Source: Micromonospora parva (GTDB taxonomy: Bacteria > Actinomycetota > Actinomycetes > Mycobacteriales > Micromonosporaceae). Taken from it: 64,000 nt of DNA. Both the position numbers and the translations under genes were made by a program. The notes beneath the pieces were generated by a model, which saw nothing but the letters and a program-made list of their open reading frames with translations, did not search any database and was not told the origin of the DNA. Shown in pieces: positions 1 through 64,000 of this stretch (positions within the stretch are counted from its first letter, which is position 1; each line of letters starts with the position of its first letter). The stretch is from the NCBI RefSeq assembly GCF_000718515.1, contig NZ_JNZS01000013.1, forward strand, positions 130,101-194,100, written 5' to 3'.

Positions 1-1
1 G

Positions 2-115
2 CACGCGACGGTAAGGGCACCCGTCCGGACGTTGGGCGGGCGGCTACCCCGCATCACCGTGGTCGCCACCGCCGTCGCCGCCGTCGAACCGGGTGCAGAC
101 GAGGGGAGTTGGTAG
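2..115 (+). CDS. TadE-like pilus/secretion protein, C-terminal fragment
   Basis: The window opens inside this gene, and only the last 37 codons are visible, ending TGA-free until the TAG at 113-115. The tail is hydrophobic (ITVVATAVAAVEPG), like the C-terminal half of small TadE/pilin-like proteins. Its stop overlaps the GTG start of the next gene by one base (TAGTG), so the two are translationally coupled. The call rests mostly on the neighbour: actinobacterial tad-like clusters end with two such small membrane proteins next to a DEAD-box helicase, and the helicase is present here at 2151-4634. The family cannot be proved from this fragment. Confidence 0.5.
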   Translation, partial: HATVRAPVRTLGGRLPRITVVATAVAAVEPGADEGSW

Positions 116-534
116 TGCCGCGAACTGAGGATCCGCCACGGCACGCCAGTGACCCACCGGCTGCCGGAGGCCTTGTTGCTCGCCGGCCGGACCGGCAACG
201 CGGTGGCGCGACAATCCTGCTGCTGGCGATGGGGCTCGTCTTCGTGCTGTTCGGGACGTTCGGCGCGGCCATCGTCGCCGCCGGCATGGCGAGTCAGCGG
301 GCGGCTGTGGCAGCCGACCTCGGCGCGCTGGCCGGGGCCGCCCGGGCGCTCGACGGCGACGCGGTGGCCTGCGCGTCCGCGTCCGACCTCGCCGGTCGCA
401 ACGACGGCCGCCTGGTCAGCTGTCACCTCGACGGGCTGGACGTGCTGGTGACAGTCGAGGTGGCGTTCACGCCGCTACCCGGCCTGACCCGGGTGGCTGC
501 GGCGAGCGCCCGTGCCGGCCCGGTGCGGGGCTGA
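115..534 (+). CDS. Rv3654c-like TadE/TadG-type membrane protein
   Basis: A 139-residue protein with one N-terminal membrane segment (about residues 35-60, rich in L/V/G/A) followed by a small extracytoplasmic domain with two Cys. This is the layout of Rv3654c-type proteins encoded at the end of actinobacterial tad-like (Flp pilus) loci. The GTG start at 115 is chosen because GAGGGGAG lies 6-13 bases upstream and the start overlaps the preceding stop. An upstream TTG at 109 is possible but falls inside the spacing region. The role is inferred to be assembly of a Flp-type pilus or secretion apparatus at the membrane, and no enzymatic motif is visible. Confidence 0.65.
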   Translation: MPRTEDPPRHASDPPAAGGLVARRPDRQRGGATILLLAMGLVFVLFGTFGAAIVAAGMASQRAAVAADLGALAGAARALDGDAVACASASDLAGRNDGRLVSCHLDGLDVLVTVEVAFTPLPGLTRVAAASARAGPVRG

Positions 535-750
535 CCCTCGCGGTGGCGTCTCTACTAACCACCGCGGCCAGCGCAGGGCGCGGTCTGTGGAGGGCGGGCG
601 CGGCCTGTGGAGGGAGGGGTTTGGTCCGCATCGCGGCGTCAAAGGGCCGCCGCCGGTGCACTACGTCGGCAAGACCGCCACGTTCCGAGCGGAAGTCCGG
701 GCTGACGCGTGGTCGAAGGAACCAAGGGTCCTGGTCGGATTGGTGGGTGC

Positions 751-808
751 TTTGGAGCTGAATCGTATACGACATCAAGGGCGATGCGTTTACGGCATCA
801 GCTCCAAA
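751..808. repeat. Imperfect palindrome in intergenic region
   Basis: The arms TTTGGAGCTGA (751-761) and TCAGCTCCAAA (798-808) are exact inverted copies. The inner flanks (CGTATACGACATC against GATGCGTTTACGG) also pair imperfectly, so the whole 58 bp can fold as one long hairpin. It lies between the convergent genes ending at 534 and 1099, where a bidirectional terminator or a dispersed palindromic repeat would be expected. The 535-1098 gap otherwise holds only the tandem repeat at 861-990 and no credible gene. Confidence 0.6.
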
Positions 809-860
809 GGGGCGACCAGACCAGTCAGGGGGTCGAGTCACCAGCGGCGGGCCGTCTGGG

Positions 861-990
861 GCAGCGCGGTCCGATGGCCTGCCGGCCGGCGGCAGTGCGG
901 TTCAACGCTCTGCCGGCTGGGGGCAGTGTGGTCCGATGGCCTGCCGGCCGGGGCAGTGCGGTCCAACGGACTGCCGTCCCGGGAGTGCGG
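861..990. repeat. Tandem minisatellite, 30-31 bp unit
   Basis: About four consecutive units start at 861, 892, 923 and 953, each opening GCAGNGNGGTYC and followed by a CTGCCGGCCGG-like segment. A degenerate fifth start lies near 983. The period is 31, 31, 30 and 30 bp, so the array is not in a constant codon phase and is unlikely to be coding. It sits between the hairpin at 751-808 and the 3' end of the LURP-one gene. Confidence 0.7.
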
Positions 991-1098
991 GCCGGCCGGG
1001 ACTGGTCGAGGTCCAGGTCCCGGCCGGCAGCCGAGGATGGGTGGCCACGACGGCGACCGCTGAGGGTCATCGCACCGCCCTCGTCCGGGCCGGGTGCG

Positions 1099-1677
1099 TC
1101 AGCGGGACTGGAGCGCGTCGAGGGCGACGGCCATCGCGATGACCAGGCGACGGTCGATCTGCGGGTGCTGCACCTCGACGACGTACTTGTCGCGCAGGCC
1201 CCACTTCTTGATCACGGAGAAGACCGGCTGGCCGCCCGCGGTGAAGTCGAAGTGGTATGGCAGCCAGGACAGCGAGTCGACGAATCGACGCAGCAGCGCC
1301 ACCGGCATGCTCCGCTCCTGGCCGGTCACCTGCGGCAGACCGTCCTGCTCGACGTGCCAGGTGGAGCGCAGCAGCGACTGGGCGAAGTCCTTACGGAACA
1401 GGCCGATCGGGTTGCCGGCCGCGTCGGTGACGTCGTACGTGGCGCCGAGGTCGATGCGCTGGCGGGCCTTGAAACCGAGCAGTGGCTGCTGCTTGGAGTC
1501 ATCCGTGTAGATGGTCACCTGCTCCTTGAAGGCGAGCCGCTTCTGCTGCGCGAACGCCAACAGCTCACCCTCGCTGCCGTCCGGGGAGACCGCCCGGACC
1601 TCGTACTGGTTGACCATCATGCGCAGGCGCTGGCGGATGTGGAACTGGTGCTGGCCCTGCAAATTGTCGAGCTGCAT
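1099..1677 (-). CDS. LURP-one-related / phospholipid scramblase-like protein
   Basis: A 192-residue protein of the LURP-one-related (DUF567, tubby-like) family. The beta-strand-rich pattern is visible in repeated short strands, for example QYEVRAVSPDG, VTIYTDDSKQQPLLGFKARQ and YDVTDAAGNPIGLFRKDF. Family members fold as a tubby-like beta barrel around a helix. Their function in bacteria is not established, and lipid or membrane association is only inferred from the family. The ATG at 1677 is preceded by GAGGAG with 5-base spacing. The ORF extends 16 codons further upstream but without a ribosome site. The gene lies downstream of the helicase and a 69-residue ORF on the same strand. Confidence 0.75.
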   Translation of the reverse strand: MQLDNLQGQHQFHIRQRLRMMVNQYEVRAVSPDGSEGELLAFAQQKRLAFKEQVTIYTDDSKQQPLLGFKARQRIDLGATYDVTDAAGNPIGLFRKDFAQSLLRSTWHVEQDGLPQVTGQERSMPVALLRRFVDSLSWLPYHFDFTAGGQPVFSVIKKWGLRDKYVVEVQHPQIDRRLVIAMAVALDALQSR

Positions 1678-1841
1678 CTGAACTCCTCTGGGGTTGGTGC
1701 GCCGGAGTCTCGCACAGCCCGACAACCGTCGTGCCCCCTGCGGTCCATGATCAGTTGCTGCTGGGTAGTCGTCGGGCCCGTCGGACGACTACCCAGCCCG
1801 GAGTGATCACTGGTGCCCTTGCAGGATCACCCCGGCAGACC

Positions 1842-2051
1842 TCAGCGACTGTCGACGGAGGTCGCGGCCCGCAGCGCCCAGGTGTTGAGCACCTGGTGGA
1901 TGCCGCGCAGCCGCTCGTTGATCTGTTCCAGCCGTTCCGCCTGGGCCAGGGCGGCCAGTGCCGACCCCAGCGCGATCTGCTGGTCGAGGGTGAGATTGTC
2001 CTGGTCGATGGTGTAGAGCAGGTCGACGGTCTCGGCGATGGTGTCGGCCAC
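1842..2051 (-). CDS. Small conserved hypothetical protein, 69 aa
   Basis: A mostly helical acidic 69-residue protein (IDQDNLTLDQQIALGSALAAL, QAERLEQINERL) with no membrane segment or known motif. The start is GTG at 2051, supported by GAGGAG five bases upstream. The longer reading frame up to 2141 has no ribosome site. It lies 100 bp downstream of the DEAD-box helicase on the same strand and 165 bp before the LURP-one gene. The function is unknown. Leu/Gln/Glu spacing suggests a short amphipathic or coiled-coil helix. Confidence 0.6.
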   Translation of the reverse strand: MADTIAETVDLLYTIDQDNLTLDQQIALGSALAALAQAERLEQINERLRGIHQVLNTWALRAATSVDSR

Positions 2052-2150
2052 AGCTTCTCCTCGGGCACGGGGGGCGATCAGCAACAAAGGCATCGATGGA
2101 AGCGCTCCCACATCATTGTGCCCCGTGCCATGCCGGTTCATGCAAGCTGC

Positions 2151-4634
2151 TCAGCGCGGCAGGTTGGCCAGCACCACGTCGAGCACCCGGATCGCGGCCG
2201 GTTTGGAGAGGGGGTTGTTGCCATTGCCGCATTTCGGTGACTGCACGCAGGATGGGCATCCGGTCTCGCAGCCGCACTCAGCGATCGCGTCCCGGGTGGC
2301 CCGCAGCCACGCCGCCGCCGTCCCGTACGCCCGCTCGGCGAACCCGGCGCCACCCGGGTGCCCGTCGTAGACGAAGACGGTCGGCGCTTCGGTGTCCGGG
2401 TGCAGTGCGGTGGAGAGCCCGCCGATGTCCCAGCGGTCGCAGGTGGCCATCAGCGGCAGCAGGCCGATCGCGGCGTGTTCGGCGGCGTGCAACGCACCCG
2501 GCACCTCGGCCGGCTGGACCCCGGCGAGGGTCAACGACTGCGGCGACAGGGTGAACCAGACCGCCACGGTACGCAGCTCCCGGGTCGGCAGGTCGAGCGG
2601 CCGGGTGTCGATCACCTCGCCGGTGGCGATGCGCCGCCGCTGGTACGACACCACCTGGCTGGTCACATCCACCTCGCCGAGGAACATGCCGACCGGCCCG
2701 GCGTCCACGTAGGAACGCACCGACACCACCGACAGGTCGGTGACGTCGCGGGCGTGGGTGGACCAGTCCGGCTCCTCGGCGTGCACCAGCGCGCACCCGT
2801 CGACGAGGTCGAGCTGGTCGACCACGTACGAGACGCCCTGGTGCAGGTAGACCGCGCCGGGGTGCAGCAGGAAGTGCGAGGAGCCGCCGTCGACGGTGCC
2901 GAGCAGCCGGCCGGTCGACGACTCCACCACGGCGACCGGGGCGCCGCCCTCGCCGCGCAGGTCCACCTCGGGTCGCTCCCGGTGCCGCCAGTACCAACCG
3001 GTGGGCCGTTGCCGCAGTGCCCCCGCCGCGACCAGCTCGTCGACCGCCTCCTTCGCCCCGTCGCCGAAGAGCGCCAGGTCGGTCGGGGTGAGCGGTGCCT
3101 CCGCCGCCGCGCAGGCGAGCTGCGGGGCCAGCACGTACGGGTTGGCAGGGTCGAGCACCGTGGCCTCCACCGGTGCCCCGAAGATCGCCTCCGGGTGGTG
3201 CACCAGGTAGGTGTCCAGCGGGTCGTCCCGCGCCACCAGCACCGCCAGGGCCTCCTGCCCGGAACGCCCGGCCCGGCCCGCCTGCTGCCACAGTGACGCC
3301 CGGGTGCCCGGGTAGCCGCAGATCAGCACCGCGTCGAGCCCGACCAGGTCCACGCCCAGCTCCAGCGCGTTGGTCGAGGCCAGGCCGAGCAGGTCGCCGT
3401 GCAGCAGCGCGCGTTCCAGCTCGCGCCGCTCCTCCCGCAGGTAGCCGCCCCGGTAGGCGGCCACCCGGTCGCCGAGCCCCGGCACCGCGTCGTCCAGCGC
3501 CCGACGCGCGTTGGCGGCCACCACCTCGGCGCCCTTGCGGGACCGGACGAACGCGAGGGTGCGTACCCCTTCGGCGACGGTGTCGGCGAGCAGGTCCGCA
3601 GTCTCGCGCAGCGCCGACCGGCGGACCTGCCGGAGGTCGTCGTGGTCACCGCCGCCCTGCGGCGGCACCGACCGGGAGGGGTCGTCGCCGGTCGCCTGCG
3701 GCGGCACCGGGGACGACGAGGCTGGTGGCACCGGCGGGGACGAGCCCGCGTCGGGTGGCAGCAGCGGCGGCTCCCAGAGCGCGAAGGTCACCCCGCCCCG
3801 GGGGGAGGCGTCCTCGGTGACCGCCGTCACCGGCAGGCCGGTCAACCGCCCGGCCGCGGTGGCCGGGTCGCCGGACGTCGCCGAGGCGAGCACGAACACC
3901 GGGGTGGCCCCGAACCGGGCGCACTGCCGGCGTAGCCGACGCAGCACGTGCGCGACGTGCGAGCCGAACACGCCCCGGTAGGTGTGGCACTCGTCGATCA
4001 CCACGTACGCGAGGCGGCGCAGGAAGCCGGACCACTGGGCGTGCCCGGGCAGGATGCCGTGGTGCAGCATGTCGGGGTTGGTCAGCACGAACCGGGAGTG
4101 CCGGCGGATCCACTCCCGCTCGGTGCGTGGAGTGTCGCCGTCGTAGCAGGCGGGGCGTACCCCTTCCAGTTCCAGCGCGGCGACGGCGCGCAACTGATCC
4201 GCGGCGAGCGCCTTGGTCGGCGCCAGGTAGAGCACTGTGGCCCGGGGGTCGGCCAGCAGCGTGGCCAGGGCCGGCAGCTGGTACGCCAGGGACTTGCCGG
4301 ACGCGGTGCCGGTGGCGACGACCACGTGCTGGCCCTCGTACGCCAGGGTGGCCGCCTCGGCCTGGTGCTGCCAGGGCGCGACCACGCCGCGCCCGGTGAA
4401 CGCCGTGCGCAGTTGCGCCGGTGCCCACGACGGCCAGGGTGCGGGCACTCCGGTGCGGGCCGGCACCCGCTCGACGTGGGTGACCGGGTCGGCGGCGCCC
4501 CGGGCGCGCAGCCGGCGCAGCAGGTCGACCGGCGCTGGCCCGGGGCCGGGACCAGCGGATACGGTGGCCGCGGACGACGACTCCAGGTCGTCGCGCGGTG
4601 CGTGGCGCGCGGAGCTGAAGTCGTTGGAGGTCAC
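2151..4634 (-). CDS. DEAD/DEAH-box helicase with DUF1998 zinc domain
   Basis: An 827-residue superfamily 2 helicase like mycobacterial Rv3649. Visible motifs run in order: Q-region WQHQAEAA, Walker A ATGTASGKS, PTKALAADQ (Ia), VIDECHTY (DECH, motif II), LASATSGDP (SAT, III), SRKGAEVVA, then STNALELGVD (V) and QQAGRAGRSGQ (VI). The C-terminal part carries the four-Cys cluster CGCETGCPSCVQSPKCGNGN near the end, the DUF1998 zinc-binding signature of Hrq1/MrfA-type helicases. A role in DNA repair or unwinding is inferred from that family. A Pro/Ser-rich, Gly/Asp-rich insert lies after the SAT motif. The start at GTG 4634 is provisional, because the ORF is open 74 codons upstream, but that part is low-complexity and overlaps the bldG promoter region. 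It is divergent from bldG. Confidence 0.88.
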   Translation of the reverse strand: MTSNDFSSARHAPRDDLESSSAATVSAGPGPGPAPVDLLRRLRARGAADPVTHVERVPARTGVPAPWPSWAPAQLRTAFTGRGVVAPWQHQAEAATLAYEGQHVVVATGTASGKSLAYQLPALATLLADPRATVLYLAPTKALAADQLRAVAALELEGVRPACYDGDTPRTEREWIRRHSRFVLTNPDMLHHGILPGHAQWSGFLRRLAYVVIDECHTYRGVFGSHVAHVLRRLRRQCARFGATPVFVLASATSGDPATAAGRLTGLPVTAVTEDASPRGGVTFALWEPPLLPPDAGSSPPVPPASSSPVPPQATGDDPSRSVPPQGGGDHDDLRQVRRSALRETADLLADTVAEGVRTLAFVRSRKGAEVVAANARRALDDAVPGLGDRVAAYRGGYLREERRELERALLHGDLLGLASTNALELGVDLVGLDAVLICGYPGTRASLWQQAGRAGRSGQEALAVLVARDDPLDTYLVHHPEAIFGAPVEATVLDPANPYVLAPQLACAAAEAPLTPTDLALFGDGAKEAVDELVAAGALRQRPTGWYWRHRERPEVDLRGEGGAPVAVVESSTGRLLGTVDGGSSHFLLHPGAVYLHQGVSYVVDQLDLVDGCALVHAEEPDWSTHARDVTDLSVVSVRSYVDAGPVGMFLGEVDVTSQVVSYQRRRIATGEVIDTRPLDLPTRELRTVAVWFTLSPQSLTLAGVQPAEVPGALHAAEHAAIGLLPLMATCDRWDIGGLSTALHPDTEAPTVFVYDGHPGGAGFAERAYGTAAAWLRATRDAIAECGCETGCPSCVQSPKCGNGNNPLSKPAAIRVLDVVLANLPR

Positions 4635-4774
4635 GCCCTGCACTCTCGCACTGGTGTTCGGAGATGAAAAGTCGGACGCCGGGGTAAGGGGAAGCCTCCG
4701 CTGGCGTCCGCAGGCCGCCCCGGCGGTAGTGGTTAGATGCCCACGAGAGTTTACGGCTCTGGCGAGGAGGACCG

Positions 4775-5131
4775 ATGGAGCTGTCACTGGCGACCCGCAC
4801 CGTGGGCGAGCACACGGTGCTCGAGGTCGGTGGTGAGGTGGACGTCTACACCGCACCCCGGCTCCGTGAACGGCTCCTCGAGCTGATCGACGGTGGGGCG
4901 CGTCACGTGGTGGTCGACCTCGGTCGGGTGGACTTCCTCGACTCCACCGGGCTGGGTGTGCTGGTCGGCGCGCTCAAGCGGCTCCGTTCCGCCGGCGGTT
5001 CGTTCGCGTTGGTCTGCGACAAGGAGCCCCTGCTCAAGATCTTCCGGATCACCGCACTGGACCAGGTGTTTCCGCTGCACCCGACTGTCGACGCGGCGGT
5101 CAGCGCCGACTCGGCGGGCGCCGGCGCGTGA
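4775..5131 (+). CDS. bldG: Anti-sigma factor antagonist BldG (STAS domain)
   Basis: A 118-residue single-STAS-domain protein, very close to Streptomyces BldG in its N-terminal [14 protein letters not shown] and its [13 protein letters not shown] core. Ser57 in DSTGLG is the predicted phosphorylation site, controlled by a partner kinase. Unphosphorylated BldG binds anti-sigma factors and releases sigma factors for development, antibiotic production and stress. The start ATG has GAGGAGG four bases upstream. The stop overlaps the start of the anti-sigma gene (TGATG), which is the classical bldG arrangement. Confidence 0.93.
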
Positions 5132-5565
5132 TGGCGACAGTCAAGCTCTCGTTCTCGCCCGCGCCGGTGCACGTGCGTACCGCCCGTCTGGTCGGCGTCG
5201 CCGTCGCCCGACGGGCCGGGGTCCGCGAGGACCTGCTGGACGAGGTGCGCCTGGCCATCGGTGAGGCGTGCACCCGCGCGGTCGCCCTGCACCGGCAGTA
5301 CGGCCTGGCCGACCCGGTGCTGGTGGAGATGTCCGACGGTGGCTCGTACGCCGTGCGGGTGGTGGACCGGGCGCCGATCGAGGCGGGCATCGGTCTGACC
5401 GCGCTGCCGCCGGACGAGCTGGCCAACGAGTCGCTGACCGACGAGGCGCTGACCACCGGCGTGGGCTTCGCGCTGCTCGCCGGTTTCGTCGAGGACCTGC
5501 AGGTGCGCCCGGTCGACGAGGGCATCGGCACCGAGGTACGGATGGTGTGGCCGGTCGGCCGCTGA
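5131..5565 (+). CDS. Anti-sigma regulatory kinase (HATPase_c, RsbW-like)
   Basis: A 144-residue protein matching the partner encoded after bldG in Streptomyces (SCO3548-type). It has an N-terminal SPAPVHVRTARLVG, then the Bergerat-fold N-box EVRLAIGEACTRAV, in which Glu and a neutral residue occupy the ATP-binding positions. The glycine-rich C-terminal part (TTGVGFALLAGFVEDL) follows. It should phosphorylate BldG Ser57 and/or sequester a sigma factor. The start ATG at 5131 shares its A with the bldG stop. A GTG at 5128 in the same frame is an alternative. A strong hairpin terminator follows at 5582. Confidence 0.85.
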   Translation: MATVKLSFSPAPVHVRTARLVGVAVARRAGVREDLLDEVRLAIGEACTRAVALHRQYGLADPVLVEMSDGGSYAVRVVDRAPIEAGIGLTALPPDELANESLTDEALTTGVGFALLAGFVEDLQVRPVDEGIGTEVRMVWPVGR

Positions 5566-5581
5566 ACGGTTCCGCTGCGTA

Positions 5582-5615
5582 GGTCGCGTCCCCAGCTGGG
5601 GATGCGGCCTTCTTT
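5582..5615 (+). terminator. Rho-independent terminator after bldG operon
   Basis: The inverted arms 5582-5595 and 5596-5609 (GGTCGCGTCCCCAG against CTGGGGATGCGGCC) pair over 12-14 positions with two G-U pairs and a short AGCT loop. They are followed by TTCTTT at 5610-5615. It lies 17 bases after the anti-sigma stop and before the hppA promoter. Confidence 0.8.
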
Positions 5616-5692
5616 GCATGGACCGGGCCCTATATCAGATTTCGTTTCATAACACAGCGACGAAGATCATCGCGACACGGTGCCACCTGGGT

Positions 5693-5722
5693 GTGACCTC
5701 CAACACTGAGGAGGGCTACAGT
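5693..5722 (+). promoter_or_regulatory. Predicted hppA promoter
   Basis: A candidate -35 (TGACCT, 5694-5699) and -10 (TACAGT, 5717-5722) are separated by 17 bp, giving a leader of roughly 150 nt before the hppA ATG at 5882. The stretch 5616-5881 between the terminator and hppA contains this promoter but no other gene. No known riboswitch fold was recognised. Confidence 0.45.
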
Positions 5723-5881
5723 ACCCGGGTTGTCAGCAAGTGACCCATCCCGCAGCCAGCGGGTATGGGTGGTCATCGCTGGTCCGCTGGTGGGTTGGCG
5801 CGCGCTTGCGAGTCCGCATCCAGGCGTCGGTCAGTGCGTCTCCACTCACCGGCGCGATTGTTCGGTAACAGGAGGACACAG

Positions 5882-8242
5882 ATGTCCGAGACCTTGGCCG
5901 CCGACGGCGGCGGGCTTTCCCTTACCGGAAGCAATGTCACCTACGTCGTCATCGCCGCGGTCGTCGCGCTGGTGGCGCTCGGTTTCGCTGCCGCCCTGAC
6001 GAAAACGGTGCTGGCCGCTGGTAAGGGCACCGAGAAAATGCAGGAGATCTCGGGGGCGGTCCAGGAGGGCGCCTCGGCCTACCTGCTCCGTCAATTCCGC
6101 ACCCTGGCGATCTTCGTCGTCATCGCCGTCGTGCTGCTCTTCCTGCTTCCGGTGCACGACACCGACGGCAGTGAGCTCGCCGTGAAGATCGGCCGCTCAC
6201 TCTTCTTCGTGGTGGGCGCCCTGTTCAGCGCGTTCATCGGCGGTGCCGGCATGTGGTTGGCCACCCGTGCCAACCTGCGCGTGGCCGCCGCCGCGAGAGA
6301 GCGAGCAGGTGGCCGCGAGGCGGCCATGAAGATCGCTTTCCGCACCGGTGGTGTCGTCGGCTTCTTCACCGTCGGACTCGGCCTCTTCGGTGCCGCGCTG
6401 GTCGTCCTGCTCTACCGGGGTGACGCGCCGACCGTGCTGGAGGGCTTCGGCTTCGGCGCCGCGCTGCTCGCGATGTTCATGCGGGTCGGCGGCGGCATCT
6501 TCACCAAGGCCGCCGACGTCGGCGCCGACCTGGTCGGCAAGGTCGAGCAGGGCATCCCCGAGGATGACCCACGCAACGCCGCCACCATCGCCGACAACGT
6601 GGGCGACAACGTCGGTGACTGCGCCGGCATGGCCGCCGACCTGTTCGAGTCGTACGCGGTGACGCTTGTCGCCGCGCTGATCCTCGGCCGTGCCGCGTTC
6701 GGCGAGGAGGGCCTGGTCTTCCCGCTGATCATCTCCACCATCGGCGTGCTGATCGCGATCGTCGGTGTCTTCATCACCCGGCTGCGCGCGACCGACCGCA
6801 ACGCCCTGACCGCGATCAACCGGGCCTTCTACCTGTCGGCGGTGCTCTCCGCGGTGCTGGTGGCGATCGCCGCCTACGCGTACCTCCCGGCGACCTTCGG
6901 CGAGTTCGACAGCGGGCTCACCGACGCGCCCGGCAACCCCCGGCTGGTCGCCATCGGCGCGGTGGTCATCGGCATCGTGCTGGCCGCCGCGATCCAGGCG
7001 CTGACCGGCTACTTCACCGAGACCAACCGGCGCCCGGTGCAGGACATCGGCAAGAGCTCGCAGACCGGTGCGGCGACGGTGATCCTGGCCGGCATCAGCA
7101 TCGGCCTGGAGTCGGCTGTCTACTCGGCTCTGCTGATCGGCGCCGGCGTCTTCGGGGCGTTCCTCCTCGGCGGCAGCTCCATCACGCTGTCGCTGTTCGC
7201 GGTGGCGCTGGCCGGCACCGGCCTGCTCACCACCGTCGGCGTGATCGTCGCGATGGACACCTTCGGGCCGATCTCCGACAACGCCCAGGGCATCGCCGAG
7301 ATGTCCGGTGACCTCGACGAGCACGGCGCTCGCACGCTCACTGAGCTGGACGCGGTCGGCAACACCACCAAGGCGATCACCAAGGGCATCGCGATCGCCA
7401 CTGCGGTGCTCGCCGCGACCGCGCTGTTCGGTTCGTACACCGACTCGCTCCGCAGCGCGTACGCGACGGCTGGCGTGGGCGACGTCGGGACGGAGATCCT
7501 CAACTCGCTGAACGTGGCGAACCCGCGCAACCTGGTCGGCCTGATCATCGGCGCGGCGGTGGTGTTCCTCTTCTCCGGGTTGGCCATCAACGCGGTGTCC
7601 CGCTCGGCCGGTGCCGTGGTGATGGAGGTCCGCCGGCAGTTCCGTGAGCTGCCCGGCATCATGGACGGCACCCAGCGCCCGGAGTACGGCAAGGTCGTCG
7701 ACATCTGCACCCGGGACGCGCAGCGCGAGCTGATGACCCCCGGTCTGCTCGCCATCCTGGCGCCGATCGCTGTCGGGTTCGGCCTCGGGCCCGGTGCGCT
7801 CGCCGCGTACCTGGCCGGTGCGATCGGTGCCGGCACCCTGATGGCGGTGTTCCTGTCCAACTCCGGTGGGGCCTGGGACAACGCCAAGAAGTTGGTCGAG
7901 GACGGCGCGTACGGCGGCAAGGGCTCCGAGGCGCACGCCGCCACTGTCATCGGCGACACCGTCGGTGACCCGTTCAAGGACACCGCCGGCCCGGCGATCA
8001 ACCCGCTGATCAAGGTGATGAACCTGGTCTCGCTGCTGATCGCGCCCGCCGTGGTGGCCTGGAGCGTCGGCGACGACCGCAACGTCGGCCTGCGCGTCAG
8101 CATCGCGCTGGTGGCGACGCTGATCATCGTGGCGTCGGTGGTGTTCAGCAAGCGCAAGGGCATCGCGATGTCCGACTCGGACGCCGATGGCAACACCGGC
8201 GCGGGCAGCACCGATCACCGTCCGGAGACGGTGAACGCCTGA
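5882..8242 (+). CDS. hppA: Membrane H+-translocating pyrophosphatase, K+-independent
   Basis: A 786-residue integral membrane pump with about 16 segments that couples PPi hydrolysis to H+ export. Signature sequences are the acidic substrate site TKAADVGADLVGKVEQGIPEDDPRN, seen as KAADVGADLVGK and DDPRNAATIADNVGDN, plus a second acidic motif GDTVGDPFKDTAGPAIN. The motif GNTTKAITKG carries the Lys that marks the K+-independent subfamily, whereas K+-dependent enzymes have Ala there. The start ATG at 5882 has AGGAGG 8 bases upstream. The upstream in-frame extension to 5765 has no ribosome site. It is transcribed alone from its own promoter. Confidence 0.95.
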   Translation: MSETLAADGGGLSLTGSNVTYVVIAAVVALVALGFAAALTKTVLAAGKGTEKMQEISGAVQEGASAYLLRQFRTLAIFVVIAVVLLFLLPVHDTDGSELAVKIGRSLFFVVGALFSAFIGGAGMWLATRANLRVAAAARERAGGREAAMKIAFRTGGVVGFFTVGLGLFGAALVVLLYRGDAPTVLEGFGFGAALLAMFMRVGGGIFTKAADVGADLVGKVEQGIPEDDPRNAATIADNVGDNVGDCAGMAADLFESYAVTLVAALILGRAAFGEEGLVFPLIISTIGVLIAIVGVFITRLRATDRNALTAINRAFYLSAVLSAVLVAIAAYAYLPATFGEFDSGLTDAPGNPRLVAIGAVVIGIVLAAAIQALTGYFTETNRRPVQDIGKSSQTGAATVILAGISIGLESAVYSALLIGAGVFGAFLLGGSSITLSLFAVALAGTGLLTTVGVIVAMDTFGPISDNAQGIAEMSGDLDEHGARTLTELDAVGNTTKAITKGIAIATAVLAATALFGSYTDSLRSAYATAGVGDVGTEILNSLNVANPRNLVGLIIGAAVVFLFSGLAINAVSRSAGAVVMEVRRQFRELPGIMDGTQRPEYGKVVDICTRDAQRELMTPGLLAILAPIAVGFGLGPGALAAYLAGAIGAGTLMAVFLSNSGGAWDNAKKLVEDGAYGGKGSEAHAATVIGDTVGDPFKDTAGPAINPLIKVMNLVSLLIAPAVVAWSVGDDRNVGLRVSIALVATLIIVASVVFSKRKGIAMSDSDADGNTGAGSTDHRPETVNA

Positions 8243-8293
8243 CCCAGGAACGGCCCGGTGCCACACCTGGCCAAAGGCCGTACGCTGCAACGC

Positions 8294-8833
8294 ATGCGTA
8301 CGTGCCGGGCGTCTGCCGCCGGAAAGCTCACGGTGGTCCTGGCCACGATCGTCGTCCTGGCCGGCTGCGGCGGCGGCCCCAGCCCACGGGCCTGGGCGGC
8401 CTCGGTCTGCGGCGCGCTCACCCCGTGGCGCTTGGAGATCAACAAGCTGACCAGCAGCACTGATGAGCAGATGACCGCGCAGACCACGCCGGCGCAGGCC
8501 AAGGAGAACCTGGTGCGGCTCTTCGACGGGGCGGAGCAGGCCAGCGAGGCCGCGCGCCGCAAGGTGGAGAAGGCGGGCATCCCGGAGACCGACAACGGCG
8601 AGGCCATCTCCGTGGGTTTCCGCAGCTCGCTGGGGAAGATGCGGGACGCGTACGGCCGTGCCCGGGACACCATCGACGGCCTGGGCACCGGCGAGCCGAC
8701 CGTCTTCTACGACGGCGTGCGGGCCGCGGTGGAGACGCTCAACAAGGAGTACGACGCCAGCGCGCTGGACACCAGCAAACTCAACTCCGAGGAGTTGAAA
8801 CAGGCATTCGACGAGGTGCCGGAGTGTCGCTGA
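8294..8833 (+). CDS. Putative lipoprotein
   Basis: A 179-residue exported protein. The signal peptide is Arg-rich at residues 1-9, hydrophobic at about 11-24, and ends in the lipobox LAGC, so the mature protein would be a lipid-anchored outer-face protein. The remainder is helical and charged (residues 40-175) with no recognised domain, and a pair of Cys may form a disulfide. The start at 8294 is chosen because TACGCT (8281-8286) sits 7 nt before the ATG, the spacing of a leaderless transcript, and because an earlier start at 8258 would bury the signal peptide. The stop overlaps the next gene by 10 bases. Confidence 0.7.
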   Translation: MRTCRASAAGKLTVVLATIVVLAGCGGGPSPRAWAASVCGALTPWRLEINKLTSSTDEQMTAQTTPAQAKENLVRLFDGAEQASEAARRKVEKAGIPETDNGEAISVGFRSSLGKMRDAYGRARDTIDGLGTGEPTVFYDGVRAAVETLNKEYDASALDTSKLNSEELKQAFDEVPECR

Positions 8834-9576
8834 GCGGGCTCGGTGACACCGGGAAGGCGCAGCCGCCCCCGGCGCTGTTCCCCGCGCCCGAGTCCGACAC
8901 GCCCACTCCCGGGCGACGCCGTGGCGGCGCGCCGCGGAACGGCCCGTCGCAACACGGCTCCCCAGTGAACGGCCCGGCCCCGGGTGACGACGCGGGCCGG
9001 CAACTTGTGTTCTTCGGCGCGGACGCTGCCGAACCGGCCGTCGCCGACCTCGCCGGGTTGCTCGCCGGGCCGGCTGAGGTGGTCCGGATGGGCGGCACCG
9101 CCCGGCTCTCGGTGCGGGTGGACGCCGCGTGGCGGGTGCACGTGCTCGTCGCCGAACTGGCGTCGCGCGGGCTGGCCGCCAGCTGGGAGCCGATCGAGGG
9201 CGAGCGACACGCCGTGCGTACGTCGTACACCCGGGTCTTGAAGCCGCTCGCGGCCGCCTGGCTGAACGGTTCGACGAAACGCCCGCCGGCGGCCTTCCAC
9301 CTGACCGGCCGGCGGTTGCGGCTGTGGCTCGCCGCCGCCGGGACGCCGGAGCCTCCCGACTGTTACCTGTTGCGGCTGGGCCCCGACGACCAGGAGTGTT
9401 GGGAGTCGATCGGCGTCGCGCTCGCGGCGGCCGGGCTGGCCGGGACGCTGGTCGGCCCGGCGGAGGGTGGCCCGGCGTACCGGATCGCCGGACGCCGCCG
9501 GTTGGCCCGACTCGCCGAGCTGGTCGGCGGACCGCCGCCTGCGGCACCGGTCGACGCCTGGCCCGCTCGGCAGTGA
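8824..9576 (+). CDS. Conserved hypothetical protein, 250 aa
   Basis: A cytoplasmic protein with a disordered Pro/Gly/Arg-rich N-terminus (residues 1-60), then a globular part built from two similar alpha/beta halves. One half is around LVFFGADAAEPAVADLAGLL to RTSYTRVLKPLAAAWL, the other around LWLAAAGTPEPPDCYLLRLG to RLARLAELVGG. No catalytic motif is recognised. The GTG at 8824 overlaps the end of the lipoprotein gene, so the two are probably co-translated. The function is unknown. Confidence 0.65.
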   Translation: MSLSGLGDTGKAQPPPALFPAPESDTPTPGRRRGGAPRNGPSQHGSPVNGPAPGDDAGRQLVFFGADAAEPAVADLAGLLAGPAEVVRMGGTARLSVRVDAAWRVHVLVAELASRGLAASWEPIEGERHAVRTSYTRVLKPLAAAWLNGSTKRPPAAFHLTGRRLRLWLAAAGTPEPPDCYLLRLGPDDQECWESIGVALAAAGLAGTLVGPAEGGPAYRIAGRRRLARLAELVGGPPPAAPVDAWPARQ

Positions 9577-9925
9577 ACCGGTCATTTCGCCCAGGTCGGC
9601 GGCGGCGTCCGGGTGTCCGGTGCCGGACAGCCGGCGGGTCGATCCAGGCGGAAAACGGGCGGGTCGGACCTCGGTCGTGAGTCCGCCATCGTCACAGTGA
9701 CCCGCTTCGAGCCCTACTCACGGTGTACGGTGGCGCCGTCCGGCAGTGCCGAGCGCGGCGGGGCGGTGTCGACCGCCGCGTCGAAGCGGTTTGCGGCCCG
9801 CGAAACCCGAATCGCGGGCAACGCGTTACGTTGGACATCCGGACCGCCGGTGCTACGGCGGGGTCGAAAGCGGTCGCTGTCCGGGCGCCGGCAGGCCACG
9901 AGCAGGAGTGAGGTCGGGGAGAGAC
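9577..9925. other. Intergenic region upstream of topA
   Basis: 349 bp without a credible gene. It contains an 11-bp perfect palindrome GTCACAGTGAC at 9691-9701 and a possible -10 box TACGGT at 9726-9731. Promoter elements for topA must lie here, but no convincing -35/-10 pair was found. topA in other actinobacteria is supercoiling-regulated, and nothing in the sequence proves that here. Confidence 0.4.
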
Positions 9926-12763
9926 GTGCCGAGCAACGCTGGAACCACCCGTCTGGTCATCGTCGAGTCACCGGCGAAGGCCAAGACGATCTCGGGCTAC
10001 CTCGGCCCGGGGTACGTCGTGGAGGCCAGCTTCGGTCACGTCCGCGACCTGCCGCGCAACGCCGCCGACGTGCCGGCCAAATACAAGAAGGAGCCCTGGG
10101 CCCGGCTCGGGGTGGACGTCGACAACGGCTTCCACGCGCTCTACGTCGTCTCCGCCGACCGCAAGCAGCAGATCAGCAAGCTGGTGAAGCTGGCCAAGGA
10201 GGTCGACGAGATCCTCCTGGCCACGGATGAGGACCGCGAGGGCGAGGCGATCGCCTGGCACCTGGTGGAGACGCTCAAGCCCAAGGTGCCGGTCAAGCGG
10301 ATGGTCTTCCACGAGATCACCAAGCCGGCGATCCAGGCGGCGGTGGCCAACCCCCGGGAGATCGACCGCGATCTGGTGGACGCCCAGGAGGCGCGCCGGA
10401 TCCTCGACCGCCTGTACGGCTACGAGGTCTCCCCGGTGCTGTGGAAGAAGGTCATGCCGCGGCTCTCGGCGGGCCGGGTGCAGTCGGTGGCGACCCGCAT
10501 CGTGGTCGAGCGGGAACGCCAGCGGATGGCCTTCCGCACCGCCGAATACTGGGACATCCTGGCCACCCTGGCGGTGGCCAACGCCGGCGAGGGTCCGCGC
10601 AGCTTCAATGCCACCCTGATCGCCCTGAACGGCGACCGGATCGCCACCGGTAAGGACTTCGAGCCGACCACCGGTCGCGTCCGGGCCGGCGCCGGGGTCG
10701 TGCACCTCGACGAGAGTGGTGCCCGGGGTCTCGCGGCCCGCCTCGACGGGCGGCCGTTCACCGTCACCCGGGTCGAGGAGAAGCCCTACCGTCGTCGCCC
10801 GTACGCGCCGTTCATCACCTCGACCCTCCAGCAGGAGGCGGCCCGCAAGCTGCGCCTGTCCTCGCAGCAGACGATGCGCACCGCGCAGCGCCTGTACGAG
10901 AACGGCTACATCACCTATATGCGTACCGACTCGGTCAACCTGTCGGAGACCGCCATCTCGGCGGCCCGTCGACAGATCGTCGAGCTGTACGGCGAGCGCA
11001 GCGTTCCGCCGGAGCCGCGCCGCTACACCGGCAAGGTGAAGAACGCGCAGGAGGCGCACGAGGCGATCCGTCCGGCGGGGGACAACTTCCGCACCCCGGG
11101 CGAGGTGGCCAAGGAGCTGTCCGCTGAGGAGTTCAAGCTCTACGAGCTGATCTGGCGGCGCACCATCGCCTCGCAGATGACCGACGCGGTCGGCTCCAGC
11201 GTGTCGGTGCGGATCCGGGCGGTCTCCACCGCGCAGGAGGAAGCCGACTTCGGCGCGACCGGCAAGACCATCACCGACCCGGGCTTCCTGCGTGCGTACG
11301 TCGAGTCCAGCGACGACGAGAACGCCGAGGCCGAGGACGCCGAGCGCCGGCTGCCCACCCTGGCCAAGGACCAGCCGCTGACCGCCGACGAGCTGGCCGC
11401 GCAGGGCCACCACACCCAGCCGCCGTCGCGCTACACCGAAGCGTCGCTGGTCAAGGCCCTGGAAGAGCTGGGCATCGGCCGCCCGTCCACCTACGCGTCG
11501 ATCATGCAGACGATCCAGGACCGGGGATACGTCACCAAGCGCGGCCAGGCGATGATCCCGACCTTCCTGGCCTTCGCGGTGATCGGGCTGATGGAGCGGC
11601 ACTACCCCCGCCTGATCGACTACGACTTCACCGCCACCATGGAGAACGAGCTGGACGAGATCGCCGGCGGAGACCACGCCGCCGTCGACTTCCTGACCGC
11701 GTTCTACTTCGGCAGCTCCAACGGTGCCGGTGACCAGGACATCGCCCGTTCCGGCGGGCTCAAGAAGCTGGTCACCGAGAACCTCAGCGACATCGACGCC
11801 CGCAGCGTCAACTCCATCCCGCTCTTCACCGACGACGACGGTCGCGAGGTGGTGGTGCGGGTCGGCCGCTACGGGCCGTACCTGCAACGGGAGCTGCCCG
11901 GCGGTGAGCAGCCGGCACCGGCAGCGGGTGAGGGCGAGGAGGGCGGCAGCCAGGGTGACCGGGCGCCGATCCCTGAGGGCCTGGCCCCGGACGAGCTGAC
12001 CCCGGAGAAGGTGCACGAGCTGTTCCTCGGCGGCAGCGGCGAGCGCAAGCTCGGCGACGACCCCGCCACCGGCGAGCCGATCGTGCTCAAGTCCGGCCGG
12101 TTCGGCCCGTACGTCTCCAGTGGTGAGCGGAAGTCGTCGCTGCTGCGTACGCAGACACCGGACTCGTTGACCCTGGAGGAGGCGCTCAAGCTGCTCAGCC
12201 TTCCCCGGCTGATCGGTGTCGCGCCGGACGGCGTCGAGGTCTTCGCGAACAACGGCCGGTACGGCCCGTACGTCAAGCGGGGCGAGGAGTTCCGTTCGCT
12301 GGAGTCCGAGGACCAGATGTTCACTGTCGGCCTCGACGAGGCGCTGGCTCTGCTGGCCGCCCCGAAGGCCCGTGGACGGCGAGCCGCGGCACCGCCGCTG
12401 CGCGAGATGGGCGTGGACCCGGCGACCGAGAAGCCGCTGGTGATCAAGGACGGCCGGTTCGGCCCGTACGTGACCGACGGGGAGTTCAACGCGTCGCTGC
12501 GGCGCGGGCAGACCCCGGAGGCGCTGACCCTGGAGGAAGCCTCCGAGATGCTCGCCGAGAAGCGGGCGAAGGGTCCGGCGCCGCGGAAGAAGGCGGCGGC
12601 GAAGAAGGCGCCCGCGAAGAAGGCCACGGCCACCAAGAAGACGGCCGCGGCGAGCAAGTCCACGGCTGCGAAGAAGACGACGACGGCCAAGGCGACGACG
12701 GCGGCGAAGAAGGCCCCGGCGAAGAAGGCCGCCCCGCGCAAGGCCGCCACCAGCAGCGAGTAA
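9926..12763 (+). CDS. topA: DNA topoisomerase I (type IA) with lysine-rich tail
   Basis: A 945-residue enzyme that relaxes negative supercoils. The N-terminal Toprim domain starts LVIVESPAKAKTISGYLG and includes the acidic DEDREGEAIAWH motif. The catalytic tyrosine is Tyr331 in ITYMRTDS. The C-terminus has repeated FGPYV-type topoisomerase C-terminal repeats (GRYGPYL, GRFGPYVSS, GRYGPYVKR, GRFGPYVTD) instead of zinc fingers. It ends in about 60 residues of Lys/Ala repeats (KKAPAKKATATKK style) as in Streptomyces and Micromonospora, where the tail promotes DNA binding and processivity. The GTG at 9926 is selected by GGGGAGAG upstream, and the frame is open further 5' without a ribosome site. 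Confidence 0.96.
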   Translation: MPSNAGTTRLVIVESPAKAKTISGYLGPGYVVEASFGHVRDLPRNAADVPAKYKKEPWARLGVDVDNGFHALYVVSADRKQQISKLVKLAKEVDEILLATDEDREGEAIAWHLVETLKPKVPVKRMVFHEITKPAIQAAVANPREIDRDLVDAQEARRILDRLYGYEVSPVLWKKVMPRLSAGRVQSVATRIVVERERQRMAFRTAEYWDILATLAVANAGEGPRSFNATLIALNGDRIATGKDFEPTTGRVRAGAGVVHLDESGARGLAARLDGRPFTVTRVEEKPYRRRPYAPFITSTLQQEAARKLRLSSQQTMRTAQRLYENGYITYMRTDSVNLSETAISAARRQIVELYGERSVPPEPRRYTGKVKNAQEAHEAIRPAGDNFRTPGEVAKELSAEEFKLYELIWRRTIASQMTDAVGSSVSVRIRAVSTAQEEADFGATGKTITDPGFLRAYVESSDDENAEAEDAERRLPTLAKDQPLTADELAAQGHHTQPPSRYTEASLVKALEELGIGRPSTYASIMQTIQDRGYVTKRGQAMIPTFLAFAVIGLMERHYPRLIDYDFTATMENELDEIAGGDHAAVDFLTAFYFGSSNGAGDQDIARSGGLKKLVTENLSDIDARSVNSIPLFTDDDGREVVVRVGRYGPYLQRELPGGEQPAPAAGEGEEGGSQGDRAPIPEGLAPDELTPEKVHELFLGGSGERKLGDDPATGEPIVLKSGRFGPYVSSGERKSSLLRTQTPDSLTLEEALKLLSLPRLIGVAPDGVEVFANNGRYGPYVKRGEEFRSLESEDQMFTVGLDEALALLAAPKARGRRAAAPPLREMGVDPATEKPLVIKDGRFGPYVTDGEFNASLRRGQTPEALTLEEASEMLAEKRAKGPAPRKKAAAKKAPAKKATATKKTAAASKSTAAKKTTTAKATTAAKKAPAKKAAPRKAATSSE

Positions 12764-12813
12764 CCCCGGCGCGAGCCAACCGATCGGTGCCCGCGCCGGT
12801 CCGACTCCCAGAC

Positions 12814-12854
12814 CTTGGACAGTTTCCGTTCCGACAGAGCGGAGACTGTCCAAG
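12814..12854. repeat. Palindrome / bidirectional terminator between topA and FAD oxidoreductase gene
   Basis: The arms 12814-12828 (CTTGGACAGTTTCCG) and 12840-12854 (CGGAGACTGTCCAAG) pair at 14 of 15 positions, with a G-U at the other, around an 11-nt loop. It sits between two convergent genes. No T-tract follows, so it may be an actinobacterial I-shaped terminator or a member of the palindromic repeats seen elsewhere in the window. Confidence 0.65.
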
Positions 12855-12882
12855 TCCTACGTGGCTCCGCCTGGGCGTGCCG

Positions 12883-14199
12883 TCAGGCGCCGAGGACGTG
12901 GTTCAGGTGGGGGCTGGCGAAGACGCGGTCCGGGTCGAGGCGGTCGCGGACGGCCTGGAAGTCCGGGAAGCGGGGGTACGCGGTGGCCAGCGAGGCGGCG
13001 TCGCGGTAGTGCAGCTTGCCCCAGTGCGGGCGACCGCCCAGCCCGGCGGCCACCTTCTCGAAGGCCCGGAAGTACGGCTCGTACGGCATGCCGACGTACT
13101 GGTGCACGGCGATGTAGGCGTTGTCCCGGCCGTAGCCGTGCGACAGCCAGATGTCGTCGGCGGCGGTGAACCGCACCTCCACCGGGAAGAGCACCTTGAA
13201 CGGCAGGCCGTCCACGATGCGCTGGAGCGCGGCGAGCGCCTCCGGCAGCGCCTCGCGGGGCAGGCCGTACTCCATCTCCACGAAGCGGACCCGGCGCGGG
13301 GTGCAGAAGACCCGGTCGGAGCGGCCGGTGTACTGCCGTTCGGTGAGGGCGCGGGCGGAGACCGCGCTGATCCCGGGGGCCAGCGCGGGCACGGCCCGGC
13401 CGAGCCGGCAGGCCCCGGCGAAGACCCGGTTGGACAGGAAGTCGTCGTCCATCCAACCGCGCCAGCGCGACAGCGGCCGGTCGTTGGCGGGTACCCGGTC
13501 GTTGGCCTTGACCTGGACCCGGGACGTGTACGGGAACCAGTAGAACTCGACGTGGTCGTGCCGGCCGATCAGCTCGGGCAGTTCCCCGAGCACGTCGGCC
13601 AGTTCGGCCGGGCGTTCGTGGGCGCGCAGGACGAAGGCGTCGACGCAGCGCAGGGTCACCTCGACCAGGACACCGAGCGCGCCGAGTGACACCCGGGCGG
13701 CGGCGAGGACGTCGGGATTCTCGTCGACGGAGCAGCGCAGCACCTCGCCGGCACCGGTGACCAGTGTGATCGCCTCGACGAAGGTGGAGAGGCACCCGTA
13801 ACCGGCGCCGGTGCCGTGGGTACCGGTGGAGATCGCCCCGGCGACGGTCTGCGCGTCGATGTCGCCGAGGTTGGGCAGCGCGAGGCCGTGCCGGGCGAGC
13901 AGGCCGTTGAGCGCGTGCAGGGTCATTCCGGCCGGAACTGTGACAAGTCGGTGGGCGACGTCCACGCTGACCAGGGTGTCCAGCTCGGACAGGTCCATCC
14001 GCCGGTCGTCGGCGAGCGCGACGGCGGTGAACGAGTGGCCGCTGCCGGTCACCCGGATTCGAGCGCCGTCGGCCACTGCGGATCGGACGGCTTCTGCGAC
14101 GTCGGTCGGCGAGCCGGGGCGCAGGATCGTGCTGGCGCTGCCACGCTGGTTCCCGGCCCAGTTGGACCAGCCAGCCCGGGGCGGTGCGATGCGAACCAT
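12883..14199 (-). CDS. FAD-linked oxidoreductase, D-arabinono-1,4-lactone oxidase family
   Basis: A 438-residue flavoenzyme of the vanillyl-alcohol/aldonolactone oxidase type. The N-terminal FAD-binding PCMH domain shows RVTGSGHSFTAVA (residues about 49-61, the flavin-attachment region) and GALGVLVEVTLRC. The C-terminal ALO domain contains EFYWFPYT and ends HWGKLHYR...DPDRVFASPHL, typical of aldonolactone oxidases. Sugar-lactone or alditol oxidation is the family reaction, and the substrate here is unknown. The ATG at 14199 has GAGGAG 5 bases upstream. It is divergently transcribed from a TetR gene across a palindromic operator candidate, so the TetR protein probably regulates it. Confidence 0.85.
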   Translation of the reverse strand: MVRIAPPRAGWSNWAGNQRGSASTILRPGSPTDVAEAVRSAVADGARIRVTGSGHSFTAVALADDRRMDLSELDTLVSVDVAHRLVTVPAGMTLHALNGLLARHGLALPNLGDIDAQTVAGAISTGTHGTGAGYGCLSTFVEAITLVTGAGEVLRCSVDENPDVLAAARVSLGALGVLVEVTLRCVDAFVLRAHERPAELADVLGELPELIGRHDHVEFYWFPYTSRVQVKANDRVPANDRPLSRWRGWMDDDFLSNRVFAGACRLGRAVPALAPGISAVSARALTERQYTGRSDRVFCTPRRVRFVEMEYGLPREALPEALAALQRIVDGLPFKVLFPVEVRFTAADDIWLSHGYGRDNAYIAVHQYVGMPYEPYFRAFEKVAAGLGGRPHWGKLHYRDAASLATAYPRFPDFQAVRDRLDPDRVFASPHLNHVLGA

Positions 14200-14210
14200 G
14201 CGCACTCCTC

Positions 14211-14237
14211 ATTCATGAATATGAACTGACTTCATAT
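14211..14237. promoter_or_regulatory. Candidate TetR operator (two overlapping palindromes)
   Basis: ATTCATGAAT (14211-14220) is a perfect 10-bp palindrome. It overlaps ATATGAA-CTGAC-TTCATAT (14219-14237), which has perfect 7-bp arms. The site is AT-rich against a very GC-rich background and lies just upstream of the oxidoreductase start at 14199. The divergent TetR gene begins at 14348. Position and symmetry fit a TetR-family repressor site. Binding itself is inference. Confidence 0.5.
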
Positions 14238-14347
14238 CAGGAACGTTGTAGCTGGTAAATACCGCAATTGCGATCCGCTCGTTGTACCGGTAGTCACGGA
14301 CTCGTGACGTGGAGATATGTTCATCCGTCGAAGGGGGGTGGCGCAGA

Positions 14348-15031
14348 GTGTCCACACCAGCCGCCACGACCGGGCCGCTGCGCCGCGTACCGGTGCAAGG
14401 TCGAAGTGTCGCGCGGGTACAGCGCATGTTGGATGCCTGCGCCGAACTCGTCGACGAGGTGGGGTACGAGGGGCTGACCACCACCCTGCTCGCCGAGCGG
14501 GCCGAGGTGGCGATCGGGTCGGTCTACCAGTTCTTTCCGGACAAGCGGGCGATCGTGCAGGCGTTGACCCTGCGGACCATGGAGTCCTACCTCCAGCGCC
14601 TCGACGAGCGGTTCGCCTCCGACGAGATGACCCACTGGTGGGACGGCGTCGACGCGGGCATCGACGAGTACATCACGATGCACCGCACCGTCCCCGGCTT
14701 CCGTACCCTGCACTTCGGCGACGTGGTCGACCTGCACCTGCTCGACGAGCAGCGGGACAACAACGGCGTGATCGCCGACCAGTTGGCCCGGGTGCTCACC
14801 GAACGTTTCGGGCTCACCGACGTGCCCCAGCTGCGCTTCGTGCTGGAGATCGCGGTCGAGGCGGCGGACGCGCTGATCAAGCTCGCGTTCCGCCGGAAGT
14901 CCGACGGCGACGAACGGGTGCTGCTGGAGGCGAAGGCGCTGATCCGGGAGTACCTGCACCGCCAGGTCGACGGCCCGGACAATGGCCGGTCCGCCGCCGG
15001 GAAACAGGCCGAGGCGGCCCAGCCCGTCTGA
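14348..15031 (+). CDS. TetR-family transcriptional regulator
   Basis: A 227-residue regulator. The helix-turn-helix is clear at about residues 25-75: VQRMLDACAELVDEVGYEGLT followed by LLAERAEVAIGSVYQFFPDKRAIVQAL. The C-terminal ligand-binding/dimerisation domain runs from about 80 to 205 (TetR_C-like, FRTLHFGDVVDLHLLDEQ). The tail is polar and disordered. The GTG at 14348 is preceded by a G-rich AAGGGGGG ribosome site, and the frame is open 13 codons upstream without one. It is divergent from the FAD oxidoreductase gene and likely represses it and/or itself. The ligand is unknown. Confidence 0.85.
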   Translation: MSTPAATTGPLRRVPVQGRSVARVQRMLDACAELVDEVGYEGLTTTLLAERAEVAIGSVYQFFPDKRAIVQALTLRTMESYLQRLDERFASDEMTHWWDGVDAGIDEYITMHRTVPGFRTLHFGDVVDLHLLDEQRDNNGVIADQLARVLTERFGLTDVPQLRFVLEIAVEAADALIKLAFRRKSDGDERVLLEAKALIREYLHRQVDGPDNGRSAAGKQAEAAQPV

Positions 15032-15081
15032 GTCGGCGCGGGGCGCGGCCCTCCGGCCGGCGGTGGGTCGGCCCTCCGGCG

Positions 15082-16290
15082 TCAGAGGAAGGCCCGCCCC
15101 TCACCCCGGTAGGTGGGGACCGTCGCCACCACCGCGTCCCCCTCGATCAGGTGCAGCTCGTTGACCCGTTCACACAGCTCACCTGCCTTGGCGTGGCGGA
15201 ACCACACCCGGTCGCCGACGCGTAGGTCAGCCGCCGCCGCTCCGGACAGCGGCGTCTGCACCTCGCCGGCACCCTCGGTGCCGACCAGCTTCAGCCCCGC
15301 CGGTAACCAGGGCCGGGGCAGCCGGCTGTCGGCGGCCGGTCCGGAGGCGATCCAGCCGCCGCCGAGCACCGTGGCCAACTCCGGCGTCGGCCGGCGGACC
15401 ACGGTGCAGGCGAAGAAGGCCGCCGGGGTGGGCCGCCAGGCGCGGTACGCGTCGAACAGCGTCGGCCCGTACAGGCCCGATCCCGCGGTGACCTCGGTGA
15501 CCGCGGGATCGGCGCTGGTCGCGGCCACGCTGCCGGTGCCGCCGCCGTTGACGAACTCCAGGTCGGCGTGCTCGCGTACCGCGGCGACCGCCGCACCACG
15601 ACGGGCCAGCAGCTCGCGGTACGACCCGCGCTGGGCCAGCCTGATCGCGCCGGCCAGCAGCGTCTGCCCCGGCGGCGCGTCGCCCAGGCCGGCGATCTGC
15701 GCCTCGTACGACATGAGCCCGACCAGCCGGAAGCCGGGCCGACCGGCGACGGCCGCGGCGAGCGCTCCGGCGGCCCGCGCGCTGTGCACCGGTGAGCGGC
15801 GGACGCCGACGTGCACCCGGCCGCGCAGCGGTCGCCAGGAGGCGTCCAGATCCAGGCACAGCCGTAGCTCGGCGCGCTGCCCCGGTGCCGCGACGGCGTC
15901 GATGAGGTCGAGTTGGCCGGTGCCGTCGATCATCAGGGTGATCGCGGCGGCGAGCGTCGGGTCGGCGCCCAGCTCGGCGAGGGCGGCCCGGTCCCCGCTC
16001 GGGTACGCGACCAGCACGTCGTCGCTGACGCCGGCGCGGACCAGCCAGATCGCCTCGGGCACTGTGAACGCCATGATGCCCTGCCAGCCGGGCCGCCCGA
16101 GAGCTCGGCTGATCAACTCCCGGCTGCGGACCGACTTGCTGGCGAGGCGGACCGGCTTTCCGGCGGCGCGATCGGCCAGGGCGGCCGAATTGGCGTCGAA
16201 GGCGCTGAGGTCGACCACCGCGTACGGGGGGTCGAGATGGGCAGTCGCCCGGTCCAGGCGCTCGCGAAGTTTGTCGCTTTCGATGGCCAC
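15082..16290 (-). CDS. PLP-dependent alanine racemase-like / D-threonine aldolase-like enzyme
   Basis: A 402-residue fold-type III PLP protein of the 'amino acid deaminase/aldolase' group. The PLP-lysine region is PVRLASKSVRSREL near residue 50. A TIM-barrel pattern follows, with the histidine/glycine-rich FVNGGGTGS and VTEVTAGSGLYGPTLFD segments that bind phosphate. The C-terminal beta domain ends GDRVWFRHAKAGELCERVNELHLI, where a His and a Cys could take the metal-ligand positions of D-threonine aldolase; a second cofactor is inferred only. The start GTG at 16290 follows a TAGCGT box by 6 nt, suggesting a leaderless mRNA. It is convergent with the TetR gene. Confidence 0.75.
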   Translation of the reverse strand: MAIESDKLRERLDRATAHLDPPYAVVDLSAFDANSAALADRAAGKPVRLASKSVRSRELISRALGRPGWQGIMAFTVPEAIWLVRAGVSDDVLVAYPSGDRAALAELGADPTLAAAITLMIDGTGQLDLIDAVAAPGQRAELRLCLDLDASWRPLRGRVHVGVRRSPVHSARAAGALAAAVAGRPGFRLVGLMSYEAQIAGLGDAPPGQTLLAGAIRLAQRGSYRELLARRGAAVAAVREHADLEFVNGGGTGSVAATSADPAVTEVTAGSGLYGPTLFDAYRAWRPTPAAFFACTVVRRPTPELATVLGGGWIASGPAADSRLPRPWLPAGLKLVGTEGAGEVQTPLSGAAAADLRVGDRVWFRHAKAGELCERVNELHLIEGDAVVATVPTYRGEGRAFL

Positions 16291-16439
16291 GTGTGCACGC
16301 TAACTGTCTGACGGAGAATGCGAAATACCCTCGCGTACGTCCGGGCTGCGGCCGGTACCTCCGGCGGCCTAGGCTCAGCGAGCAGGAGAATGTCGCCCGG
16401 AGGGTGGCCCCCACCCGGGTCTAGAGTGTTGCACCGGAG

Positions 16440-18698
16440 GTGCCCAGCGATGGGCCGGCACGTGGAGGTACGGCCATCGAAAGCCAGAACAGCGGCGAGT
16501 CGCCCGGCGTGTCGCGATCGAGCGACCAGTCGGGCAACGCCGCCAACCCGTCCAGCGGTGGTCAGGTAGATCCGTCCGGTTATGCCGCCATCCGGTCCGT
16601 GCTGCGCATCCAGCCGTTCCGGCGGCTCTGGATCGTGCTCGGCGCGGCCTCCTTCGGCGACTGGCTCGGCCTGCTGGCCACCGCCCTCTTCGCCGCCTCG
16701 CAGGTGCAGGGCAGTACCGCCCAGGGCGCCGCGTTCGGCGGGGTCACCGCGATCCGGCTGCTGCCCGCGCTGGTGCTCGGCCCGGTGGCCGGCGTCTTCG
16801 CCGACCGGTTCGACAGGCGCTGGACGATGGTCATCTGTGACCTGCTGCGCTTCGTGCTCTTCGCCTCCATTCCGCTCTACGCCCTCAGCGGCGCCGCCGG
16901 CGGCCTGGTGGTCGGCTGGGCGCTGATCGCCACCTTCCTGATCGAGTCGCTCACCCTGCTGTGGATTCCGGCCAAGGAGGCCGCGGTCCCGAACCTGATC
17001 CCCCGGGCCCGGCTGGAGGCGGCCAACCAGCTCACCCTGATCACCACCTACGGCCTCACCCCGGTCGCCGCGGCCATCGGCCTTGCGGTGCTCGACCGTG
17101 GCGTCCGTGGCGCCGTGGGCGGCGACCTGCCCTCCTGGGCCGAGCCGGCCCAGCTCGCCCTCTGGTTCAACTCCTTCTCCCGGCTCGCCACCGCGTTGGT
17201 GGTGGCGTTCGGGATCAAGGAGATCAGCGAGGCGCAGCGCGGCGAGGCGGAACGCGCCGAGCAGAGCATGTTCCGGCAGTTCTCCGAGGGTTGGAAGTAC
17301 ATCGGCCAGACCCCGCTCGTCCGGGGCCTGGTGCTGGGCATTTTCGGCGCGTTCGCCGGCGGCGGCATCGTGGTCGGCACGGCCAAGTTCTTCGCCAACT
17401 CGCTGGGCGCCGGTGACGCCGCGTTCTCACTGCTCTTCGGCGCGATCTTCGTCGGTCTGGCGCTCGGCATCGGGCTCGGCCCGATGGTCGTCAAGGAGAT
17501 GTCCAGGCGTCGCTGGTTCGGCATGAGCATCGTGCTGGCCAGCGCCGCCGTGATGACCCTCGCCTTCGCCATCCACCTGTCGATGGCGATCGTCGGCGCG
17601 GTGCTGGTCGGCGCGGGCGCCGGGATGGCCTTCCTGGCCGGCACCACCCTGCTCGGCGGCGAGGTTGCCGACGAGGTGCGCGGCCGAGTCTTCGCCGTGG
17701 TGCAGATCGGCACCCGGCTGGTGCTGATCCTGGCCATCGGGCTGAGCAGCGTGTTGGTCGGCGTCGGCGGTTCGCGCAAGCTGGAGATCGCTGACCTGGG
17801 CCTGTCCATCTCGTCGACTCGGCTGCTGCTGCTCGCCGCCGGTGCCGCCGGCATCTTCGCCGGGATCAGCGCGTTCGGCCAGATGGACGACAAGAAGGGC
17901 GTCCCCGTCCTCGCCGACCTGTGGGGCTCCATCCGGGGTCGTCCGCTGATGCCGGCCGAGCCGTTCGTCTCCGCCGGGCTCTTCGTGGTCTTCGAGGGCG
18001 GCGAGGGCGCGGGGAAGTCGACCCAGCTCACCGCACTCGCCGAGCGGCTGCGCGGTCAGGGCTGCGACGTCGTGGTCACCCGCGAGCCGGGGGCCACCGG
18101 CGTCGGCCGGCGGATCCGGTCGCTGGTGCTGGACACCTCCGGCGACGACGCGCCCTCCCCCCGGGCCGAGGCGCTGCTCTACGCCGCCGACCGGGCGCAC
18201 CACGTGGCCACCGTCGTCCGGCCCGCGCTGGTCCGGGGCGGTGTGGTGATCAGTGACCGGTACGTCGACTCGTCCCTGGCGTACCAGGGCGCCGGCCGTA
18301 CGCTGCCCGTCGACGAGGTTTCCTGGCTCTCCTCCTGGGCCACCGGTGGGCTCAAGCCCGACCTCGTGGTGCTGCTCGACGTCGAGCCGCACACCGGCCT
18401 GTCCCGGGTGGCCTCGCGCAACACCGGCACCGACCGGCTGGAGGCCGAGTCGATCGCCTTCCACGAGCGCGTCAGGTACGCGTTCCTCGACCTCGCCGCC
18501 GCCGACCCGAAGCGCTACCTGGTGCTCGACGCGTCCCGGCCGGTCGACGAGATCAGCAAGCTGGTGGTCCGGCGGGTCGAGGAGATGCTCGGTAAGCCGG
18601 GCGGCATCGTGCACCCGCGCCCGGCGCAGGGCCCGGACACCTCGGTGCAGCCGGAGTTATCCGATGCGGAGCTGGTGACGATGGAGCACAAGACCTGA
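16440..18698 (+). CDS. tmk: MFS permease-thymidylate kinase fusion
   Basis: A 752-residue bifunctional protein. Residues about 45-490 form a 10-12 helix MFS-type permease (FADRFDRRWTM is the loop 2-3 signature). Residues about 516-735 are a complete dTMP kinase with P-loop FEGGEGAGKST, the DR-Y motif ISDRYVDSSLAYQG and the lid region SRNTGTDRLEAE. dTMP kinase makes dTDP for DNA synthesis. The same fusion occurs in Streptomyces and Micromonospora, and the permease half has no assigned substrate. The start is uncertain. GTG 16440 is in frame, but its ribosome site is too close. A perfect GGAGG at 16464-16468 is instead followed 7 nt later by an in-frame ATC (16476). The gene is coupled to holB by a TGATG overlap. 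Confidence 0.9.
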   Translation: MPSDGPARGGTAIESQNSGESPGVSRSSDQSGNAANPSSGGQVDPSGYAAIRSVLRIQPFRRLWIVLGAASFGDWLGLLATALFAASQVQGSTAQGAAFGGVTAIRLLPALVLGPVAGVFADRFDRRWTMVICDLLRFVLFASIPLYALSGAAGGLVVGWALIATFLIESLTLLWIPAKEAAVPNLIPRARLEAANQLTLITTYGLTPVAAAIGLAVLDRGVRGAVGGDLPSWAEPAQLALWFNSFSRLATALVVAFGIKEISEAQRGEAERAEQSMFRQFSEGWKYIGQTPLVRGLVLGIFGAFAGGGIVVGTAKFFANSLGAGDAAFSLLFGAIFVGLALGIGLGPMVVKEMSRRRWFGMSIVLASAAVMTLAFAIHLSMAIVGAVLVGAGAGMAFLAGTTLLGGEVADEVRGRVFAVVQIGTRLVLILAIGLSSVLVGVGGSRKLEIADLGLSISSTRLLLLAAGAAGIFAGISAFGQMDDKKGVPVLADLWGSIRGRPLMPAEPFVSAGLFVVFEGGEGAGKSTQLTALAERLRGQGCDVVVTREPGATGVGRRIRSLVLDTSGDDAPSPRAEALLYAADRAHHVATVVRPALVRGGVVISDRYVDSSLAYQGAGRTLPVDEVSWLSSWATGGLKPDLVVLLDVEPHTGLSRVASRNTGTDRLEAESIAFHERVRYAFLDLAAADPKRYLVLDASRPVDEISKLVVRRVEEMLGKPGGIVHPRPAQGPDTSVQPELSDAELVTMEHKT

Positions 18699-19978
18699 TG
18701 CCGGACGTCTTCGCCGACCTGGTCGGTCAGGACGAGGCGGTGGCGGAGCTGCGCCGGGCCGCCGCCGCGGCGGCAGCCGTGCTGCGGGCTGGCGTGGCCG
18801 ACCGGGCACCCGCGTTGGTCGCCGCCGACCCGGCCAGCGGCGACGAGTCCGCGCTCGCGGCCGGCGACGCCGCGCCCGGTGCCGTGGACCCGTCGACCGG
18901 GATGACCCACGCGTGGATCTTCACCGGGCCGCCCGGCTCCGGTCGCTCGGTTGCCGCACGGGCGTTCGCCGCCGCACTGCAGTGCCGGCACGGCACCGGC
19001 TGCGGTGAGTGCCCCGGCTGCCACACCACGATGGGCGGCACCCACGCCGACGTGCGGATGGTAGTGCCGGAAGGGCTCTCCATCGGCGTCGGCGAGATGC
19101 GCGCGCTGGTGCTCCGCGCGGCCAGTACCCCATCCGGCGGGCGCTGGCAGGTGGTGATCATCGAGGACGCCGACCGGCTCACCGAGGCCGCCGGCAACGC
19201 GCTGCTCAAGGCGATCGAGGAGCCCCCACCGCGGACTGTCTTCCTCCTCTGCGCGCCGTCCACCCACCCGGACGACATCTCGGTGACCATCCGGTCGCGC
19301 TGCCGGGTCGTACCCCTGCGGCAGCCGCCGGCCGCCGCGGTGGCCGAGGTGCTGGTTCGTCGGGACGGCATCGCACCCGACGTGGCCCAGTGGGCGGCGG
19401 CGGCCGCGCAGGGCCACGTGGGTCGGGCCCGCCGGTTGGCGCGCGACCCGGAGGCCCGCAAACGGCGTGAGGCGGTGCTCGCGGTACCCCGCCGGTTGAC
19501 AGGTGTCGGCGCGGCGTTCGACGCGGCGTCCGCGCTGATCGAGGCGGCCGAGGCGGAGGCCGCGGCGTCGGTCACCGAGGCCGACACGGCCGAACGGGCG
19601 GCTCTGGAGACCGCGCTCGGCGCGGGCGGCACCGGCCGGGGCGCGGCCGGCGCGATGCGGGGCGCCGCTGGGCAACTCAAGGAGCTGGAGAAGCGGCAGA
19701 AGTCCCGGGCCACCCGGGCCCAGCGCGACGCCCTGGATCGGGCGCTCGTCGACCTGGCGGGCTTCTACCGGGACGCGCTCACCATGGCGCTGCGCGCACC
19801 CGTCGCCCCGGTGCACACCGACACGGCGGCGCTGGCCGGTGCCGGCGCCCAGAAGTGGGACGCCGAGGGGGCGCTGCGCCGGCTGGAGGCAGTGCTCGCC
19901 TGCCGCGCGGCGATCGAGGCGAACGTCAAGCCGCGGATCGCTGTCGAGGCGATGATGCTCGCCCTCTGGAAGGGCTGA
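18698..19978 (+). CDS. holB: DNA polymerase III subunit delta-prime
   Basis: A 426-residue clamp-loader AAA+ protein. It opens VFADLVGQDEAVAELRRA, has a P-loop GPPGSGRS (Arg replaces the usual Lys, as in ATPase-inactive delta-prime subunits), a zinc-binding four-Cys group CRHGTGCGECPGC, and the SRC motif in IRSRCRVV with EEPPPRTVF. An Ala/Asp-rich insert of about 40 residues (around 28-68) separates the first helix from the P-loop. It would act with DnaX and HolA to load the sliding clamp. It overlaps the tmk fusion gene by one base, an order common across bacteria (tmk-holB). Confidence 0.93.
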   Translation: MPDVFADLVGQDEAVAELRRAAAAAAAVLRAGVADRAPALVAADPASGDESALAAGDAAPGAVDPSTGMTHAWIFTGPPGSGRSVAARAFAAALQCRHGTGCGECPGCHTTMGGTHADVRMVVPEGLSIGVGEMRALVLRAASTPSGGRWQVVIIEDADRLTEAAGNALLKAIEEPPPRTVFLLCAPSTHPDDISVTIRSRCRVVPLRQPPAAAVAEVLVRRDGIAPDVAQWAAAAAQGHVGRARRLARDPEARKRREAVLAVPRRLTGVGAAFDAASALIEAAEAEAAASVTEADTAERAALETALGAGGTGRGAAGAMRGAAGQLKELEKRQKSRATRAQRDALDRALVDLAGFYRDALTMALRAPVAPVHTDTAALAGAGAQKWDAEGALRRLEAVLACRAAIEANVKPRIAVEAMMLALWKG

Positions 19979-20099
19979 CCCGCACGTCCCGGCGTTGTCC
20001 ACAGGCATCGACAGGTTCGATTGTTGTGCGGTACGGTCCGTGTGCCGTGGTGACGGTGGCAGCACACTGAGTGATGGATCGCCCGGGAGGAGTCGGCCG

Positions 20100-20429
20100 A
20101 TGCCGCGGGGGGAGATCGACGAAGCCTGGATCGAGGAGGCGGTGCGACGCTACCGCCGGATCGAGTCCCTCCAGGCCGAGTTCGACCAGGCGGTGTCGAC
20201 CGTCGAGGTGACCGTCCGGTCGCCGGACGGTCTGGTCGAGGTGGTGGTCACCGCCGGTGGGCGGATCACCGACGTCCGGTTCCTCGGGCCGCTGCACACC
20301 CGCAGTCCGCGCGACGTGGCCGGTTCCGTGCAGGCCGCGGTCACCGCGGCGGCCGACGCCGCCGAATGGGCCCGGGAAAAGCTGCACAACGAGACGTTCG
20401 CCGCCTACCGACCGCTCGCGGGGGCCTGA
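20100..20429 (+). CDS. YbaB/EbfC-family DNA-binding protein
   Basis: A 109-residue protein with the YbaB layout: an N-terminal helix (EEAVRRYRRIESLQAEFDQA), a beta hairpin with EVTVRSPDGLVEVVVTAGGRITDVRFL, and a C-terminal helix (AAVTAAADAAEWAREKL). Family members are small homodimeric nucleoid-associated proteins. Actinobacterial versions beside WXG100 genes are often linked to ESX secretion loci. The ATG at 20100 has GGGAGGAG 10 bases upstream. It forms a tight three-gene unit with the next two genes. Confidence 0.8.
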   Translation: MPRGEIDEAWIEEAVRRYRRIESLQAEFDQAVSTVEVTVRSPDGLVEVVVTAGGRITDVRFLGPLHTRSPRDVAGSVQAAVTAAADAAEWAREKLHNETFAAYRPLAGA

Positions 20430-20430
20430 G

Positions 20431-20736
20431 ATGGACACACTGCGCGCGCTCTCCGCCCGACTGGACGAGGCGAGCGCCACCCTCACCCTGGTCTCGCACA
20501 CCGTCACCGCCAGCGATCCGGCCCAGGCCGCGTTCGGCGCCGACGCGCCGGGCCGGCCGGGTGAGATCGGTCGGGCGCTGCACCGGCAGTGGACCACCGC
20601 CACCGACGACCGGGCCCGGGAGGCCCGCGCCGCCGCCGGTCGACTGGCCGCCGCCGCCGCGGCGGTGCGGGAGGCCGCCGACCGCTACGCCGAGGTCGAC
20701 CGGGCGGCCCGCCGCCGACTCACCGGGGAACCGTGA
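20431..20736 (+). CDS. EspC/WXG100-like small helical protein
   Basis: A 101-residue, almost entirely helical protein: helix 1 MDTLRALSARLDEASATLTLV, a loop, then a long helix RAREARAAAGRLAAAAAAVREAADRYAEVDRAARRRL. The size and helix-turn-helix hairpin match ESX-secreted WXG100/EspC-type proteins. The turn contains RQWTTATDD in place of a strict WXG. It starts one base after the YbaB gene stop, and its stop overlaps the next start (TGATG). Secretion by a type VII system is inferred from family and context only. Confidence 0.6.
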   Translation: MDTLRALSARLDEASATLTLVSHTVTASDPAQAAFGADAPGRPGEIGRALHRQWTTATDDRAREARAAAGRLAAAAAAVREAADRYAEVDRAARRRLTGEP

Positions 20737-21416
20737 TGGACGCACTGGACCGGCTCGCCGAGCCCGGCCTCGACCTGCTCCGCCGGGTGGACACGCTGAT
20801 CGCCGCCGGCGTGCCCGAGGGGCACCGGGTCTGGCCGCTGCTGCGCCGCATGCAGGTGCTGCCGGGCGACGCCGTCCGCAGCTTCCTCGACCTGCACCCG
20901 GTGCCGCTCGCCAGCGCCGGGCACGCGGTGCGCCGGCTCGTCCGGGGGTACGACGACGTCTGCGCCGCGCTCACCGACTCGGTGCTCTGGTCCGGCCCGG
21001 CTGCCACCGCGTACGGGCAGCAGCGGGCCGCGCTGCTGCGTCACCTCGACGAGGGGCCGGACAGCCTGGTCGGGCGACTCGACTCCACCGCCGGATACGC
21101 CGACGCCCTCGCCGACTGGGTGGAGGGCAGCCGTCTCGCGCTGGCCCGCACGCTGGCCGACGTGCTCCGCTCGGCCGAGGCGGTCGCCGTGGTCGCCGCC
21201 ACCGCCACCCGCGCGCCAATGCGCCCCGGGCCGGTCGGGCCCGGCGTCGCCGACGCGGCCGAGATCGCCGCCCGGGTGCTGGCGGTGCTGTGCGTCGCGT
21301 ACGACGGTGCGGAGACGCTGCTGCGACAGTGGGCGCCGAGCCTGGCCGAGACCGCGTGGCGTCCGCCGACGGACGGGCGACCCCGCTACGACCAGCCCAC
21401 CCGGGTCGGCTGGTAA
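20736..21416 (+). CDS. WXG-motif protein (type VII secretion-associated)
   Basis: A 226-residue helical protein with the sequence DSVLWSGPAATAYGQQRAALL near residue 85, a WxG turn of the kind seen in WXG100/LXG-type substrates. A second long Ala-rich helix follows (SRLALARTLADVLRSAEAVAVVAATATRAP). The C-terminal region (AAEIAARVLAVLCVAYDGAE) is more hydrophobic, and no enzymatic domain is seen. The gene is translationally coupled to the preceding WXG100-like gene, so the pair may form a heterodimer. This partner idea is inferred from the layout. Confidence 0.6.
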   Translation: MDALDRLAEPGLDLLRRVDTLIAAGVPEGHRVWPLLRRMQVLPGDAVRSFLDLHPVPLASAGHAVRRLVRGYDDVCAALTDSVLWSGPAATAYGQQRAALLRHLDEGPDSLVGRLDSTAGYADALADWVEGSRLALARTLADVLRSAEAVAVVAATATRAPMRPGPVGPGVADAAEIAARVLAVLCVAYDGAETLLRQWAPSLAETAWRPPTDGRPRYDQPTRVGW

Positions 21417-21465
21417 CCCGAACCTCGGGCCCGCGCCGCCCCGGACAGGCCACGGCGTCGCTCGC

Positions 21466-21490
21466 GGGCACCTGACCTGAGCCGGTGCCC
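21466..21490 (+). terminator. Hairpin after WXG-like operon
   Basis: GGGCACC (21466-21472) and GGTGCCC (21484-21490) are perfect 7-bp arms around an 11-nt loop, 50 bp after the stop at 21416. No T-tract follows. The rest of the 21417-21713 gap holds no gene and ends in the promoter of the next gene. Confidence 0.45.
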
Positions 21491-21713
21491 ACGGCGACGC
21501 CGTGGTCTTCCCCCTGCACCCCCCGCAGGTCTGTCTCCACTCAACGCCGTCGCGGCACGTTTTGTCTCCTGCCCGGCCCCGGATTCAACCGTCCGGGCGA
21601 GGAGCAACGGCACGACGGGACGCCCGGCAATGGGTCGAGTCGACGGCGATGAATGGCAGCGGGGCGTAGCCGGCCGGTGCGCCCTGCGCCGCGACCCGTC
21701 GTAGGGTGGGGGG

Positions 21714-22553
21714 ATGGGCATGCTCTGCGCGGTCAGCTTCAACCGGTACGGGCGGCTCTACTACCTCGACCCGGGTGACCTGCGTCCGCAGGTGGGCGAC
21801 CGGGTGCTGGTGCCCACCGATGACGGGCCCGAGGTGGCGGAGTGCGTGTGGGCCGCGCAGTGGGTGACCGAGGACACCGATGGCTTCCCCCGCCTGGTGG
21901 GGCTCGCTGGCGACGATGACCTCCGCCGGGACGAGGTGTTGCGTCGGCGCAAGGCTGAGGCGAAGGTGGCAGCGAAACGGCTGATCCGCTCGCACGGCCT
22001 GCCGATGAAGGTGGTGGCGGTCGACCACGTGCTCGGCTCCGCCGAGAGCGGCGGCGAGCGCAGCACCGTCTACTTCACCGCCCCGCACCGGGTGGACTTC
22101 CGATCCCTGGTCCGCGATCTGGGCGCGACCCTGCACTGTCGGGTGGAGCTGCGTCAGCTCTCCGCCCGCGACTCGGCGCGGGTGCAGGGCGGCATCGGCT
22201 CCTGCGGTCGGGACCTGTGCTGCGCCACCTTCCTCACCGACTTCGAGCCGGTGACCATCCGGATGGCGAAGGACCAGGACCTGCCGCTCAACCCGCTGCG
22301 CATCTCCGGCGCGTGCGGCCGGCTGATGTGCTGCCTCAAATACGAGCACCCGCTGTACCAGCGCTTCCAGGAGACCGCCCCGGCGGTCGGCAGTCGGGTC
22401 TCCACGCCGGAGGGTGACGGCCGGGTGGTCGGCCACAGCGTCCCGAGAGACGCGGTGACAGTACGCCTGGACGCGGACGGCTCGCGCTCCATGTGCTCCC
22501 GTGCCGACGTCTGCGGCTCCCGTCAAGCCCACGACCAGCGCTACACCCCCTAA
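21714..22553 (+). CDS. PSP1-domain regulatory protein, RicT/YaaT family
   Basis: A 279-residue protein with the PSP1 C-terminal domain (ARDSARVQGGIGSCGRDLCC and ISGACGRLMCCLKYEH). The conserved Cys clusters are those that bind Fe-S in Bacillus RicT. RicT acts with RicA and RicF on mRNA processing and sporulation signalling, and the actinobacterial role is not established. The usual genomic position just after holB is kept, separated by the WXG unit. The ATG at 21714 follows TAGGGT (21702-21707) by 6 nt, so the mRNA is probably leaderless. An ATG two codons later is an alternative. Confidence 0.85.
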   Translation: MGMLCAVSFNRYGRLYYLDPGDLRPQVGDRVLVPTDDGPEVAECVWAAQWVTEDTDGFPRLVGLAGDDDLRRDEVLRRRKAEAKVAAKRLIRSHGLPMKVVAVDHVLGSAESGGERSTVYFTAPHRVDFRSLVRDLGATLHCRVELRQLSARDSARVQGGIGSCGRDLCCATFLTDFEPVTIRMAKDQDLPLNPLRISGACGRLMCCLKYEHPLYQRFQETAPAVGSRVSTPEGDGRVVGHSVPRDAVTVRLDADGSRSMCSRADVCGSRQAHDQRYTP

Positions 22554-22600
22554 CCCCACCCCCGGCCCACCCACCCCCGGCCCCACTCCCGCCGGTCCTC

Positions 22601-22660
22601 GTTGATCAAGAAGTTTGCGTCATGTCGGGCGCGGTTTCTGACGCAAACCTCTTGATCAAC
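22601..22660. repeat. 22-bp-arm palindrome (TTGATCAAG family)
   Basis: The arms 22601-22622 and 22639-22660 are inverted copies with one mismatch in 22 (one reads GTTGATCAAGAAGTTTGCG, the other, inverted, GTTGATCAAGAGGTTTGCG), with a 16-nt loop. It lies between the convergent PSP1 and metallophosphoesterase genes. The same arm sequence recurs at 63970-63989 at the right edge of the window, which makes it a dispersed repeat and not only a local terminator. Confidence 0.8.
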
Positions 22661-22670
22661 ACGGCTGTGT

Positions 22671-22756
22671 GTGGGGGTGGGTGGTGGGCAGGGGGGTGGG
22701 GTTAGGGGAGGACGGTGGGGGGTTCGGTTAGGTGGGGGGTTAGGGGGGACTTCGGG
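22671..22756 (+). other. G-run tract with G-quadruplex potential
   Basis: The plus strand carries many G-runs of 3-6 separated by 1-4 bases (GGGGGTGGGTGGTGGGC, then GGGGTTAGGGG and GGGGGGTTAGGGGGG). It covers the extreme 3' end of the metallophosphoesterase gene, where it encodes a Pro/Thr/Leu-rich C-terminus. A mirror C-rich tract lies at 22554-22592. Stable G4 formation is a sequence-based inference. Confidence 0.55.
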
Positions 22757-24444
22757 GTCAGCCAGCTTCTGGTGGGGGACTGGTCGGGGTTCACCTGCCA
22801 GTCGCGGGAGACGCGATCCACCCCGATCGGGTAGATGGTCAGCGTGCCGTCCGGGTCGATGCGCAGCCGCAGGAACGACTTGGAGTCCTCAATGCCCTGG
22901 CCGGCGAAGAGTTCGTTGACGTTCACCCCGAACGAGCTCGCCACCAGCAGGTACGCGGCCACCAGCTGGCTGGCGACCAGACCGATCACCGGGCCGTAGA
23001 GCACCGCCGCGGCGACTGCCGGAAGCGGCCACGGCCAGTCGTAGAACGGCAGCGCCAACCAGACCCAGGTGCCGGCCGCCCCCAGGGCCACCTGCGCGAC
23101 GCCGTGGCCGACGCCGAGGATCCAGTGCCGCGCGTGGCGCTTGCCGCTCGCGCTCGGCGGCTTGGCGAACAGGGCCGCCGCCACCACCGTCACCAGCACC
23201 ATCGCCACCAGCGGGACGGTGAACAGCCGCTGGTCGGTGCTGTCGGCCCAGTTCGCCGTCGCACCCGCCATGGCCAGCATCAGCAGGGTGTGCAGGGTGC
23301 CGAGCAGGGTGGTGAAGCCGGGATTGCGCAGCGGCAACCGGGGGAAGATGCCCCACCCGTAGCGACGGGACCGCGCGGCGTCCGGGTAGCGGGCCACCAG
23401 GTCGTACGGCTGGGCGGAGCTGGCCTTGCGGGTCGGCGTGTCCCGCGGTGGCACCTCGATGCGCTCGGGCAGCTTGTGGGTGGGATAGAGGTACGCGCCG
23501 CCCCCACCGCAGGTGATCAGCTGTCGGTCCGCCCCGGAGTAGCGGGCGTAGTGGTGCAGGTCGCCGGAGAGCAGCAGCCGCACCCGCGCCCCGGTCGGGT
23601 CGATGATCGTACGGATGAAGTAGTCGATCGAGTCGTACGCCGTGGGGTTGTCGACGGCCTTGACCCAGGTCGGCGCCGGCGCCGCGATGATCACCTTGGA
23701 CTCGGGGCCGAGCCGCCGGGCCACCTCGTCGAAGTAGGCCAGCTGCGGGTCGTCGAGGTACGAGCCGGACTGGTCGTCCACGCCGAGCAACCACCAGTCG
23801 GCCGGCAACTCCACGGCGAAGTACGACCGGGACTGCCCGGTGCCCCAGCCCGCGAAGTTGCGGTCCCGGGAACGGACGAACAGCCGCAGGAAAGCGGTGA
23901 GACCGTCGTACCAGTCGTGGTTGCCCGGAACCGCGAAGAGGGTGGGCTTCTCGGCCGGCGCCACCGGCAGCGCGGCCTGGTACGGCCCCTTGCACCGGTC
24001 CTCGTACGCGGCGTAGGCCGCCGACGGGTACACCTGGTCACCGCCCATCACCAGGGTCTGCGCCCGGGGCAGGCGGTGCCCGTCGACGGTCAGCTCGGGC
24101 TGCGCCAGCAGGTACGCCACCGAGTAGGTGGCGTTGAAGCCGTCACCCAGGTCGGCCACGTAGTCGAGCCACAGCCCGCCGTCCGGCCCGACCTGGCGGA
24201 AGATGCCGTCGCCGAACGCGTTCTGCAACTCGCGCTTGTCGAGGTACGCCCCGAAGAGCACCGCCAGCAGCGTCCGGATGCCGGTGCTGATCAGCAGGAA
24301 CGGTGCCAGCCACGGCACCGGCTTGCGGGGTGTGAAGCCCAACTCCAGCGGGTCGGTGCTGCGCGGCCGGTGGGCGGCGCGTTCACCGGCCGGCGGGCGG
24401 TCGGGACGCTCCGGGCGGGGGGAATCGTCGCGTTCGTCGCTCAC
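22702..24444 (-). CDS. Membrane-anchored metallophosphoesterase
   Basis: A 580-residue protein with an N-terminal cytosolic Arg/Pro-rich region, one membrane segment (about residues 50-70, WLAPFLLISTGIRTLLAVLFGAYL), then a calcineurin-type phosphoesterase domain. Metal-binding motifs are GDQVYPSAAYAAYEDR, GNHDWYDG and GDLHHYAR. Three to five further membrane segments follow (residues about 370-530). The substrate is unknown. The GTG at 24444 follows TACGCT by 7 nt, pointing to a leaderless mRNA, and the upstream in-frame extension contains no ribosome site. It is convergent with the PSP1 gene. Confidence 0.8.
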   Translation of the reverse strand: MSDERDDSPRPERPDRPPAGERAAHRPRSTDPLELGFTPRKPVPWLAPFLLISTGIRTLLAVLFGAYLDKRELQNAFGDGIFRQVGPDGGLWLDYVADLGDGFNATYSVAYLLAQPELTVDGHRLPRAQTLVMGGDQVYPSAAYAAYEDRCKGPYQAALPVAPAEKPTLFAVPGNHDWYDGLTAFLRLFVRSRDRNFAGWGTGQSRSYFAVELPADWWLLGVDDQSGSYLDDPQLAYFDEVARRLGPESKVIIAAPAPTWVKAVDNPTAYDSIDYFIRTIIDPTGARVRLLLSGDLHHYARYSGADRQLITCGGGGAYLYPTHKLPERIEVPPRDTPTRKASSAQPYDLVARYPDAARSRRYGWGIFPRLPLRNPGFTTLLGTLHTLLMLAMAGATANWADSTDQRLFTVPLVAMVLVTVVAAALFAKPPSASGKRHARHWILGVGHGVAQVALGAAGTWVWLALPFYDWPWPLPAVAAAVLYGPVIGLVASQLVAAYLLVASSFGVNVNELFAGQGIEDSKSFLRLRIDPDGTLTIYPIGVDRVSRDWQVNPDQSPTRSWLTPKSPLTPHLTEPPTVLP

Positions 24445-24588
24445 CCGCCGCAGCGTAGTCCCGGGCCCGATCATCCGCTGTCCGGTAAGCGTCCAGATGA
24501 CGGCCGATGTCCGGTTGGTGCGGGCAGGCGCGACGGGGGTATCCCGTTCGGTCGGTACCGCAGCGGTGCCGTACACTTGTTGATCGTT

Positions 24589-24662
24589 GCCGCCTTAGCT
24601 CAGTCGGCTAGAGCGACGCACTCGTAATGCGTAGGTCGACGGTTCGATTCCGTCAGGCGGCT
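24589..24662 (+). tRNA. tRNA-Thr (anticodon CGT)
   Basis: A 74-nt cloverleaf. The acceptor GCCGCCT (24589-24595) pairs with AGGCGGC (24655-24661), and the discriminator is T at 24662. The anticodon stem ACGCA/TGCGT encloses the loop CTCGTAA, with CGT at 24623-24625 reading ACG (Thr). The T-arm contains GGTTCGATTCC. CCA is not encoded. Its 3' part is overlapped on the opposite strand by a decayed integrase gene, marking it as an integration target. Confidence 0.97.
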
Positions 24663-24912
24663 CGGTACGGAAGCCCAGGTCATCGGCCTGGGCTTCTGCC
24701 GTTTCTAAGGTCGACCACTCAACCTGCTCACCGGACCACAGCGCCCCTCCCTCCAGCCGGGCATCAGCTTCCCGATCAACCTCGGGGCCACCGAGAGTGA
24801 CGTTGATCTGAGAGTGATCGAGGATCTCTGTGACGACGCGGACGCAGTCGGGGCCATGAACGACGGGTCGGAGGCACCCGGCCTGGCGGCGATGCCTTAC
24901 GGCTGTCACCAC
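24595..24912 (-). pseudogene. Tyrosine recombinase (integrase) C-terminal remnant
   Basis: The reading frame keeps the integrase motif VTEILDHSQINVTL (usual form ...LGHSQI.VT...Y.H) and a following DREADARLEGG helix like the end of actinobacterial phage integrases. The segment that should hold the nucleophilic Tyr is missing, and everything before the HSQ motif is lost. The last codons (GIEPSTYALRVRRSSRLS) are simply the antisense of tRNA-Thr, as happens when an integrase gene abuts its attachment site. It is a fossil of an element integrated at this tRNA. Confidence 0.75.
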
Positions 24913-25259
24913 TGCTCATCGAGGGCTGCGATCTGCCTACGGAGGTTTCGGGCATCGGTCGGCGGCAGGACCGCAACGGCGACGTCCAGGACCCAGCGCA
25001 GTTCGGGCGGGTTCGGACAGCACTCCATCACCCCGCAGCCGGCGCTCTCGTCCCACAAGCGATGCCATGGGTGGCGCACAAACCATGACCAGGTGCGTAG
25101 TGCATCAGACACGGCCTGGTTCCAGAGTCGCGTGCGTTCGAGGGAGGCGATGACCTTCAAGCCCTGGGCCGAGAGTCCAGGGATCACCGAGGTTGACCCG
25201 TCAAGAGGTCGCCGGTAGATGAAGTCGGCACGCAGTTGCGCGGGGCGCCTACGCGGCAT
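24906..25259 (-). CDS. Hypothetical protein, 117 aa
   Basis: A soluble protein with a Trp-rich middle (LRTWSWFVRHPWHRLWDESAG) and no recognised motif. Codon use is less GC-biased at third positions than in the surrounding genes (TCA, CTA, CGT, TTT occur). This fits acquisition with the element represented by the adjacent integrase remnant. The start ATG has only a weak AAAGGG site. The 3' end overlaps the integrase remnant by seven bases. The function is unknown. Confidence 0.5.
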   Translation of the reverse strand: MPRRRPAQLRADFIYRRPLDGSTSVIPGLSAQGLKVIASLERTRLWNQAVSDALRTWSWFVRHPWHRLWDESAGCGVMECCPNPPELRWVLDVAVAVLPPTDARNLRRQIAALDEQW

Positions 25260-25349
25260 TGCCCTTTCGTGGAGTCGACATGCCGATCATCGTTGCACAC
25301 CGGCTTTCGGCACAGAGCTTGTGAGCGATACCGCCGTAGTCTTACGCCC

Positions 25350-25727
25350 GTGGGTCCAGATCGACCAGATCCCCGTCCGCTGTCACCAGAGGAGGCCGCG
25401 GTCCTGCATGCGTTGCTGTCGCAGGACTTCCCCGGCGCGAGCGAACTCCGGATGCAGTCGCGGAACGTCCTGGCTCAGCCGGGTTGTGGCTGTGGCTGCG
25501 GCACTATCTGGCTTTGGCCGCAAGGTCGACACCCACCGGCCTCCGGTGCGACGCGTCCGGTACCAGCCGAAGGCATCGTGGTCGACGATCAAGGCAAGAC
25601 GGTTGGCGGCATCTTGCTGTTCGTTCAGGAGGGCCAATTGGCGGACCTTGAGGTGCACTCGTACGACGAGCCACTGCCGATGCCCTCGGCGCACCGGGTG
25701 TCGTGGTTCCTCAGAGACCGTCTATGA
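25350..25727 (+). CDS. Conserved hypothetical protein with Cys-rich loop
   Basis: A 125-residue protein. It opens PLSPEEAAVLHALLSQDFPGASELRMQ, has a Cys cluster QPGCGCGCGTIWL, and ends in a beta-rich part (GGILLFVQEGQLADLEVHSYDEPLP). This pattern is common in small actinobacterial proteins of unknown role. The GTG at 25350 sits 7 nt after TAGTCT (25337-25342), a leaderless promoter layout. The earlier in-frame start is unsupported. The stop overlaps the next gene (ATGA), so the two form an operon. Confidence 0.65.
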   Translation: MGPDRPDPRPLSPEEAAVLHALLSQDFPGASELRMQSRNVLAQPGCGCGCGTIWLWPQGRHPPASGATRPVPAEGIVVDDQGKTVGGILLFVQEGQLADLEVHSYDEPLPMPSAHRVSWFLRDRL

Positions 25728-26158
25728 GCGAACCGTTCGTCCTTGAGAGGTCTGGCGACCAGCGGTGGCTTGTTCATCCGCCGCACGATCCGTACGGCGA
25801 CGGCTACGTCTACACGATCGCGACGGAGTTGCACGAACTCAACATGACAGCGTCGACAGTCGCCAAGATCGATGGACTTTACGCCTCCCCGGACACGACG
25901 CTGCCCGGGTTCGTGGAGAGGCTCGCGGCCGATTGGGAGGGTTGGAGCGGCACCCGTACCTGGACATCGATGGAACGCGAGCTGGTGATCGATGCTCGGC
26001 ACGACGGTCGAGGCCACGTGTCGCTGGGTGTGACTCTTCGGGCTCCCGGCCCCGACTGGGACGACACGGCCTGGTCCGCCAGAGCGGTCTTCGTCCTCGA
26101 AGCGGGAGAGGAGCTGACCCGCTTCGCCGGCGACCTCACACACTTCCTCCGTGCATAG
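25724..26158 (+). CDS. DUF6228-like protein
   Basis: A 144-residue protein that resembles DUF6228 proteins: an N-terminal strand region with PYGDGYVYTIATEL, a middle FVERLAADWEGWSGTRTWTSMERELVIDARHDGRGHVSLGV split over two strands, and a C-terminal helix VFVLEAGEELTRFAGDLTHFLRA. The function is not known. Small operons like this are found among accessory genes of actinobacteria. It starts with an ATGA overlap with the upstream gene. Confidence 0.65.
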   Translation: MSEPFVLERSGDQRWLVHPPHDPYGDGYVYTIATELHELNMTASTVAKIDGLYASPDTTLPGFVERLAADWEGWSGTRTWTSMERELVIDARHDGRGHVSLGVTLRAPGPDWDDTAWSARAVFVLEAGEELTRFAGDLTHFLRA

Positions 26159-26170
26159 CAGCGGTCGCTC

Positions 26171-26314
26171 TTACCGCAGCATGTCCGCGTCGCCCGTCTC
26201 CTGATCGACAGCCACACGCAACGGCCATCCAAAACTCACGACATGGCAACGCCGCACGCCGGTCACAGTCGCCACCTGCTCGACCCGGCCATCCACGGAC
26301 TGCCGCATGGTCAT
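26171..26314 (-). CDS. Possible small coupled ORF, 47 aa
   Basis: An open frame of 47 codons beginning ATG ACC ATG, whose first ATG overlaps the TGA of the glycosyltransferase-methyltransferase gene (ATGA), and ending TAA at 26171. Third positions are strongly G/C (GTC GAG CAG GTG GCG ACT GTG ACC GGC), like the real genes here. The product MTMRQSVDGRVEQVATVTG... has no recognised domain. No Shine-Dalgarno site is needed if it is translated by coupling. The second cassette has no counterpart. Confidence 0.35.
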   Translation of the reverse strand: MTMRQSVDGRVEQVATVTGVRRCHVVSFGWPLRVAVDQETGDADMLR

Positions 26315-27576
26315 ATGTTCAGCAGGCCGCCGTTGCGCTGGGCGTCATCCTTGATAGCGATGAGATTCGCGGAGACGTACGGGATGTTGTGTGTCTTGTG
26401 CCATTCGCTCGGGAAGTACGTGACCAACCGGGACGCCTGAAATCGGCATGTGATTTCAGGTACGAACCGAGAATATTTGACATCCGTGAAGTACCAGAAG
26501 GAGTTTTCGTTGTAGAAGGCCACATGCGTTGGATCCTGGTAGGCACCTCGACCGTCGGTGCTAGGGGTCAGCGACAACAGCATCCCGTTCGGTGCGAGCA
26601 ATCGGTACAACTCGTTGAACAGCGCGACCTTGTCCGGGATGTGTTCCAGGAAGTCCACCGCCCGAATGACCCCGACGCTGTTGTCCGGCAGGTCGACACC
26701 CTTCGTTATGTCGCAGACGATGTCGACACCCGAAGCGGCGTGGTAATCCAGACCGAGATACCCTTCCGGCTTGTTGTGGGCGGCGCCCAGGTCGAGTGCC
26801 AGGAGTCCCTGCCGCCGCGACCAGGCCAGCACATTGTGTTGAATGTTCCGGTCGTAGATCTCCACGGTGCGCTGCTGGATGCGGGCGTTGACATCCGGAA
26901 TGCGCTGCGTGTTCTTGGCGTGCATGCGCTGGAGGTACAGGCATTTCTGAATGTGATGGAACTCGCTCACCTGGTACATCCGAGCCATGAGGTCGGCGTC
27001 GTCCGCGACGTCGAGCGACTCGTCGTACCCGCCGACCTTCTCGTAGATGTCCCGGCGGAACGCCCGTACGTGGTTGGGCGCGTACCAGATGTAGCTCACG
27101 TTGTGCGGGGTCGGCGGCATCGCCCGGCAGACCAGCACCTCGCGGCCGTCCACCTTCTCGTCGTAGTGCCGCCAGCCGAACGAACTCGCGAAACGGTCCT
27201 CGGAGCGGCCGCCGTCCTCCTGGATCTGCGCGGTGTCGCTGTAGACGAACCCCACCTCCGGGTTCGCGTCGAAGGCATCGACGATCTCTTGCAGACAGTC
27301 GCTACTGAGCAGATCGTCGTCGTCCAGCTCGACCAGGATGTCGCCGGCAGCCTCGGCGCAGGCGTACCCCTTCACAGCGCCGACGCCGTTCAGGTTGTCC
27401 TGGACGATGAGCCGAATGCGATCGTCATGCCTCTCGGGCCGCCAACGCGACCCCTGATTGAGGATGACCACCCATTCCCAGTCGGTGAAAGTCTGGGCGA
27501 CGAGCGATTCGAAACACTCGTCGATGAAGCGAGTGCGGTTGCTCCCCGTGAAGACCGTTACGCGAGGTGTGCGCAT
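26311..27576 (-). CDS. Glycosyltransferase 2-methyltransferase fusion (cassette 1)
   Basis: A 421-residue cytosolic protein. Residues 1 to about 230 are a GT-A/GT2 domain: VTVFTGSNRTRFIDECFESL at the nucleotide-binding start, DILVELDDDDLLSSD as the metal-binding DxD-type motif, and VGGYDESLDVADDADLM as the acceptor-side ED-like motif. From about 250 it is a class I methyltransferase: LLALDLGAAHNKPEGYLGLD (SAM site), VDIVCDITKGVDLPDNSVG and VIRAVDFLEHIPDKVALFNEL, ending with DPTHVAFYNENSFWYFTD. It follows the TPR lipoprotein and collagen-like genes on the same strand. The ATG at 27576 is preferred since it aligns with the paralog at 61687-62952; GTG 27588 overlaps the upstream stop. By eye about three quarters of residues are identical to the paralog. 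Confidence 0.85.
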   Translation of the reverse strand: MRTPRVTVFTGSNRTRFIDECFESLVAQTFTDWEWVVILNQGSRWRPERHDDRIRLIVQDNLNGVGAVKGYACAEAAGDILVELDDDDLLSSDCLQEIVDAFDANPEVGFVYSDTAQIQEDGGRSEDRFASSFGWRHYDEKVDGREVLVCRAMPPTPHNVSYIWYAPNHVRAFRRDIYEKVGGYDESLDVADDADLMARMYQVSEFHHIQKCLYLQRMHAKNTQRIPDVNARIQQRTVEIYDRNIQHNVLAWSRRQGLLALDLGAAHNKPEGYLGLDYHAASGVDIVCDITKGVDLPDNSVGVIRAVDFLEHIPDKVALFNELYRLLAPNGMLLSLTPSTDGRGAYQDPTHVAFYNENSFWYFTDVKYSRFVPEITCRFQASRLVTYFPSEWHKTHNIPYVSANLIAIKDDAQRNGGLLNI

Positions 27577-27584
27577 GGAGCCAA

Positions 27585-28202
27585 TCACCTACCTGCCGGC
27601 GTCGAGGACCGCGTGGTAGGGGGCGTGCGGTACTTCGCAGGCACGGCTGAGCTGAGCCCCTTGTCCAGGCGGATCGCCGTCTTGAAGGCGTCCCGCGCCG
27701 CCGCGTCCTCACCGGACTGGGACAGCAGCATGCCCAGTCGTAGGTAGGCGGTCGACGACTTGTTGTCGATCGACACGATCTTGCGGTAGATGTCCATCGC
27801 CGTCGTCGGTGCCTTACCTTCCAGGGCGATGGCCTTGTTGTAGAGGGCCGGCTTGTAGTTGGCGTCGGCCGCCAGTGCCTTGTCGTAGTTGCTGATCGCC
27901 TCGTCGGCCTGATTGCGCGACTGGGCGATGTAGCCCAGGTTGAACCAGGCAAACTTGTTGTCGGCCTCGGCGTCCAGCAGCTTCTCGAAGGTGGCCTTCG
28001 CCGCGTCGAAGTCGCCGGCCTGGCCCTGCTCGAGACCGAGCTTCAGCAGATCAGCCGGCGTTTCGGTGCCACCGTTCGTCTTGTCGGTGTTGCCGGCGTT
28101 GTTCGTCTGTGGCTTCTCGGCAGGCTTGTCGCTGCATGCCGTGACACCGGTCAGCAGGACCGCACCGCAGGCGAGCGACCCGAGTATCTGACGCATGTTC
28201 AT
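27585..28202 (-). CDS. TPR lipoprotein (cassette 1)
   Basis: A 205-residue exported protein. The signal peptide [19 protein letters not shown] is followed by the lipobox VTAC, giving lipid anchoring at Cys23. A disordered Lys/Asn/Thr-rich linker (about 25-50) leads to at least four TPR-like helical repeats: [78 protein letters not shown] and [27 protein letters not shown]. The TPRs probably bind a partner protein in the envelope. The ATG at 28202 overlaps the collagen-like stop (ATGA) and uses GAGGAGGAG inside the last Glu codons as ribosome site. It is paralogous to 61092-61682. Confidence 0.88.
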
Positions 28203-30118
28203 TTCTCCTCCTCGACGACAACGGGGCGGTTCGGCCTGCTGTTCGTCCGGTTGGCCTCGCTACTGTTGGACGTCGCGCGGTCCGACGTCTCGGACGGAGC
28301 CCCCAACATCAGCGGTGTGGCGAGTGAAATGCAGGAGACCCAGATGTCGGCGCCCCCGCCGGTAAAGGTGAACTGGTAGCCGCTGGTCGTGAGTGGCTGG
28401 ATGAGCACGGGGTTCACTCCTGCACCCGATAGCTGATATCCGGTTCCGACAGCGATATCTCCCGGCTCACAGCCGAAATCGACGGGGGTGTCTGCGATCA
28501 CGGTCAGCGGACCCTGGATGTAGGCGGCCTGGATTCCGTTGCCCGCCACGCCCTGCGCGCCTTGGGCGCCCTGCGCGCCCTGCGCACCTTGGGCGCCTTG
28601 GAAACCTTGAGCGCCGGTGGCGCCTTGGGCGCCTGTGTCACCTTGTGGGCCTTGGGCACCGGTGGCGCCTTGGAAGCCCTGGACCCCTTGGGCCCCTGCG
28701 TCGCCCTGTGGGCCTTGGGGGCCGGTGGCGCCTTGGGCGCCTGTGTCACCTTGTGGGCCGCCTTGTGCGCCTTGTGCGCCTGCATCGCCCTGTGGGCCTT
28801 GGGGGCCGGTGGCGCCTTGGGCGCCTGCATCGCCTTGCGCGCCTTGAGCGCCGGTGGCGCCTTGAGCGCCTGCATCGCCCTGTGGGCCTTGAGCGCCGGT
28901 GGCGCCTTGAGCGCCTGCATCGCCTTGCGCGCCTTGGAAGCCTTGTGCGCCTGCGGCTCCCTGTGGGCCTTGGGGGCCGGTGGCGCCTTGGGCGCCTGCA
29001 TCGCCCTGTGGGCCTTGAGCGCCGGTGGCGCCTTGAGCGCCTGCATCGCCTTGCGCGCCTTGAGCGCCTGCATCGCCTTGCGCGCCTTGGAAGCCTTGTG
29101 CGCCTGCAGCTCCCTGTGGGCCTTGGGGGCCGGTGGCCCCCTGTGCGCCTGCATCGCCTTGGGCGCCTTGGGCACCTGCGTCGCCTTGTGGGCCTTGGGG
29201 ACCGGTGGCGCCTTGAGCGCCCGCGTCACCTTGAGCGCCGGTGGCGCCCTGTGAACCCTGAGCGCCGGTGGCGCCCTGAGCCCCTGCATCGCCTTGGGGG
29301 CCGGTGGCGCCTTGTGCGCCTGCGTCGCCTTGTGCGCCTTGGAAGCCTTGGGCGCCGGTGGCACCTTGGGCGCCCGCATCACCCTGAGCGCCTTGAACGC
29401 CTGCGTCGCCTTGGGCACCGGTGGCGCCTTGGAAACCCTGAGTACCTTGGGCGCCCGAGTCGCCCTGTGCGCCCTGTGCGCCTGCGTCACCCTGCGGGCC
29501 TTGAGCCCCGGTGGCGCCTTGAGCGCCTGCGTCACCCTGAGCGCCTTGAGCGCCCGGCACGCCGGTGGCGCCCTGAGCGCCTTGGAAGCCTTGAGCGCCT
29601 TGGGCGCCTGTGTTGCCCTGGGCGCCTTGGGCGCCTGTGTTGCCTTGAGCGCCCTGGCTGCCCGCTTCGCCTTGGAATCCCTGTGCGCCTTGAGCGCCTG
29701 CGTCGCCCTGGGCACCCTGAGCACCGTGAGCGCCCGCGTCGCCTTGAGCGCCCTGAGGGCCTTGGGGGCCTTGCTTGCCGTGCGGGTAGTCGTCCTTGTC
29801 CTTGTCGTGACCGCCCCAGGGGCTCTGCCAGCCCTGCGGACCGTAGTCCGGTTGCCCGTCGGGGTACTGGTCCCACGAATCGTCGGGCCCGTCGCTGTCT
29901 TGGCGGACCGTTGACCAGGATGAGGGCCACGCGCCGAGTTGGCCATGCGGGCCGGGCGTACCGATGTGTACGTCCTGTGCGGACGGCTTCGCTTCCACCG
30001 GTTGCGCTGCGGCTGCGGGCCCACCCGTCATTCCGACTACCAGTAGGGCGGAACTCAGCCCTGAAGCCGCCCGGGCATGGTTCAGCCGCCGCCGCCGCAG
30101 CCGTCGGTTGTTGCTCAT
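28199..30118 (-). CDS. Secreted collagen-like Gly-X-Y protein (cassette 1)
   Basis: A 639-residue protein. The Arg-rich N-terminus and hydrophobic segment (residues 17-38, ending AAAAQ) form an export signal. A Gly/Pro/Asp/His linker (40-113) follows. Residues 114-526 are about 137 Gly-X-Y triplets, mostly [12 protein letters not shown] and GFQ, with almost no Pro or Lys in Y. The register is broken once by an extra Gly at residues 453-454. The C-terminal domain (527-639) has two Cys ([15 protein letters not shown] and IWVSCISLA) and ends in an Asn/Ser/Arg tail plus EEEK. A collagen-like triple helix is expected, assembled outside the cell. GGAGGGG precedes the ATG. It is the first gene of a three-gene unit. 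Confidence 0.93.
28540..29795. repeat. Internal repeat array of collagen-like gene 1
   Basis: A long in-gene array of 9-bp-periodic DNA corresponding to Gly-X-Y codons, with larger near-identical blocks (GCCTTGAGCGCCTGCATCGC and relatives) recurring many times. Such arrays expand and contract by slippage or recombination, so copy number may vary between strains. It is not a CRISPR array because there are no unique spacers. Confidence 0.85.
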
Positions 30119-30165
30119 GACCCCTCCAGAGCCACCCCGGATACACCCAGAGCTACCTACTAGTC

Positions 30166-30198
30166 ACTCGCCGCTATTGGCGGGCGAGTTGTAGCGTA
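30166..30198 (-). promoter_or_regulatory. Promoter and 5'-leader hairpin of collagen-like gene 1
   Basis: On the minus strand a -10-like TACGCT (30198-30193) is followed directly by a 24-bp hairpin (ACTCGCC...GGCGAGT arms, 30166-30189). The predicted transcript would therefore begin with the hairpin about 48 nt before the ATG at 30118. The rest of the 30119-30432 gap is unusually AT-rich for this genome (around 30240-30290) and carries no gene. Confidence 0.4.
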
Positions 30199-30432
30199 TT
30201 CGACCCATTGGTCGGTCGAGGGGGGTTTTGGTGGCACCTAGATACATTTAGAAGAATGCGGAACTTACTTACGATCAGGGCATAGGCCCTGGCCACCGCG
30301 TTGCGGGCCGCCCATTCCAAGGACTCGTCACGTCGGGGGCGGCTCACCGCCGCACCCGCAGGTCGCGGTAGGCGTCACGCTCCTGCTGGGGAAGCGCCAC
30401 CGTGCGAACGACGTCGCGAGGAGGCCTCGGCG

Positions 30433-31308
30433 TCAGCCTCGCGTCTCTCGCCCCGGCGTTGACCCCGCGAGTGCGGCGGCCACCCGGAGCGCCTCGCGTC
30501 GGCCCTGGTCGCGGGCTGCGGCTACGAGCGCGGGCACGACGGATCGGTCCATCACGCCGGTCCCCTGCGCTCGTCTGGAGGCTTGGTCGCGAAGCAGCAA
30601 CTCCACCCGGCGGCCCGTGCCCAGCGCGGCTCGCTGCTTCTCGATGCGCGCCCACGGCCCGATCGCGGCGGTGCTCGGCGCGAGGGCGATGACCGGGCCG
30701 TTTCCGGGGGCGAGGTCGAGGTTGAGGGTCGACCGCATGCCGCCATCCATGTAGCGGTGGGCGCCGATGGCAACCGGGGCGGCCGAGATCGGCATGGCGC
30801 AGCTCGCGGCGACAGCGTCCACCAGGGGTACGCCGTCGTGCCTGGTGAATGTGCGGCTGGCGCCCGTCCCGGTGTCGACGGCCACGATGCGAAGGTCGGC
30901 GTCGTCCCGCCAGGCGTGGTCGGGCAGTCGAGCCTCGGCTATCCGGCGCTGCCGGGACGGGTCGTCGATGCGTGCGGCGAGGGCGAGCCGGCCGAGGCGG
31001 CGAGCGGCCTGCTCGGGGCTGCGCGCGAACAGTTGTGCCCGGGCGAGCCGAAGCAGGTCGAGCAGGCGCAGGGCGGGTGAGGTCTCGTGGGCGACGCCGC
31101 CGCGCTGTCGCTCGAAGAGTTCCGCCAGGGGGGTGCCGCTGGCGATCTGGGCACCCACGACGGCACCGGAGCTGGTGCCGATGAGGACTGCCTCCGGGGT
31201 CACGGTCACCCCCTCGTCGGCAAGCCCGGCGAGGATGCCGACCTCCCAGGCGATGCCAGCTACTCCACCGCCACCGAGCACCCAGACAGGCCGCGCGTCG
31301 TCCGTCAT
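30433..31308 (-). CDS. Patatin-like phospholipase
   Basis: A 291-residue cytoplasmic lipid hydrolase of the RssA/patatin type. The oxyanion hole is GGGGVAGIAWE, the nucleophile elbow GTSSG (Ser in GxSxG), and the catalytic Asp is in the DGG motif MDGGMRSTLN. These are complete, so activity is likely. The substrate (phospholipid or acyl ester) is not defined. The ATG at 31308 has GAGG 7 bases upstream, and the frame also contains ATG at 31320 without one. An imperfect inverted repeat, ACTGCTAAC to GCTAACAGT at about 31330-31365, lies just upstream and may be an operator. Confidence 0.85.
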   Translation of the reverse strand: MTDDARPVWVLGGGGVAGIAWEVGILAGLADEGVTVTPEAVLIGTSSGAVVGAQIASGTPLAELFERQRGGVAHETSPALRLLDLLRLARAQLFARSPEQAARRLGRLALAARIDDPSRQRRIAEARLPDHAWRDDADLRIVAVDTGTGASRTFTRHDGVPLVDAVAASCAMPISAAPVAIGAHRYMDGGMRSTLNLDLAPGNGPVIALAPSTAAIGPWARIEKQRAALGTGRRVELLLRDQASRRAQGTGVMDRSVVPALVAAARDQGRREALRVAAALAGSTPGRETRG

Positions 31309-31395
31309 CAGTCGCCTCATTCGGTGGAATACTGCTAACGCTGTACGCAGTTGAGGCTAACAGTGGTGACTGTGGATCGACAACGGGTGCGGTGC

Positions 31396-32040
31396 TCAGG
31401 GTTCCCGTCGGCCGACGATGGTTCCGCCGAGTCGGCTCTCCGCCGAGGTGACGGTGGTCTGCGAGTCGACGGTGAACCCGTGCTGACGTAGCCAGGCCGC
31501 TACCTGGGCTGGCTGCCGACGATGGACGTGCACGTTCATCGGGTGGCCGCCGTAGCCCTCCGTCTTGAGGGTCGTCTCGTCGCCCACGTGGAACCCGAGC
31601 AGCAGGGGGCCACCGGGGCGGATCACCCGCCGGAAATGCGCGAACACGGAGTCGATCTGGTCGTCGGGGATGTGGATGAGGGAGTACCAGGCGACCACGC
31701 CAACGACCGAGTCATCGGCCAGGTCGAGGTCGGTCATCGAGCCGACCTCGAACCTCAGCTCAGGGTGATCACGGCGGGCCACCTCGATCATCCCGGGCGA
31801 GAGATCGATCCCGAAGGCGTCGACGCCGAGCGTGTGCAGGTGGGCGGTGATGCGACCCGTCCCGCAGCCCACATCAGCGACCGGCCCGCCGCCGGCAGCC
31901 CGCACGAGATCGGCGAACGACGTCAGCGCGGCTCGTTCGTGCGGTGCCTGGGCCAGCAGGTCGCGTACCAGACGCGCGTAGCTGACCGCGACCGTGTCGT
32001 AGGAGGTGCGGGTCTCCGACAGCCAGTCGTCTGCGGTCAC
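31396..32040 (-). CDS. Class I SAM-dependent methyltransferase
   Basis: A 214-residue methyltransferase. Motif I is VADVGCGTGRITAHL, motif II DAFGIDLSPGMIEVAR, and post-motif GSMTDLDLADDSVVGVVAWYSLIHIP. The tail is HGFTVDSQTTVT. The substrate is unknown. The GTG at 32040 lies 7 nt after TAGCGT, so the mRNA is probably leaderless. The reading frame is open to 32142, but that part overlaps the divergent glyoxalase-like gene. The intergenic region is only about 67 bp and is shared by both genes. Confidence 0.85.
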   Translation of the reverse strand: MTADDWLSETRTSYDTVAVSYARLVRDLLAQAPHERAALTSFADLVRAAGGGPVADVGCGTGRITAHLHTLGVDAFGIDLSPGMIEVARRDHPELRFEVGSMTDLDLADDSVVGVVAWYSLIHIPDDQIDSVFAHFRRVIRPGGPLLLGFHVGDETTLKTEGYGGHPMNVHVHRRQPAQVAAWLRQHGFTVDSQTTVTSAESRLGGTIVGRREP

Positions 32041-32107
32041 CACGCCAACGCTAGTTGAGCTACACACTGATGGCTGGCCGTGCCCGACCGACAGTTTGGA
32101 GGCGTCC

Positions 32108-32515
32108 ATGACTTCCGCACCGGTGATCCTGAGTCTTCCCATCTCGGACCGCGCTACCTCCTACCGCTTCTATCGCGACGGACTCGGCCTCGACGCCGTG
32201 GGCGAGTTGGCCGACGACGGCATTCCCGAACCGTTGCAGTTCGTGGTCAACGACGGGCTGCGGCTGATGCTCATCCCGACCGGCGGCTTCGGCTGGGTGA
32301 TCGGCCGGCACGAGGTCGCCCCGAGGGGTCAGAGCGAATGCCTGCTCAACCTCGGTGTCGCCTCGCCGGCCGACGTGGACGCGCTCGTCGGGCGGGCGCG
32401 CACCGCCGGTGCCGAGATCATCACCGAGACGGCAGCGCATCCCTGGGCGTACGCGGGCGTCTTCGCGGACCCGGATGGTCACTTGTGGATGGTGACCGCC
32501 GACTCGGAGTCCTGA
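32108..32515 (+). CDS. VOC-family (glyoxalase/dioxygenase-fold) protein
   Basis: A 135-residue single VOC domain pair: ILSLPISDRATSYRFYRDGLGLDAV, then FVVNDGLRLMLIP, and ending FADPDGHLWMVTAD, whose Glu/His pattern matches the metal-binding face of the family. The reaction (isomerisation, hydrolysis or dioxygenation) cannot be assigned from the sequence. The ATG at 32108 has GGAGG with 5-base spacing. It is divergent from the methyltransferase at 32040. Confidence 0.75.
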   Translation: MTSAPVILSLPISDRATSYRFYRDGLGLDAVGELADDGIPEPLQFVVNDGLRLMLIPTGGFGWVIGRHEVAPRGQSECLLNLGVASPADVDALVGRARTAGAEIITETAAHPWAYAGVFADPDGHLWMVTADSES

Positions 32516-32546
32516 AACCGTCGGTGGTGGTGGTTACGGTCCGACG

Positions 32547-33101
32547 GTGACCGTGACCACCGATGCCCCCGGGACGCTGCCCACCCCTGCCGACGAGGCC
32601 CGACTGTGGGCACTCATCGAGGCGGCCTGGGCCGAGTTGGGCGCCGAGCCCCTGGCGCTGCGGCAGGCCCTCATCCACCGCGACCCCGCCGATGACGACG
32701 ACGGCGACGGCGACGGGCCGGCCTACGCCATCGACGCCTGGCTGGACGCGTTCCTGGACCGTCTCGGGCACCTGACCGCCGAGCTGACCGGGCAGGAGCT
32801 GACCGATCTCGACCGGGTGGTGGAGCGCAAGCTGCACGACATCGACCGGGAGGACATCCACGAGGTGACCGACGGCTCCGACGACGGTTTCCTCTACGCG
32901 CGAGGGTTCATCGTCGCCCTGGGGCGGGCGTACTACGAGGCGGTCCGCGCCAACCCCGCGATGGCGCTGCCGGACGCCGACTGCGAAGGGATGTGCTACC
33001 TGTTCGCGCACCTGCACAACGATCGGTTCGGTTCGTGGCCGGAGACCGGCTCCGGGATCTCCCGGGAGTCGTTCGGCAACCGGGCCGGCTGGTCGGCCTG
33101 A
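32547..33101 (+). CDS. DUF4240-like protein
   Basis: A 184-residue cytoplasmic protein with the DUF4240 pattern DEARLWALIEAAWAE...RDPADDDDGDGDG (an acidic loop near residues 48-58), then VERKLHDIDREDIHEVTDGSDDGFLYARGFIVALGR and YYEAVRANPAMALPDADCEGMCYLF. The function is unknown. The GTG at 32547 follows TACGGT (32535-32540) by 6 nt, consistent with a leaderless mRNA. Confidence 0.7.
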   Translation: MTVTTDAPGTLPTPADEARLWALIEAAWAELGAEPLALRQALIHRDPADDDDGDGDGPAYAIDAWLDAFLDRLGHLTAELTGQELTDLDRVVERKLHDIDREDIHEVTDGSDDGFLYARGFIVALGRAYYEAVRANPAMALPDADCEGMCYLFAHLHNDRFGSWPETGSGISRESFGNRAGWSA

Positions 33102-33198
33102 GCGTCATCGTCGGAATAGGCCCCGGTCCGGCCACACCGGTGGGAGATCCGCCGGCACGAGACGGCAGGTGGCCCTGAGGCGCGGTTAGCATCCGTCC

Positions 33199-33810
33199 AT
33201 GACTACGGGGGTTTCAGCAACGACGGTCCGACCAGGGCGGCGCGTCGTCGTCGCGTCCAGCGTGCTGCTGGGGCTGAGTGGTCTCGCCCGGCTCGCGCAG
33301 GTGGCGGCCGAGGCCGTTCGGGAGAACACCTACCTGAGGGCACACGAGCAGGTGGGCACGCCGAGTGGCTTCGCTGCCCCGCCGATGGTGTTCCTCATTG
33401 GTGTCGGCCTGGTCGTGGCGTTGACCGCCCTTGTCGTGCTGGCGCTGGCGCTGGCCAATCTGGCCGGTCGGAACTGGACCCGGATCGTCACCTGGGTTGT
33501 CGGCGGCGTGACGGTGGCGGTGTCGGCCGGTTGGCTGTTCATCTTCACCGTTCCGGGCGGCGACGATATCCCGCAGAGTCCTGACGCGAGTCGGGTCGAG
33601 GAGGTCGCCGCTCAACTGATGCCCGGGTGGGCCGAGCCGCTCAGCACCGCGGCGGGGTTCGTGGCGTCGCCCGCACTCCTGATCGCCCTCGTCCTGCTGG
33701 CACTCCCACCCGCCAACGCCTTCTTCCGATGGCGTGGCGGGGTGCAGGATCCGCCGTATCCGGCCGGGTCCACCCGGCCTGACGGCGGGCGTGTTCCCCA
33801 GCAGCTCTAG
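33199..33810 (+). CDS. Membrane protein, four predicted segments
   Basis: A 203-residue integral membrane protein with helices at about residues 15-37, 62-88, 95-116 and 152-172, separated by short polar loops. The C-terminus is Pro/Gly-rich and cytosolic or external. The family is not recognised. It starts ATG at 33199, 6 nt after TAGCAT (33187-33192), again a leaderless layout. It is convergent with the PPOX gene, 13 bp away. Confidence 0.7.
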   Translation: MTTGVSATTVRPGRRVVVASSVLLGLSGLARLAQVAAEAVRENTYLRAHEQVGTPSGFAAPPMVFLIGVGLVVALTALVVLALALANLAGRNWTRIVTWVVGGVTVAVSAGWLFIFTVPGGDDIPQSPDASRVEEVAAQLMPGWAEPLSTAAGFVASPALLIALVLLALPPANAFFRWRGGVQDPPYPAGSTRPDGGRVPQQL

Positions 33811-33823
33811 GTCGGCGGCGGGA

Positions 33824-34441
33824 TCAGACGTAGATTTTCGTGGCGTACTCCGGGCCGTAGTGCCGCTCCAGGTCCTCCAGGGTCTCCGCCGGTGCCTCGA
33901 CCTCCTTGATCAGGCGGGCGCGGGACGGCAACACCTCGGGCTGCCAGGTCTCCGGCCGCCACAGCTCGGACCGCAGGAACGCCTTCGCGCAGTGGTAGAA
34001 GATCTGCTCGATCTCCACCACCACGGCGAGCACCGGCCGGTGCCCCTTGACCACCATGTCGTCGAACCAGGGCGCGTCGCTGACCAGGCGGGCCCGCCCG
34101 TTGATCCGCAGCGTGTCGGTCCGGCCGGGGATCAGGAAGAGCAACCCGACGTGCGGGTTGTCAAGGATGTTGCGGTAGCCGTCGGCCCGCCGGTTGCCGG
34201 GCCGCTCCGGCAGCGCGATGGTCGTGTCGTCCAGCACCAGGGCGAACCCGGCCGGGTCGCCCTTGGGTGAGACGTCGCAGGTGCCGTCCGCGCCGGCAGT
34301 GGCCATCAGACAGAACGGCGAGGCGCCCAGCCACTCGCGGTCCCGTTGGTGCAGGCGGGGGCGGTCCTTGCTGGCGGCCCGTGGGTGCGGCACGCCGAGC
34401 AGCTCGCGCAACTCCTCATGAGTGGTGATCTCCACCGTCAC
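33824..34441 (-). CDS. PPOX-class FMN-dependent flavoprotein (MSMEG_1061-like)
   Basis: A 205-residue split-barrel flavoprotein of the pyridoxamine-phosphate-oxidase superfamily. The core reads FCLMATAGADGTCDVSPKGDPAGF, then ALPERPGNRRADGYRNILDNPHVGLLFLIPG, then RINGRARLV and the RPVLAVVVEIEQIFYHCAKAF motif that contacts the cofactor. A reductase or oxidase role on an unknown small molecule is the family expectation. The GTG at 34441 has GGGAGG six bases upstream. The ORF is open much further upstream, but that overlaps the plus-strand DUF2231 and Hsp20 genes and is a shadow. Confidence 0.8.
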   Translation of the reverse strand: MTVEITTHEELRELLGVPHPRAASKDRPRLHQRDREWLGASPFCLMATAGADGTCDVSPKGDPAGFALVLDDTTIALPERPGNRRADGYRNILDNPHVGLLFLIPGRTDTLRINGRARLVSDAPWFDDMVVKGHRPVLAVVVEIEQIFYHCAKAFLRSELWRPETWQPEVLPSRARLIKEVEAPAETLEDLERHYGPEYATKIYV

Positions 34442-34595
34442 GTCGATCCTCCCTCGACCGTTGAGCCGGTGGCGGGTACCACCATTCGTCAGCCTAGGCC
34501 GCCGTGACCAGCGCGAGGTTTGCGCCGGACAGCGTTGGGTACGGCCCGCCGTACGAGAGCGTCGCGCAGTGCAGCCGATCAGTGGAGGCCGGGAG

Positions 34596-35099
34596 ATGGA
34601 GAGCCGACTCAAGGTGCTGGGCCACCCGGTCCACCCGATGCTGGTCATGTTTCCGGTCGCGCTGCTGGCCACGGCGGTGCTCTTCGATGTGGTGGACACC
34701 GTCGGTGGTCCCGACTTCCTCGGCGAGGTCGCGTACTGGAACATCACCGTCGGTCTGATCGGCGGCCTGCTCGCCGCGGCGGCCGGCTCGTTCGACCTGC
34801 TGGCGATCCCGACCGGCACCCGCGCCAAGCGGGTGGGTCTGCTGCACGCTGGCGCCAACGTCGCGGTGATCCTGCTCTTCGCGGCGATCTGGGTGGTCCG
34901 GCTCAACGCCGATTCCCGCGCCGCTGGCGGCGCGTTGCTCGTCGTCGAGGTGGTCGCGCTGGCGATCCTCGGCATCAGTGCGTGGCTCGGTGGTGAGCTG
35001 GTCGACCGGCTCGGTGTTGGCGTCGACAGCGACGCCGGCCTGGACGCGTCCAGCTCGCTGCGGCCGCCGGCGGCCACCCAGCGGATCGGAGAGGTGTGA
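34596..35099 (+). CDS. DUF2231 membrane protein
   Basis: A 167-residue protein with the DUF2231 N-terminus GHPVHPMLVMFPVALLATA and four membrane helices (about 16-36, 47-73, 83-105 and 110-130). The conserved HPxHP-type histidines suggest metal or heme contact, but the role is unknown. It ends in an Asp/Ala/Ser-rich tail. The ATG at 34596 is preceded by GGAGG 9 bases away. Its stop overlaps the Hsp20 start (TGATG), so the two are co-expressed. Confidence 0.85.
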   Translation: MESRLKVLGHPVHPMLVMFPVALLATAVLFDVVDTVGGPDFLGEVAYWNITVGLIGGLLAAAAGSFDLLAIPTGTRAKRVGLLHAGANVAVILLFAAIWVVRLNADSRAAGGALLVVEVVALAILGISAWLGGELVDRLGVGVDSDAGLDASSSLRPPAATQRIGEV

Positions 35100-35650
35100 T
35101 GAGTGAACAGCAGTTCGGCGGCTTCGGTCGGGGATGGCGGGGCGGACGGCAGCAGGGCTGGGACCCGATGGGGGAGCTGCAGTCGCTGCGCGCCGAGTTG
35201 AGCCGCCTGGTCGGTGGTCGCGCCGGGGCGTCCGACGTCGAGTTGACCGAGACCTCGGACGGCTGGGAGGTCGTCGTCCGGCTGCCCGGGGTGGCGCCGG
35301 AGGAGGTGGCGGTCGAGTTGGACGACCGCGAGTTGTGCGTACGGGCCCGCTCGGAGGCGGAGGTCAACGCCGACCAGGGCATCCCGGGCGGCTTTGAGAC
35401 GCGCGGCTTCGAGTACCGGGTCAACCTGCCGGCGCGGGTCGACCCGGATGCCATCGACGCGGTGATGGACCACGGTCTGCTGCGGGTCCGGCTGCCTCGG
35501 GCGACCCGGCCCGCGCCGCGCACCATCACCGTCGGTCGCACCGGGCCGCGATCCGGCGACCTCCTGCCGGGTACGCCGATGCCGGCCGACCCCGCCGCGG
35601 ACCGGGAGCTGCACCGCCCGGACACCGCTGACGAGATCGACCGGCCGTAG
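35099..35650 (+). CDS. Hsp20/alpha-crystallin small heat-shock protein
   Basis: A 183-residue protein with an N-terminal Gly/Arg-rich arm (FGRGWRGGRQQG), an ACD domain from about residue 40 to 125 (ETSDGWEVVVRLPGVAPEEVAVELDD, FEYRVNLPARVDPDAI, MDHGLLRVRLPR) and a disordered C-terminal tail. It acts as a chaperone holding unfolded proteins. It is coupled to the DUF2231 gene upstream. Confidence 0.9.
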   Translation: MSEQQFGGFGRGWRGGRQQGWDPMGELQSLRAELSRLVGGRAGASDVELTETSDGWEVVVRLPGVAPEEVAVELDDRELCVRARSEAEVNADQGIPGGFETRGFEYRVNLPARVDPDAIDAVMDHGLLRVRLPRATRPAPRTITVGRTGPRSGDLLPGTPMPADPAADRELHRPDTADEIDRP

Positions 35651-35658
35651 CGGGCCTC

Positions 35659-36765
35659 GTGGTCAGCCCTCCCGTGCTCGGCCCGACCGCCGAGCGCCTT
35701 CCCGACGTGCGGCGGATCGCCGTGCTGCGCGCCAACGCGCTCGGCGACTTCATCTTTGCCCTGCCGGCGCTGGACGCGTTGCGCGCCGCGTACCCCTCGG
35801 CGGAGATCGTGTTGCTCGGCGCGCCGTGGCACGCGAAGCTCTGGCGCGACCGGCCCGGCCCGGTGGACCGGGTGCTGGTGGTGCCGGCGGCGCCCGGCAT
35901 CCGTACGGCGGAGCCGGGCGAGCCGGAGTCGTCGATGGACGACTTCCTGGCCGCTGCCGCCGGTGCGGAGTTCGATCTGGCGGTGCAGATCCACGGCGGG
36001 GGCGCCAACTCCAACCCGCTGATCAGTCGGCTCGGTGCCCGGTTGACCGTCGGCCTGCGCACCGAGGACGCGCCGTCGCTGGACCGGTGGCTCCGCTACG
36101 TCTACTACCAGCACGAGGTGATCCGCTACCTGGAGGTGGTGGCGCTGGCGGGAGCGCCGGCCACGACTGTCACGCCGAGGCTCGTGGTGACCGACGCCGA
36201 CCGGGCCGAGGCCGCCCGGGTGCTGGGCCCGGCCGATCGTCAGCGGGTGGCGCTGCATCCGGGTGCCACCGACACCCGCCGCCGCTGGCCCGCCGAGCGC
36301 TTCGCCGAGGTGGCCCGTGCGCTGCACGCGGACGGCTACGAGGTGCTGGTCACCGGCACCCCGTCCGAGCAGGAGGTGGTGGACCGGGTCGTCGCCGCGG
36401 CGCAGGTGCCGGTGCGCCCGCAGGTGGGCACGCTCAGCCTCGGTGGGCTGGTGGGTTGTTACGCCGACTGCGCGGTGGTCGTCTCGAACGACACCGGCCC
36501 GCTGCACCTGGCCGCCGCGGTGGGCGCTCCCACGGTGGGGATCTTCTGGGTCGGCAACCTGATCAACGGGGCGAGCCCGCTGCGGGGCCGGCACCGGCCG
36601 ATCAGCTCGTGGACTGTGCACTGCCCGGTCTGCGGGGTCGACTGCACACCGGGCATCTACCCGCACCGGCCGGGCGACGGTGAGTGCCCGCACCGGGACT
36701 CGTTCGTGACCGACGTCCCGGTGATCGAGGTGCTGGAGGCCGCCCGGGAGGTGCTCGGCCGGTAG
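35659..36765 (+). CDS. Glycosyltransferase family 9, heptosyltransferase-like
   Basis: A 368-residue GT-B enzyme. The N-terminal half begins IAVLRANALGDFIFALPALDALRAAYP (GD-F-A-P motif of heptosyltransferases). The C-terminal half has VALHPGATDTRRRWPAERFAEVARAL and SNDTGPLHLAAAVGAPTVGIF, the ADP-heptose-binding D-T-G-P-H signature. A Cys-rich segment (HCPVCGVDCTPG) is unusual and may bind zinc. The acceptor is unknown in an organism without LPS. It is followed by GT2 and HldE-like genes on the opposite strand. The GTG start at 35659 has no clear ribosome site. Confidence 0.85.
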   Translation: MVSPPVLGPTAERLPDVRRIAVLRANALGDFIFALPALDALRAAYPSAEIVLLGAPWHAKLWRDRPGPVDRVLVVPAAPGIRTAEPGEPESSMDDFLAAAAGAEFDLAVQIHGGGANSNPLISRLGARLTVGLRTEDAPSLDRWLRYVYYQHEVIRYLEVVALAGAPATTVTPRLVVTDADRAEAARVLGPADRQRVALHPGATDTRRRWPAERFAEVARALHADGYEVLVTGTPSEQEVVDRVVAAAQVPVRPQVGTLSLGGLVGCYADCAVVVSNDTGPLHLAAAVGAPTVGIFWVGNLINGASPLRGRHRPISSWTVHCPVCGVDCTPGIYPHRPGDGECPHRDSFVTDVPVIEVLEAAREVLGR

Positions 36766-36766
36766 G

Positions 36767-37645
36767 TCACGCCAACTGCGGGGTGTCCTCGTCGGCGAGG
36801 ACGACCTCCCACGCCTCCACGTCCCGGTCGGTGACGGTGGTGGGGGACTCCAGGTGGTACGCGCCGCTGGGCAGGATGCCCGCGCCGCCGTAGCGGGACA
36901 TCACGGCGAGCTGCGCGGCCACGTCCTCGCCCTGGTGCTTCTCCTGCACCCGACGCCAGAAGTCGAAGCCGCCGGCGTCGACGAGCTTGGCCCGGTCGTA
37001 GAGCACGCACCCGCCGATCCAGGAGACCTTGTAGGCCCGCCACGCCCCCGGCGGCAGCGCCAACTGCTCGGTGATGTGCAGCAGGTTCGCGGCGGAGTGG
37101 ATCCGGGCCCGGTTCCACTGCGGGGTGTCGGGTCGGATCCGCTCCGGTGTGGGCGGGCCGGCCCACTCCTCGTAGAGGCCGTGCGTCTCCGGCCGCACGT
37201 CATCGGTGTACGACAGGCCGTGCACACCGTTGCCGACGAACCCGCAGCCCAGCTCGCCGATCGCGGTGACCAGTCGGTGCAGCGCACCCGGTGCCAACCA
37301 GATGTCGTCGTCGAGGTTGAGGACGTACCGGGCGGCCGAGGCGGCGAGCAGGTACGCCCGGTGTTCGGCCAACCCCCGCCGTGGCAGCCGGCGGGTCAGC
37401 AGCACCGGGTGACCCCGGTGGCGCAGCGCCCGGACCATGGTGGCCGCGGCGGGGTGCGCGTACGCCGGGTCCCCGTCGGACTGATCGCTGACGACCACGC
37501 CGAAGCCGGGCAGCCCGTCCTGGGCGGCGAGCCCGCTCAGCGTGACGGCCAGCTCGGTGGGCCGGTTCCGGGTCGGAATCAGCACGTCGAGCAGCCGGTC
37601 CGCCCGGAAGGCCGCCGGGGTGCCGAGGTCGAGAGGGCGGTTCAC
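36767..37645 (-). CDS. Glycosyltransferase family 2
   Basis: A 292-residue GT-A glycosyltransferase. The start LDVLIPTRNRPTELAVTLSGL is the nucleotide-sugar site, RYVLNLDDDIWLAPGAL the DxD metal motif, and GGFDFWRRVQEKHQGEDVAAQL the ED acceptor loop. No membrane segments are present. The gene begins at GTG 37645, overlapping the end of the HldE-like gene by four bases, so the two are co-translated. It is likely to use the sugar made by that pathway. Confidence 0.85.
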   Translation of the reverse strand: MNRPLDLGTPAAFRADRLLDVLIPTRNRPTELAVTLSGLAAQDGLPGFGVVVSDQSDGDPAYAHPAAATMVRALRHRGHPVLLTRRLPRRGLAEHRAYLLAASAARYVLNLDDDIWLAPGALHRLVTAIGELGCGFVGNGVHGLSYTDDVRPETHGLYEEWAGPPTPERIRPDTPQWNRARIHSAANLLHITEQLALPPGAWRAYKVSWIGGCVLYDRAKLVDAGGFDFWRRVQEKHQGEDVAAQLAVMSRYGGAGILPSGAYHLESPTTVTDRDVEAWEVVLADEDTPQLA

Positions 37646-39543
37646 GACGCCTGGGTGTGGGTGCGCAGCGATGGGTCCGGCTCCCGGTCGTCGACGTGCG
37701 GCGACAGGTCCTGGCTGTGCGACCGGATCCGCTCGATGATCGCGGAGGTGGACCGGTCCGGCACGTACCCGAGGGTGCGCACCTGGCCGCCCAGCCGGCG
37801 CACCAACGGTGCCTCCGGCACCAGCTCCGGCGGATAGTCGCCGCCCTTGACGTACACGTCCGGTCGGACCGCCTCGATCAGTGCGGCTGGTGAGTCCTCC
37901 TCGAAGACCACCACGTGGTCCACGCAGGCGAGCGCGGCGAGGAGGGCACCCCGGTCCTCGACCGGGTTGACCGGCCGGTCCGGGCCCTTCAGCCGTCGTA
38001 CGCTGCCGTCGGAGTTGACCGCCACGATGAGCAGGTCACCCAACGCGCGGGCCTGCTCCAGGTAGCGCACGTGCCCGCGGTGCAGCACGTCGAAGCAGCC
38101 GTTGGTGAAGACGATCGACCGTCCCGCCTCGCGGTGTTCGGCGACGATCGTGTCCAACTCGTCCCCACCGACCAACGCGGGGTGGCCCGTGGTGTCGGTC
38201 GGCTGGTCGAGCGCGGCGAGCAGGTCGTCGCGTCGGCACACGCAGGTGCCCGTGTCCGAGACGGTGATGGTGGCCGCCAGCTGGGCGAGTTGGGCGGCGG
38301 TGGGCAGCGGCGCGTCGGCGGCCAGGGCCAACGTCATCGCCGCCAGGTACGCGTCGCCGGCACCCACGGCGTGACTGGCCGGCACCGGGGTGCTGTGGCT
38401 GCGTCGTGGCTCCCCGTCGGCGCCGCCGACCACCGCGCCCTCGGTGTCCAGGGTCACCGCGACCACGTCGGCGCCGGTGTGCGCCCGCAGTTCGGCCAGC
38501 CGCGATTCGGCCAGGACAGCCCGGTCGACGCCCTCACCGGCCCGGGTGTTCACTGTGACGCCGGTGCCGGTGACGCTGAGCCCGTCGCCGGTGAGGGCCA
38601 CCCGTCCCTCGCCCGGGGTGGGTTCACCGATCGGCCCCGGGTGCCCGGCCCGCGCCGGCTCGGCCGTGGCGTCGTCGGCGCGTACCGCGCCCGGGGCAGC
38701 GCCCGCTGTCATCTCGGACGGCCCGTCGGCCAGGCCGTTGTCCGGGTGCTCCAGGTGCAGTTCGGTCCCGCCGGCCGGTCGGGTGGTACCGCCCGCACGG
38801 GCCAACAGTCGGGTCGCCTCGGCGAAGCTGGGGGTGACCACTGTCGGCGCGAGGCCCCGCCAGTCGGCCAGGTCGTGGGCGTCCAGCGCGACGGTGGCGT
38901 ACCGCTCGCGGTTGTCGACCAGCCACGCGCGGACCGGCGCGGGCAGCGCGCCCAGGCCGTAGTCGCAGACCACCAGGGTCGGGGCTTCCCCACCGGCGGC
39001 GGCGCGCAACTCCTCGGTGGCACAACTCAGGGCGGTGAGCAGTCGGGCCACCCCGTCGTGGTCCAGAGCGTCCTCCGGGTCGCCGGAGTCCTCGCGCAGG
39101 AGGATCTGGTTGCCGGCCAGCATCCGCCGCTTCACCGGGGTGGGCCGCCCGGGCTGGTTGACAGTGCGGTCCCAGACGCCGGCCCGGTCCAGGCAGTCGT
39201 GCAGTTCGTCCCCGGCGACGTCGGCACCGACCGGTGCCACCAGCACCGCCCGGCCACCGAGGGCGGCGACGTTGACGGCGGTGTTCGCGGCCCCACCGGC
39301 GGCGGAGATCCGCCGCCGCAGGGTGAGGACGGGGGCGGGCGCCTCCCGGCAGAGCCGGTCGGAGTCGGCGAACCGCCATTCGTCCAACATGGCGTCACCG
39401 ACGATCAGGACTGGGCGTTCGAGCCAGCTCTCCACGACGGTGGCGAGCCGGCGCTGTTCCGCTGCTGCTCCTGCCATGCCCGTCCGGGTCCCCAGCGGCC
39501 TGGCCGACAAACCTGGCTGACGGCCGGTCCCGCCGCTGGTCAT
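37642..39543 (-). CDS. HldE-like bifunctional heptose kinase/adenylyltransferase
   Basis: A 633-residue fusion. Residues about 25-440 are a PfkB-family kinase (VLIVGDAMLDEWRF, AAGGAANTAVNVAALGG, and the catalytic ASHAVGAGDAY). Residues about 479-600 are a nucleotidyltransferase (FTNGCFDVLHRGHVRYLEQA with the HxGH motif, and GYVPDRSTSAII). In Gram-negatives HldE makes ADP-heptose from heptose 7-phosphate. Here a Gly/Pro/Ala-rich insert of roughly 100 residues interrupts the kinase domain between TRLLARAGG and ADVVAVTLDTEGA. The ATG at 39543 has AAGGTGGC upstream, and ATG 39477 is an alternative. Confidence 0.88.
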   Translation of the reverse strand: MTSGGTGRQPGLSARPLGTRTGMAGAAAEQRRLATVVESWLERPVLIVGDAMLDEWRFADSDRLCREAPAPVLTLRRRISAAGGAANTAVNVAALGGRAVLVAPVGADVAGDELHDCLDRAGVWDRTVNQPGRPTPVKRRMLAGNQILLREDSGDPEDALDHDGVARLLTALSCATEELRAAAGGEAPTLVVCDYGLGALPAPVRAWLVDNRERYATVALDAHDLADWRGLAPTVVTPSFAEATRLLARAGGTTRPAGGTELHLEHPDNGLADGPSEMTAGAAPGAVRADDATAEPARAGHPGPIGEPTPGEGRVALTGDGLSVTGTGVTVNTRAGEGVDRAVLAESRLAELRAHTGADVVAVTLDTEGAVVGGADGEPRRSHSTPVPASHAVGAGDAYLAAMTLALAADAPLPTAAQLAQLAATITVSDTGTCVCRRDDLLAALDQPTDTTGHPALVGGDELDTIVAEHREAGRSIVFTNGCFDVLHRGHVRYLEQARALGDLLIVAVNSDGSVRRLKGPDRPVNPVEDRGALLAALACVDHVVVFEEDSPAALIEAVRPDVYVKGGDYPPELVPEAPLVRRLGGQVRTLGYVPDRSTSAIIERIRSHSQDLSPHVDDREPDPSLRTHTQAS

Positions 39544-39656
39544 GCCACCTTCGGTGGCGCCTGGCCGGTCCGCACCGGTCCCTACCTGTCCGACCTGTTT
39601 CGGGTGTTCGGCGGCGGGAAGGGAACTGGGGTACCCCCAGAGAGGAGATGTACGAG

Positions 39657-40199
39657 ATGGCAGCGACATTGCAGGGCAAGCGGATCGCCTTCCTGGCCGC
39701 CGACGGCGTCGAGGAGGTCGAGTACGTCCAGCCACGCGAGGCGGTGGAGAACGCCGGCGCGACGGCGGAGCTGGTCTCGCTCAAGCCCGGTTCCATCCAG
39801 TCCTTCAACCACCTGGACCAGTCCAAGACCTACGACGTGGACGTGACAGTCGACAAGGCCGACGCCGCCGGGTACGACGCGCTGGTGCTGCCCGGCGGGG
39901 TGGCGAACCCGGACTTCCTGCGCGGCGACCCGGACGCGGTGCGGTTCGTGAAGGCGTTCTTCGACGCGGGCAAGCCGGTCGGGGTGATCTGTCACGGCCC
40001 GTGGACGCTGATCGAGGCGGACGTGGTGCGCGGTCGGCGGATCACGTCCTGGCCCACCCTGCGTACCGACCTGACCAACGCCGGAGCCACCTGGGTGGAC
40101 GAGGAGTGCGTCACCGACGGCAACCTCACCAGCAGCCGCAAACCCGACGACCTCCCCGCCTTCTGCGCGGAGATCACCAAATCCTTCACCAGCCCCTGA
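39657..40199 (+). CDS. DJ-1/PfpI-family protein (type 1 glutamine amidotransferase-like)
   Basis: A 180-residue protein with the PfpI motif GVEEVEYVQPREAVE and a nucleophile elbow VICHGPWTLIEA (Cys-His-Gly) typical of the family, with PGGVANPDFLR. Chaperone, deglycase or protease roles are debated for the family. The ATG at 39657 is chosen because GAGGAG lies 8 bases upstream, whereas the ATG at 39648 directly abuts that site. It is divergent from the HldE-like gene. Confidence 0.85.
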   Translation: MAATLQGKRIAFLAADGVEEVEYVQPREAVENAGATAELVSLKPGSIQSFNHLDQSKTYDVDVTVDKADAAGYDALVLPGGVANPDFLRGDPDAVRFVKAFFDAGKPVGVICHGPWTLIEADVVRGRRITSWPTLRTDLTNAGATWVDEECVTDGNLTSSRKPDDLPAFCAEITKSFTSP

Positions 40200-40212
40200 C
40201 CCCGACCTCCCC

Positions 40213-40274
40213 GGTTGATCATGAAGTTATTGCCGCCTTGCGCGGGTCTCGTGGCAATAACTTCATGATCAACC
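40213..40274. repeat. Perfect 22-bp-arm palindrome
   Basis: The arms 40213-40234 and 40253-40274 are perfect inverted copies (one begins GGTTGATCATGAAGTTATTG) with an 18-nt loop. It lies 13 bp after the PfpI stop and 54 bp before the MFS gene, in co-directional genes, so terminator activity for pfpI is plausible. The TTGATCA arm start links it to the element at 22601. Confidence 0.8.
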
Positions 40275-40328
40275 CTGCTGGGGTGGGGGTTCGGCGCATG
40301 TTCTGCGGGTGACGGGATAGAAGGGCAC

Positions 40329-42005
40329 ATGACCACGGAAGCCTCCGACGCGCCGGTGCTGAACCGTCAGCAGATCCGGCTGCTCATGCTCGGCCTGATG
40401 ACCGGCATGCTGCTGGCCGCACTCGACCAGACCATCGTCGGCACGGCACTGCCGACCATCGTGGGCGAGTTGGGCGGGATCAACCACTACTCCTGGGTGG
40501 TCACCGCGTACCTGCTCGCCTCGACCGCGTCGACGCCCCTGTACGGCAAGATGGCCGACCTGTACGGGCGTCGACCGGTCTTCCTCTTCTCGATCGGCAC
40601 GTTCCTGGTCGGGTCGTTGCTGGCCGGGCTGTCGCAGAACATGACCCAGCTGATCGTCACCCGAGGGATCCAGGGTCTCGGCGCGGGTGGTCTGCTGACG
40701 CTGGCCTTCACCATCATCTCGGATGTGGTGTCACCCCGTGAGCGTGGCCGCTACCAGGGTCTGTTCGGCGCGGTCTTCGGGATCTCGTCGGTCGCCGGGC
40801 CGCTGGTGGGTGGTTACTTCGCGGAGACCGACTGGCGATGGATCTTCTACATCAACGTGCCGTTGGCGATCCTGGCCATCGTCGTCTGCTACCACGTGAT
40901 GCGGTTGATCCCGTTCGAACGTCGGGACCACTCGATCGACTGGCTCGGCGCCGGTCTGCTGGTGGCCGGGGTGAGTTCCCTGCTGCTGGCGCTGAGCTGG
41001 GGTGGCAACGAGTACCCCTGGGGCTCTGGCGTGATCATCAGTCTCTTCGTTGTCGGTGCGGTGCTGGGGGTGCTCTTCGTCCTCCAGGAGGCCCGGGTGG
41101 CCGAGCCGATCCTGCCGCTGCGGCTGTTCCGCAGCGCCACCTTCGCGCTGGCCAACTCGGCCCTGCTCATCATCGGTCTGGTGATGTTCGGCTCGATCAT
41201 CTTCATCCCGCTGTACCTGCAGATCGTCAAGGGCGCGTCGCCGACCCAGAGCGGTCTGCTGATGCTGCCGATGATGGCCGGCATCATCATCACCTCGATC
41301 CTGACCGGTCGCGCGATGACCCGGATCGGCCGGTACAAGTGGTTCCCGGTGGCCGGTTCGGTGACCCTCCTGGCCGGCATGTTCCTCTTCACCCAGCTGG
41401 CGGTGAACACCTCGCTCTGGGTCGCGTTCGGGTACATGGTGGTGATCGGCATCGGGTTGGGTCTGTGCATGCAGTCGCTGATCCTGGCGGTGCAGAACGC
41501 GGTCTCCGTACGCGACCTGGGGGCGGGCACCTCCTCGGCGACGTTCTTCCGGTCGCTGGGCGGTTCGTTCGGGGTGGCGATCCTCGGAACGGTGCTCTCG
41601 TCCCGGCTGACCGGCGGGCTCGCCGACCGGTTGCCCGGCGCGATCGCGCAGCTCCCGCCGCAGGAGCAGGCCGCCGTGGCGGCGAGTGGTGGCACCAACA
41701 TCTCGATCAACGATCCGGCCACCATCCTGGCCCTGCCGGGGCCGGTCCGCGCGGCCATCCAGGGCGCCTTCGTCGACGCACTGGACATGGTCTTCCTGAC
41801 CGCCGGCCTGATCGCGATCGTGGCGGTGGTGGTCACCCTGACGCTGCCCAACACCCAGCTGCGGGGTGCCGGTCCGAAGGGCGCCACCGGTGGTGCCGAC
41901 CCGCTCGGCGGCGAGGCCCCGGCCCCGGGTGGCAAGCCGCTGACCCGCGAGTCAAAGGAGGAGGCGGCCGCCGACATGGAGGCCAAGTCCCAGACGATGA
42001 TCTGA
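40329..42005 (+). CDS. MFS multidrug efflux transporter, DHA2/EmrB type
   Basis: A 558-residue, 14-helix exporter. The DHA2 signature appears as LDQTIVGTALPTIVGELGG in helix 1, then GKMADLYGRRPVF and GIQGLGAGGLLTLAFTIISDVVSPRERGRYQG in the following loops. Drug export by proton antiport is the family reaction. The tail is long and disordered with Glu/Lys. The ATG at 40329 has AAGGG four to five bases upstream. A TetR gene ends 15 bp away on the opposite strand, convergently, so local regulation is possible but not shown. Confidence 0.9.
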   Translation: MTTEASDAPVLNRQQIRLLMLGLMTGMLLAALDQTIVGTALPTIVGELGGINHYSWVVTAYLLASTASTPLYGKMADLYGRRPVFLFSIGTFLVGSLLAGLSQNMTQLIVTRGIQGLGAGGLLTLAFTIISDVVSPRERGRYQGLFGAVFGISSVAGPLVGGYFAETDWRWIFYINVPLAILAIVVCYHVMRLIPFERRDHSIDWLGAGLLVAGVSSLLLALSWGGNEYPWGSGVIISLFVVGAVLGVLFVLQEARVAEPILPLRLFRSATFALANSALLIIGLVMFGSIIFIPLYLQIVKGASPTQSGLLMLPMMAGIIITSILTGRAMTRIGRYKWFPVAGSVTLLAGMFLFTQLAVNTSLWVAFGYMVVIGIGLGLCMQSLILAVQNAVSVRDLGAGTSSATFFRSLGGSFGVAILGTVLSSRLTGGLADRLPGAIAQLPPQEQAAVAASGGTNISINDPATILALPGPVRAAIQGAFVDALDMVFLTAGLIAIVAVVVTLTLPNTQLRGAGPKGATGGADPLGGEAPAPGGKPLTRESKEEAAADMEAKSQTMI

Positions 42006-42019
42006 GCGCGGCCGGTTGG

Positions 42020-42652
42020 TCAGGCGGGGCGGCGGTAGACGCCGTACCACCAGGTCGCCGCCAACTCCCGGGCGGCCGCCGCGTCGGTCTCGGGGTCGGC
42101 CGGGGTGGCGCTGACGTGATCGGCGAGGAAGCGGTCACCGCCGATCACGATCAGTCGGCCCGCGGTCTCCGCGTCGACGCCGGCGGGGGTACGTCCGGCC
42201 TCCTGCTCGACGCGGAGCGCCTGCACGGTACGGGCCACGAACCGCTCCAGTCCCGCCGCCCAGTACTCGCGGACCACCTCGTCGTACGCGGCCACCTCGC
42301 TGACCGCTGCCAGGACCGGGGCGTACGTCCGGTAGATCCGGATCACGTCGGCGAAGACGTCGGTCAGGGTCGTGAGCGGGTCGCCCGGCCCGGCCGGACT
42401 CCACTCGCCGGTGCGGCCGAAGGAGGTTTCCCGCATGGTGCCGGCGAGACGCATGAGCAGTTCGGTCTTGTCGCGGAAGTGGGTGTAGAAGGTCGACCGC
42501 GCCACCCCCGCCTCGGCGGCGATCCGCTGTACCCCGAGATCGGTGAAGCGGATGCCCTCCCGCAGCAGGCGCTCGGTGGCCGCCAGCACCCGCGCCTCGA
42601 CGGCGGCTCGTCCGTCGGGGTTGCGCGGGCGGCGGCGGGTGATCGAGGGCAT
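42020..42652 (-). CDS. TetR-family transcriptional regulator
   Basis: A 210-residue regulator. The HTH region reads AVEARVLAATERLLREGIRFTDLGVQRIAAEAGVARSTFYTHFRDKTELL at residues about 15-65. The C-terminal ligand-binding part contains DVFADVIRIYRTYAPVLAAV. The start ATG at 42652 sits 7 nt after TAGGAT, suggesting a leaderless mRNA. It is convergent with the MFS transporter and divergent from the aldo/keto reductase, with 125 bp between starts. The most natural target is its own and the reductase promoter. Confidence 0.85.
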   Translation of the reverse strand: MPSITRRRPRNPDGRAAVEARVLAATERLLREGIRFTDLGVQRIAAEAGVARSTFYTHFRDKTELLMRLAGTMRETSFGRTGEWSPAGPGDPLTTLTDVFADVIRIYRTYAPVLAAVSEVAAYDEVVREYWAAGLERFVARTVQALRVEQEAGRTPAGVDAETAGRLIVIGGDRFLADHVSATPADPETDAAAARELAATWWYGVYRRPA

Positions 42653-42777
42653 AGCCGGAATCCTAGGTGGCCGGGGGCCGGATCGGCGACGTACGCTCGT
42701 TGCCGGACACAGTGTCCGACATAGTGACCAGGGAGGGCCTGACCTCGGCCTCCCACCCACCACGAGGAGCAACACAC

Positions 42778-43812
42778 GTGAAGTACCGACTGCTGGGCGC
42801 CACCGGGGTGTACGTCTCGGAGATCTCGCTCGGCGCGATGACCTTCGGCGGCAGCGGGCACCCGCTCTGGGGCACCCTCGGTGGGCTGGCGCTGCCCGAG
42901 GTGCAGCGGCTGGTGGACACCGCGCTGGACGCCGGCGTCAACTTCGTCGACACCGCCGACGGCTACAGCGACGGCGAGAGCGAGGAACTGCTCGGCAAGG
43001 CGCTCGGCAAGCGGCGTCGCGACGTCGTGCTGGCGACGAAGGTGCACTCCCGCACCGGGCCCGGCCCGAACGACGTCGGCACCTCCCGGCTGCACATCAT
43101 GCAGAACCTGGAGGACAGCCTGCGCCGGCTGGGCACCGATCACATCGACCTGTACCAGATCCACAACTTCGACCACATCACTCCGATGGAGGAGATGCTG
43201 CGCGCGCTCGACGACGCGGTCCGGCAGGGCAAGGTCCGCTACATCGGGGCCGCCAACTTCGCCGCCTGGCAGATCTCCAAGGCGCTGGGCATCTCCGCCC
43301 GGGAGAAGCTGGCCGGGTTCGTCTCGGTGCAGGAGTACTACTCGCTGCTGGGCCGGGACGTGGAGCGCGACGTGGTGCCGATGGCGCTCAACGAGGGAGT
43401 CGGGCTGACCGTCTGGAGCCCGCTCGCCGGTGGTTTCCTCTCCGGCAAGGTCAGCCGGGACGGGGCCGTCGCCGACAGCGGCGCGCGCAGCGCCCAGCCC
43501 GGTTACGCCAGCTTCACGCCGTTCGACCCGGAGCACGCCTTCGGGGTGGTCGACGTGCTCAAGGGCGTCGCCGAGCGGCACGAGGTCAGCCCGGCCCGGG
43601 TGGCGGTCGCCTGGCTGCTGTCCCGGCCCGCGGTGACGAGCGTGATCGTCGGAGCCCGCAAGCACGATCAGTTGGTGGACAACATCGCCGCCTCGGACCT
43701 CACCCTGACCGAGCAGGACCTCACCGAGCTGGACGAGGCCACCAAGCTGCCGGTCGCGTACCCGAACTGGATCCAGGAGGGGTACTTCGCCGGGGTTCGG
43801 CTGCCCCAGTGA
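42778..43812 (+). CDS. Aldo/keto reductase
   Basis: A 344-residue NADPH-dependent reductase of the TIM-barrel AKR superfamily. Motifs are FVDTADGYSDGESEELLGKALGK (catalytic Asp-Tyr), VLATKVH (Lys), RLGTDHIDLYQIHNFD (His), and the cofactor segment VTSVIVGARKHDQLVDN. The natural substrate is unknown. The GTG at 42778 has GAGGAG 8 bases upstream. It shares the intergenic region with a TetR gene at 42652, which probably controls it. Confidence 0.88.
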   Translation: MKYRLLGATGVYVSEISLGAMTFGGSGHPLWGTLGGLALPEVQRLVDTALDAGVNFVDTADGYSDGESEELLGKALGKRRRDVVLATKVHSRTGPGPNDVGTSRLHIMQNLEDSLRRLGTDHIDLYQIHNFDHITPMEEMLRALDDAVRQGKVRYIGAANFAAWQISKALGISAREKLAGFVSVQEYYSLLGRDVERDVVPMALNEGVGLTVWSPLAGGFLSGKVSRDGAVADSGARSAQPGYASFTPFDPEHAFGVVDVLKGVAERHEVSPARVAVAWLLSRPAVTSVIVGARKHDQLVDNIAASDLTLTEQDLTELDEATKLPVAYPNWIQEGYFAGVRLPQ

Positions 43813-43816
43813 GGCA

Positions 43817-43846
43817 CGGCCCCGGAGTCGGCAGACTCCGGGGCCG
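43817..43846. terminator. Bidirectional hairpin terminator
   Basis: CGGCCCCGGAGTC (43817-43829) and GACTCCGGGGCCG (43834-43846) are perfect 13-bp arms with a GGCA tetraloop. It lies between the convergent aldo/keto reductase stop (43812) and the NUDIX stop (43849). No U-tract follows, as is common in actinobacterial terminators. Confidence 0.8.
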
Positions 43847-43848
43847 AC

Positions 43849-44340
43849 CTACTTGAGGATCAGTCGGTTCGTCTGCTCGAAGACGTCCAGGTCGGCCAGG
43901 GTCTCGATGACCGATGTGGAGAGCGGGGCGGGGAACCGGTCCCGGGCGAAGAAGCCCGCGTCGGTGGTCTCGTCGGTGACCCGGGCCAGTTGCCCGTCCC
44001 ACTCCTCCACCTTGAACGCCGTCGTGAACACCTGGTACGTGTGGCCGTACATGTTGGTGCTCGTCCGGTCGGGGCCGGTGTAGAGGGCGAACGCGCAGAC
44101 CCGCAGGGCCCGCAGTCCGGTCTCCTCACGGACCTCGCGGACCGCGCAGTCGGCTATCGACTCGCCCAGCTCCATCGCGCCGGCCGGCATGGCCCACTGG
44201 CCGTTGTCCGAGCGTTTGATCAGCAGAATGCGTCCGGCGTCGTCGTTCACCACGGCACGGGCGCCGACGAACATCAGCGTCCGGTCCCCGGCGAGTGCGC
44301 GCAACTGCCCCACGTATGAGTCGGCCCAGGAGATGCTCAC
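43849..44340 (-). CDS. NUDIX hydrolase
   Basis: A 163-residue protein with a full Nudix box: GAMELGESIADCAVREVREETGL, matching GX5EX7REUXEEXGU. The domain spans residues about 27-145. It should hydrolyse a nucleoside diphosphate linked to another moiety, with the substrate unknown. The GTG at 44340 is 7 nt after TAAGTT, giving a leaderless start. A TTG at 44349 is the alternative. It is divergent from the acyl-CoA ligase, with 56 bp between the starts and -10 boxes facing outward. Confidence 0.85.
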   Translation of the reverse strand: MSISWADSYVGQLRALAGDRTLMFVGARAVVNDDAGRILLIKRSDNGQWAMPAGAMELGESIADCAVREVREETGLRALRVCAFALYTGPDRTSTNMYGHTYQVFTTAFKVEEWDGQLARVTDETTDAGFFARDRFPAPLSTSVIETLADLDVFEQTNRLILK

Positions 44341-44396
44341 CTGCGACAACTTACGGGGGTTCCCAACGTGTGACCCGCGACACTAGCTTGTTACCC

Positions 44397-46046
44397 ATGC
44401 GTAGCACGATGATGGACGCCCCTCTGCAGGTCTCCCGGATCCTCGAGCACGGCGCAGGAGTGCACGGCACGGCCGAGGTGGTGACCTGGACCGGCGCCGA
44501 GCCCCGCCGGATGACGTACGCCGAGGTGGGGCGCACCGCCGCCCGGTTGGCGCACGCGCTGCGCGACGAGTGTGGGGTGACCGGTGACGAGCGGGTCGCC
44601 ACCTTCATGTGGAACAACAACGAGCACCTGGTCGCCTACTTCGCGGTGCCGAGCATGGGCGCGGTGCTGCACACGCTCAACATCAGGCTCTTCCCCGACC
44701 AGGTCGTCTACATCGCCAATCACGCCGAGGACCGGGTGGTGCTCGTCGACAGCACGCTGCTCCCGCTGCTGGCCCGGGTGATCGGCGAGCTGACCACGGT
44801 GCGGCACGTCGTGGTGGTCGGCGGCGGTGACCCCGCGCCGCTGGTGGCGGCTGCCGGTGGCCGGATCACCGTGCACCACTGGGACGCGCTGCTCGCCGAC
44901 CGGCCAGAGGTGTACGACTGGCCCGAGGTGGACGAGCGCGACGCCGCCGCGCTCTGCTACACCTCGGGTACCACCGGGAACCCGAAGGGTGTGGCCTACT
45001 CGCACCGGTCGATCTACCTGCACTCGTTGCAGGTGTGCATGCCGGAGGGTTTCGGTCTCGGGCCGACCGACCGCGAGTTGGCCATCGTGCCGATGTTCCA
45101 CGCCATGTCCTGGGGTCTGCCGTACGCGGCCTTCCTCTCCGGCGCGTCGCTGATCATGCCGGACCGGTTCCTCCAGGCCGCGCCGATCGCCGAGATGATC
45201 GCCGCCGAGCGGCCCACCCTGGCCGGCGCGGTGCCGACCATCTGGACCGACCTGCTGGCCTACCTGGACACCCACGACGTGGACACCTCGTCGCTCGGTG
45301 AGGTGATCGTCGGCGGGTCGGCGTGCCCGCCGGCGTTGATGCACGCGTTCGGCGAGCGGCACGGGATCGAGGTCATCCACGCCTGGGGGATGACCGAGAT
45401 GTCTCCGCTGGGGTCGGTCTCGCGTCCGCCCGCCGGTGTGACAGGTGAGCAGGCGTGGCGTTACCGCTACACCCAGGGGCGGGTGCCGGCGGGCGTGCAG
45501 GCGCGGATCGTCGGCCCGTCGGGTGAGCCGATGCCCGCCGACGGCACGGCGGTGGGCGAGTTGGAGGTCCGTGGGCCGTGGGTGACCGCCCGGTACGTCG
45601 GTGACGACGCCCCGGAGGAGGAGAAGTTCCGCGACGGTTGGCTGCGAACCGGCGACGTCGGCACCCTCTCGCCGGACGGGTACATCACGCTGACCGACCG
45701 CGCCAAGGACGTGATCAAGTCCGGTGGTGAGTGGATTTCGTCGGTGGAGCTGGAGAACGCGCTGATGGCCCACCCGGCGGTGTTGGAGGCGTGCGTCGTG
45801 GGTGTCCCGGACGAGCGATGGGACGAGCGGCCACTGGCCACCGTGGTGGTCCGGGAGGGCGCGTCGGTGACCGCGGAGGAGCTGCGGGACTTCCTGGCCA
45901 CGTCGGTGGCGCGCTGGCAGTTGCCCGAGCGCTGGGCGTTCATCGACACCGTGCCGAAGACGAGCGTGGGCAAGTTCGACAAGAAGGTCGTCCGTTCGCG
46001 GTACGCCGGGGGTGAGCTGACTGTCCGGGAGCTGACAGCCCCGTAA
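44397..46046 (+). CDS. Long-chain fatty acid-CoA ligase
   Basis: A 549-residue AMP-forming ligase. The P-loop is CYTSGTTGNPKGVAYSH, with the gate motif EVIHAWGMTEMSPLG, motif DGWLRTGDVGTLSPDGYITLTDRAKD and the catalytic Lys motif PKTSVGKFDKK near the C-terminus. It activates a fatty acid with ATP and CoA in the cytosol. The ATG at 44397 follows TAGCTT (44384-44389) by 7 nt, a leaderless layout. It ends in a strong hairpin at 46107. Confidence 0.9.
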   Translation: MRSTMMDAPLQVSRILEHGAGVHGTAEVVTWTGAEPRRMTYAEVGRTAARLAHALRDECGVTGDERVATFMWNNNEHLVAYFAVPSMGAVLHTLNIRLFPDQVVYIANHAEDRVVLVDSTLLPLLARVIGELTTVRHVVVVGGGDPAPLVAAAGGRITVHHWDALLADRPEVYDWPEVDERDAAALCYTSGTTGNPKGVAYSHRSIYLHSLQVCMPEGFGLGPTDRELAIVPMFHAMSWGLPYAAFLSGASLIMPDRFLQAAPIAEMIAAERPTLAGAVPTIWTDLLAYLDTHDVDTSSLGEVIVGGSACPPALMHAFGERHGIEVIHAWGMTEMSPLGSVSRPPAGVTGEQAWRYRYTQGRVPAGVQARIVGPSGEPMPADGTAVGELEVRGPWVTARYVGDDAPEEEKFRDGWLRTGDVGTLSPDGYITLTDRAKDVIKSGGEWISSVELENALMAHPAVLEACVVGVPDERWDERPLATVVVREGASVTAEELRDFLATSVARWQLPERWAFIDTVPKTSVGKFDKKVVRSRYAGGELTVRELTAP

Positions 46047-46106
46047 CGTTTTGCCAGGCACTGTCGCCTGTTGGGGCGGGAGTACTCCTGCAACAACCCT
46101 CCCCAG

Positions 46107-46143
46107 GGGCGGCCCCGGCGTTCGCACCGCGCCGGGGCCGCCC
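46107..46143. terminator. GC-rich hairpin terminator after acyl-CoA ligase
   Basis: GGGCGGCCCCGGCG (46107-46120) and CGCCGGGGCCGCCC (46130-46143) are perfect 14-bp arms around a 9-nt loop, between the convergent ligase (ends 46046) and quinone reductase (ends 46234) genes. No T-tract is present. Confidence 0.75.
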
Positions 46144-46233
46144 GCTCCACGCGGGGTGACCCGCACCATCATTGTTGCGAAAGTTATTCGCTTCTGTCCT
46201 GCTGACGGGGAAATCGGGCGATCGGCGACCCGA

Positions 46234-47244
46234 TCAGGCGTCGCTGGTGGTGATGAGCACCTTGCCCACCGTCGAGTCCTCCACCGCCTGGTGCGCCGCT
46301 GCCGCCTCGGCCAGGGGGTAGTAGTGCAACGGCAGCCCGGCGTCCGCACCCACCCGGATGCCGCCCTGGCTGGCCGCCGCCGCCACGTCCTTCACGCCCA
46401 GCGCCTTGGCCGCCTTCGGCTCCGTGTAGACAAGCACGAACTGCCAACGGGCGTTCGGCGCCATCATCGCCCGGATCGGGATGCTGACCTCGCCCCCACC
46501 GTCGTCGGCGTACATGCAGACCGCGCCGCCGTGCCGCAGCACCTGCGCGTCGATCGGGGCGTTACGGGCGGGAGAGACCTCCACGATCGTGTGGACCCCG
46601 TCGGGGGCGATCTTGTGGACCTCCTCGACCACGTCCTGCTCCCGATAATTGATCACAAAGGAGGCACCGGCCGACGCGGCGAGCTGCGCCTTCTCCGCGC
46701 TGCTCACAGTGGCGATCACCGTGGCGTCGGACCACCGGGCGAGCTGGATCGCGGCGTTGCCGACCGCTCCCGCGCCGCCCTGCACCAGCACCGTGTGATC
46801 CGCCAACGCGCCGGCCCGCAACGTGTCCGGCATGAACTCCCCAGCGGTCAGACAGCGGTGCGCGGTGAGGAACGGAATGCCCAGGGCGGCGCCCAGCTCG
46901 AACGGGGCGTCGCCGAGGCGTACCGCCTGCCGGACCGGCACCAGCGTGTACTCCGCCGCCGTACCCCACTGTCGCTGCCAGGCCGCTTCCCAGATCCACA
47001 CCCGCTCACCGATCAGGTCGGGATCGACCCCCGCGCCGACCGCCTCGACCACCCCGGCGCCGTCCTGCCCGGGAATCTGCCACCCGTCCGGCGGTGAACT
47101 GCGGCGGGACTTCCAGTCGGTCGGGTTCACCCCGGAGACCGCCACCCGCACCAGGACCTCGCCCGCACCCGGTTCCGGCACCGGCCGGTCGACCAGAGAA
47201 AGCACCGACGGGTCGCCGGTGCGCTCGTACACGATGGCCTTCAT
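46234..47244 (-). CDS. Zinc-type alcohol dehydrogenase-like / NADPH quinone oxidoreductase
   Basis: A 336-residue MDR-superfamily reductase. Residues about 1-120 are the GroES-like domain (VRVAVSGVNPTDWK). Residues about 130-290 form the Rossmann domain with the NADPH-binding VLVQGGAGAVGNAAIQLA. The catalytic zinc Cys is absent, so the quinone-reductase subgroup is more likely than the zinc alcohol dehydrogenases. The ATG start at 47244 has no strong ribosome site. It lies head-to-tail with a HAD gene upstream (29-bp gap). Confidence 0.85.
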   Translation of the reverse strand: MKAIVYERTGDPSVLSLVDRPVPEPGAGEVLVRVAVSGVNPTDWKSRRSSPPDGWQIPGQDGAGVVEAVGAGVDPDLIGERVWIWEAAWQRQWGTAAEYTLVPVRQAVRLGDAPFELGAALGIPFLTAHRCLTAGEFMPDTLRAGALADHTVLVQGGAGAVGNAAIQLARWSDATVIATVSSAEKAQLAASAGASFVINYREQDVVEEVHKIAPDGVHTIVEVSPARNAPIDAQVLRHGGAVCMYADDGGGEVSIPIRAMMAPNARWQFVLVYTEPKAAKALGVKDVAAAASQGGIRVGADAGLPLHYYPLAEAAAAHQAVEDSTVGKVLITTSDA

Positions 47245-47272
47245 CCGTGGTCTCTACCCCGCTCGGCCCCGG

Positions 47273-47926
47273 TCAACCCAGCTCGTCCACCAGCTCCGGG
47301 GTCAGCGCACCGATCGCGTCGAGCGTCACCACCGCCAGCCCCGCGGCGTCCGGATCGAGCGGGTACGAGCCGTGCGGCACCGCCACCACCCGCATCCCCG
47401 CCGCCGCTGCCGAACGCACCCCGTTGGACGAGTCCTCCACCGCCACGCAGCGGGTCGGGTCGACGCCCAGGCGCTGCGCCACGCTCAGGTACACGTCCGG
47501 CGCGGGCTTGCCCCGCTCGGTCTGCTCGGTGGAGAGGGTCGCGCCGAACGCGTCGGTCAGGCCGGTCGCCGCCAGCGCCGCCTCGATCAACCGGGTCGGC
47601 GACGAACTCGCCAGCCCGAGCGGCCACCGCGCGGCCAGCCGGCGGACGACCTGGTCGGCACCGTCGATGAGGGGTACGTGCTCGCGGTAGCGGCGGGTCA
47701 TCTCCTCGACCACCTCGACGGCGACCTGCTCGGCGGTACGCCCGACGCCCAGCTCCCCGCTGAGGTAGTGGGCCCACTCGCCGGTGCTCATCCCCATCAG
47801 TCGGCGTTGGGTGTCCGGCTGCCACGTTCCGCCGTGCGCCGCCACGTACGCCCGGCGGACCTCCTCCCACACCGGCTCGGAATCCACGATCACGCCGTCC
47901 AGGTCGAAGACCACCGCATCCGTCAC
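47273..47926 (-). CDS. HAD-family phosphatase, beta-phosphoglucomutase-like
   Basis: A 217-residue HAD hydrolase. Motif I is VVFDLDGVIVDSEP with the nucleophilic Asp, motif II SSSPTRLIEAAL, motif III Lys in ERGKPAPDVYL, and motif IV VAVEDSSNGVRSAAAAGM. The cap domain is helical (residues about 17-85). It could be a sugar-phosphate phosphatase or mutase; the substrate is unknown. The GTG at 47926 has an AGGA site about 8 bases upstream. It is possibly co-transcribed with the reductase downstream. Confidence 0.85.
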   Translation of the reverse strand: MTDAVVFDLDGVIVDSEPVWEEVRRAYVAAHGGTWQPDTQRRLMGMSTGEWAHYLSGELGVGRTAEQVAVEVVEEMTRRYREHVPLIDGADQVVRRLAARWPLGLASSSPTRLIEAALAATGLTDAFGATLSTEQTERGKPAPDVYLSVAQRLGVDPTRCVAVEDSSNGVRSAAAAGMRVVAVPHGSYPLDPDAAGLAVVTLDAIGALTPELVDELG

Positions 47927-47957
47927 GGGCCCATCCTGCCCGACCGGCGGGTGCCCG

Positions 47958-48824
47958 TCAGCCGGGCAGCGCCGGCAGCCCGACCGGGCTGCCCTCCGGG
48001 ACCAGGGTGTGGCAGGAGCGGGCGATCGGCTCCAGCAACTCCCGGAGCCGGTTCGTGTCGTCCGGGGCGAACGCCCGCCACGGGTGCGCGGCGGCCCGGT
48101 CGGTGGCGTCCTCGACGGCCTGGAGCCCGGCCCGGGCATCGTCGGTGGCAGCGCCGTCACCGGTCAGCCAGCCCTGCTCGGTGAGCCGCTCACGGGCGGC
48201 CTGCCACTGCTCCTCGGACCAGCCCCGGCCCAGCAGGTACTGCGGCGGTGAGCCGTCCAGCGCCACCCGCGCGGTCAGGGTCTCCACCGGGTCCAGCCCG
48301 GCGGCGACCAGCGCCGCCACGTGCCCGTCACCACGGTGCTCGCGCAGGGTCGTGGCGGCCTGCCACAGCCGGGCCAGCGGGTACTCGCCGGCCGGGAGCG
48401 CCGCGTTGGCCGCGCCGAGCACCCGGCCTGCGGTCTGCGCCGCCGACGCCGCCCGCTCCAACAGGTCGGCCGCCTCCACCAGATGCGACTCCGGCAGCTC
48501 GTAGGTCAGCTCGGCGAGCGCCTGCACCGCGCCGGTCAGGCGGGCCCGCAACGCCTCCTGCGGGGTGGCCAACCGCCACACCGCGGGCAGCGCGCGGGCC
48601 ACCATCGGCGGTGCGAAGGTGAAGAAGGCGGCAGTCACCGGGGCCGCCTCGGTGGCGCCCAGTGGCGCGGCCCGGCCGGCGAAGTAACCGCGCCAGTAAC
48701 CGCGCAGCCCCACCGCCTCGTACGCGGCACGGGCCCGGGGGTGGAGGTAGGTGACAGCGTGCACCGGCTCGAAGTACGCCCACATCGACCGGGCGGTCCG
48801 CCCAGGCTCGTCCAGCGCCGTCAC
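47958..48824 (-). CDS. SCO6745-like protein (SalK family)
   Basis: A 288-residue protein of the actinobacterial SCO6745/SalK group. It starts RTARSMWAYFEPVHAVTYLHPRARAAYEAVGLRGYWRGYFAGRAAPLG and is mostly helical with a repetitive Ala/Leu-rich middle. The biochemical function is not established. The GTG at 48824 is supported by GGAGG 5 bases upstream, and the frame extends upstream without a site. It lies 32 bp upstream of the HAD gene on the same strand, so may be in its operon. Confidence 0.75.
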   Translation of the reverse strand: MTALDEPGRTARSMWAYFEPVHAVTYLHPRARAAYEAVGLRGYWRGYFAGRAAPLGATEAAPVTAAFFTFAPPMVARALPAVWRLATPQEALRARLTGAVQALAELTYELPESHLVEAADLLERAASAAQTAGRVLGAANAALPAGEYPLARLWQAATTLREHRGDGHVAALVAAGLDPVETLTARVALDGSPPQYLLGRGWSEEQWQAARERLTEQGWLTGDGAATDDARAGLQAVEDATDRAAAHPWRAFAPDDTNRLRELLEPIARSCHTLVPEGSPVGLPALPG

Positions 48825-48974
48825 ATGCACCTCCGCGTCCGGTTCCAGCTGGGGCACCCCGGACGGCGAACCGCCCGGGGTGACGCCGAACCTACTGCCG
48901 CTGGGTGACGGGCCGGAAGCCCCATGTGAACAACCCCATCGCGTCCCGGCGACAACCGGGACGATCCGGGCAGG

Positions 48975-49655
48975 TCACTGGGCGGCGAGCACATCCACCA
49001 CGAAGCGCAGCGGACCGGTCGGACGTCCACCGGCGGCGGCCTCGTCGTTGCCGTACGCCAGCTCGCCCGGAATGTCGAGCTGCACCCGGCTGCCCACCGT
49101 CACCCCGACCAGGCCCTGGTCCCAGCCCGGGATCACCTGGCCGACGCCGATCGGGAAGGTGGCCGGCTGGCCGGCCTTCCAGGAGGAGTCGAACTCCTTG
49201 CCGTCCTTGTAGAACACCCCCACGTAGTTGGTGGTGATGTTCTGGCCCTTCTGCACTGCCGGCCCGGTGCCCTTGATCAGCGGCGTGACGACGAGCTTCT
49301 TGAGCTCACCGGTGCCCGGCGTCACCGTCGGCTTGCTGCCCAGCGCGGGATCGGCGCCCTCGGGCAGCTGCGGCGCGGGAGGTGCGCCGGCCTCGTCGGC
49401 GGCCGGGGCGGAGGCGGACGGGGTGGAGTCGGCCGAGTTCTTGGGCTTGTCGTCGCCACCGCCGATCGTCACGAAGACGCCGATCAGCACCCCGACCACG
49501 GCGACGGCGGCGAGGCCGCTGGCCCACGCGTTGCGCTTCCGCCTCGCGTCGGCGGCCTTCTTCGCCGCCAACTGGGCGGCCAGGCGGCGCCCCGACTTGG
49601 TGGCCGGGCTCTGGTCCTGGCCCGCCGACCGGTTCTGCTGCGTCCGCTCGCTCAC
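48975..49655 (-). CDS. FKBP-type peptidyl-prolyl cis-trans isomerase, membrane-anchored
   Basis: A 226-residue protein with an N-terminal Arg/Lys-rich cytosolic tail, one membrane segment (about residues 43-65, NAWASGLAAVAVVGVLIGVFV), a Pro/Ala/Asp linker, and an FKBP domain (VQKGQNITTNYVGVFYKDGKEFDSSW, FPIGVGQVIPGWDQGLVG, and the GELAYG flap). It should assist folding of exported proteins at the membrane surface. The GTG at 49655 is preferred over an upstream start at 49721. Confidence 0.88.
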   Translation of the reverse strand: MSERTQQNRSAGQDQSPATKSGRRLAAQLAAKKAADARRKRNAWASGLAAVAVVGVLIGVFVTIGGGDDKPKNSADSTPSASAPAADEAGAPPAPQLPEGADPALGSKPTVTPGTGELKKLVVTPLIKGTGPAVQKGQNITTNYVGVFYKDGKEFDSSWKAGQPATFPIGVGQVIPGWDQGLVGVTVGSRVQLDIPGELAYGNDEAAAGGRPTGPLRFVVDVLAAQ

Positions 49656-49803
49656 GTCGTCGACTCCCTGCTGCGAAGTGTGGCCGGCACACCCGGTGCC
49701 GGGGGGAAAGCCGACGCACACGGTACCCGCACCGCGGCCTACCGTGCCCGCCGCGGACGCCCCGGATCGCCCAGCGCGACAGTTCCGGGGCGTTCTCGGG
49801 CGA

Positions 49804-50442
49804 CTATTCCGGGACGACCATGAAGTCGGTCACGAACGAGGTGACCCGGCCATCGGCGGCCCGACCGATCCAGGTGCCGTAGCAGCCGTCACCCCAACCG
49901 CTCGCCACGGTGACCACGTTCGCACCGCTGACCTCGTCCACCACGGCACTGATCAGCCCCGGGACCGGGGACGAGGGCAGCTCGGCGGGGATGAAGACCT
50001 CCTCGACCCGATCGGAGTCCCAACCCTCCAGGACGGCGAGCGCGCTCGGGTCGGCGAAGGTGCCGACGCCGGCGTCCACCCCGTACCCGAAGTAGTCGTC
50101 GGCACCGAGCGTGGCGACGTCCTGGTCACCCGCGACGGCCGGCTCCCAGCGGACCGTCGGCTCGGCGGAGACGACCAGCTCCAGCGCGGCAACCCGTCGG
50201 TCCACCTCGGCGTCCTCCCGGAGCACCACCGCCACCCAGGCGCGGGCGGGATACCGCCCCGGGGGCACGGTCACCGTGAACGGCTCCGCCTCCGGGCAGA
50301 CCAGCGGGTCACACCCGACCACGCGGCCGGTCGGCAACACGATGTCGCCCACCGGCTGAACCTCGATCAGGTATCCGCCGTGCTCGTCGGTGAAGCGGGC
50401 GCCGGGCGTCAACAGCCGGTCCAGATCAGGGGTGTACGGCAT
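49804..50442 (-). CDS. DUF4241-like protein
   Basis: A 212-residue, mostly beta protein with motifs DEHGGYLIEVQPVGDIVLPTGRVVGCDPLV, then VTVPPGRYPARAWVAVVL and ASGWGDGCYGTWIGRAADGRVTSFVTDFMVV. This matches the DUF4241 pattern; members of that family are often found among immunity-like or accessory proteins. No catalytic residues are evident. The ATG at 50442 has GGAGGAG 6 bases upstream. It lies 74 bp downstream of the Ku gene. Confidence 0.7.
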   Translation of the reverse strand: MPYTPDLDRLLTPGARFTDEHGGYLIEVQPVGDIVLPTGRVVGCDPLVCPEAEPFTVTVPPGRYPARAWVAVVLREDAEVDRRVAALELVVSAEPTVRWEPAVAGDQDVATLGADDYFGYGVDAGVGTFADPSALAVLEGWDSDRVEEVFIPAELPSSPVPGLISAVVDEVSGANVVTVASGWGDGCYGTWIGRAADGRVTSFVTDFMVVPE

Positions 50443-50515
50443 GGGGGCTCCTCCGGTCGCCAGCGGCCGGCGGAGCGTACCCGGCCCGACGGACACCGCC
50501 GTCGGGGCCGTACGG

Positions 50516-51544
50516 TCAGGCGCTCTTGCGGGGTGCGGTCTTGCGCGCGGCGGTCTTCTTCGCCGGCTCCGCCTTCTTCGCGGCGGTCTTCTTCGCGGCG
50601 GTCTTCTTCGCCGGCTCGGCCGCCTTCTTCTCGGCCGTCTTCTTCGCCGCCGTCTTCTTCGCGGGCGCCTTGGCCGCCTTCTTCTCCGCTGCCTTCTGCG
50701 CGGACCGGGCCGACGAGATGGGCGTCGGCTCGCCAGCACCGCCACCCGCGCGGGCGGGCTGCTCGCCGCGAGCCGCCTTGGCGCGCTCCACCGACGCCTT
50801 CAACGCGGCCATCAGGTCCACCGCCGCGGCCGGGGCCTCCTCGACCTCCTCCGGCTGGACGACCTCGCGACCCTCCACCTTGGCGTCGATGACCTCCTGC
50901 AACGCGGCCCGGTAGTCGTCGGTGAAGACGTCCGGCTCGAACTCGCCGGTCATCGAGTCGATCAGGGAGCTGGCCATGGCCAGCTCCGGCGGGCGCACCT
51001 TCAGGTCCTCGTCGAGGAAACCGAAGTCCGGGGTACGGATCTCGTCGGGCCAGAGCATGGTGTTGAGCAGCAGCACACCCTCGCGGACCCGCAGCGTGGC
51101 CAGCTGTTCCCGCTGGCGCAGCGCCACCTTGACGATGGCCACCCGCTCCGAGTCGATCAGCGCGTCGCGCAGCAGCACGTACGGCTTGGTGGCCGCGCCC
51201 TCCGGCTCCAGGAAGTACGCCTTGTTGTAGAGGATCGGGTCGACCTGTTCGGCCGGGACGAACTCCAGCACGTCGATGGCGCGGGAGCTGGTCAGCGGCA
51301 GGTCGGCGAAGTCCTCGTCGGTGAGGATCACCATCTCGCCGCCGCCGATGTCGTAGCCCTTGGCGATGTCGTCGTAGGTGACCTCCTCGCCGCAGACCGA
51401 GCAGGTGCGCTTGTAGCGGATGCGACCGCCGTCCTCGCGGTGCACCTGGTGGAACCGAATGTCCTTCTCCTCGGTGGCGGAGTAGAGCTTCACCCCGATC
51501 GAGACGAGCCCGAACGACACGGCTCCCTTCCAGATGGCACGCAT
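50516..51544 (-). CDS. ku: Ku homodimer, NHEJ end-binding protein
   Basis: A 342-residue bacterial Ku. The core (residues 1-255) begins MRAIWKGAVSFGLVSIGVKLYSATE and holds the ring motifs KRTCSVCGEEVTYDDIAKGYDI and AIVKVALRQREQLATLRVREG. The C-terminal 75 residues are Lys/Ala repeats (KKTAAKKTAEKKAAEPAKK-like), resembling the topA tail, and should contact DNA. It binds DNA ends and recruits LigD. It is divergent from the LigD-ligase gene, sharing an 85-bp promoter region. A GGGAG site lies about 7 bases before the ATG. Confidence 0.95.
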   Translation of the reverse strand: MRAIWKGAVSFGLVSIGVKLYSATEEKDIRFHQVHREDGGRIRYKRTCSVCGEEVTYDDIAKGYDIGGGEMVILTDEDFADLPLTSSRAIDVLEFVPAEQVDPILYNKAYFLEPEGAATKPYVLLRDALIDSERVAIVKVALRQREQLATLRVREGVLLLNTMLWPDEIRTPDFGFLDEDLKVRPPELAMASSLIDSMTGEFEPDVFTDDYRAALQEVIDAKVEGREVVQPEEVEEAPAAAVDLMAALKASVERAKAARGEQPARAGGGAGEPTPISSARSAQKAAEKKAAKAPAKKTAAKKTAEKKAAEPAKKTAAKKTAAKKAEPAKKTAARKTAPRKSA

Positions 51545-51617
51545 CCTGCGCTCCCTTCCCCGGTATCGACCATGCTCGCATCCGAAAGAACCGGACGCGA
51601 GGTGTTCGGCCTGCTAC

Positions 51618-51629
51618 TACAGTCGGGTC
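51618..51629 (+). promoter_or_regulatory. Leaderless -10 element of the LigD-ligase gene
   Basis: TACAGT at 51618-51623 is followed by 6 nt and then the GTG at 51630. A TANNNT box this close to a start predicts that the transcript begins at or next to the start codon. Similar spacing is found at about a dozen genes of this window. Confidence 0.6.
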
Positions 51630-52571
51630 GTGCCCGGCGCGCCGCTCAAGCCGATGCTCGCGATGACCGGGCCGCTCCCGGCGGGTGACGGCTGGGCGTA
51701 CGAGTTCAAGTGGGACGGCGTCCGCGCGCTCGCCGACATCTCCGGCGGCGACCAGCACCTGTATGCCCGCTCCGGCGTGGAGATCACCGCCGCGTACCCG
51801 GAGCTGGCCACCCTGCCCGAGCAGGTCGACGACGCCCTGCTCGACGGCGAGGTGGTGCTGCTCGGGCAGGGTGGGCAGCCGTCGTTCACCGCGCTGGCCG
51901 AGCGGATGCACGTCCGGGACCGGAACAAGGCGGCCCGGTTGGCAACGGTCATGCCGGTGACCTACATGATCTTCGACCTGCTGCGGCTGAACGGCGACGA
52001 CCTGACCGGTTGGCCGTACGAGCGCCGCCGGGAGGCGCTGGACGCGCTCGCCCTCGGCGGCCCCCGGTGGGCGGTGCCGCCGATGTTCGCCGACGGGCCG
52101 GCCACCTACGAGGCGGCCGGTGAGCACGGCCTGGAGGGGGTGATGGCCAAGCGCGTCGGTGCCGTCTACCGCCCGGGGGTGCGCTCGCCGGACTGGGTGA
52201 AGGTCAAGCTGGAGGTGACCGGCGACTTCGTCATCGGCGGTTGGCGACCGGGCGCCCGTCGGATCGGTGGGCTGCTGGTGGGGGTGCCCGGCCCGGACGG
52301 CCGGCTGATCTACCGGGGCCGTGTCGGTGGTGGGATCGGCGCCGCCATCGAGCGGCAGCTCCTCGCCGAGCTGGAGCCGCTGCGCTCCGGCGTGTCACCG
52401 TTCGCCGCGGGTGTGCCGCGCGAGGATGCCCGGGGCGCCATCTGGGTAGAACCCCGGGTGGTGGTGGAGGTGAAGTACGGCCAGCGCACCCCCGACGGCC
52501 GGCTGCGCTTCCCCCGGGTGCTGCGGTTGCGCCCGGACAAGCCTCCGGAGGAGGTCGACGATGCCGGCTGA
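51630..52571 (+). CDS. ATP-dependent DNA ligase, LigD ligase domain
   Basis: A 313-residue ligase with the adenylation motif EFKWDGVR (Lys27), then GEVVLL, EGVMAKRVGAVYRPG and VKVKLE. In mycobacterial LigD this domain is fused to a polymerase and a phosphoesterase; here it is a separate protein. It should seal ends held by Ku in NHEJ. The GTG at 51630 gives a leaderless start. It overlaps the polymerase gene by 11 bases. Confidence 0.9.
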   Translation: MPGAPLKPMLAMTGPLPAGDGWAYEFKWDGVRALADISGGDQHLYARSGVEITAAYPELATLPEQVDDALLDGEVVLLGQGGQPSFTALAERMHVRDRNKAARLATVMPVTYMIFDLLRLNGDDLTGWPYERRREALDALALGGPRWAVPPMFADGPATYEAAGEHGLEGVMAKRVGAVYRPGVRSPDWVKVKLEVTGDFVIGGWRPGARRIGGLLVGVPGPDGRLIYRGRVGGGIGAAIERQLLAELEPLRSGVSPFAAGVPREDARGAIWVEPRVVVEVKYGQRTPDGRLRFPRVLRLRPDKPPEEVDDAG

Positions 52572-53478
52572 GCGGCTACGGGTGGACGTCGAGGGCCGCT
52601 CGCTGGAGCTGTCCAATCTGGACAAGGTGCTCTACCCGGCGGCCGGGTTCACCAAGGGTGAGGTGATCGATTACTACACCCGGATCTCCCCGGTGCTGCT
52701 GCCGCACCTGCGGGACCGACCGGTCACCCGGATCCGCTTCCCCAACGGGGTGGACGACAAGTCGTTCTTCGAGAAGAACACACCGGCCGCGACCCCGGAC
52801 TGGGTGCGGGTGGAAAACCTGCCCGCCCCCGGGTCGACGAAGGGCCGGGAAACCATCGACTACGTGGTCGCCGACGACCTGCCCACCCTGGTCTGGCTGG
52901 CGAACCTGGCCGCGTTGGAGCTGCACACGCCGCAGTGGAAGGTCGGCGAGCACCCGGACATGATGGTCGTGGACCTGGACCCGGGGCCGCCGGCCGGGCT
53001 CGCCGAGTGTTGCCCGGTGGCGGTCCTGATGCGCGACCGGCTCGCCGACGACGGGATCGAGTCGTACCCGAAGACCTCCGGCAAGAAGGGCATGCAGCTC
53101 TGCTGCCCGATCGCCGGCACGCAGTCGTCGGACCTCGTCTCCGACTACGCCCGCCGGATCGCCCAGGAGTTGGAGAAGGCCCACCCGAAGCTGATCGTGT
53201 CGAAGATGGCGAAGAACCTCCGGCCGGGCAAGGTCTTCATCGACTGGAGCCAGAACAACGCGGCGAAGACCACTGTGGCGCCGTACTCGCTGCGGGCCCA
53301 GTCGGTGCCGTCGGTGTCGACGCCGCTGACCTGGGACGAGGTGGAGGCCGGCGCCCGCGGTCGGAAGCCGGCCGTCCGCCAGTTCACCGCCGCCGAGGTC
53401 CTGGACCGGGTCGAGGAGTACGACGACCTGCTCGCTCCACTGCTCGACGGCGGCCCGGAACTCCCGGTAAAGGGCTGA
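52561..53478 (+). CDS. LigD-type NHEJ polymerase domain (primase-like)
   Basis: A 305-residue DNA polymerase of the PrimPol/LigD-POL type. Catalytic Asp residues are in MMVVDLDPGPP, with the loop KTSGKKGMQLCCPIAG and KVFIDWSQNNAAKTTVAPYS as the second active-site strand. It adds nucleotides at broken ends before ligation. The ATG at 52561 overlaps the ligase gene. The LigD 3'-phosphoesterase domain is missing from this locus. Confidence 0.92.
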   Translation: MPAERLRVDVEGRSLELSNLDKVLYPAAGFTKGEVIDYYTRISPVLLPHLRDRPVTRIRFPNGVDDKSFFEKNTPAATPDWVRVENLPAPGSTKGRETIDYVVADDLPTLVWLANLAALELHTPQWKVGEHPDMMVVDLDPGPPAGLAECCPVAVLMRDRLADDGIESYPKTSGKKGMQLCCPIAGTQSSDLVSDYARRIAQELEKAHPKLIVSKMAKNLRPGKVFIDWSQNNAAKTTVAPYSLRAQSVPSVSTPLTWDEVEAGARGRKPAVRQFTAAEVLDRVEEYDDLLAPLLDGGPELPVKG

Positions 53479-53537
53479 ACCTGGCTGGGCCGGTCGGCGG
53501 TCACCGCCGGTCACCTCCGTCGGGGCGGATGTGGCAG

Positions 53538-53587
53538 TGAGCGGTATGCCTCGGAGACATCAATATGACTCTGAGGCATACCGCTCA
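53538..53587. repeat. 15-bp-arm palindrome between LigD and phytase-like genes
   Basis: TGAGCGGTATGCCTC (53538-53552) and GAGGCATACCGCTCA (53573-53587) are perfect arms with a 20-nt AT-richer loop, between the convergent genes ending at 53478 and 53635. No T-tract. It could be a bidirectional terminator or a dispersed element. Confidence 0.75.
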
Positions 53588-53634
53588 ACAGCACATCGAC
53601 CTGGCGGGCCGGGTCGCGCAGGGCCCGTGCCGGA

Positions 53635-55941
53635 TCAGCGGTGTCCGAAGACCTTGCGGCTGGAGCCGAGGCGCAGCAGCACGGTCTCGCCGGTGGCGTC
53701 CTGGACGGCGTCGTTGTCGGTGATCGCGTACACCTCGCCGTTGCCGGCGACCGTCAGACCCTCCAGCTTCTCCTGGGTCCAGCCGTTGGTGGCGCGCAGC
53801 GCGGGCAGCACGTCGACGGCGAGGGTCTTCGGCAGCACTGTCAGCGGGCCGGTGGCAGCCGCACCGGGCAGCGGCACCGTGTAGACCCGCTTGACGGTCG
53901 CGGCCGGGCCGTTCAGCTTGTCCCGCTCGATGACCGCGAGCCGGTCACCGACCACGGTGATCTCGGAGAGGCCCATCCAGTCGCCGGGCACGCTGGTGGC
54001 CCCCACCTGGTAGCCGAACCAACTCCAGGTGCCCGCCGCGACGTCGTACCGCCCAAGTCGGACGACGCCGGCCGGATCGGTGCTCAGCTCCCGCTGCACG
54101 GCCACCCAGACGATCTCCCGACCCTGCCGGTCGGTGGTCGCGGTGACCCCCTCCAGGCCCTGCTTGCCGAGGCCGGTGGCGACCTCGGCGGGCAGCGCGA
54201 CGGTCTGCCGGGTGACCCCGGCGGCGTTGAGCCGGACCAGCTTGTTCTCCGCGCCGGTGGCACCCTCCACGGCGAGCCAGAAGCCACCCTGCGGGCGGGC
54301 GAAGACGCCCTCCGCGTCGTAGCCGACCGGCGCGCCGGCAGCGTCCCGCACCGGCAGCGCACCGGTGATCACGGCCGGCGTCCGCTTCGCGTCGATGGTG
54401 AGGATGCGGGTCTGGCTGTACGCGGCGTCGGTGACGCTGTAGAGCTGGTCCCGCTTGCCCGGGACCGCGCTCAGCGCACCGAGCGCGCCCCAACCGATCG
54501 GGGCGCCCGCCCGGTCGGTGCCGGAGACGATGCTCGGGAAGGCCGGGGTGCCAGTGCCGAGCCGGAACAGCGACACCGAGGCCCGGACGTTGACCGAGGC
54601 GTCGTCCTCCTCGCTGGAGACCGCGAGCAGCCCGCGCGACGGGATGGGCAGCAGCCCCTCCGGCCCGTTGGTGGTCGGCAGCACCTGCCGGAACACCGGC
54701 CGGGTGGGGTCGCTCAGGTCGTAGACGGCGACGAAGTTGCTCCGCTCCGAGCCGACGAACGCGTACCGCACGCCGTCGTACTCGGCGACCGCCACGCCCT
54801 CCGGCTCGGTGCCCTTCTTGCCGGCCCGGTCCTCGTTGTGCAGGCCGTAGGTGACGGCGAGCCGCTCGAAGGAGTTTCCGGCGTCCCAGGCGACCCGTCC
54901 GCTGCGGCTGTCGAAGACCGACCAGCCCCGGGTGCCGCCGCGCCAGTCACCCTCGTTGGCCGTGGCGAGATAGCGGTCGTCGATCCAGGCCACCGCGTCC
55001 GGCTCGCGCGGCACGTCGGTGATGCTGCCGGTCAGGTCGATGACACCGTCCTTCCTGGTGTCGATGCCGCTGATCGTGGCGGTGCCGGCGCTGAACACTC
55101 TGGTGATCCGCCCGGTGGGCAGATCGACCACCGCGACGCCGTTGTTCTCCTGCAGCGTCACTGCCAACTGGTTACGGCTGTTGATCGAGACGTACTCCGG
55201 CTCGGGGTCGGTCGGCGCGGCGAGACCGGCCCGCACCAGCGCGGGCAGCGCACTGCCGTCGGCCCCGGTCAGCGCTACCGGCCGCAGCCGCCAACCGGCC
55301 GGGGACTTCCCGGTCAGGTCGACGATCTGCACGAAACCGGCGGGCGCCTGGGGCAGGTCGCCCTCCTCGCCGCCGGGCGGGGTGGCCTCCTCGTCGCGCT
55401 CGTTCTCGATGGCGATCGCGGCGTACCGCTTGTCAGCGCTGATCGCGATCGAGTCGGGCTGACCGCCGAGGTCGAAGCTGGCCACCCGCTGCCGATTGGC
55501 CAGCTCGATCACGTCGAGCCGGCCGGACGGGGCGGTGTAGCTGGCGCTGGTGTTCACCACCACCAGCACGTACCTGCCGACCACGGCGACCGAGGTCGGC
55601 TCGTCCTCGGCGTCGCCGAGCTGGGCCAGGGAGAGCGTGCCGAGGCCGCGCGGCCGGTCGGCACGGGAGATGTCCAGGAAGCCGATGCGCCGGGCCAACG
55701 CGTCGGTGTGGATGAGAGTGCGACCGTCCTCGCTGACCGCCGAGATCTCGGCGACCGTCGCTGTCGTCGGATCCTCGCCGGCCAGGCGGTTCTGGAAGAC
55801 CGGGTACGTGGCGACCCGGTCGAAGGCGAGCGACCTGGCTGGGTGGTGGTGCCCGCCGGCCGACGCGGGGGTGGCCCCGGTCAGGCTGGCGGCGGCGACA
55901 CCGGCTGCGGTGAGCGCGGTGAATGCTCTTCTGAGTGTCAA
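53635..55941 (-). CDS. Secreted phytase-like/beta-propeller esterase-like protein
   Basis: A 768-residue exported protein. The signal peptide is MTLRRAFTALTAAGVAAAS with cleavage after ATPASA (about residue 28). A beta-propeller of repeated DGR...-type blades follows, such as ISAVSEDGRTLIHTDALARRIGFLDISR, SVAVVGRYVLVVV and VAVVDLPTGRI. The C-terminal half has an esterase-like phytase domain (YDAEGVFARPQGGFWLAVEGATG, TGLGKQGLEGVTATTDRQGREIVW). Whether it is active, and on what, is unknown. The TTG at 55941 has GGAGGA about 7 bases upstream, which supports this uncommon start codon. It is convergent with LigD. Confidence 0.8.
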   Translation of the reverse strand: MTLRRAFTALTAAGVAAASLTGATPASAGGHHHPARSLAFDRVATYPVFQNRLAGEDPTTATVAEISAVSEDGRTLIHTDALARRIGFLDISRADRPRGLGTLSLAQLGDAEDEPTSVAVVGRYVLVVVNTSASYTAPSGRLDVIELANRQRVASFDLGGQPDSIAISADKRYAAIAIENERDEEATPPGGEEGDLPQAPAGFVQIVDLTGKSPAGWRLRPVALTGADGSALPALVRAGLAAPTDPEPEYVSINSRNQLAVTLQENNGVAVVDLPTGRITRVFSAGTATISGIDTRKDGVIDLTGSITDVPREPDAVAWIDDRYLATANEGDWRGGTRGWSVFDSRSGRVAWDAGNSFERLAVTYGLHNEDRAGKKGTEPEGVAVAEYDGVRYAFVGSERSNFVAVYDLSDPTRPVFRQVLPTTNGPEGLLPIPSRGLLAVSSEEDDASVNVRASVSLFRLGTGTPAFPSIVSGTDRAGAPIGWGALGALSAVPGKRDQLYSVTDAAYSQTRILTIDAKRTPAVITGALPVRDAAGAPVGYDAEGVFARPQGGFWLAVEGATGAENKLVRLNAAGVTRQTVALPAEVATGLGKQGLEGVTATTDRQGREIVWVAVQRELSTDPAGVVRLGRYDVAAGTWSWFGYQVGATSVPGDWMGLSEITVVGDRLAVIERDKLNGPAATVKRVYTVPLPGAAATGPLTVLPKTLAVDVLPALRATNGWTQEKLEGLTVAGNGEVYAITDNDAVQDATGETVLLRLGSSRKVFGHR

Positions 55942-55995
55942 GGACTTCCTCCGTTAGGTCGTACCCGCACGGAGGCTGACAGCTGTTGGGGAGCA

Positions 55996-57096
55996 TCAGC
56001 TTGCGCCGACGTGAACAGTCGGCGAAGCACGGCGCAGTCGCCACCAGGCGCCGCCGATTAGGGCCACGGTGATGACGGAGACCGCGATGTCGCCGGCCAG
56101 GGCCGCCGTCGGGTTCCCCGGGGAGTACGGCGGCACCAGGTAGGCGAACGCGGCGGCGCTGACCACGCTGGCCGTGCCGGCCGCGAGCACGTGCCGCTGC
56201 CCCCAGTGCACGCCCGACGACCAGTAGGCGATGGCGGCCCCCATGATGGCGGCGAGCCCCAGCGCGATGGTCACCCCCGCCCAGCCCGGCGCGAGGTCGG
56301 CGCCGAGCCGGACGAGGACGACCAGCAGGCCCAGCCACAGCGGGTGCGGCAGCCGGCGGGTCCGGCGCGGAGCGGGGCGACGCCAGCGGGGCAGCACTGC
56401 CGTCGCGACCAGGGCGAGCACGACCACTGCGGCGAGGGTCAGTTGGAGGGGGCTGGCCAGGAAGTTCTTCCGGCCCCCGTCGGACGCGAAGATCAGCAGA
56501 CTGCCGAGCAGGTACAGCACGGCGACCACGGCCAGCCCGGGTCGGCCGAGCCACGGCCGGAGCCGGCGGCCCGGTCCGAGGAACGACTCGACGAGCACGA
56601 TCGGCGCGCAGATGGTCAGCACGATGTGGTTGCCCACGTAGTCGAAGGCCTGCCGGAGGCTGAATTCGAGTCCCGGCACCAGCGACGCCTCGGCCGCGGC
56701 ACGGGTGCCGGCGTACTGGGTGTCGTCGAGGTAGTGCGGGTTGAACAGTGACTGGTCGACCAGGCCGGCCTGGAGAACGCCGAACGCGGCGGCGAGCAGC
56801 ACGATCGTCGGCCAACCCGCGCCGAGGTGCCGGGCGGTCTCCCGGATCAGGATCGCCGCCCCGCCGTACATCGGGCCGAGGAAGATCAGCACCGGCAGGA
56901 AGTCGTCGATGGCGAAGCCACCCCACGAACACTCCGCCGCCCAGGGCGCGAGTAGCAGCAGCGCGAGCACCGGCAGGATCCGTCGGCGCAGCGGAAGACG
57001 TGCGGCGGCGACGGCACGGCCGGTGGCGGGGCGGTCTGCGGTGGCTGGGAGGTTGGCGGTGGCTGGGCGATCGGCGGGCTGGGGTTCGGGTGGCAT
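55996..57096 (-). CDS. Multipass membrane protein, 366 aa
   Basis: A hydrophobic protein with about nine predicted segments between residues 38 and 350. The N-terminus has a short internal repeat (ADRPATANLPATADRPATG). Some loops contain Asp and Arg, but no transporter or enzyme signature is evident. The ATG at 57096 has GAGGAG 5 bases upstream. It is divergent from the TIGR03089 gene at 57241, sharing about 145 bp. The function is unknown. Confidence 0.75.
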   Translation of the reverse strand: MPPEPQPADRPATANLPATADRPATGRAVAAARLPLRRRILPVLALLLLAPWAAECSWGGFAIDDFLPVLIFLGPMYGGAAILIRETARHLGAGWPTIVLLAAAFGVLQAGLVDQSLFNPHYLDDTQYAGTRAAAEASLVPGLEFSLRQAFDYVGNHIVLTICAPIVLVESFLGPGRRLRPWLGRPGLAVVAVLYLLGSLLIFASDGGRKNFLASPLQLTLAAVVVLALVATAVLPRWRRPAPRRTRRLPHPLWLGLLVVLVRLGADLAPGWAGVTIALGLAAIMGAAIAYWSSGVHWGQRHVLAAGTASVVSAAAFAYLVPPYSPGNPTAALAGDIAVSVITVALIGGAWWRLRRASPTVHVGAS

Positions 57097-57240
57097 CGGC
57101 GCTCCTCGGGCAGCGCTTTCGGGTTCACCTCGTACCGTGCCCGGGCCTACCGGCCGGCCGCTACGGCCATCGGCCGACGACAGCCGCGACCAAAGTCGTT
57201 GAGTAGGGTGACTTCGTCGTCGTCACCGGGGAGCGTGGAC

Positions 57241-57993
57241 ATGCAGCCAACCGTCACGGCCGATCTGTCGGTGCGGCCCGCCGATGTCGAACGTCCCCTG
57301 CTCAGCTACCGCGACGAGGCGACCGGCGAGCGGGTCGACCTGACCGCACAGCAGGTCGGCTCGTGGGCGGCGCGCAGCGCCAGCCTGCTGCGGGACGGCT
57401 GTGGACTTGGCCCCGGCAGCCGCGTAGCGGTCCTGCTGCCGCCGCACTGGCGTACCGCCGCGGTGTTGTTGGGCGCGTGGGCCTCGGGCCTGGCGGTGTC
57501 GTTCCGGCCGCGCGCCACGGCGGGCCTGCCGGTGCTCGAACCGGGCGGTGACCGGCCGTTCGACGCGGTCTTCGTGACCCCGCAGCGGCAGGACGACTGG
57601 CTGGAGGACGTGCCGGACGCCCCGCACCGCTACCTCGTCGGCACCGAGGCGGGTCGGCTGATCGACGTGCCGTTGGGCTGGCTGGACTGGTCCGCCGAGG
57701 TGCTCCGCCACTCGGACGTCACACCCGACCACACCGCCATCCGCCCGTCCGACCCGGCCAGCGCGGACGGCACCACCTACGGCCAGTGGGGGGCGCTCGC
57801 CCGGGAGGTCGCCGCGATGATGGACCTGCGGGCCGGCGACCGGCTGCTGGTCGACGCGGCCGAGACCGAGCAGCCGCTGAAGTGGTTGCTCGCGCCGCTG
57901 TCGGCCGGCGCGTCCGTGGTGATCAGCGCCAATCTCGACCCGGCGCGGCGGGACGCGGTCGTCGCCGCCGAGCAGGTGACCCGGGTCCTCTGA
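57241..57993 (+). CDS. TIGR03089-like protein (truncated AMP-ligase fold)
   Basis: A 250-residue protein with the pattern of TIGR03089, an actinobacterial family resembling the N-terminal half of AMP-forming ligases (LSYRDEATGERVDLTAQQVGSWAARSASLLRDGCGLGPGSRVAVLLPPHW). The ATP-binding P-loop is absent, so enzymatic activity is doubtful. The ATG at 57241 is preceded by GGGGAG. The reading frame is open 14 codons upstream, with GTG 57235 as an alternative. Confidence 0.7.
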   Translation: MQPTVTADLSVRPADVERPLLSYRDEATGERVDLTAQQVGSWAARSASLLRDGCGLGPGSRVAVLLPPHWRTAAVLLGAWASGLAVSFRPRATAGLPVLEPGGDRPFDAVFVTPQRQDDWLEDVPDAPHRYLVGTEAGRLIDVPLGWLDWSAEVLRHSDVTPDHTAIRPSDPASADGTTYGQWGALAREVAAMMDLRAGDRLLVDAAETEQPLKWLLAPLSAGASVVISANLDPARRDAVVAAEQVTRVL

Positions 57994-58151
57994 ACCCCGC
58001 CGGAGCGCCCCAAACAGCGCTGACCGGTCCGGTTCCGTTACATCGTCATCTGCCCTGCTCAGAGGGGCTTTTGTCGATGCCGTCGGCGTGTTCTCATACC
58101 GAACAGCGACGCCATCGACCCGGCACCGCCTCCCTCACGAAAGGTGCACCG

Positions 58152-59114
58152 ATGCGCAGAAGATCGACCTTCCGACTCGCGGTCCTCACCGCCACCGCCG
58201 CGACGGTCCTGGCTTCCGGCGGCGCCTCCGGGGCGCTCGCCACGGCCGCGCCCGCGACCGCCTCCCCGGGCGTCGCCGCCTGCGAGCCGGGTGCCGACGC
58301 GCACGGCGCGGCCCGGGTCGCCAAGGGCGCCACCGTCCAGGAGCCGGCGCTGTACGCCAAGAACGAGGCCAACGCCTACGGCGTGATCAAGGACGCGCCG
58401 CGCCTGCCCAACGGCAGCGTGACCATCCCGACGGTCTTCCACATGATCTCCGACCATCCGCTCACCGCAACCGAGACGACCAGGTGGAACACCCTGATCG
58501 CCGCGCAGATGACGGTCCTCAACGACTCGTTCGCGGGCCGCACGGCCGGCGACGCCGCCAACACCCCGTTCCGGTTCTCGCTCGTCGACACCACGTGGAC
58601 GGTGAACAGCGCCTGGTACACGGTGGTGCCCGGCAAGAACGAGCGGGACATGAAGAAGGCGCTGTACACCGGCGACTCCGAGACCCTGAACGTGTACGCG
58701 GCCAACATCGGCGGCGGGCTGCTCGGCTGGGCGTACTTCCCGAAGGGCTACAACAACGGGCGCGACTACATCGACGGCGTGGTGATGCTCGACGAGTCGA
58801 TGCCGGGTGGCACGGCCGGCAAGTACGCCCTGGGTGACACGCTGACGCACGAGGTCGGGCACTGGCTGATGCTGGAGCACACCTTCGCGCACGGCTGCTC
58901 CGCGTCCGGCGACTTCGTCGCGGACACCCCACGCGAGGCGGCGCCGCAGTTCGACTGCCCGGTGGGTGCGGACTCCTGCACCGCCCCCGGGCTTGACCCG
59001 ATCCACAACTTCATGGACTACACCGAGGACTCCTGCATGAACATGTTCACGCCGGGTCAGGCCGACCGGATGAGCGACGCCTGGGTGGCGTTCCGGGCCG
59101 GCGGCGCCGGATAG
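58152..59114 (+). CDS. Secreted zinc metalloprotease (M43/pappalysin-like)
   Basis: A 320-residue exported protease. The signal peptide has an Arg-rich start (MRRRSTFRLAVLTATAATVLASGG) and cleaves near ATAAPATASP. The catalytic zinc motif HEVGHWLMLEH is complete, the Met-turn is FMDY, and conserved Cys pairs (CSASGDF, FDCPVGADSC, EDSC) fit disulfides of the family. It probably degrades extracellular protein. The ATG at 58152 has a weak purine run upstream. It is followed by 163 bp before the antisense pseudogene at 59278. Confidence 0.9.
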   Translation: MRRRSTFRLAVLTATAATVLASGGASGALATAAPATASPGVAACEPGADAHGAARVAKGATVQEPALYAKNEANAYGVIKDAPRLPNGSVTIPTVFHMISDHPLTATETTRWNTLIAAQMTVLNDSFAGRTAGDAANTPFRFSLVDTTWTVNSAWYTVVPGKNERDMKKALYTGDSETLNVYAANIGGGLLGWAYFPKGYNNGRDYIDGVVMLDESMPGGTAGKYALGDTLTHEVGHWLMLEHTFAHGCSASGDFVADTPREAAPQFDCPVGADSCTAPGLDPIHNFMDYTEDSCMNMFTPGQADRMSDAWVAFRAGGAG

Positions 59115-59277
59115 CCCACTGGAGGTCCGGGCCGGTGGGTCGCTCTGCGGCGACCCGCCGGCCCGTCTGCTTCACCCGTCCGGCGGAGCCCTGCCAATCC
59201 CTCGATCCGCACGTTGCCGACCCCCGACGTCGTGACCGGTCAGCCCGGACGGGTCGGCCCGACGATCCGGGCGCGGG

Positions 59278-59601
59278 TCAGTTGGCGAACAGCGCCTCTG
59301 CGTCCTGGCCCGTACGCCTCGATCCCGGGCTTGCAATTGAGCCCGAGCTCCTTCTCGACGCCGACCTCGATCCAGAACCTCTGGCCGCCGTAAGTGTTCT
59401 GCTAGCGCTGGTGGTAGCCGCGCAGCTCCCCTCGTACCGGTGGAAGACATCCTTGAGTGCCCGGCCGGGGACGTGCACGTCCAGATGGCCCCCACCGGCG
59501 AGGAACGGGTCCGGGTTCATGCCGTGGATCTGCACCGGCACGCCAGCCGACCAGGGGGTCTGGCACACCACCACGGAAGGCGATGCCCAGCGGTCGACCT
59601 A
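59278..59601 (-). pseudogene. Frameshifted pseudogene beside collagen cassette 2
   Basis: The coding signal is split over two minus-strand frames: WSAGVPVQIHGMNPDPF and HVPGRALKDVFHRYEG, then a +1 shift to ELRGYHQR, an in-frame TAG, then QNTYGGQRFWIEVGVEKEL and GLNCKPGIEAYG, then a second shift to GQDAEALFAN and stop at 59278. Every segment has strong G/C third positions, so these were one gene. The family was not recognised. It is antisense to the upstream region of the cassette 2 collagen gene, and sequencing error is a less likely alternative. The rest of 59115-59732 holds no intact gene. Confidence 0.55.
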
Positions 59602-59732
59602 TTTCGGGTGGTTACGAGGTATTTGAGGCTAAAACTACATTTGCCCTACATCGGGTAGTCCCGCCGATATTGTGACTCCGGCGCGTCCTGGGAAGGGCTC
59701 GAGATGTGCCGACCCGTTCCGGTGGAGGGGAC

Positions 59733-61049
59733 ATGAGGGAAAACACGGAACGTAAGCCGCTGGTGAGTCCCCGGCACATCAAGGCCGCATCGGGTTTGAG
59801 CTCCGTGCTGATCGTGGCCGGCATGACCACAGGCGTCACCCCCGCTCAGGCGGCCGAGGTGGTCCACAAGGCCCGCGCCGAGCGCAGCTACCAGGGCACG
59901 CCCAGGCCGCTCGGACAGGCGCAGGCGCGGCAGCCCGGCGCAACCCTCGTGCGGGACGGCGGTCCCGACGGATGGTCCGGTCCGCAGGGTTGGCAGTGGC
60001 AGGACCAGGAGCCGGGTCGACGCCACCATGACGGCGGCAAGGTGGGTCCGCAGGGGCCGCAAGGTCCGCAGGGCGAACGCGGGGGACGTGGTCCACGAGG
60101 CCCACGTGGCTTCCAGGGTGCTACCGGCGCGCAGGGTTTCCAAGGTGAGCAGGGTGAGCGGGGTGAGCGGGGTGAGCGGGGTCCGCAGGGTTCGCCGGGT
60201 CCCCAAGGGCCGCAGGGTTTCCAGGGCCCCCAGGGTCCGCAGGGTGTGACCGGTTCGCCGGGTCCGCAGGGCTCGCAAGGTTCCCAGGGTGCGCAGGGCG
60301 AGGCCGGTCCGCAGGGCGAGGCCGGGCCGCAGGGTTCGCAGGGTGAGGCTGGCCCGCAGGGCGCGCAGGGCCCGCAGGGTTTCCAGGGCGAGGCCGGGCC
60401 GCAGGGTGCGCAGGGCGACGCCGGCCCGCAGGGCGCGCAGGGCGAGGTTGGCCCGCAGGGCGCGCAGGGTGCGCAGGGTGCGCAGGGCGAGGTTGGCCCG
60501 CAGGGCGCGCAGGGTGCGCAGGGTGCGCAGGGTTTCCAGGGTTCGCAGGGCGACGCCGGGCCGCAGGGTTCGCAGGGCGAGGCTGGTCCGCAGGGTTCGC
60601 AGGGCGAGGCTGGCCCGCAGGGTGCGCAGGGTTTCCAGGGCCCGCAGGGCGAGGTCGGGCCGCAGGGTGCGCAGGGTTCGCAGGGCGAGGTCGGTGCGCA
60701 GGGTGCGCAGGGTTTCCAGGGCGAGGTCGGTCCGCAAGGTGCGCAGGGCCCGCAGGGTTTCCAGGGTGCGCAGGGCGAGACCGGGCCGCAGGGCGCTCAG
60801 GGCGCTCAGGGCGCTCAGGGTGTCCTGGCAGGCGTTCATGTCGAATCTTCTGATGTGCCTGGGACCGGCTTTCAAACCGTCAGCTGCCCCACCGGTGAAG
60901 TGGCGACGGGCGGCGGCTACACCACCAACGGGACCGTGAACGTGGACAGCCCGCTCGTAGTAGGAGGTACGCCGGTCGGATGGCAGGCCAACTTCCTCGG
61001 AACGGAACCCGGCCTCGTCTATGTCATCTGCGCGCCCGCCACATCGTGA
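59733..61049 (+). CDS. Secreted collagen-like Gly-X-Y protein (cassette 2)
   Basis: A 438-residue protein. The hydrophobic export segment is at residues 19-40 ([23 protein letters not shown]), very like cassette 1 ([17 protein letters not shown]). A polar linker with Trp/Gln/His follows (to about 104). Residues 105-362 are about 86 Gly-X-Y triplets, [18 protein letters not shown], with a charged GER start block. The C-terminal 75 residues form a two-Cys domain ([15 protein letters not shown] and YVICAPATS). GGAGGGG precedes the ATG. It leads the second collagen/TPR/GT-MT unit and is in opposite orientation to the first. Confidence 0.93.
60040..60830. repeat. Internal repeat array of collagen-like gene 2
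   Basis: A 9-bp-periodic in-gene array of Gly-X-Y codons with recurring larger blocks such as CCGCAGGGCGCGCAGGGCGA. It is shorter than the array in gene 1 and has a more acidic composition. The repeats are in phase with codons throughout. Confidence 0.85.
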
Positions 61050-61091
61050 TCAGCGAAGCACCCACAATGATCGGCAGGAACGAGGAAGACA

Positions 61092-61682
61092 GTGAGAATG
61101 CGACAGGTGTTCGGCACACTTGCCTGCGGCTCTGTGCTGCTGGGCGGGGCGGGTGCGTGCAGTGACGACAAGACACCCGTGGCGAAGGAATCCGGCGGGA
61201 CCGTCGCACCAGGGGCCGGGCAGGAGGACCCGGGGGTCCTGCTCCAGCAGGGTATCGAGCAGGGTCAGGCCGGCAAGTCCGACGAGGCGAAGGCAACCTT
61301 CGAGAAGGTGGTCGCGCTTCAGGGAGACAACAAGTTCGCCTGGTTCAACCTCGGCTACCTCGCCCAGTCGCGTAACGCGACCGGCGAAGCGATGGCGGAC
61401 TACGACAAGGCACTGCAGATCGACGACTCCTACCGGCCGGCCCTTTACAACAAGGCAATGCTGTTGGAGGAGGCGAAGCCGGACGAGGCGGTCGCGCTGT
61501 ATCGCAAGATCGTCGGTGCCGATGAGGGCGCTTCCACGGCGTACCTGCGATTGGGGTTGATGCTCGTCAAGCAGCACGACCGGACGGGCGCCCAGGAGGC
61601 GTTCGCGTCGGCGATCGGTGCGGATCCGAAGCTTGCGTCGGCCGTCCCCGAGGACTTCCGCCCGCAGAAGACAAGGAGGTGA
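61092..61682 (+). CDS. TPR lipoprotein (cassette 2)
   Basis: A 196-residue exported lipoprotein paralogous to 27585-28202. The signal peptide MRMRQVFGTLACGSVLLGG precedes the lipobox AGAC, and a Gly/Ala/Glu linker follows. The TPR-like repeats are [79 protein letters not shown] and TAYLRLGLMLVKQHDRTGAQEAFASAI. It starts GTG at 61092 (or ATG 61098), 42 bp after the collagen stop. GAGGAAG serves as ribosome site. Confidence 0.88.
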   Translation: MRMRQVFGTLACGSVLLGGAGACSDDKTPVAKESGGTVAPGAGQEDPGVLLQQGIEQGQAGKSDEAKATFEKVVALQGDNKFAWFNLGYLAQSRNATGEAMADYDKALQIDDSYRPALYNKAMLLEEAKPDEAVALYRKIVGADEGASTAYLRLGLMLVKQHDRTGAQEAFASAIGADPKLASAVPEDFRPQKTRR

Positions 61683-61686
61683 TCGT

Positions 61687-62952
61687 GTGGTGAAGGCACC
61701 ACACGTCACGGTTTTCACAGGTAGCAACCGAACCCGCTTCCTGGACGATTGTCTGCAGTCCCTGCTGGCGCAGACGTACGCGGACTGGGAGTGGGTGGTC
61801 ATTCTCAACCAGGGCACCCGGTGGCGCCCCGAGGCGAACGATCCACGGATCCGCCTCCTGGTGCGGGACGGGCTGTCCGGTGTCGGTGCGGTGAAGCGAC
61901 AGGCCTGCGCCGAGGCGTACGGGGACATCCTCGTCGAACTCGACGACGACGACCTGCTCAGCAGCGACTGCCTGGGGGAGATCGTGGCCGCCTTCGACGC
62001 GAACCCCGGGGCGGGCTTCGTCTACAGCGACACGGCTCAGATCAGCGAGGACGGCGGCCGGGACGACTCGCGGTTCGCCGCCGCGCACGGGTGGCGCTAC
62101 CGCGACGAGCGGGTCGACGGGCGTGCGGTGTTGGCCTGCCACTCGCTGGAGCCGACGCCGCACAACGTCAGCTACATCTGGTACGCCCCGAACCACGTCC
62201 GGGCGTTCCGACGGGATCTGTACGAGAAGGTGGGCGGCTACAACGAGGAACTCGACGTGGCAGATGACCTCGACCTGATGTGCCGGCTGTACCAGGCGGC
62301 CGAGTTTCACCAGATCCCCAAGTGCCTTTACCTGCAACGGATGCACGCCAGGAACACCCAGCGCGACCCTGAGGTCAACGCGCGCATCCAGCGGCGGTCC
62401 GTGGAGATTCACGACCGTAACATCCAGTTCAACGCGTTGGCCTGGGCGAAACGGCGGGACCTGCTGGCCCTGGACATGGGAGCGGCACACAACAAGCCGG
62501 AGGGGTTCCTCGGGCTGGATCGCCGTGCCGGGGACGGCGTGGACATCGTCTGCGACGTCACGAAGGGGATCGACCTGCCGGACAGCAGCGTCGGGGTGAT
62601 CCGGGCGGTCGACTTCCTGGAGCACATCCCGGACAAGATCGGGATGTTCAACGAGTTGTACCGGGTCCTCGCCCCGAACGGGTTGCTGCTGTCCCTGACG
62701 CCCAGTTCGGACGGACGGGGCGCGTACCAGGATCCGACGCACGTCGCGTTCTACAACGAGAACTCGTTCTGGTATTTCACCAACGACCAGTACGCACGTT
62801 TCGTGCCGGAGATCCGCTGCCGATTCCAGGTGTCTCGCCTGGGCACGTACTTCCCGAGCGATTTCCACCAGGCGCACAACATCCCGTACGTCGTCGCGAA
62901 CCTGATCGCGGTGAAGGACGAGACCCGCAACGGAGGTCCGTTGACGATCTGA
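61687..62952 (+). CDS. Glycosyltransferase 2-methyltransferase fusion (cassette 2)
   Basis: A 421-residue paralog of 26311-27576 with the same order of domains: VTVFTGSNRTRFLDDCLQSL and GDILVELDDDDLLSSDCLG for the GT2 half, VGGYNEELDVADDLDLM for the acceptor loop, then LLALDMGAAHNKPEGFLGLD, DIVCDVTKGIDLPDSSVG and VDFLEHIPDK for the SAM half. GTG 61687 is preferred since GGAGG at 61675-61679 lies 7 nt upstream; the adjacent GTG at 61690 aligns exactly with the other copy. It is the last gene of the cassette. Confidence 0.88.
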   Translation: MVKAPHVTVFTGSNRTRFLDDCLQSLLAQTYADWEWVVILNQGTRWRPEANDPRIRLLVRDGLSGVGAVKRQACAEAYGDILVELDDDDLLSSDCLGEIVAAFDANPGAGFVYSDTAQISEDGGRDDSRFAAAHGWRYRDERVDGRAVLACHSLEPTPHNVSYIWYAPNHVRAFRRDLYEKVGGYNEELDVADDLDLMCRLYQAAEFHQIPKCLYLQRMHARNTQRDPEVNARIQRRSVEIHDRNIQFNALAWAKRRDLLALDMGAAHNKPEGFLGLDRRAGDGVDIVCDVTKGIDLPDSSVGVIRAVDFLEHIPDKIGMFNELYRVLAPNGLLLSLTPSSDGRGAYQDPTHVAFYNENSFWYFTNDQYARFVPEIRCRFQVSRLGTYFPSDFHQAHNIPYVVANLIAVKDETRNGGPLTI

Positions 62953-63175
62953 GCCGACGGCCGTGACACGGTCCTGCGCCCGCCGGCTAGGTGTACTGCC
63001 CAGGGAGGCTGAGTACGACCGCGAGCCCGTAGGCGAGGGGTGCCAGCATGGTCTGCTCCGATTACGCGTCGCCTCACCCGTCCGGTGGAGCCGAGCCGTT
63101 CCGCCATTTCTCACGTTTTGCCTGCTCGTACGCTGCGCCGAAGGCAGTTGGCACGCTCACAGCCGGCGGAGGGCA

Positions 63176-63919
63176 ATGGTGGCGTCGAGGCGTACACATC
63201 GGACAGTGCTGTCGGCGGTCGCCGGTGGGCTGTTCGCGCTGGGCGTCGTCGCGCCCGGCCCGGCTGCGGCACCCGGCCCGGCGGCGGCGCCACTGCCCCG
63301 CGCGGCCCAGGCTGACGGCCCTTCCGTCCCCGACCCGCGCGAGCCGCGCCCACCGCTGCTTCCCGCGGACTTCCAGGGCACCGGCCGGTACATCGTGCGG
63401 GACCTCGGCATCGACGTGCCGTTCTCGTGGCAGGGCCGCGACGGCAACAGCCAGATGATCGCCGGCGGCCCGGACCACCCGATCTGGTTCACGAACCTGA
63501 TCTACGAGAACACCCTCTACACGCTCACCTACAAGTGGCCGAACATCCCACTGTTCCCGCCGCGCGAATGCAGCAAGGTCCCGGGGTTCTTCAACCGGCA
63601 GATCTTCAACGACAAGCTGAAGAGCGCCCGCTACGTGGGGCCGGAGATTTTGCAGGGTGCCAAGGACCGGCACGTCGACCACTGGCGGGTCGGCGTCGTC
63701 GGCGGGTCCACAGTGCCGGGGGAGTTCTTCCGGTTCCCGCTCGCGCTCGGCGACATCTACGTCGACCAGCGCGACCCGAGCCGCTGGTGGCAGGTGTTGC
63801 AGTTCGGCCTGCAGAACCTCTTCGACCCGGAACTGGACGAGTGGTTCACCATGGACACCTTCGACCACCGCCCCGGCCAGGTGACCCTCCCCGACCGCTG
63901 CCCACCCCCCACGCCCTGA
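63176..63919 (+). CDS. Secreted protein of unknown function, 247 aa
   Basis: An exported protein with signal peptide MVASRRTHRTVLSAVAGGLFALGVV and a Pro/Ala-rich linker (to about residue 60). The mature domain contains NSQMIAGGPDHPIWFTNLIYENTLYTLTYKWP (spread over two strands) and RHVDHWRVGVVGGSTVPGEFFRFPLALGDIYVDQRDP. One Cys pair is possible. No family is recognised. The ATG at 63176 has GGAGGG just upstream, and GTG 63179 is an alternative. It follows cassette 2 by 223 bp of gene-free DNA and may or may not belong to it. Confidence 0.7.
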   Translation: MVASRRTHRTVLSAVAGGLFALGVVAPGPAAAPGPAAAPLPRAAQADGPSVPDPREPRPPLLPADFQGTGRYIVRDLGIDVPFSWQGRDGNSQMIAGGPDHPIWFTNLIYENTLYTLTYKWPNIPLFPPRECSKVPGFFNRQIFNDKLKSARYVGPEILQGAKDRHVDHWRVGVVGGSTVPGEFFRFPLALGDIYVDQRDPSRWWQVLQFGLQNLFDPELDEWFTMDTFDHRPGQVTLPDRCPPPTP

Positions 63920-63937
63920 CCCCCCCGGCCCAGACCC

Positions 63938-63989
63938 CGACCGACCGCGGTGAACCCGACCGACCGCGGTGATCAAGAGGTTTGCGTCA
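63938..63989. repeat. Half of TTGATCAAG-family element plus 16-bp direct repeat
   Basis: TGATCAAGAGGTTTGCGTCA at 63970-63989 is identical (20 of 20) to the inverted right arm of the palindrome at 22601-22660. The partner arm lies beyond the window. Just before it, CGACCGACCGCGGTGA occurs twice (63938-63953 and 63958-63973), the second overlapping the arm. Confidence 0.7.
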
Positions 63990-64000
63990 CCGATCGGCTC

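What the first reader, a model, noticed from the sequence alone, without database searches (positions are those of the whole stretch)
26311..30118. Duplicated three-gene cassette: collagen-like protein, TPR lipoprotein, glycosyltransferase-methyltransferase
Seen: the gene trio 28199-30118, 27585-28202, 26311-27576 recurs as 59733-61049, 61092-61682, 61687-62952 in the same order but opposite orientation, about 30 kb apart. Each trio has a secreted Gly-X-Y protein, a TPR lipoprotein and a GT2-SAM methyltransferase fusion. Cassette 1 genes overlap by 4 bases (ATGA). Inference: the cytosolic fusion enzyme modifies the collagen-like protein or a sugar on it, and the lipoprotein helps anchor or present it at the envelope. 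I do not recall a described actinobacterial system of this composition, so it is a candidate new glycosylated-collagen surface system.
Basis: partly seen in the sequence, partly recalled or inferred. Interest (0 to 1): 0.92.

Follow-up and report, generated by a model that had tools for sequence, protein, structure and literature searches.

The report
Glutamine-rich collagen with dedicated sugar enzyme
Some actinobacteria carry a small gene module in which an unusual glutamine-rich, collagen-like secreted protein is nearly always paired with one enzyme that looks able to attach and methylate a sugar, so it is probably a home-grown, sugar-decorated bacterial collagen of which we found no description in the open papers searched.

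Summary
In detail: two cassettes (collagen-like protein, TPR lipoprotein, GT2-methyltransferase fusion "GM"), 29.6 kb apart in opposite orientation. They are not a recent duplication: GM1 and GM2 are 77% identical to each other but 97% and 96% identical to different Micromonospora species.

The module is real. In 61 Micromonospora genomes GM, the TPR protein and a Gln-rich collagen helix occur in exactly the same 11. In 150 Streptomyces genomes GM occurs in 12, each with a Gln-rich collagen within 5.2 kb. Among 80 GM loci, 75 have a collagen-like ORF within 4.3 kb, in several gene orders. Gln is the commonest Y-position residue in 71 of these 75, whichever rule picks the ORF; in collagens unlinked to GM it rarely is. 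The TPR gene is optional. In 11 Streptomyces loci the collagen gene lies between dTDP-rhamnose genes.

Most likely GM decorates the collagen with a (methyl)deoxyhexose before secretion; this is inferred, without glycan data. It works like SgtA-BclA3, but Thr acceptors are often absent. Boldest reading: the Y glutamines are the acceptors. Verdict: new variant of a known kind.

The parts
28199..30118 (-). CO1: collagen-like protein, 639 aa; signal-peptide-like N-terminus, 138 Gly-X-Y triplets, C-terminal beta domain, no LPXTG
   Evidence: Pfam Collagen 4.8e-62; Y position Q 89, A 23, T 21 of 138; no LPXTG; signal peptide judged by eye
28535..29779 (-). CO1 triple-helix region (residues 114-528, one interruption)
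   Evidence: 114 + 24 triplets
28322..28561 (-). CO1 C-terminal domain with two conserved Cys
   Evidence: one search hit, E 5.2e-14; alignment
27585..28202 (-). TP1: TPR lipoprotein, 205 aa, lipobox VTAC (by eye)
   Evidence: TPR_8 3.7e-15; sequence
26311..27588 (-). GM1: GT2 glycosyltransferase-SAM methyltransferase fusion, 425 aa
   Evidence: PF00535 5.8e-13, PF08241 1.4e-6; AlphaFold2 pLDDT 85, pTM 0.85
26905..27567 (-). GM1 GT-A domain; Asp 89, 91 and 92 invariant in 27 aligned sequences, Asp 196, 197 and 199 at least 90%
26356..26811 (-). GM1 methyltransferase domain, with conserved QDPTHVxxYNENSFWY stretch
59733..61049 (+). CO2: collagen-like protein, 438 aa, 88 triplets, no LPXTG
   Evidence: Pfam Collagen 3.6e-43; Y position Q 61 of 88
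60036..60827 (+). CO2 triple-helix region; query
60801..61040 (+). CO2 C-terminal domain, predicted all-beta, resistin/PCSK9-like
61092..61682 (+). TP2: TPR lipoprotein, 196 aa, lipobox GAC (by eye)
   Evidence: TPR_8 1.4e-12; sequence
61687..62952 (+). GM2: GT2-methyltransferase fusion, 421 aa, 77% identical to GM1

Best explanation
Each cassette makes a secreted, trimeric, Gln-rich collagen-like protein together with its own modifying enzyme. Proposed course: (1) the collagen chain is made in the cytosol; (2) the soluble GM enzyme transfers a sugar, most likely from dTDP-L-rhamnose or a related dTDP-deoxyhexose, to the collagen or to a first sugar on it, and its methyltransferase half O-methylates that sugar; (3) the chain is secreted, its C-terminal domain trimerises and the triple helix folds; (4) where present, the membrane-anchored, outward-facing TPR protein helps fold, hold or space the collagen at the envelope. 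Shown here: the module, its conservation across gene orders, conserved GT active-site aspartates, Gln bias at Y, and rml linkage in Streptomyces. Inferred: donor, acceptor, methylation target, topology, trimerisation, TPR role.
For: Co-segregation in Micromonospora: GM 11 of 61, TPR the same 11, Gln-rich helix (E<=1e-10, weakest 7.5e-11) the same 11. Streptomyces: GM 12 of 150; a C-terminal-domain match at E<=1e-10 in the same 12 only, 11 of them within 5.2 kb of GM; the twelfth (G589) has another Gln-collagen 2.2 kb from GM. GM is rare (6 of 396 in a phylum draw, own genome included); of the 5 others 4 have a collagen-like gene nearby and the fifth contig ends at the TPR gene. 75 of 80 GM loci have a collagen-like ORF within 4.3 kb, median 705 bp, in tandem or convergent arrangements, which argues for function and not mere frozen order. 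rml genes near GM in 23 of 80 loci; in 11 the collagen lies between rml genes. The GT domain resembles K4CP and SpsA, the latter solved with dTDP. Nine loci carry a second GT2 protein, whose one tested representative matches GmaR (3.6e-11) and SunS (1.5e-5). The own genome has an RmlC-family gene. Precedent: sgtA immediately upstream of bclA3, O-GlcNAc on collagen Thr (PMC7157674, abstract and passages).
Against: No glycan, mass or activity data. rml linkage is nearly confined to Streptomyces (22 of 23 loci), so it may be one ancestral event; I saw no rml gene beside either window cassette. Ser/Thr are lacking in the helix of 6 of 75 and at Y of 13 of 75 linked collagens. The methyltransferase half has only weak matches to known structures (best E 0.0028). 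A cytosolic enzyme and a secreted substrate require modification before export. One locus with ample flanks (L096, Frankia) has GM and no collagen.
Confidence: 0.55

Rival explanations
1. GM builds a separate surface glycan (polysaccharide or lipid-linked), with which the collagen associates non-covalently, like a matrix of protein and sugar.
For: The GT half is closest to the chondroitin polymerase K4CP, and rml genes also serve wall polysaccharides (recalled). Several linked collagens have no Ser/Thr in the helix.
Against: None of the nine recurrent neighbour clusters that I scanned with Pfam (of 15 clusters listed, which include GM and TPR; four others not scanned) is a flippase, polymerase or ligase family. 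GM has no membrane segment. The link is to one type of collagen, which a free glycan does not require.
Confidence: 0.22
2. The three genes are only co-inherited: the collagen family and GM travel together on one mobile cassette without acting on each other.
For: Patchy distribution (11 of 61, 12 of 150) and two unlike cassettes in one genome point to horizontal transfer. Distal Gln-collagens in GM+ genomes may be paralogues of the cassette gene.
Against: The pairing survives several gene orders, absence of TPR and presence of rml genes, over several classes of Actinomycetota.
Confidence: 0.13
3. The transferase acts on the TPR protein or on the collagen's N- or C-terminal region, not on the helix.
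For: Tails after the helix hold many Ser/Thr even when the helix has none.
Against: No TPR gene was found near GM in 23 of 80 loci, 16 of them with at least 1 kb upstream. It gives no reason for Gln at Y.
Confidence: 0.1

Closest known systems
SgtA-BclA3 of Clostridioides difficile (PMC7157674; abstract and passages seen)
   Same: Collagen-like surface protein with a glycosyltransferase gene immediately beside it; a collagen-modifying enzyme shown in vitro.
   Different: SgtA adds GlcNAc to Thr (also Ser) of GPT repeats; here Y is mostly Gln and the donor is probably a dTDP-sugar. I know of no methyltransferase half in SgtA (recalled; the passages mention two domains without naming the second in what I saw). 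SgtA was not aligned with GM here.
BclA of Bacillus exosporium (PMC6222408, abstract and passages)
   Same: Collagen-like protein carrying a tetrasaccharide of three rhamnoses and a 2-O-methylated sugar; rhamnose genes near bclA (recalled, no call).
   Different: Thr acceptor, exosporium location; no GT-methyltransferase fusion known to me (recalled).
LPXTG collagen-like adhesins Scl1/Scl2
   Same: Gly-X-Y region matches NCBIfam models below cut-off.
   Different: No LPXTG; the genus has separate LPXTG collagens with Pro at Y.
Mimivirus collagen with a bifunctional hydroxylase-glycosyltransferase (named in review PMC8968730, passages and reference list)
   Same: Two-activity enzyme acting on collagen.
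   Different: Lysyl hydroxylase instead of methyltransferase; unrelated architecture (recalled).
Resistin and the PCSK9 C-terminal domain (fold only)
   Different: No PDB sequence match at E<=0.001; no shared function claimed.

Membership tests
Glycosylated bacterial collagen of the BclA/SgtA type | Long Gly-X-Y region | tested here: met
Glycosylated bacterial collagen of the BclA/SgtA type | Glycosyltransferase gene beside the collagen gene | tested here: met
   75 of 80 GM loci within 4.3 kb
Glycosylated bacterial collagen of the BclA/SgtA type | Thr (or Ser) at Y as O-glycan acceptor | tested here: not met
   Commonest Y is Gln in 71 of 75, Thr in 2; no Ser/Thr at Y in 13 of 75. CO1 does have 21 Thr at Y, CO2 only 3
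Glycosylated bacterial collagen of the BclA/SgtA type | Glycan on the collagen | not testable with these tools
   Needs mass spectrometry
Glycosylated bacterial collagen of the BclA/SgtA type | Location on the spore surface | not testable with these tools
   No localisation data
Glycosylated bacterial collagen of the BclA/SgtA type | Transferase homologous to SgtA | not tested
   SgtA sequence was not compared
LPXTG collagen-like adhesin (Scl1/Scl2) | NCBIfam score over cut-off | tested here: not met
   CO1: 263.1 of 325 (Scl2) and 206.7 of 400 bits (Scl1)
LPXTG collagen-like adhesin (Scl1/Scl2) | LPXTG wall anchor | tested here: not met
   No LPXTG pattern in CO1 or CO2
GT2 glycosyltransferase | Pfam match over cut-off and conserved acidic residues | tested here: met
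   49.6 vs 23.3 bits; Asp 89/91/92 invariant in 27 rows, Asp 196/197/199 at least 90%
Class I SAM methyltransferase (Methyltransf_11) | Pfam match over cut-off | tested here: met
   29.3 vs 21.2 bits
XrtA/PEP-CTERM TPR lipoprotein PrsT | TIGR02917 over cut-off | tested here: not met
   48.2 of 312.2 bits
Resistin/PCSK9 C-terminal fold | Shared fold and trimeric or pseudo-trimeric assembly | tested here: inconclusive

The most novel reading that the evidence does not exclude
The Y-position glutamines are the acceptor: GM is a collagen glutamine glycosyltransferase (or glutamine methyl/glycosyl-transferase) that coats the triple helix through Gln side-chain amides, a bacterial counterpart of animal hydroxylysine glycosylation. 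Grounds: Gln at Y tracks GM, while Thr at Y does not. In the two genera tested, collagens read from GM-lacking genomes mostly have Pro, Thr, Ala or Lys at Y (one exception at 40% Gln, L210), and Gln is present at 26% or more of Y in all 75 linked helices. Against: in two deeper-branching GM genomes Thr is commonest at Y and Gln is 26% and 19% (L160, L161), and Gln favours Y in collagens elsewhere (PMC3368898, passages). Gln-linked hexose has been reported but is described as rare (mycoplasma lipoproteins, PMC4657876, abstract and passages).
Probability: 0.13. Interest if true: 0.9.

Novelty: new variant of a known kind. Interest (0 to 1): 0.62.

Why it matters
It would extend dedicated collagen modification from Firmicutes spore coats and giant viruses to soil actinobacteria, in a compact two-to-three-gene module that can be tested in one co-expression experiment. 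The Gln-at-Y signature gives a sharp prediction about the acceptor residue, and the natural presence/absence pattern in two genera gives ready-made controls. A bacterial collagen decorated by its own enzyme, without hydroxyproline, is also of interest for biomaterials.

Tried and rejected
Recent duplication of one cassette: rejected by the GM tree. TPR as an obligatory part: rejected, adjacent in 53 and near in 4 of 80 (found with a profile of the two window TPR proteins, so distant ones may be missed). My first locus scan looked for collagen on the + strand only and missed the convergent Streptomyces genes; corrected. PF01391 as presence/absence marker: rejected, it matches 55 of 61 genomes, including low-complexity stretches and both strands of one place. 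The Gln-helix query in Streptomyces at E<=1e-5 matches 79 of 150 genomes, so there it does not mark GM by itself; reading the helices was needed. O-glycosylation of helix Thr as a universal rule: rejected. A DUF6445 (2OG-oxygenase-like) partner: only 4 of 85 loci, not general. Paper searches for an actinobacterial description or an explanation of Gln at Y gave none that I recognised from the listings; open PubMed Central papers only, and capped listings, so absence is weak evidence.

Caveats on counts. In one search the collagen ORF was chosen by C-terminal motif, then Gln share, then length; choosing by length alone gives the same 75 loci and the same 71 of 75, and among the 45 with the motif Gln is commonest in 43. 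27 of the 75 ORFs are cut at their 5' side by the end of the sequence. The 22 unlinked controls are 19 of the 26 Micromonospora loci read plus 3 Streptomyces loci; the 7 dropped (L032, L045, L051, L052, L056, L057, L058) were judged by eye to be poor or low-complexity, and none has Gln commonest in its longest ORF. In one search several of the 22 GM- matches are low-complexity or hold stop codons and are not credible collagens. In one search I examined 40 matches that I chose from a listing that was itself cut; of the 5 GM+ rows with Gln commonest, L251 (stop codons), L255 (a tie) and L236 (27%) are weak.
Full report
WHAT IS THERE. The window lies in a 7.1 Mb genome of, by inference, Micromonospora (contigs of genus relatives have the lengths of named Micromonospora records). 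Cassette 1 is on the minus strand (CO1 28199-30118, TP1 27585-28202, GM1 26311-27588) and cassette 2 on the plus strand (CO2 59733-61049, TP2 61092-61682, GM2 61687-62952). Junctions are tight: ATGA overlap CO1/TP1; GTGA overlap or an 8-base gap TP1/GM1; 42 and 4 bases in cassette 2. GM has a GT2 half and a Methyltransf_11 half. CO1 and CO2 have 138 and 88 Gly-X-Y triplets with Gln at Y in 89 and 61. TP1 and TP2 start with lipobox signal peptides (by eye, sequence).

NOT A RECENT DUPLICATION. GM1 and GM2 are 77% identical. GM1 is 97% identical to M. foliorum and falls in a 12-row Micromonosporaceae clade (support 100/100); GM2 is 96% identical to M. tulbaghiae, a different clade (100/100). Flanks of cassette 1 match flanks of L060, L061, L062, L066 and L068, and the left flank of cassette 2 matches that of L072. 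The genome therefore holds two separately inherited versions.

CO-OCCURRENCE WITHIN THE GENUS. In 61 genomes (own plus 60 drawn) GM is in 11, the TPR protein in exactly the same 11 and adjacent in all 12 cassettes, and the Gln-rich helix in exactly the same 11 (E<=1e-10, weakest 7.5e-11). The C-terminal domain (CTD) at E<=1e-10 is also confined to those 11; weaker matches occur in 10 more genomes, and the one I read (L151) is a protein with three tandem copies of the domain and no collagen. There are C(61,11), about 4e11, ways to choose 11 of 61; relatedness makes this only a rough guide.

SECOND GENUS. The genus of G083 is Streptomyces by inference (contig G529:C1 has the length of NZ_CP089312.1). 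GM is in 12 of 150. A CTD match at E<=1e-10 occurs in the same 12 and no other (next genome 5.2e-10); 11 of the 12 lie within 5.2 kb of GM. In G589 that match is an ordinary collagen on another contig, but a Gln-rich collagen (9 of 18 Y) lies 2.2 kb from its GM. In all 12 the collagen near GM has Gln as commonest Y residue, 42-77%.

PHYLUM. GM is in 6 of 396 genomes, own included. Of the five others, four have a collagen-like gene in the 10-17 kb fetched; the fifth contig ends inside the TPR gene. Y residues of the four: Gln 42% (L158), Gln 52% (L162), Thr commonest with Gln 26% (L160), Thr commonest with Gln 19% (L161). L161 and L162 carry GM proteins only 50-51% identical to GM1.

EIGHTY NAMED LOCI. 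A scan of genome contigs gave 80 loci (best 80 of 160) from Micromonospora, Plantactinospora, Streptomyces, Kitasatospora, Frankia, Saccharothrix, Acidimicrobiia, Solirubrobacterales and other actinobacterial MAGs. In 75 a collagen-like ORF lies within 4.3 kb of GM (median 705 bp). The other five: L103 and L113 have GM within about 0.5 kb of the end of the sequence; L080 has a transposase-like ORF (by eye), then the end; L099 has a protein with the same C-terminal domain but few triplets, beside rml genes; L096 (Frankia) is a true miss. Arrangements differ: collagen-TPR-GM in tandem; collagen-GM without TPR (Frankia); TPR-GM or GM alone facing a convergent collagen (Streptomyces). TPR is adjacent in 53 and near in 4 of 80. 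A pairing that survives rearrangement points to function.

GLUTAMINE AT Y. In the 75 linked collagens Y is Gln in 65% on average and is the commonest Y residue in 71, unchanged when the ORF is picked by length alone; at least 40% in 70. X is more varied (entropy 3.1 against 2.0 bits). In 22 unlinked collagens Gln is never the commonest Y: 19 Micromonospora loci, 15 of them with an LPXTG end, from GM+ and GM- genomes alike, and 3 Streptomyces loci; 7 further loci were dropped beforehand (see Tried and rejected). In Streptomyces, of the 30 helix matches read, all 8 from GM+ genomes have Gln commonest, against 1 of 22 from GM- genomes (L210, 40%; two of the 22 had no run, and several are low-complexity). 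In 40 further matches chosen by me, Gln is commonest in 0 of 20 from GM- genomes and 5 of 20 distal ones from GM+ genomes, three of them weak. Four distal GM+ collagens are clearly Gln-type (L205, L217, L237, L238; 52-80%); other distal collagens of GM+ genomes are ordinary. They may be paralogues of the cassette gene. For comparison, a published table gives Gram-positive bacterial collagens Thr 48.3% and Gln 18.4% at Y (PMC3368898, passages). Ser/Thr are wholly absent from the helix in 6 of 75 and from Y in 13 of 75.

SUGAR CONTEXT. Pfam supports dTDP-sugar enzymes among the recurrent neighbours, one representative each: nucleotidyltransferase (RmlA), GDP_Man_Dehyd (RmlB), dTDP_sugar_isom (RmlC) and RmlD_sub_bind (RmlD). 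At least one is within 8 kb in 23 of 80 loci, 22 of them Streptomyces; in 11 the collagen gene lies between rml genes. Some Streptomyces loci lack rml at the same place, so rml is not simply fixed background. I saw no rml gene beside either window cassette, but the genome encodes an RmlC-family protein elsewhere. Nine loci carry a second GT2 protein; its one tested representative (L126) matches GmaR (3.6e-11) and SunS (1.5e-5), both protein or peptide glycosyltransferases, and designed repeat proteins through its repeat part. Four of 85 loci carry a DUF6445 protein.

MECHANISM. Best explanation: GM acts on the collagen in the cytosol, adding a deoxyhexose, probably rhamnose, and methylating it; the collagen is then secreted and trimerises through its C-terminal domain; the membrane-anchored TPR protein, where present, assists or retains it. 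Direct precedent for a neighbouring collagen-modifying transferase is SgtA-BclA3 (PMC7157674, abstract and passages). Bacillus BclA carries three rhamnoses and a 2-O-methylated terminal sugar (PMC6222408, abstract and passages). This system works like those, but the tested acceptor feature (Thr at Y) is not met, so it is not filed as a member.

BOLDEST READING. Gln at Y is the acceptor. Gln-linked hexose has been reported in mycoplasma lipoproteins and is described there as rare elsewhere (PMC4657876, abstract and passages). The correlation found here does not prove it: Gln at Y may serve helix stability and be inherited along with the cassette, and the deep-branching L160 and L161 are Thr-rich.

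VERDICT. A real, conserved actinobacterial module, not described in the papers I could search; function inferred; new variant of a known kind; the Gln-acceptor question is cheap to test.

Noticed in passing
window 24589-24663: tRNA-Thr (CGT) about 1.6 kb from cassette 1, with lower G+C from 24 to 28 kb (63-67%); possible insertion site of a small island.
   Followed up: no
L079, L086, L110: In Frankiaceae/Frankiales MAGs a second, diverged GM gene (41-51% to GM1) lies 0.9-1.6 kb from the first in opposite orientation.
   Followed up: partly
L078:8265-8753, L100:4532-5011, L101:4089-4568, L136:19034-19513: DUF6445 protein near GM, about 75% identical to the L078 copy in three other loci; weak 2OG-oxygenase match in one; a possible collagen hydroxylase.
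   Followed up: partly
L151 and similar places listed: Micromonospora protein with three tandem copies of the collagen C-terminal domain and no collagen, reminiscent of the three modules of PCSK9; one read.
   Followed up: partly
L030-L048 loci: The genus also has LPXTG-anchored collagens with Pro at Y (GSPGAP, GPTGPP, GDPGDP), in GM+ and GM- genomes.
   Followed up: partly
L099, L128, L131 and others: In Streptomyces loci the module often sits between an SCO4983-family gene (13 loci) and a PEPCK gene (10 loci), with or without rml genes inserted: a repeated insertion site.
   Followed up: no
window 57786-59114: M43 (pappalysin-type) metalloprotease ORF just upstream of cassette 2.
   Followed up: no
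L060, L061, L063-L065, L067, L068 and others: 27 of 75 linked collagen ORFs run off the 5' end of the sequence: assemblies break in the collagen gene, so the module is probably under-counted in draft genomes.
   Followed up: no
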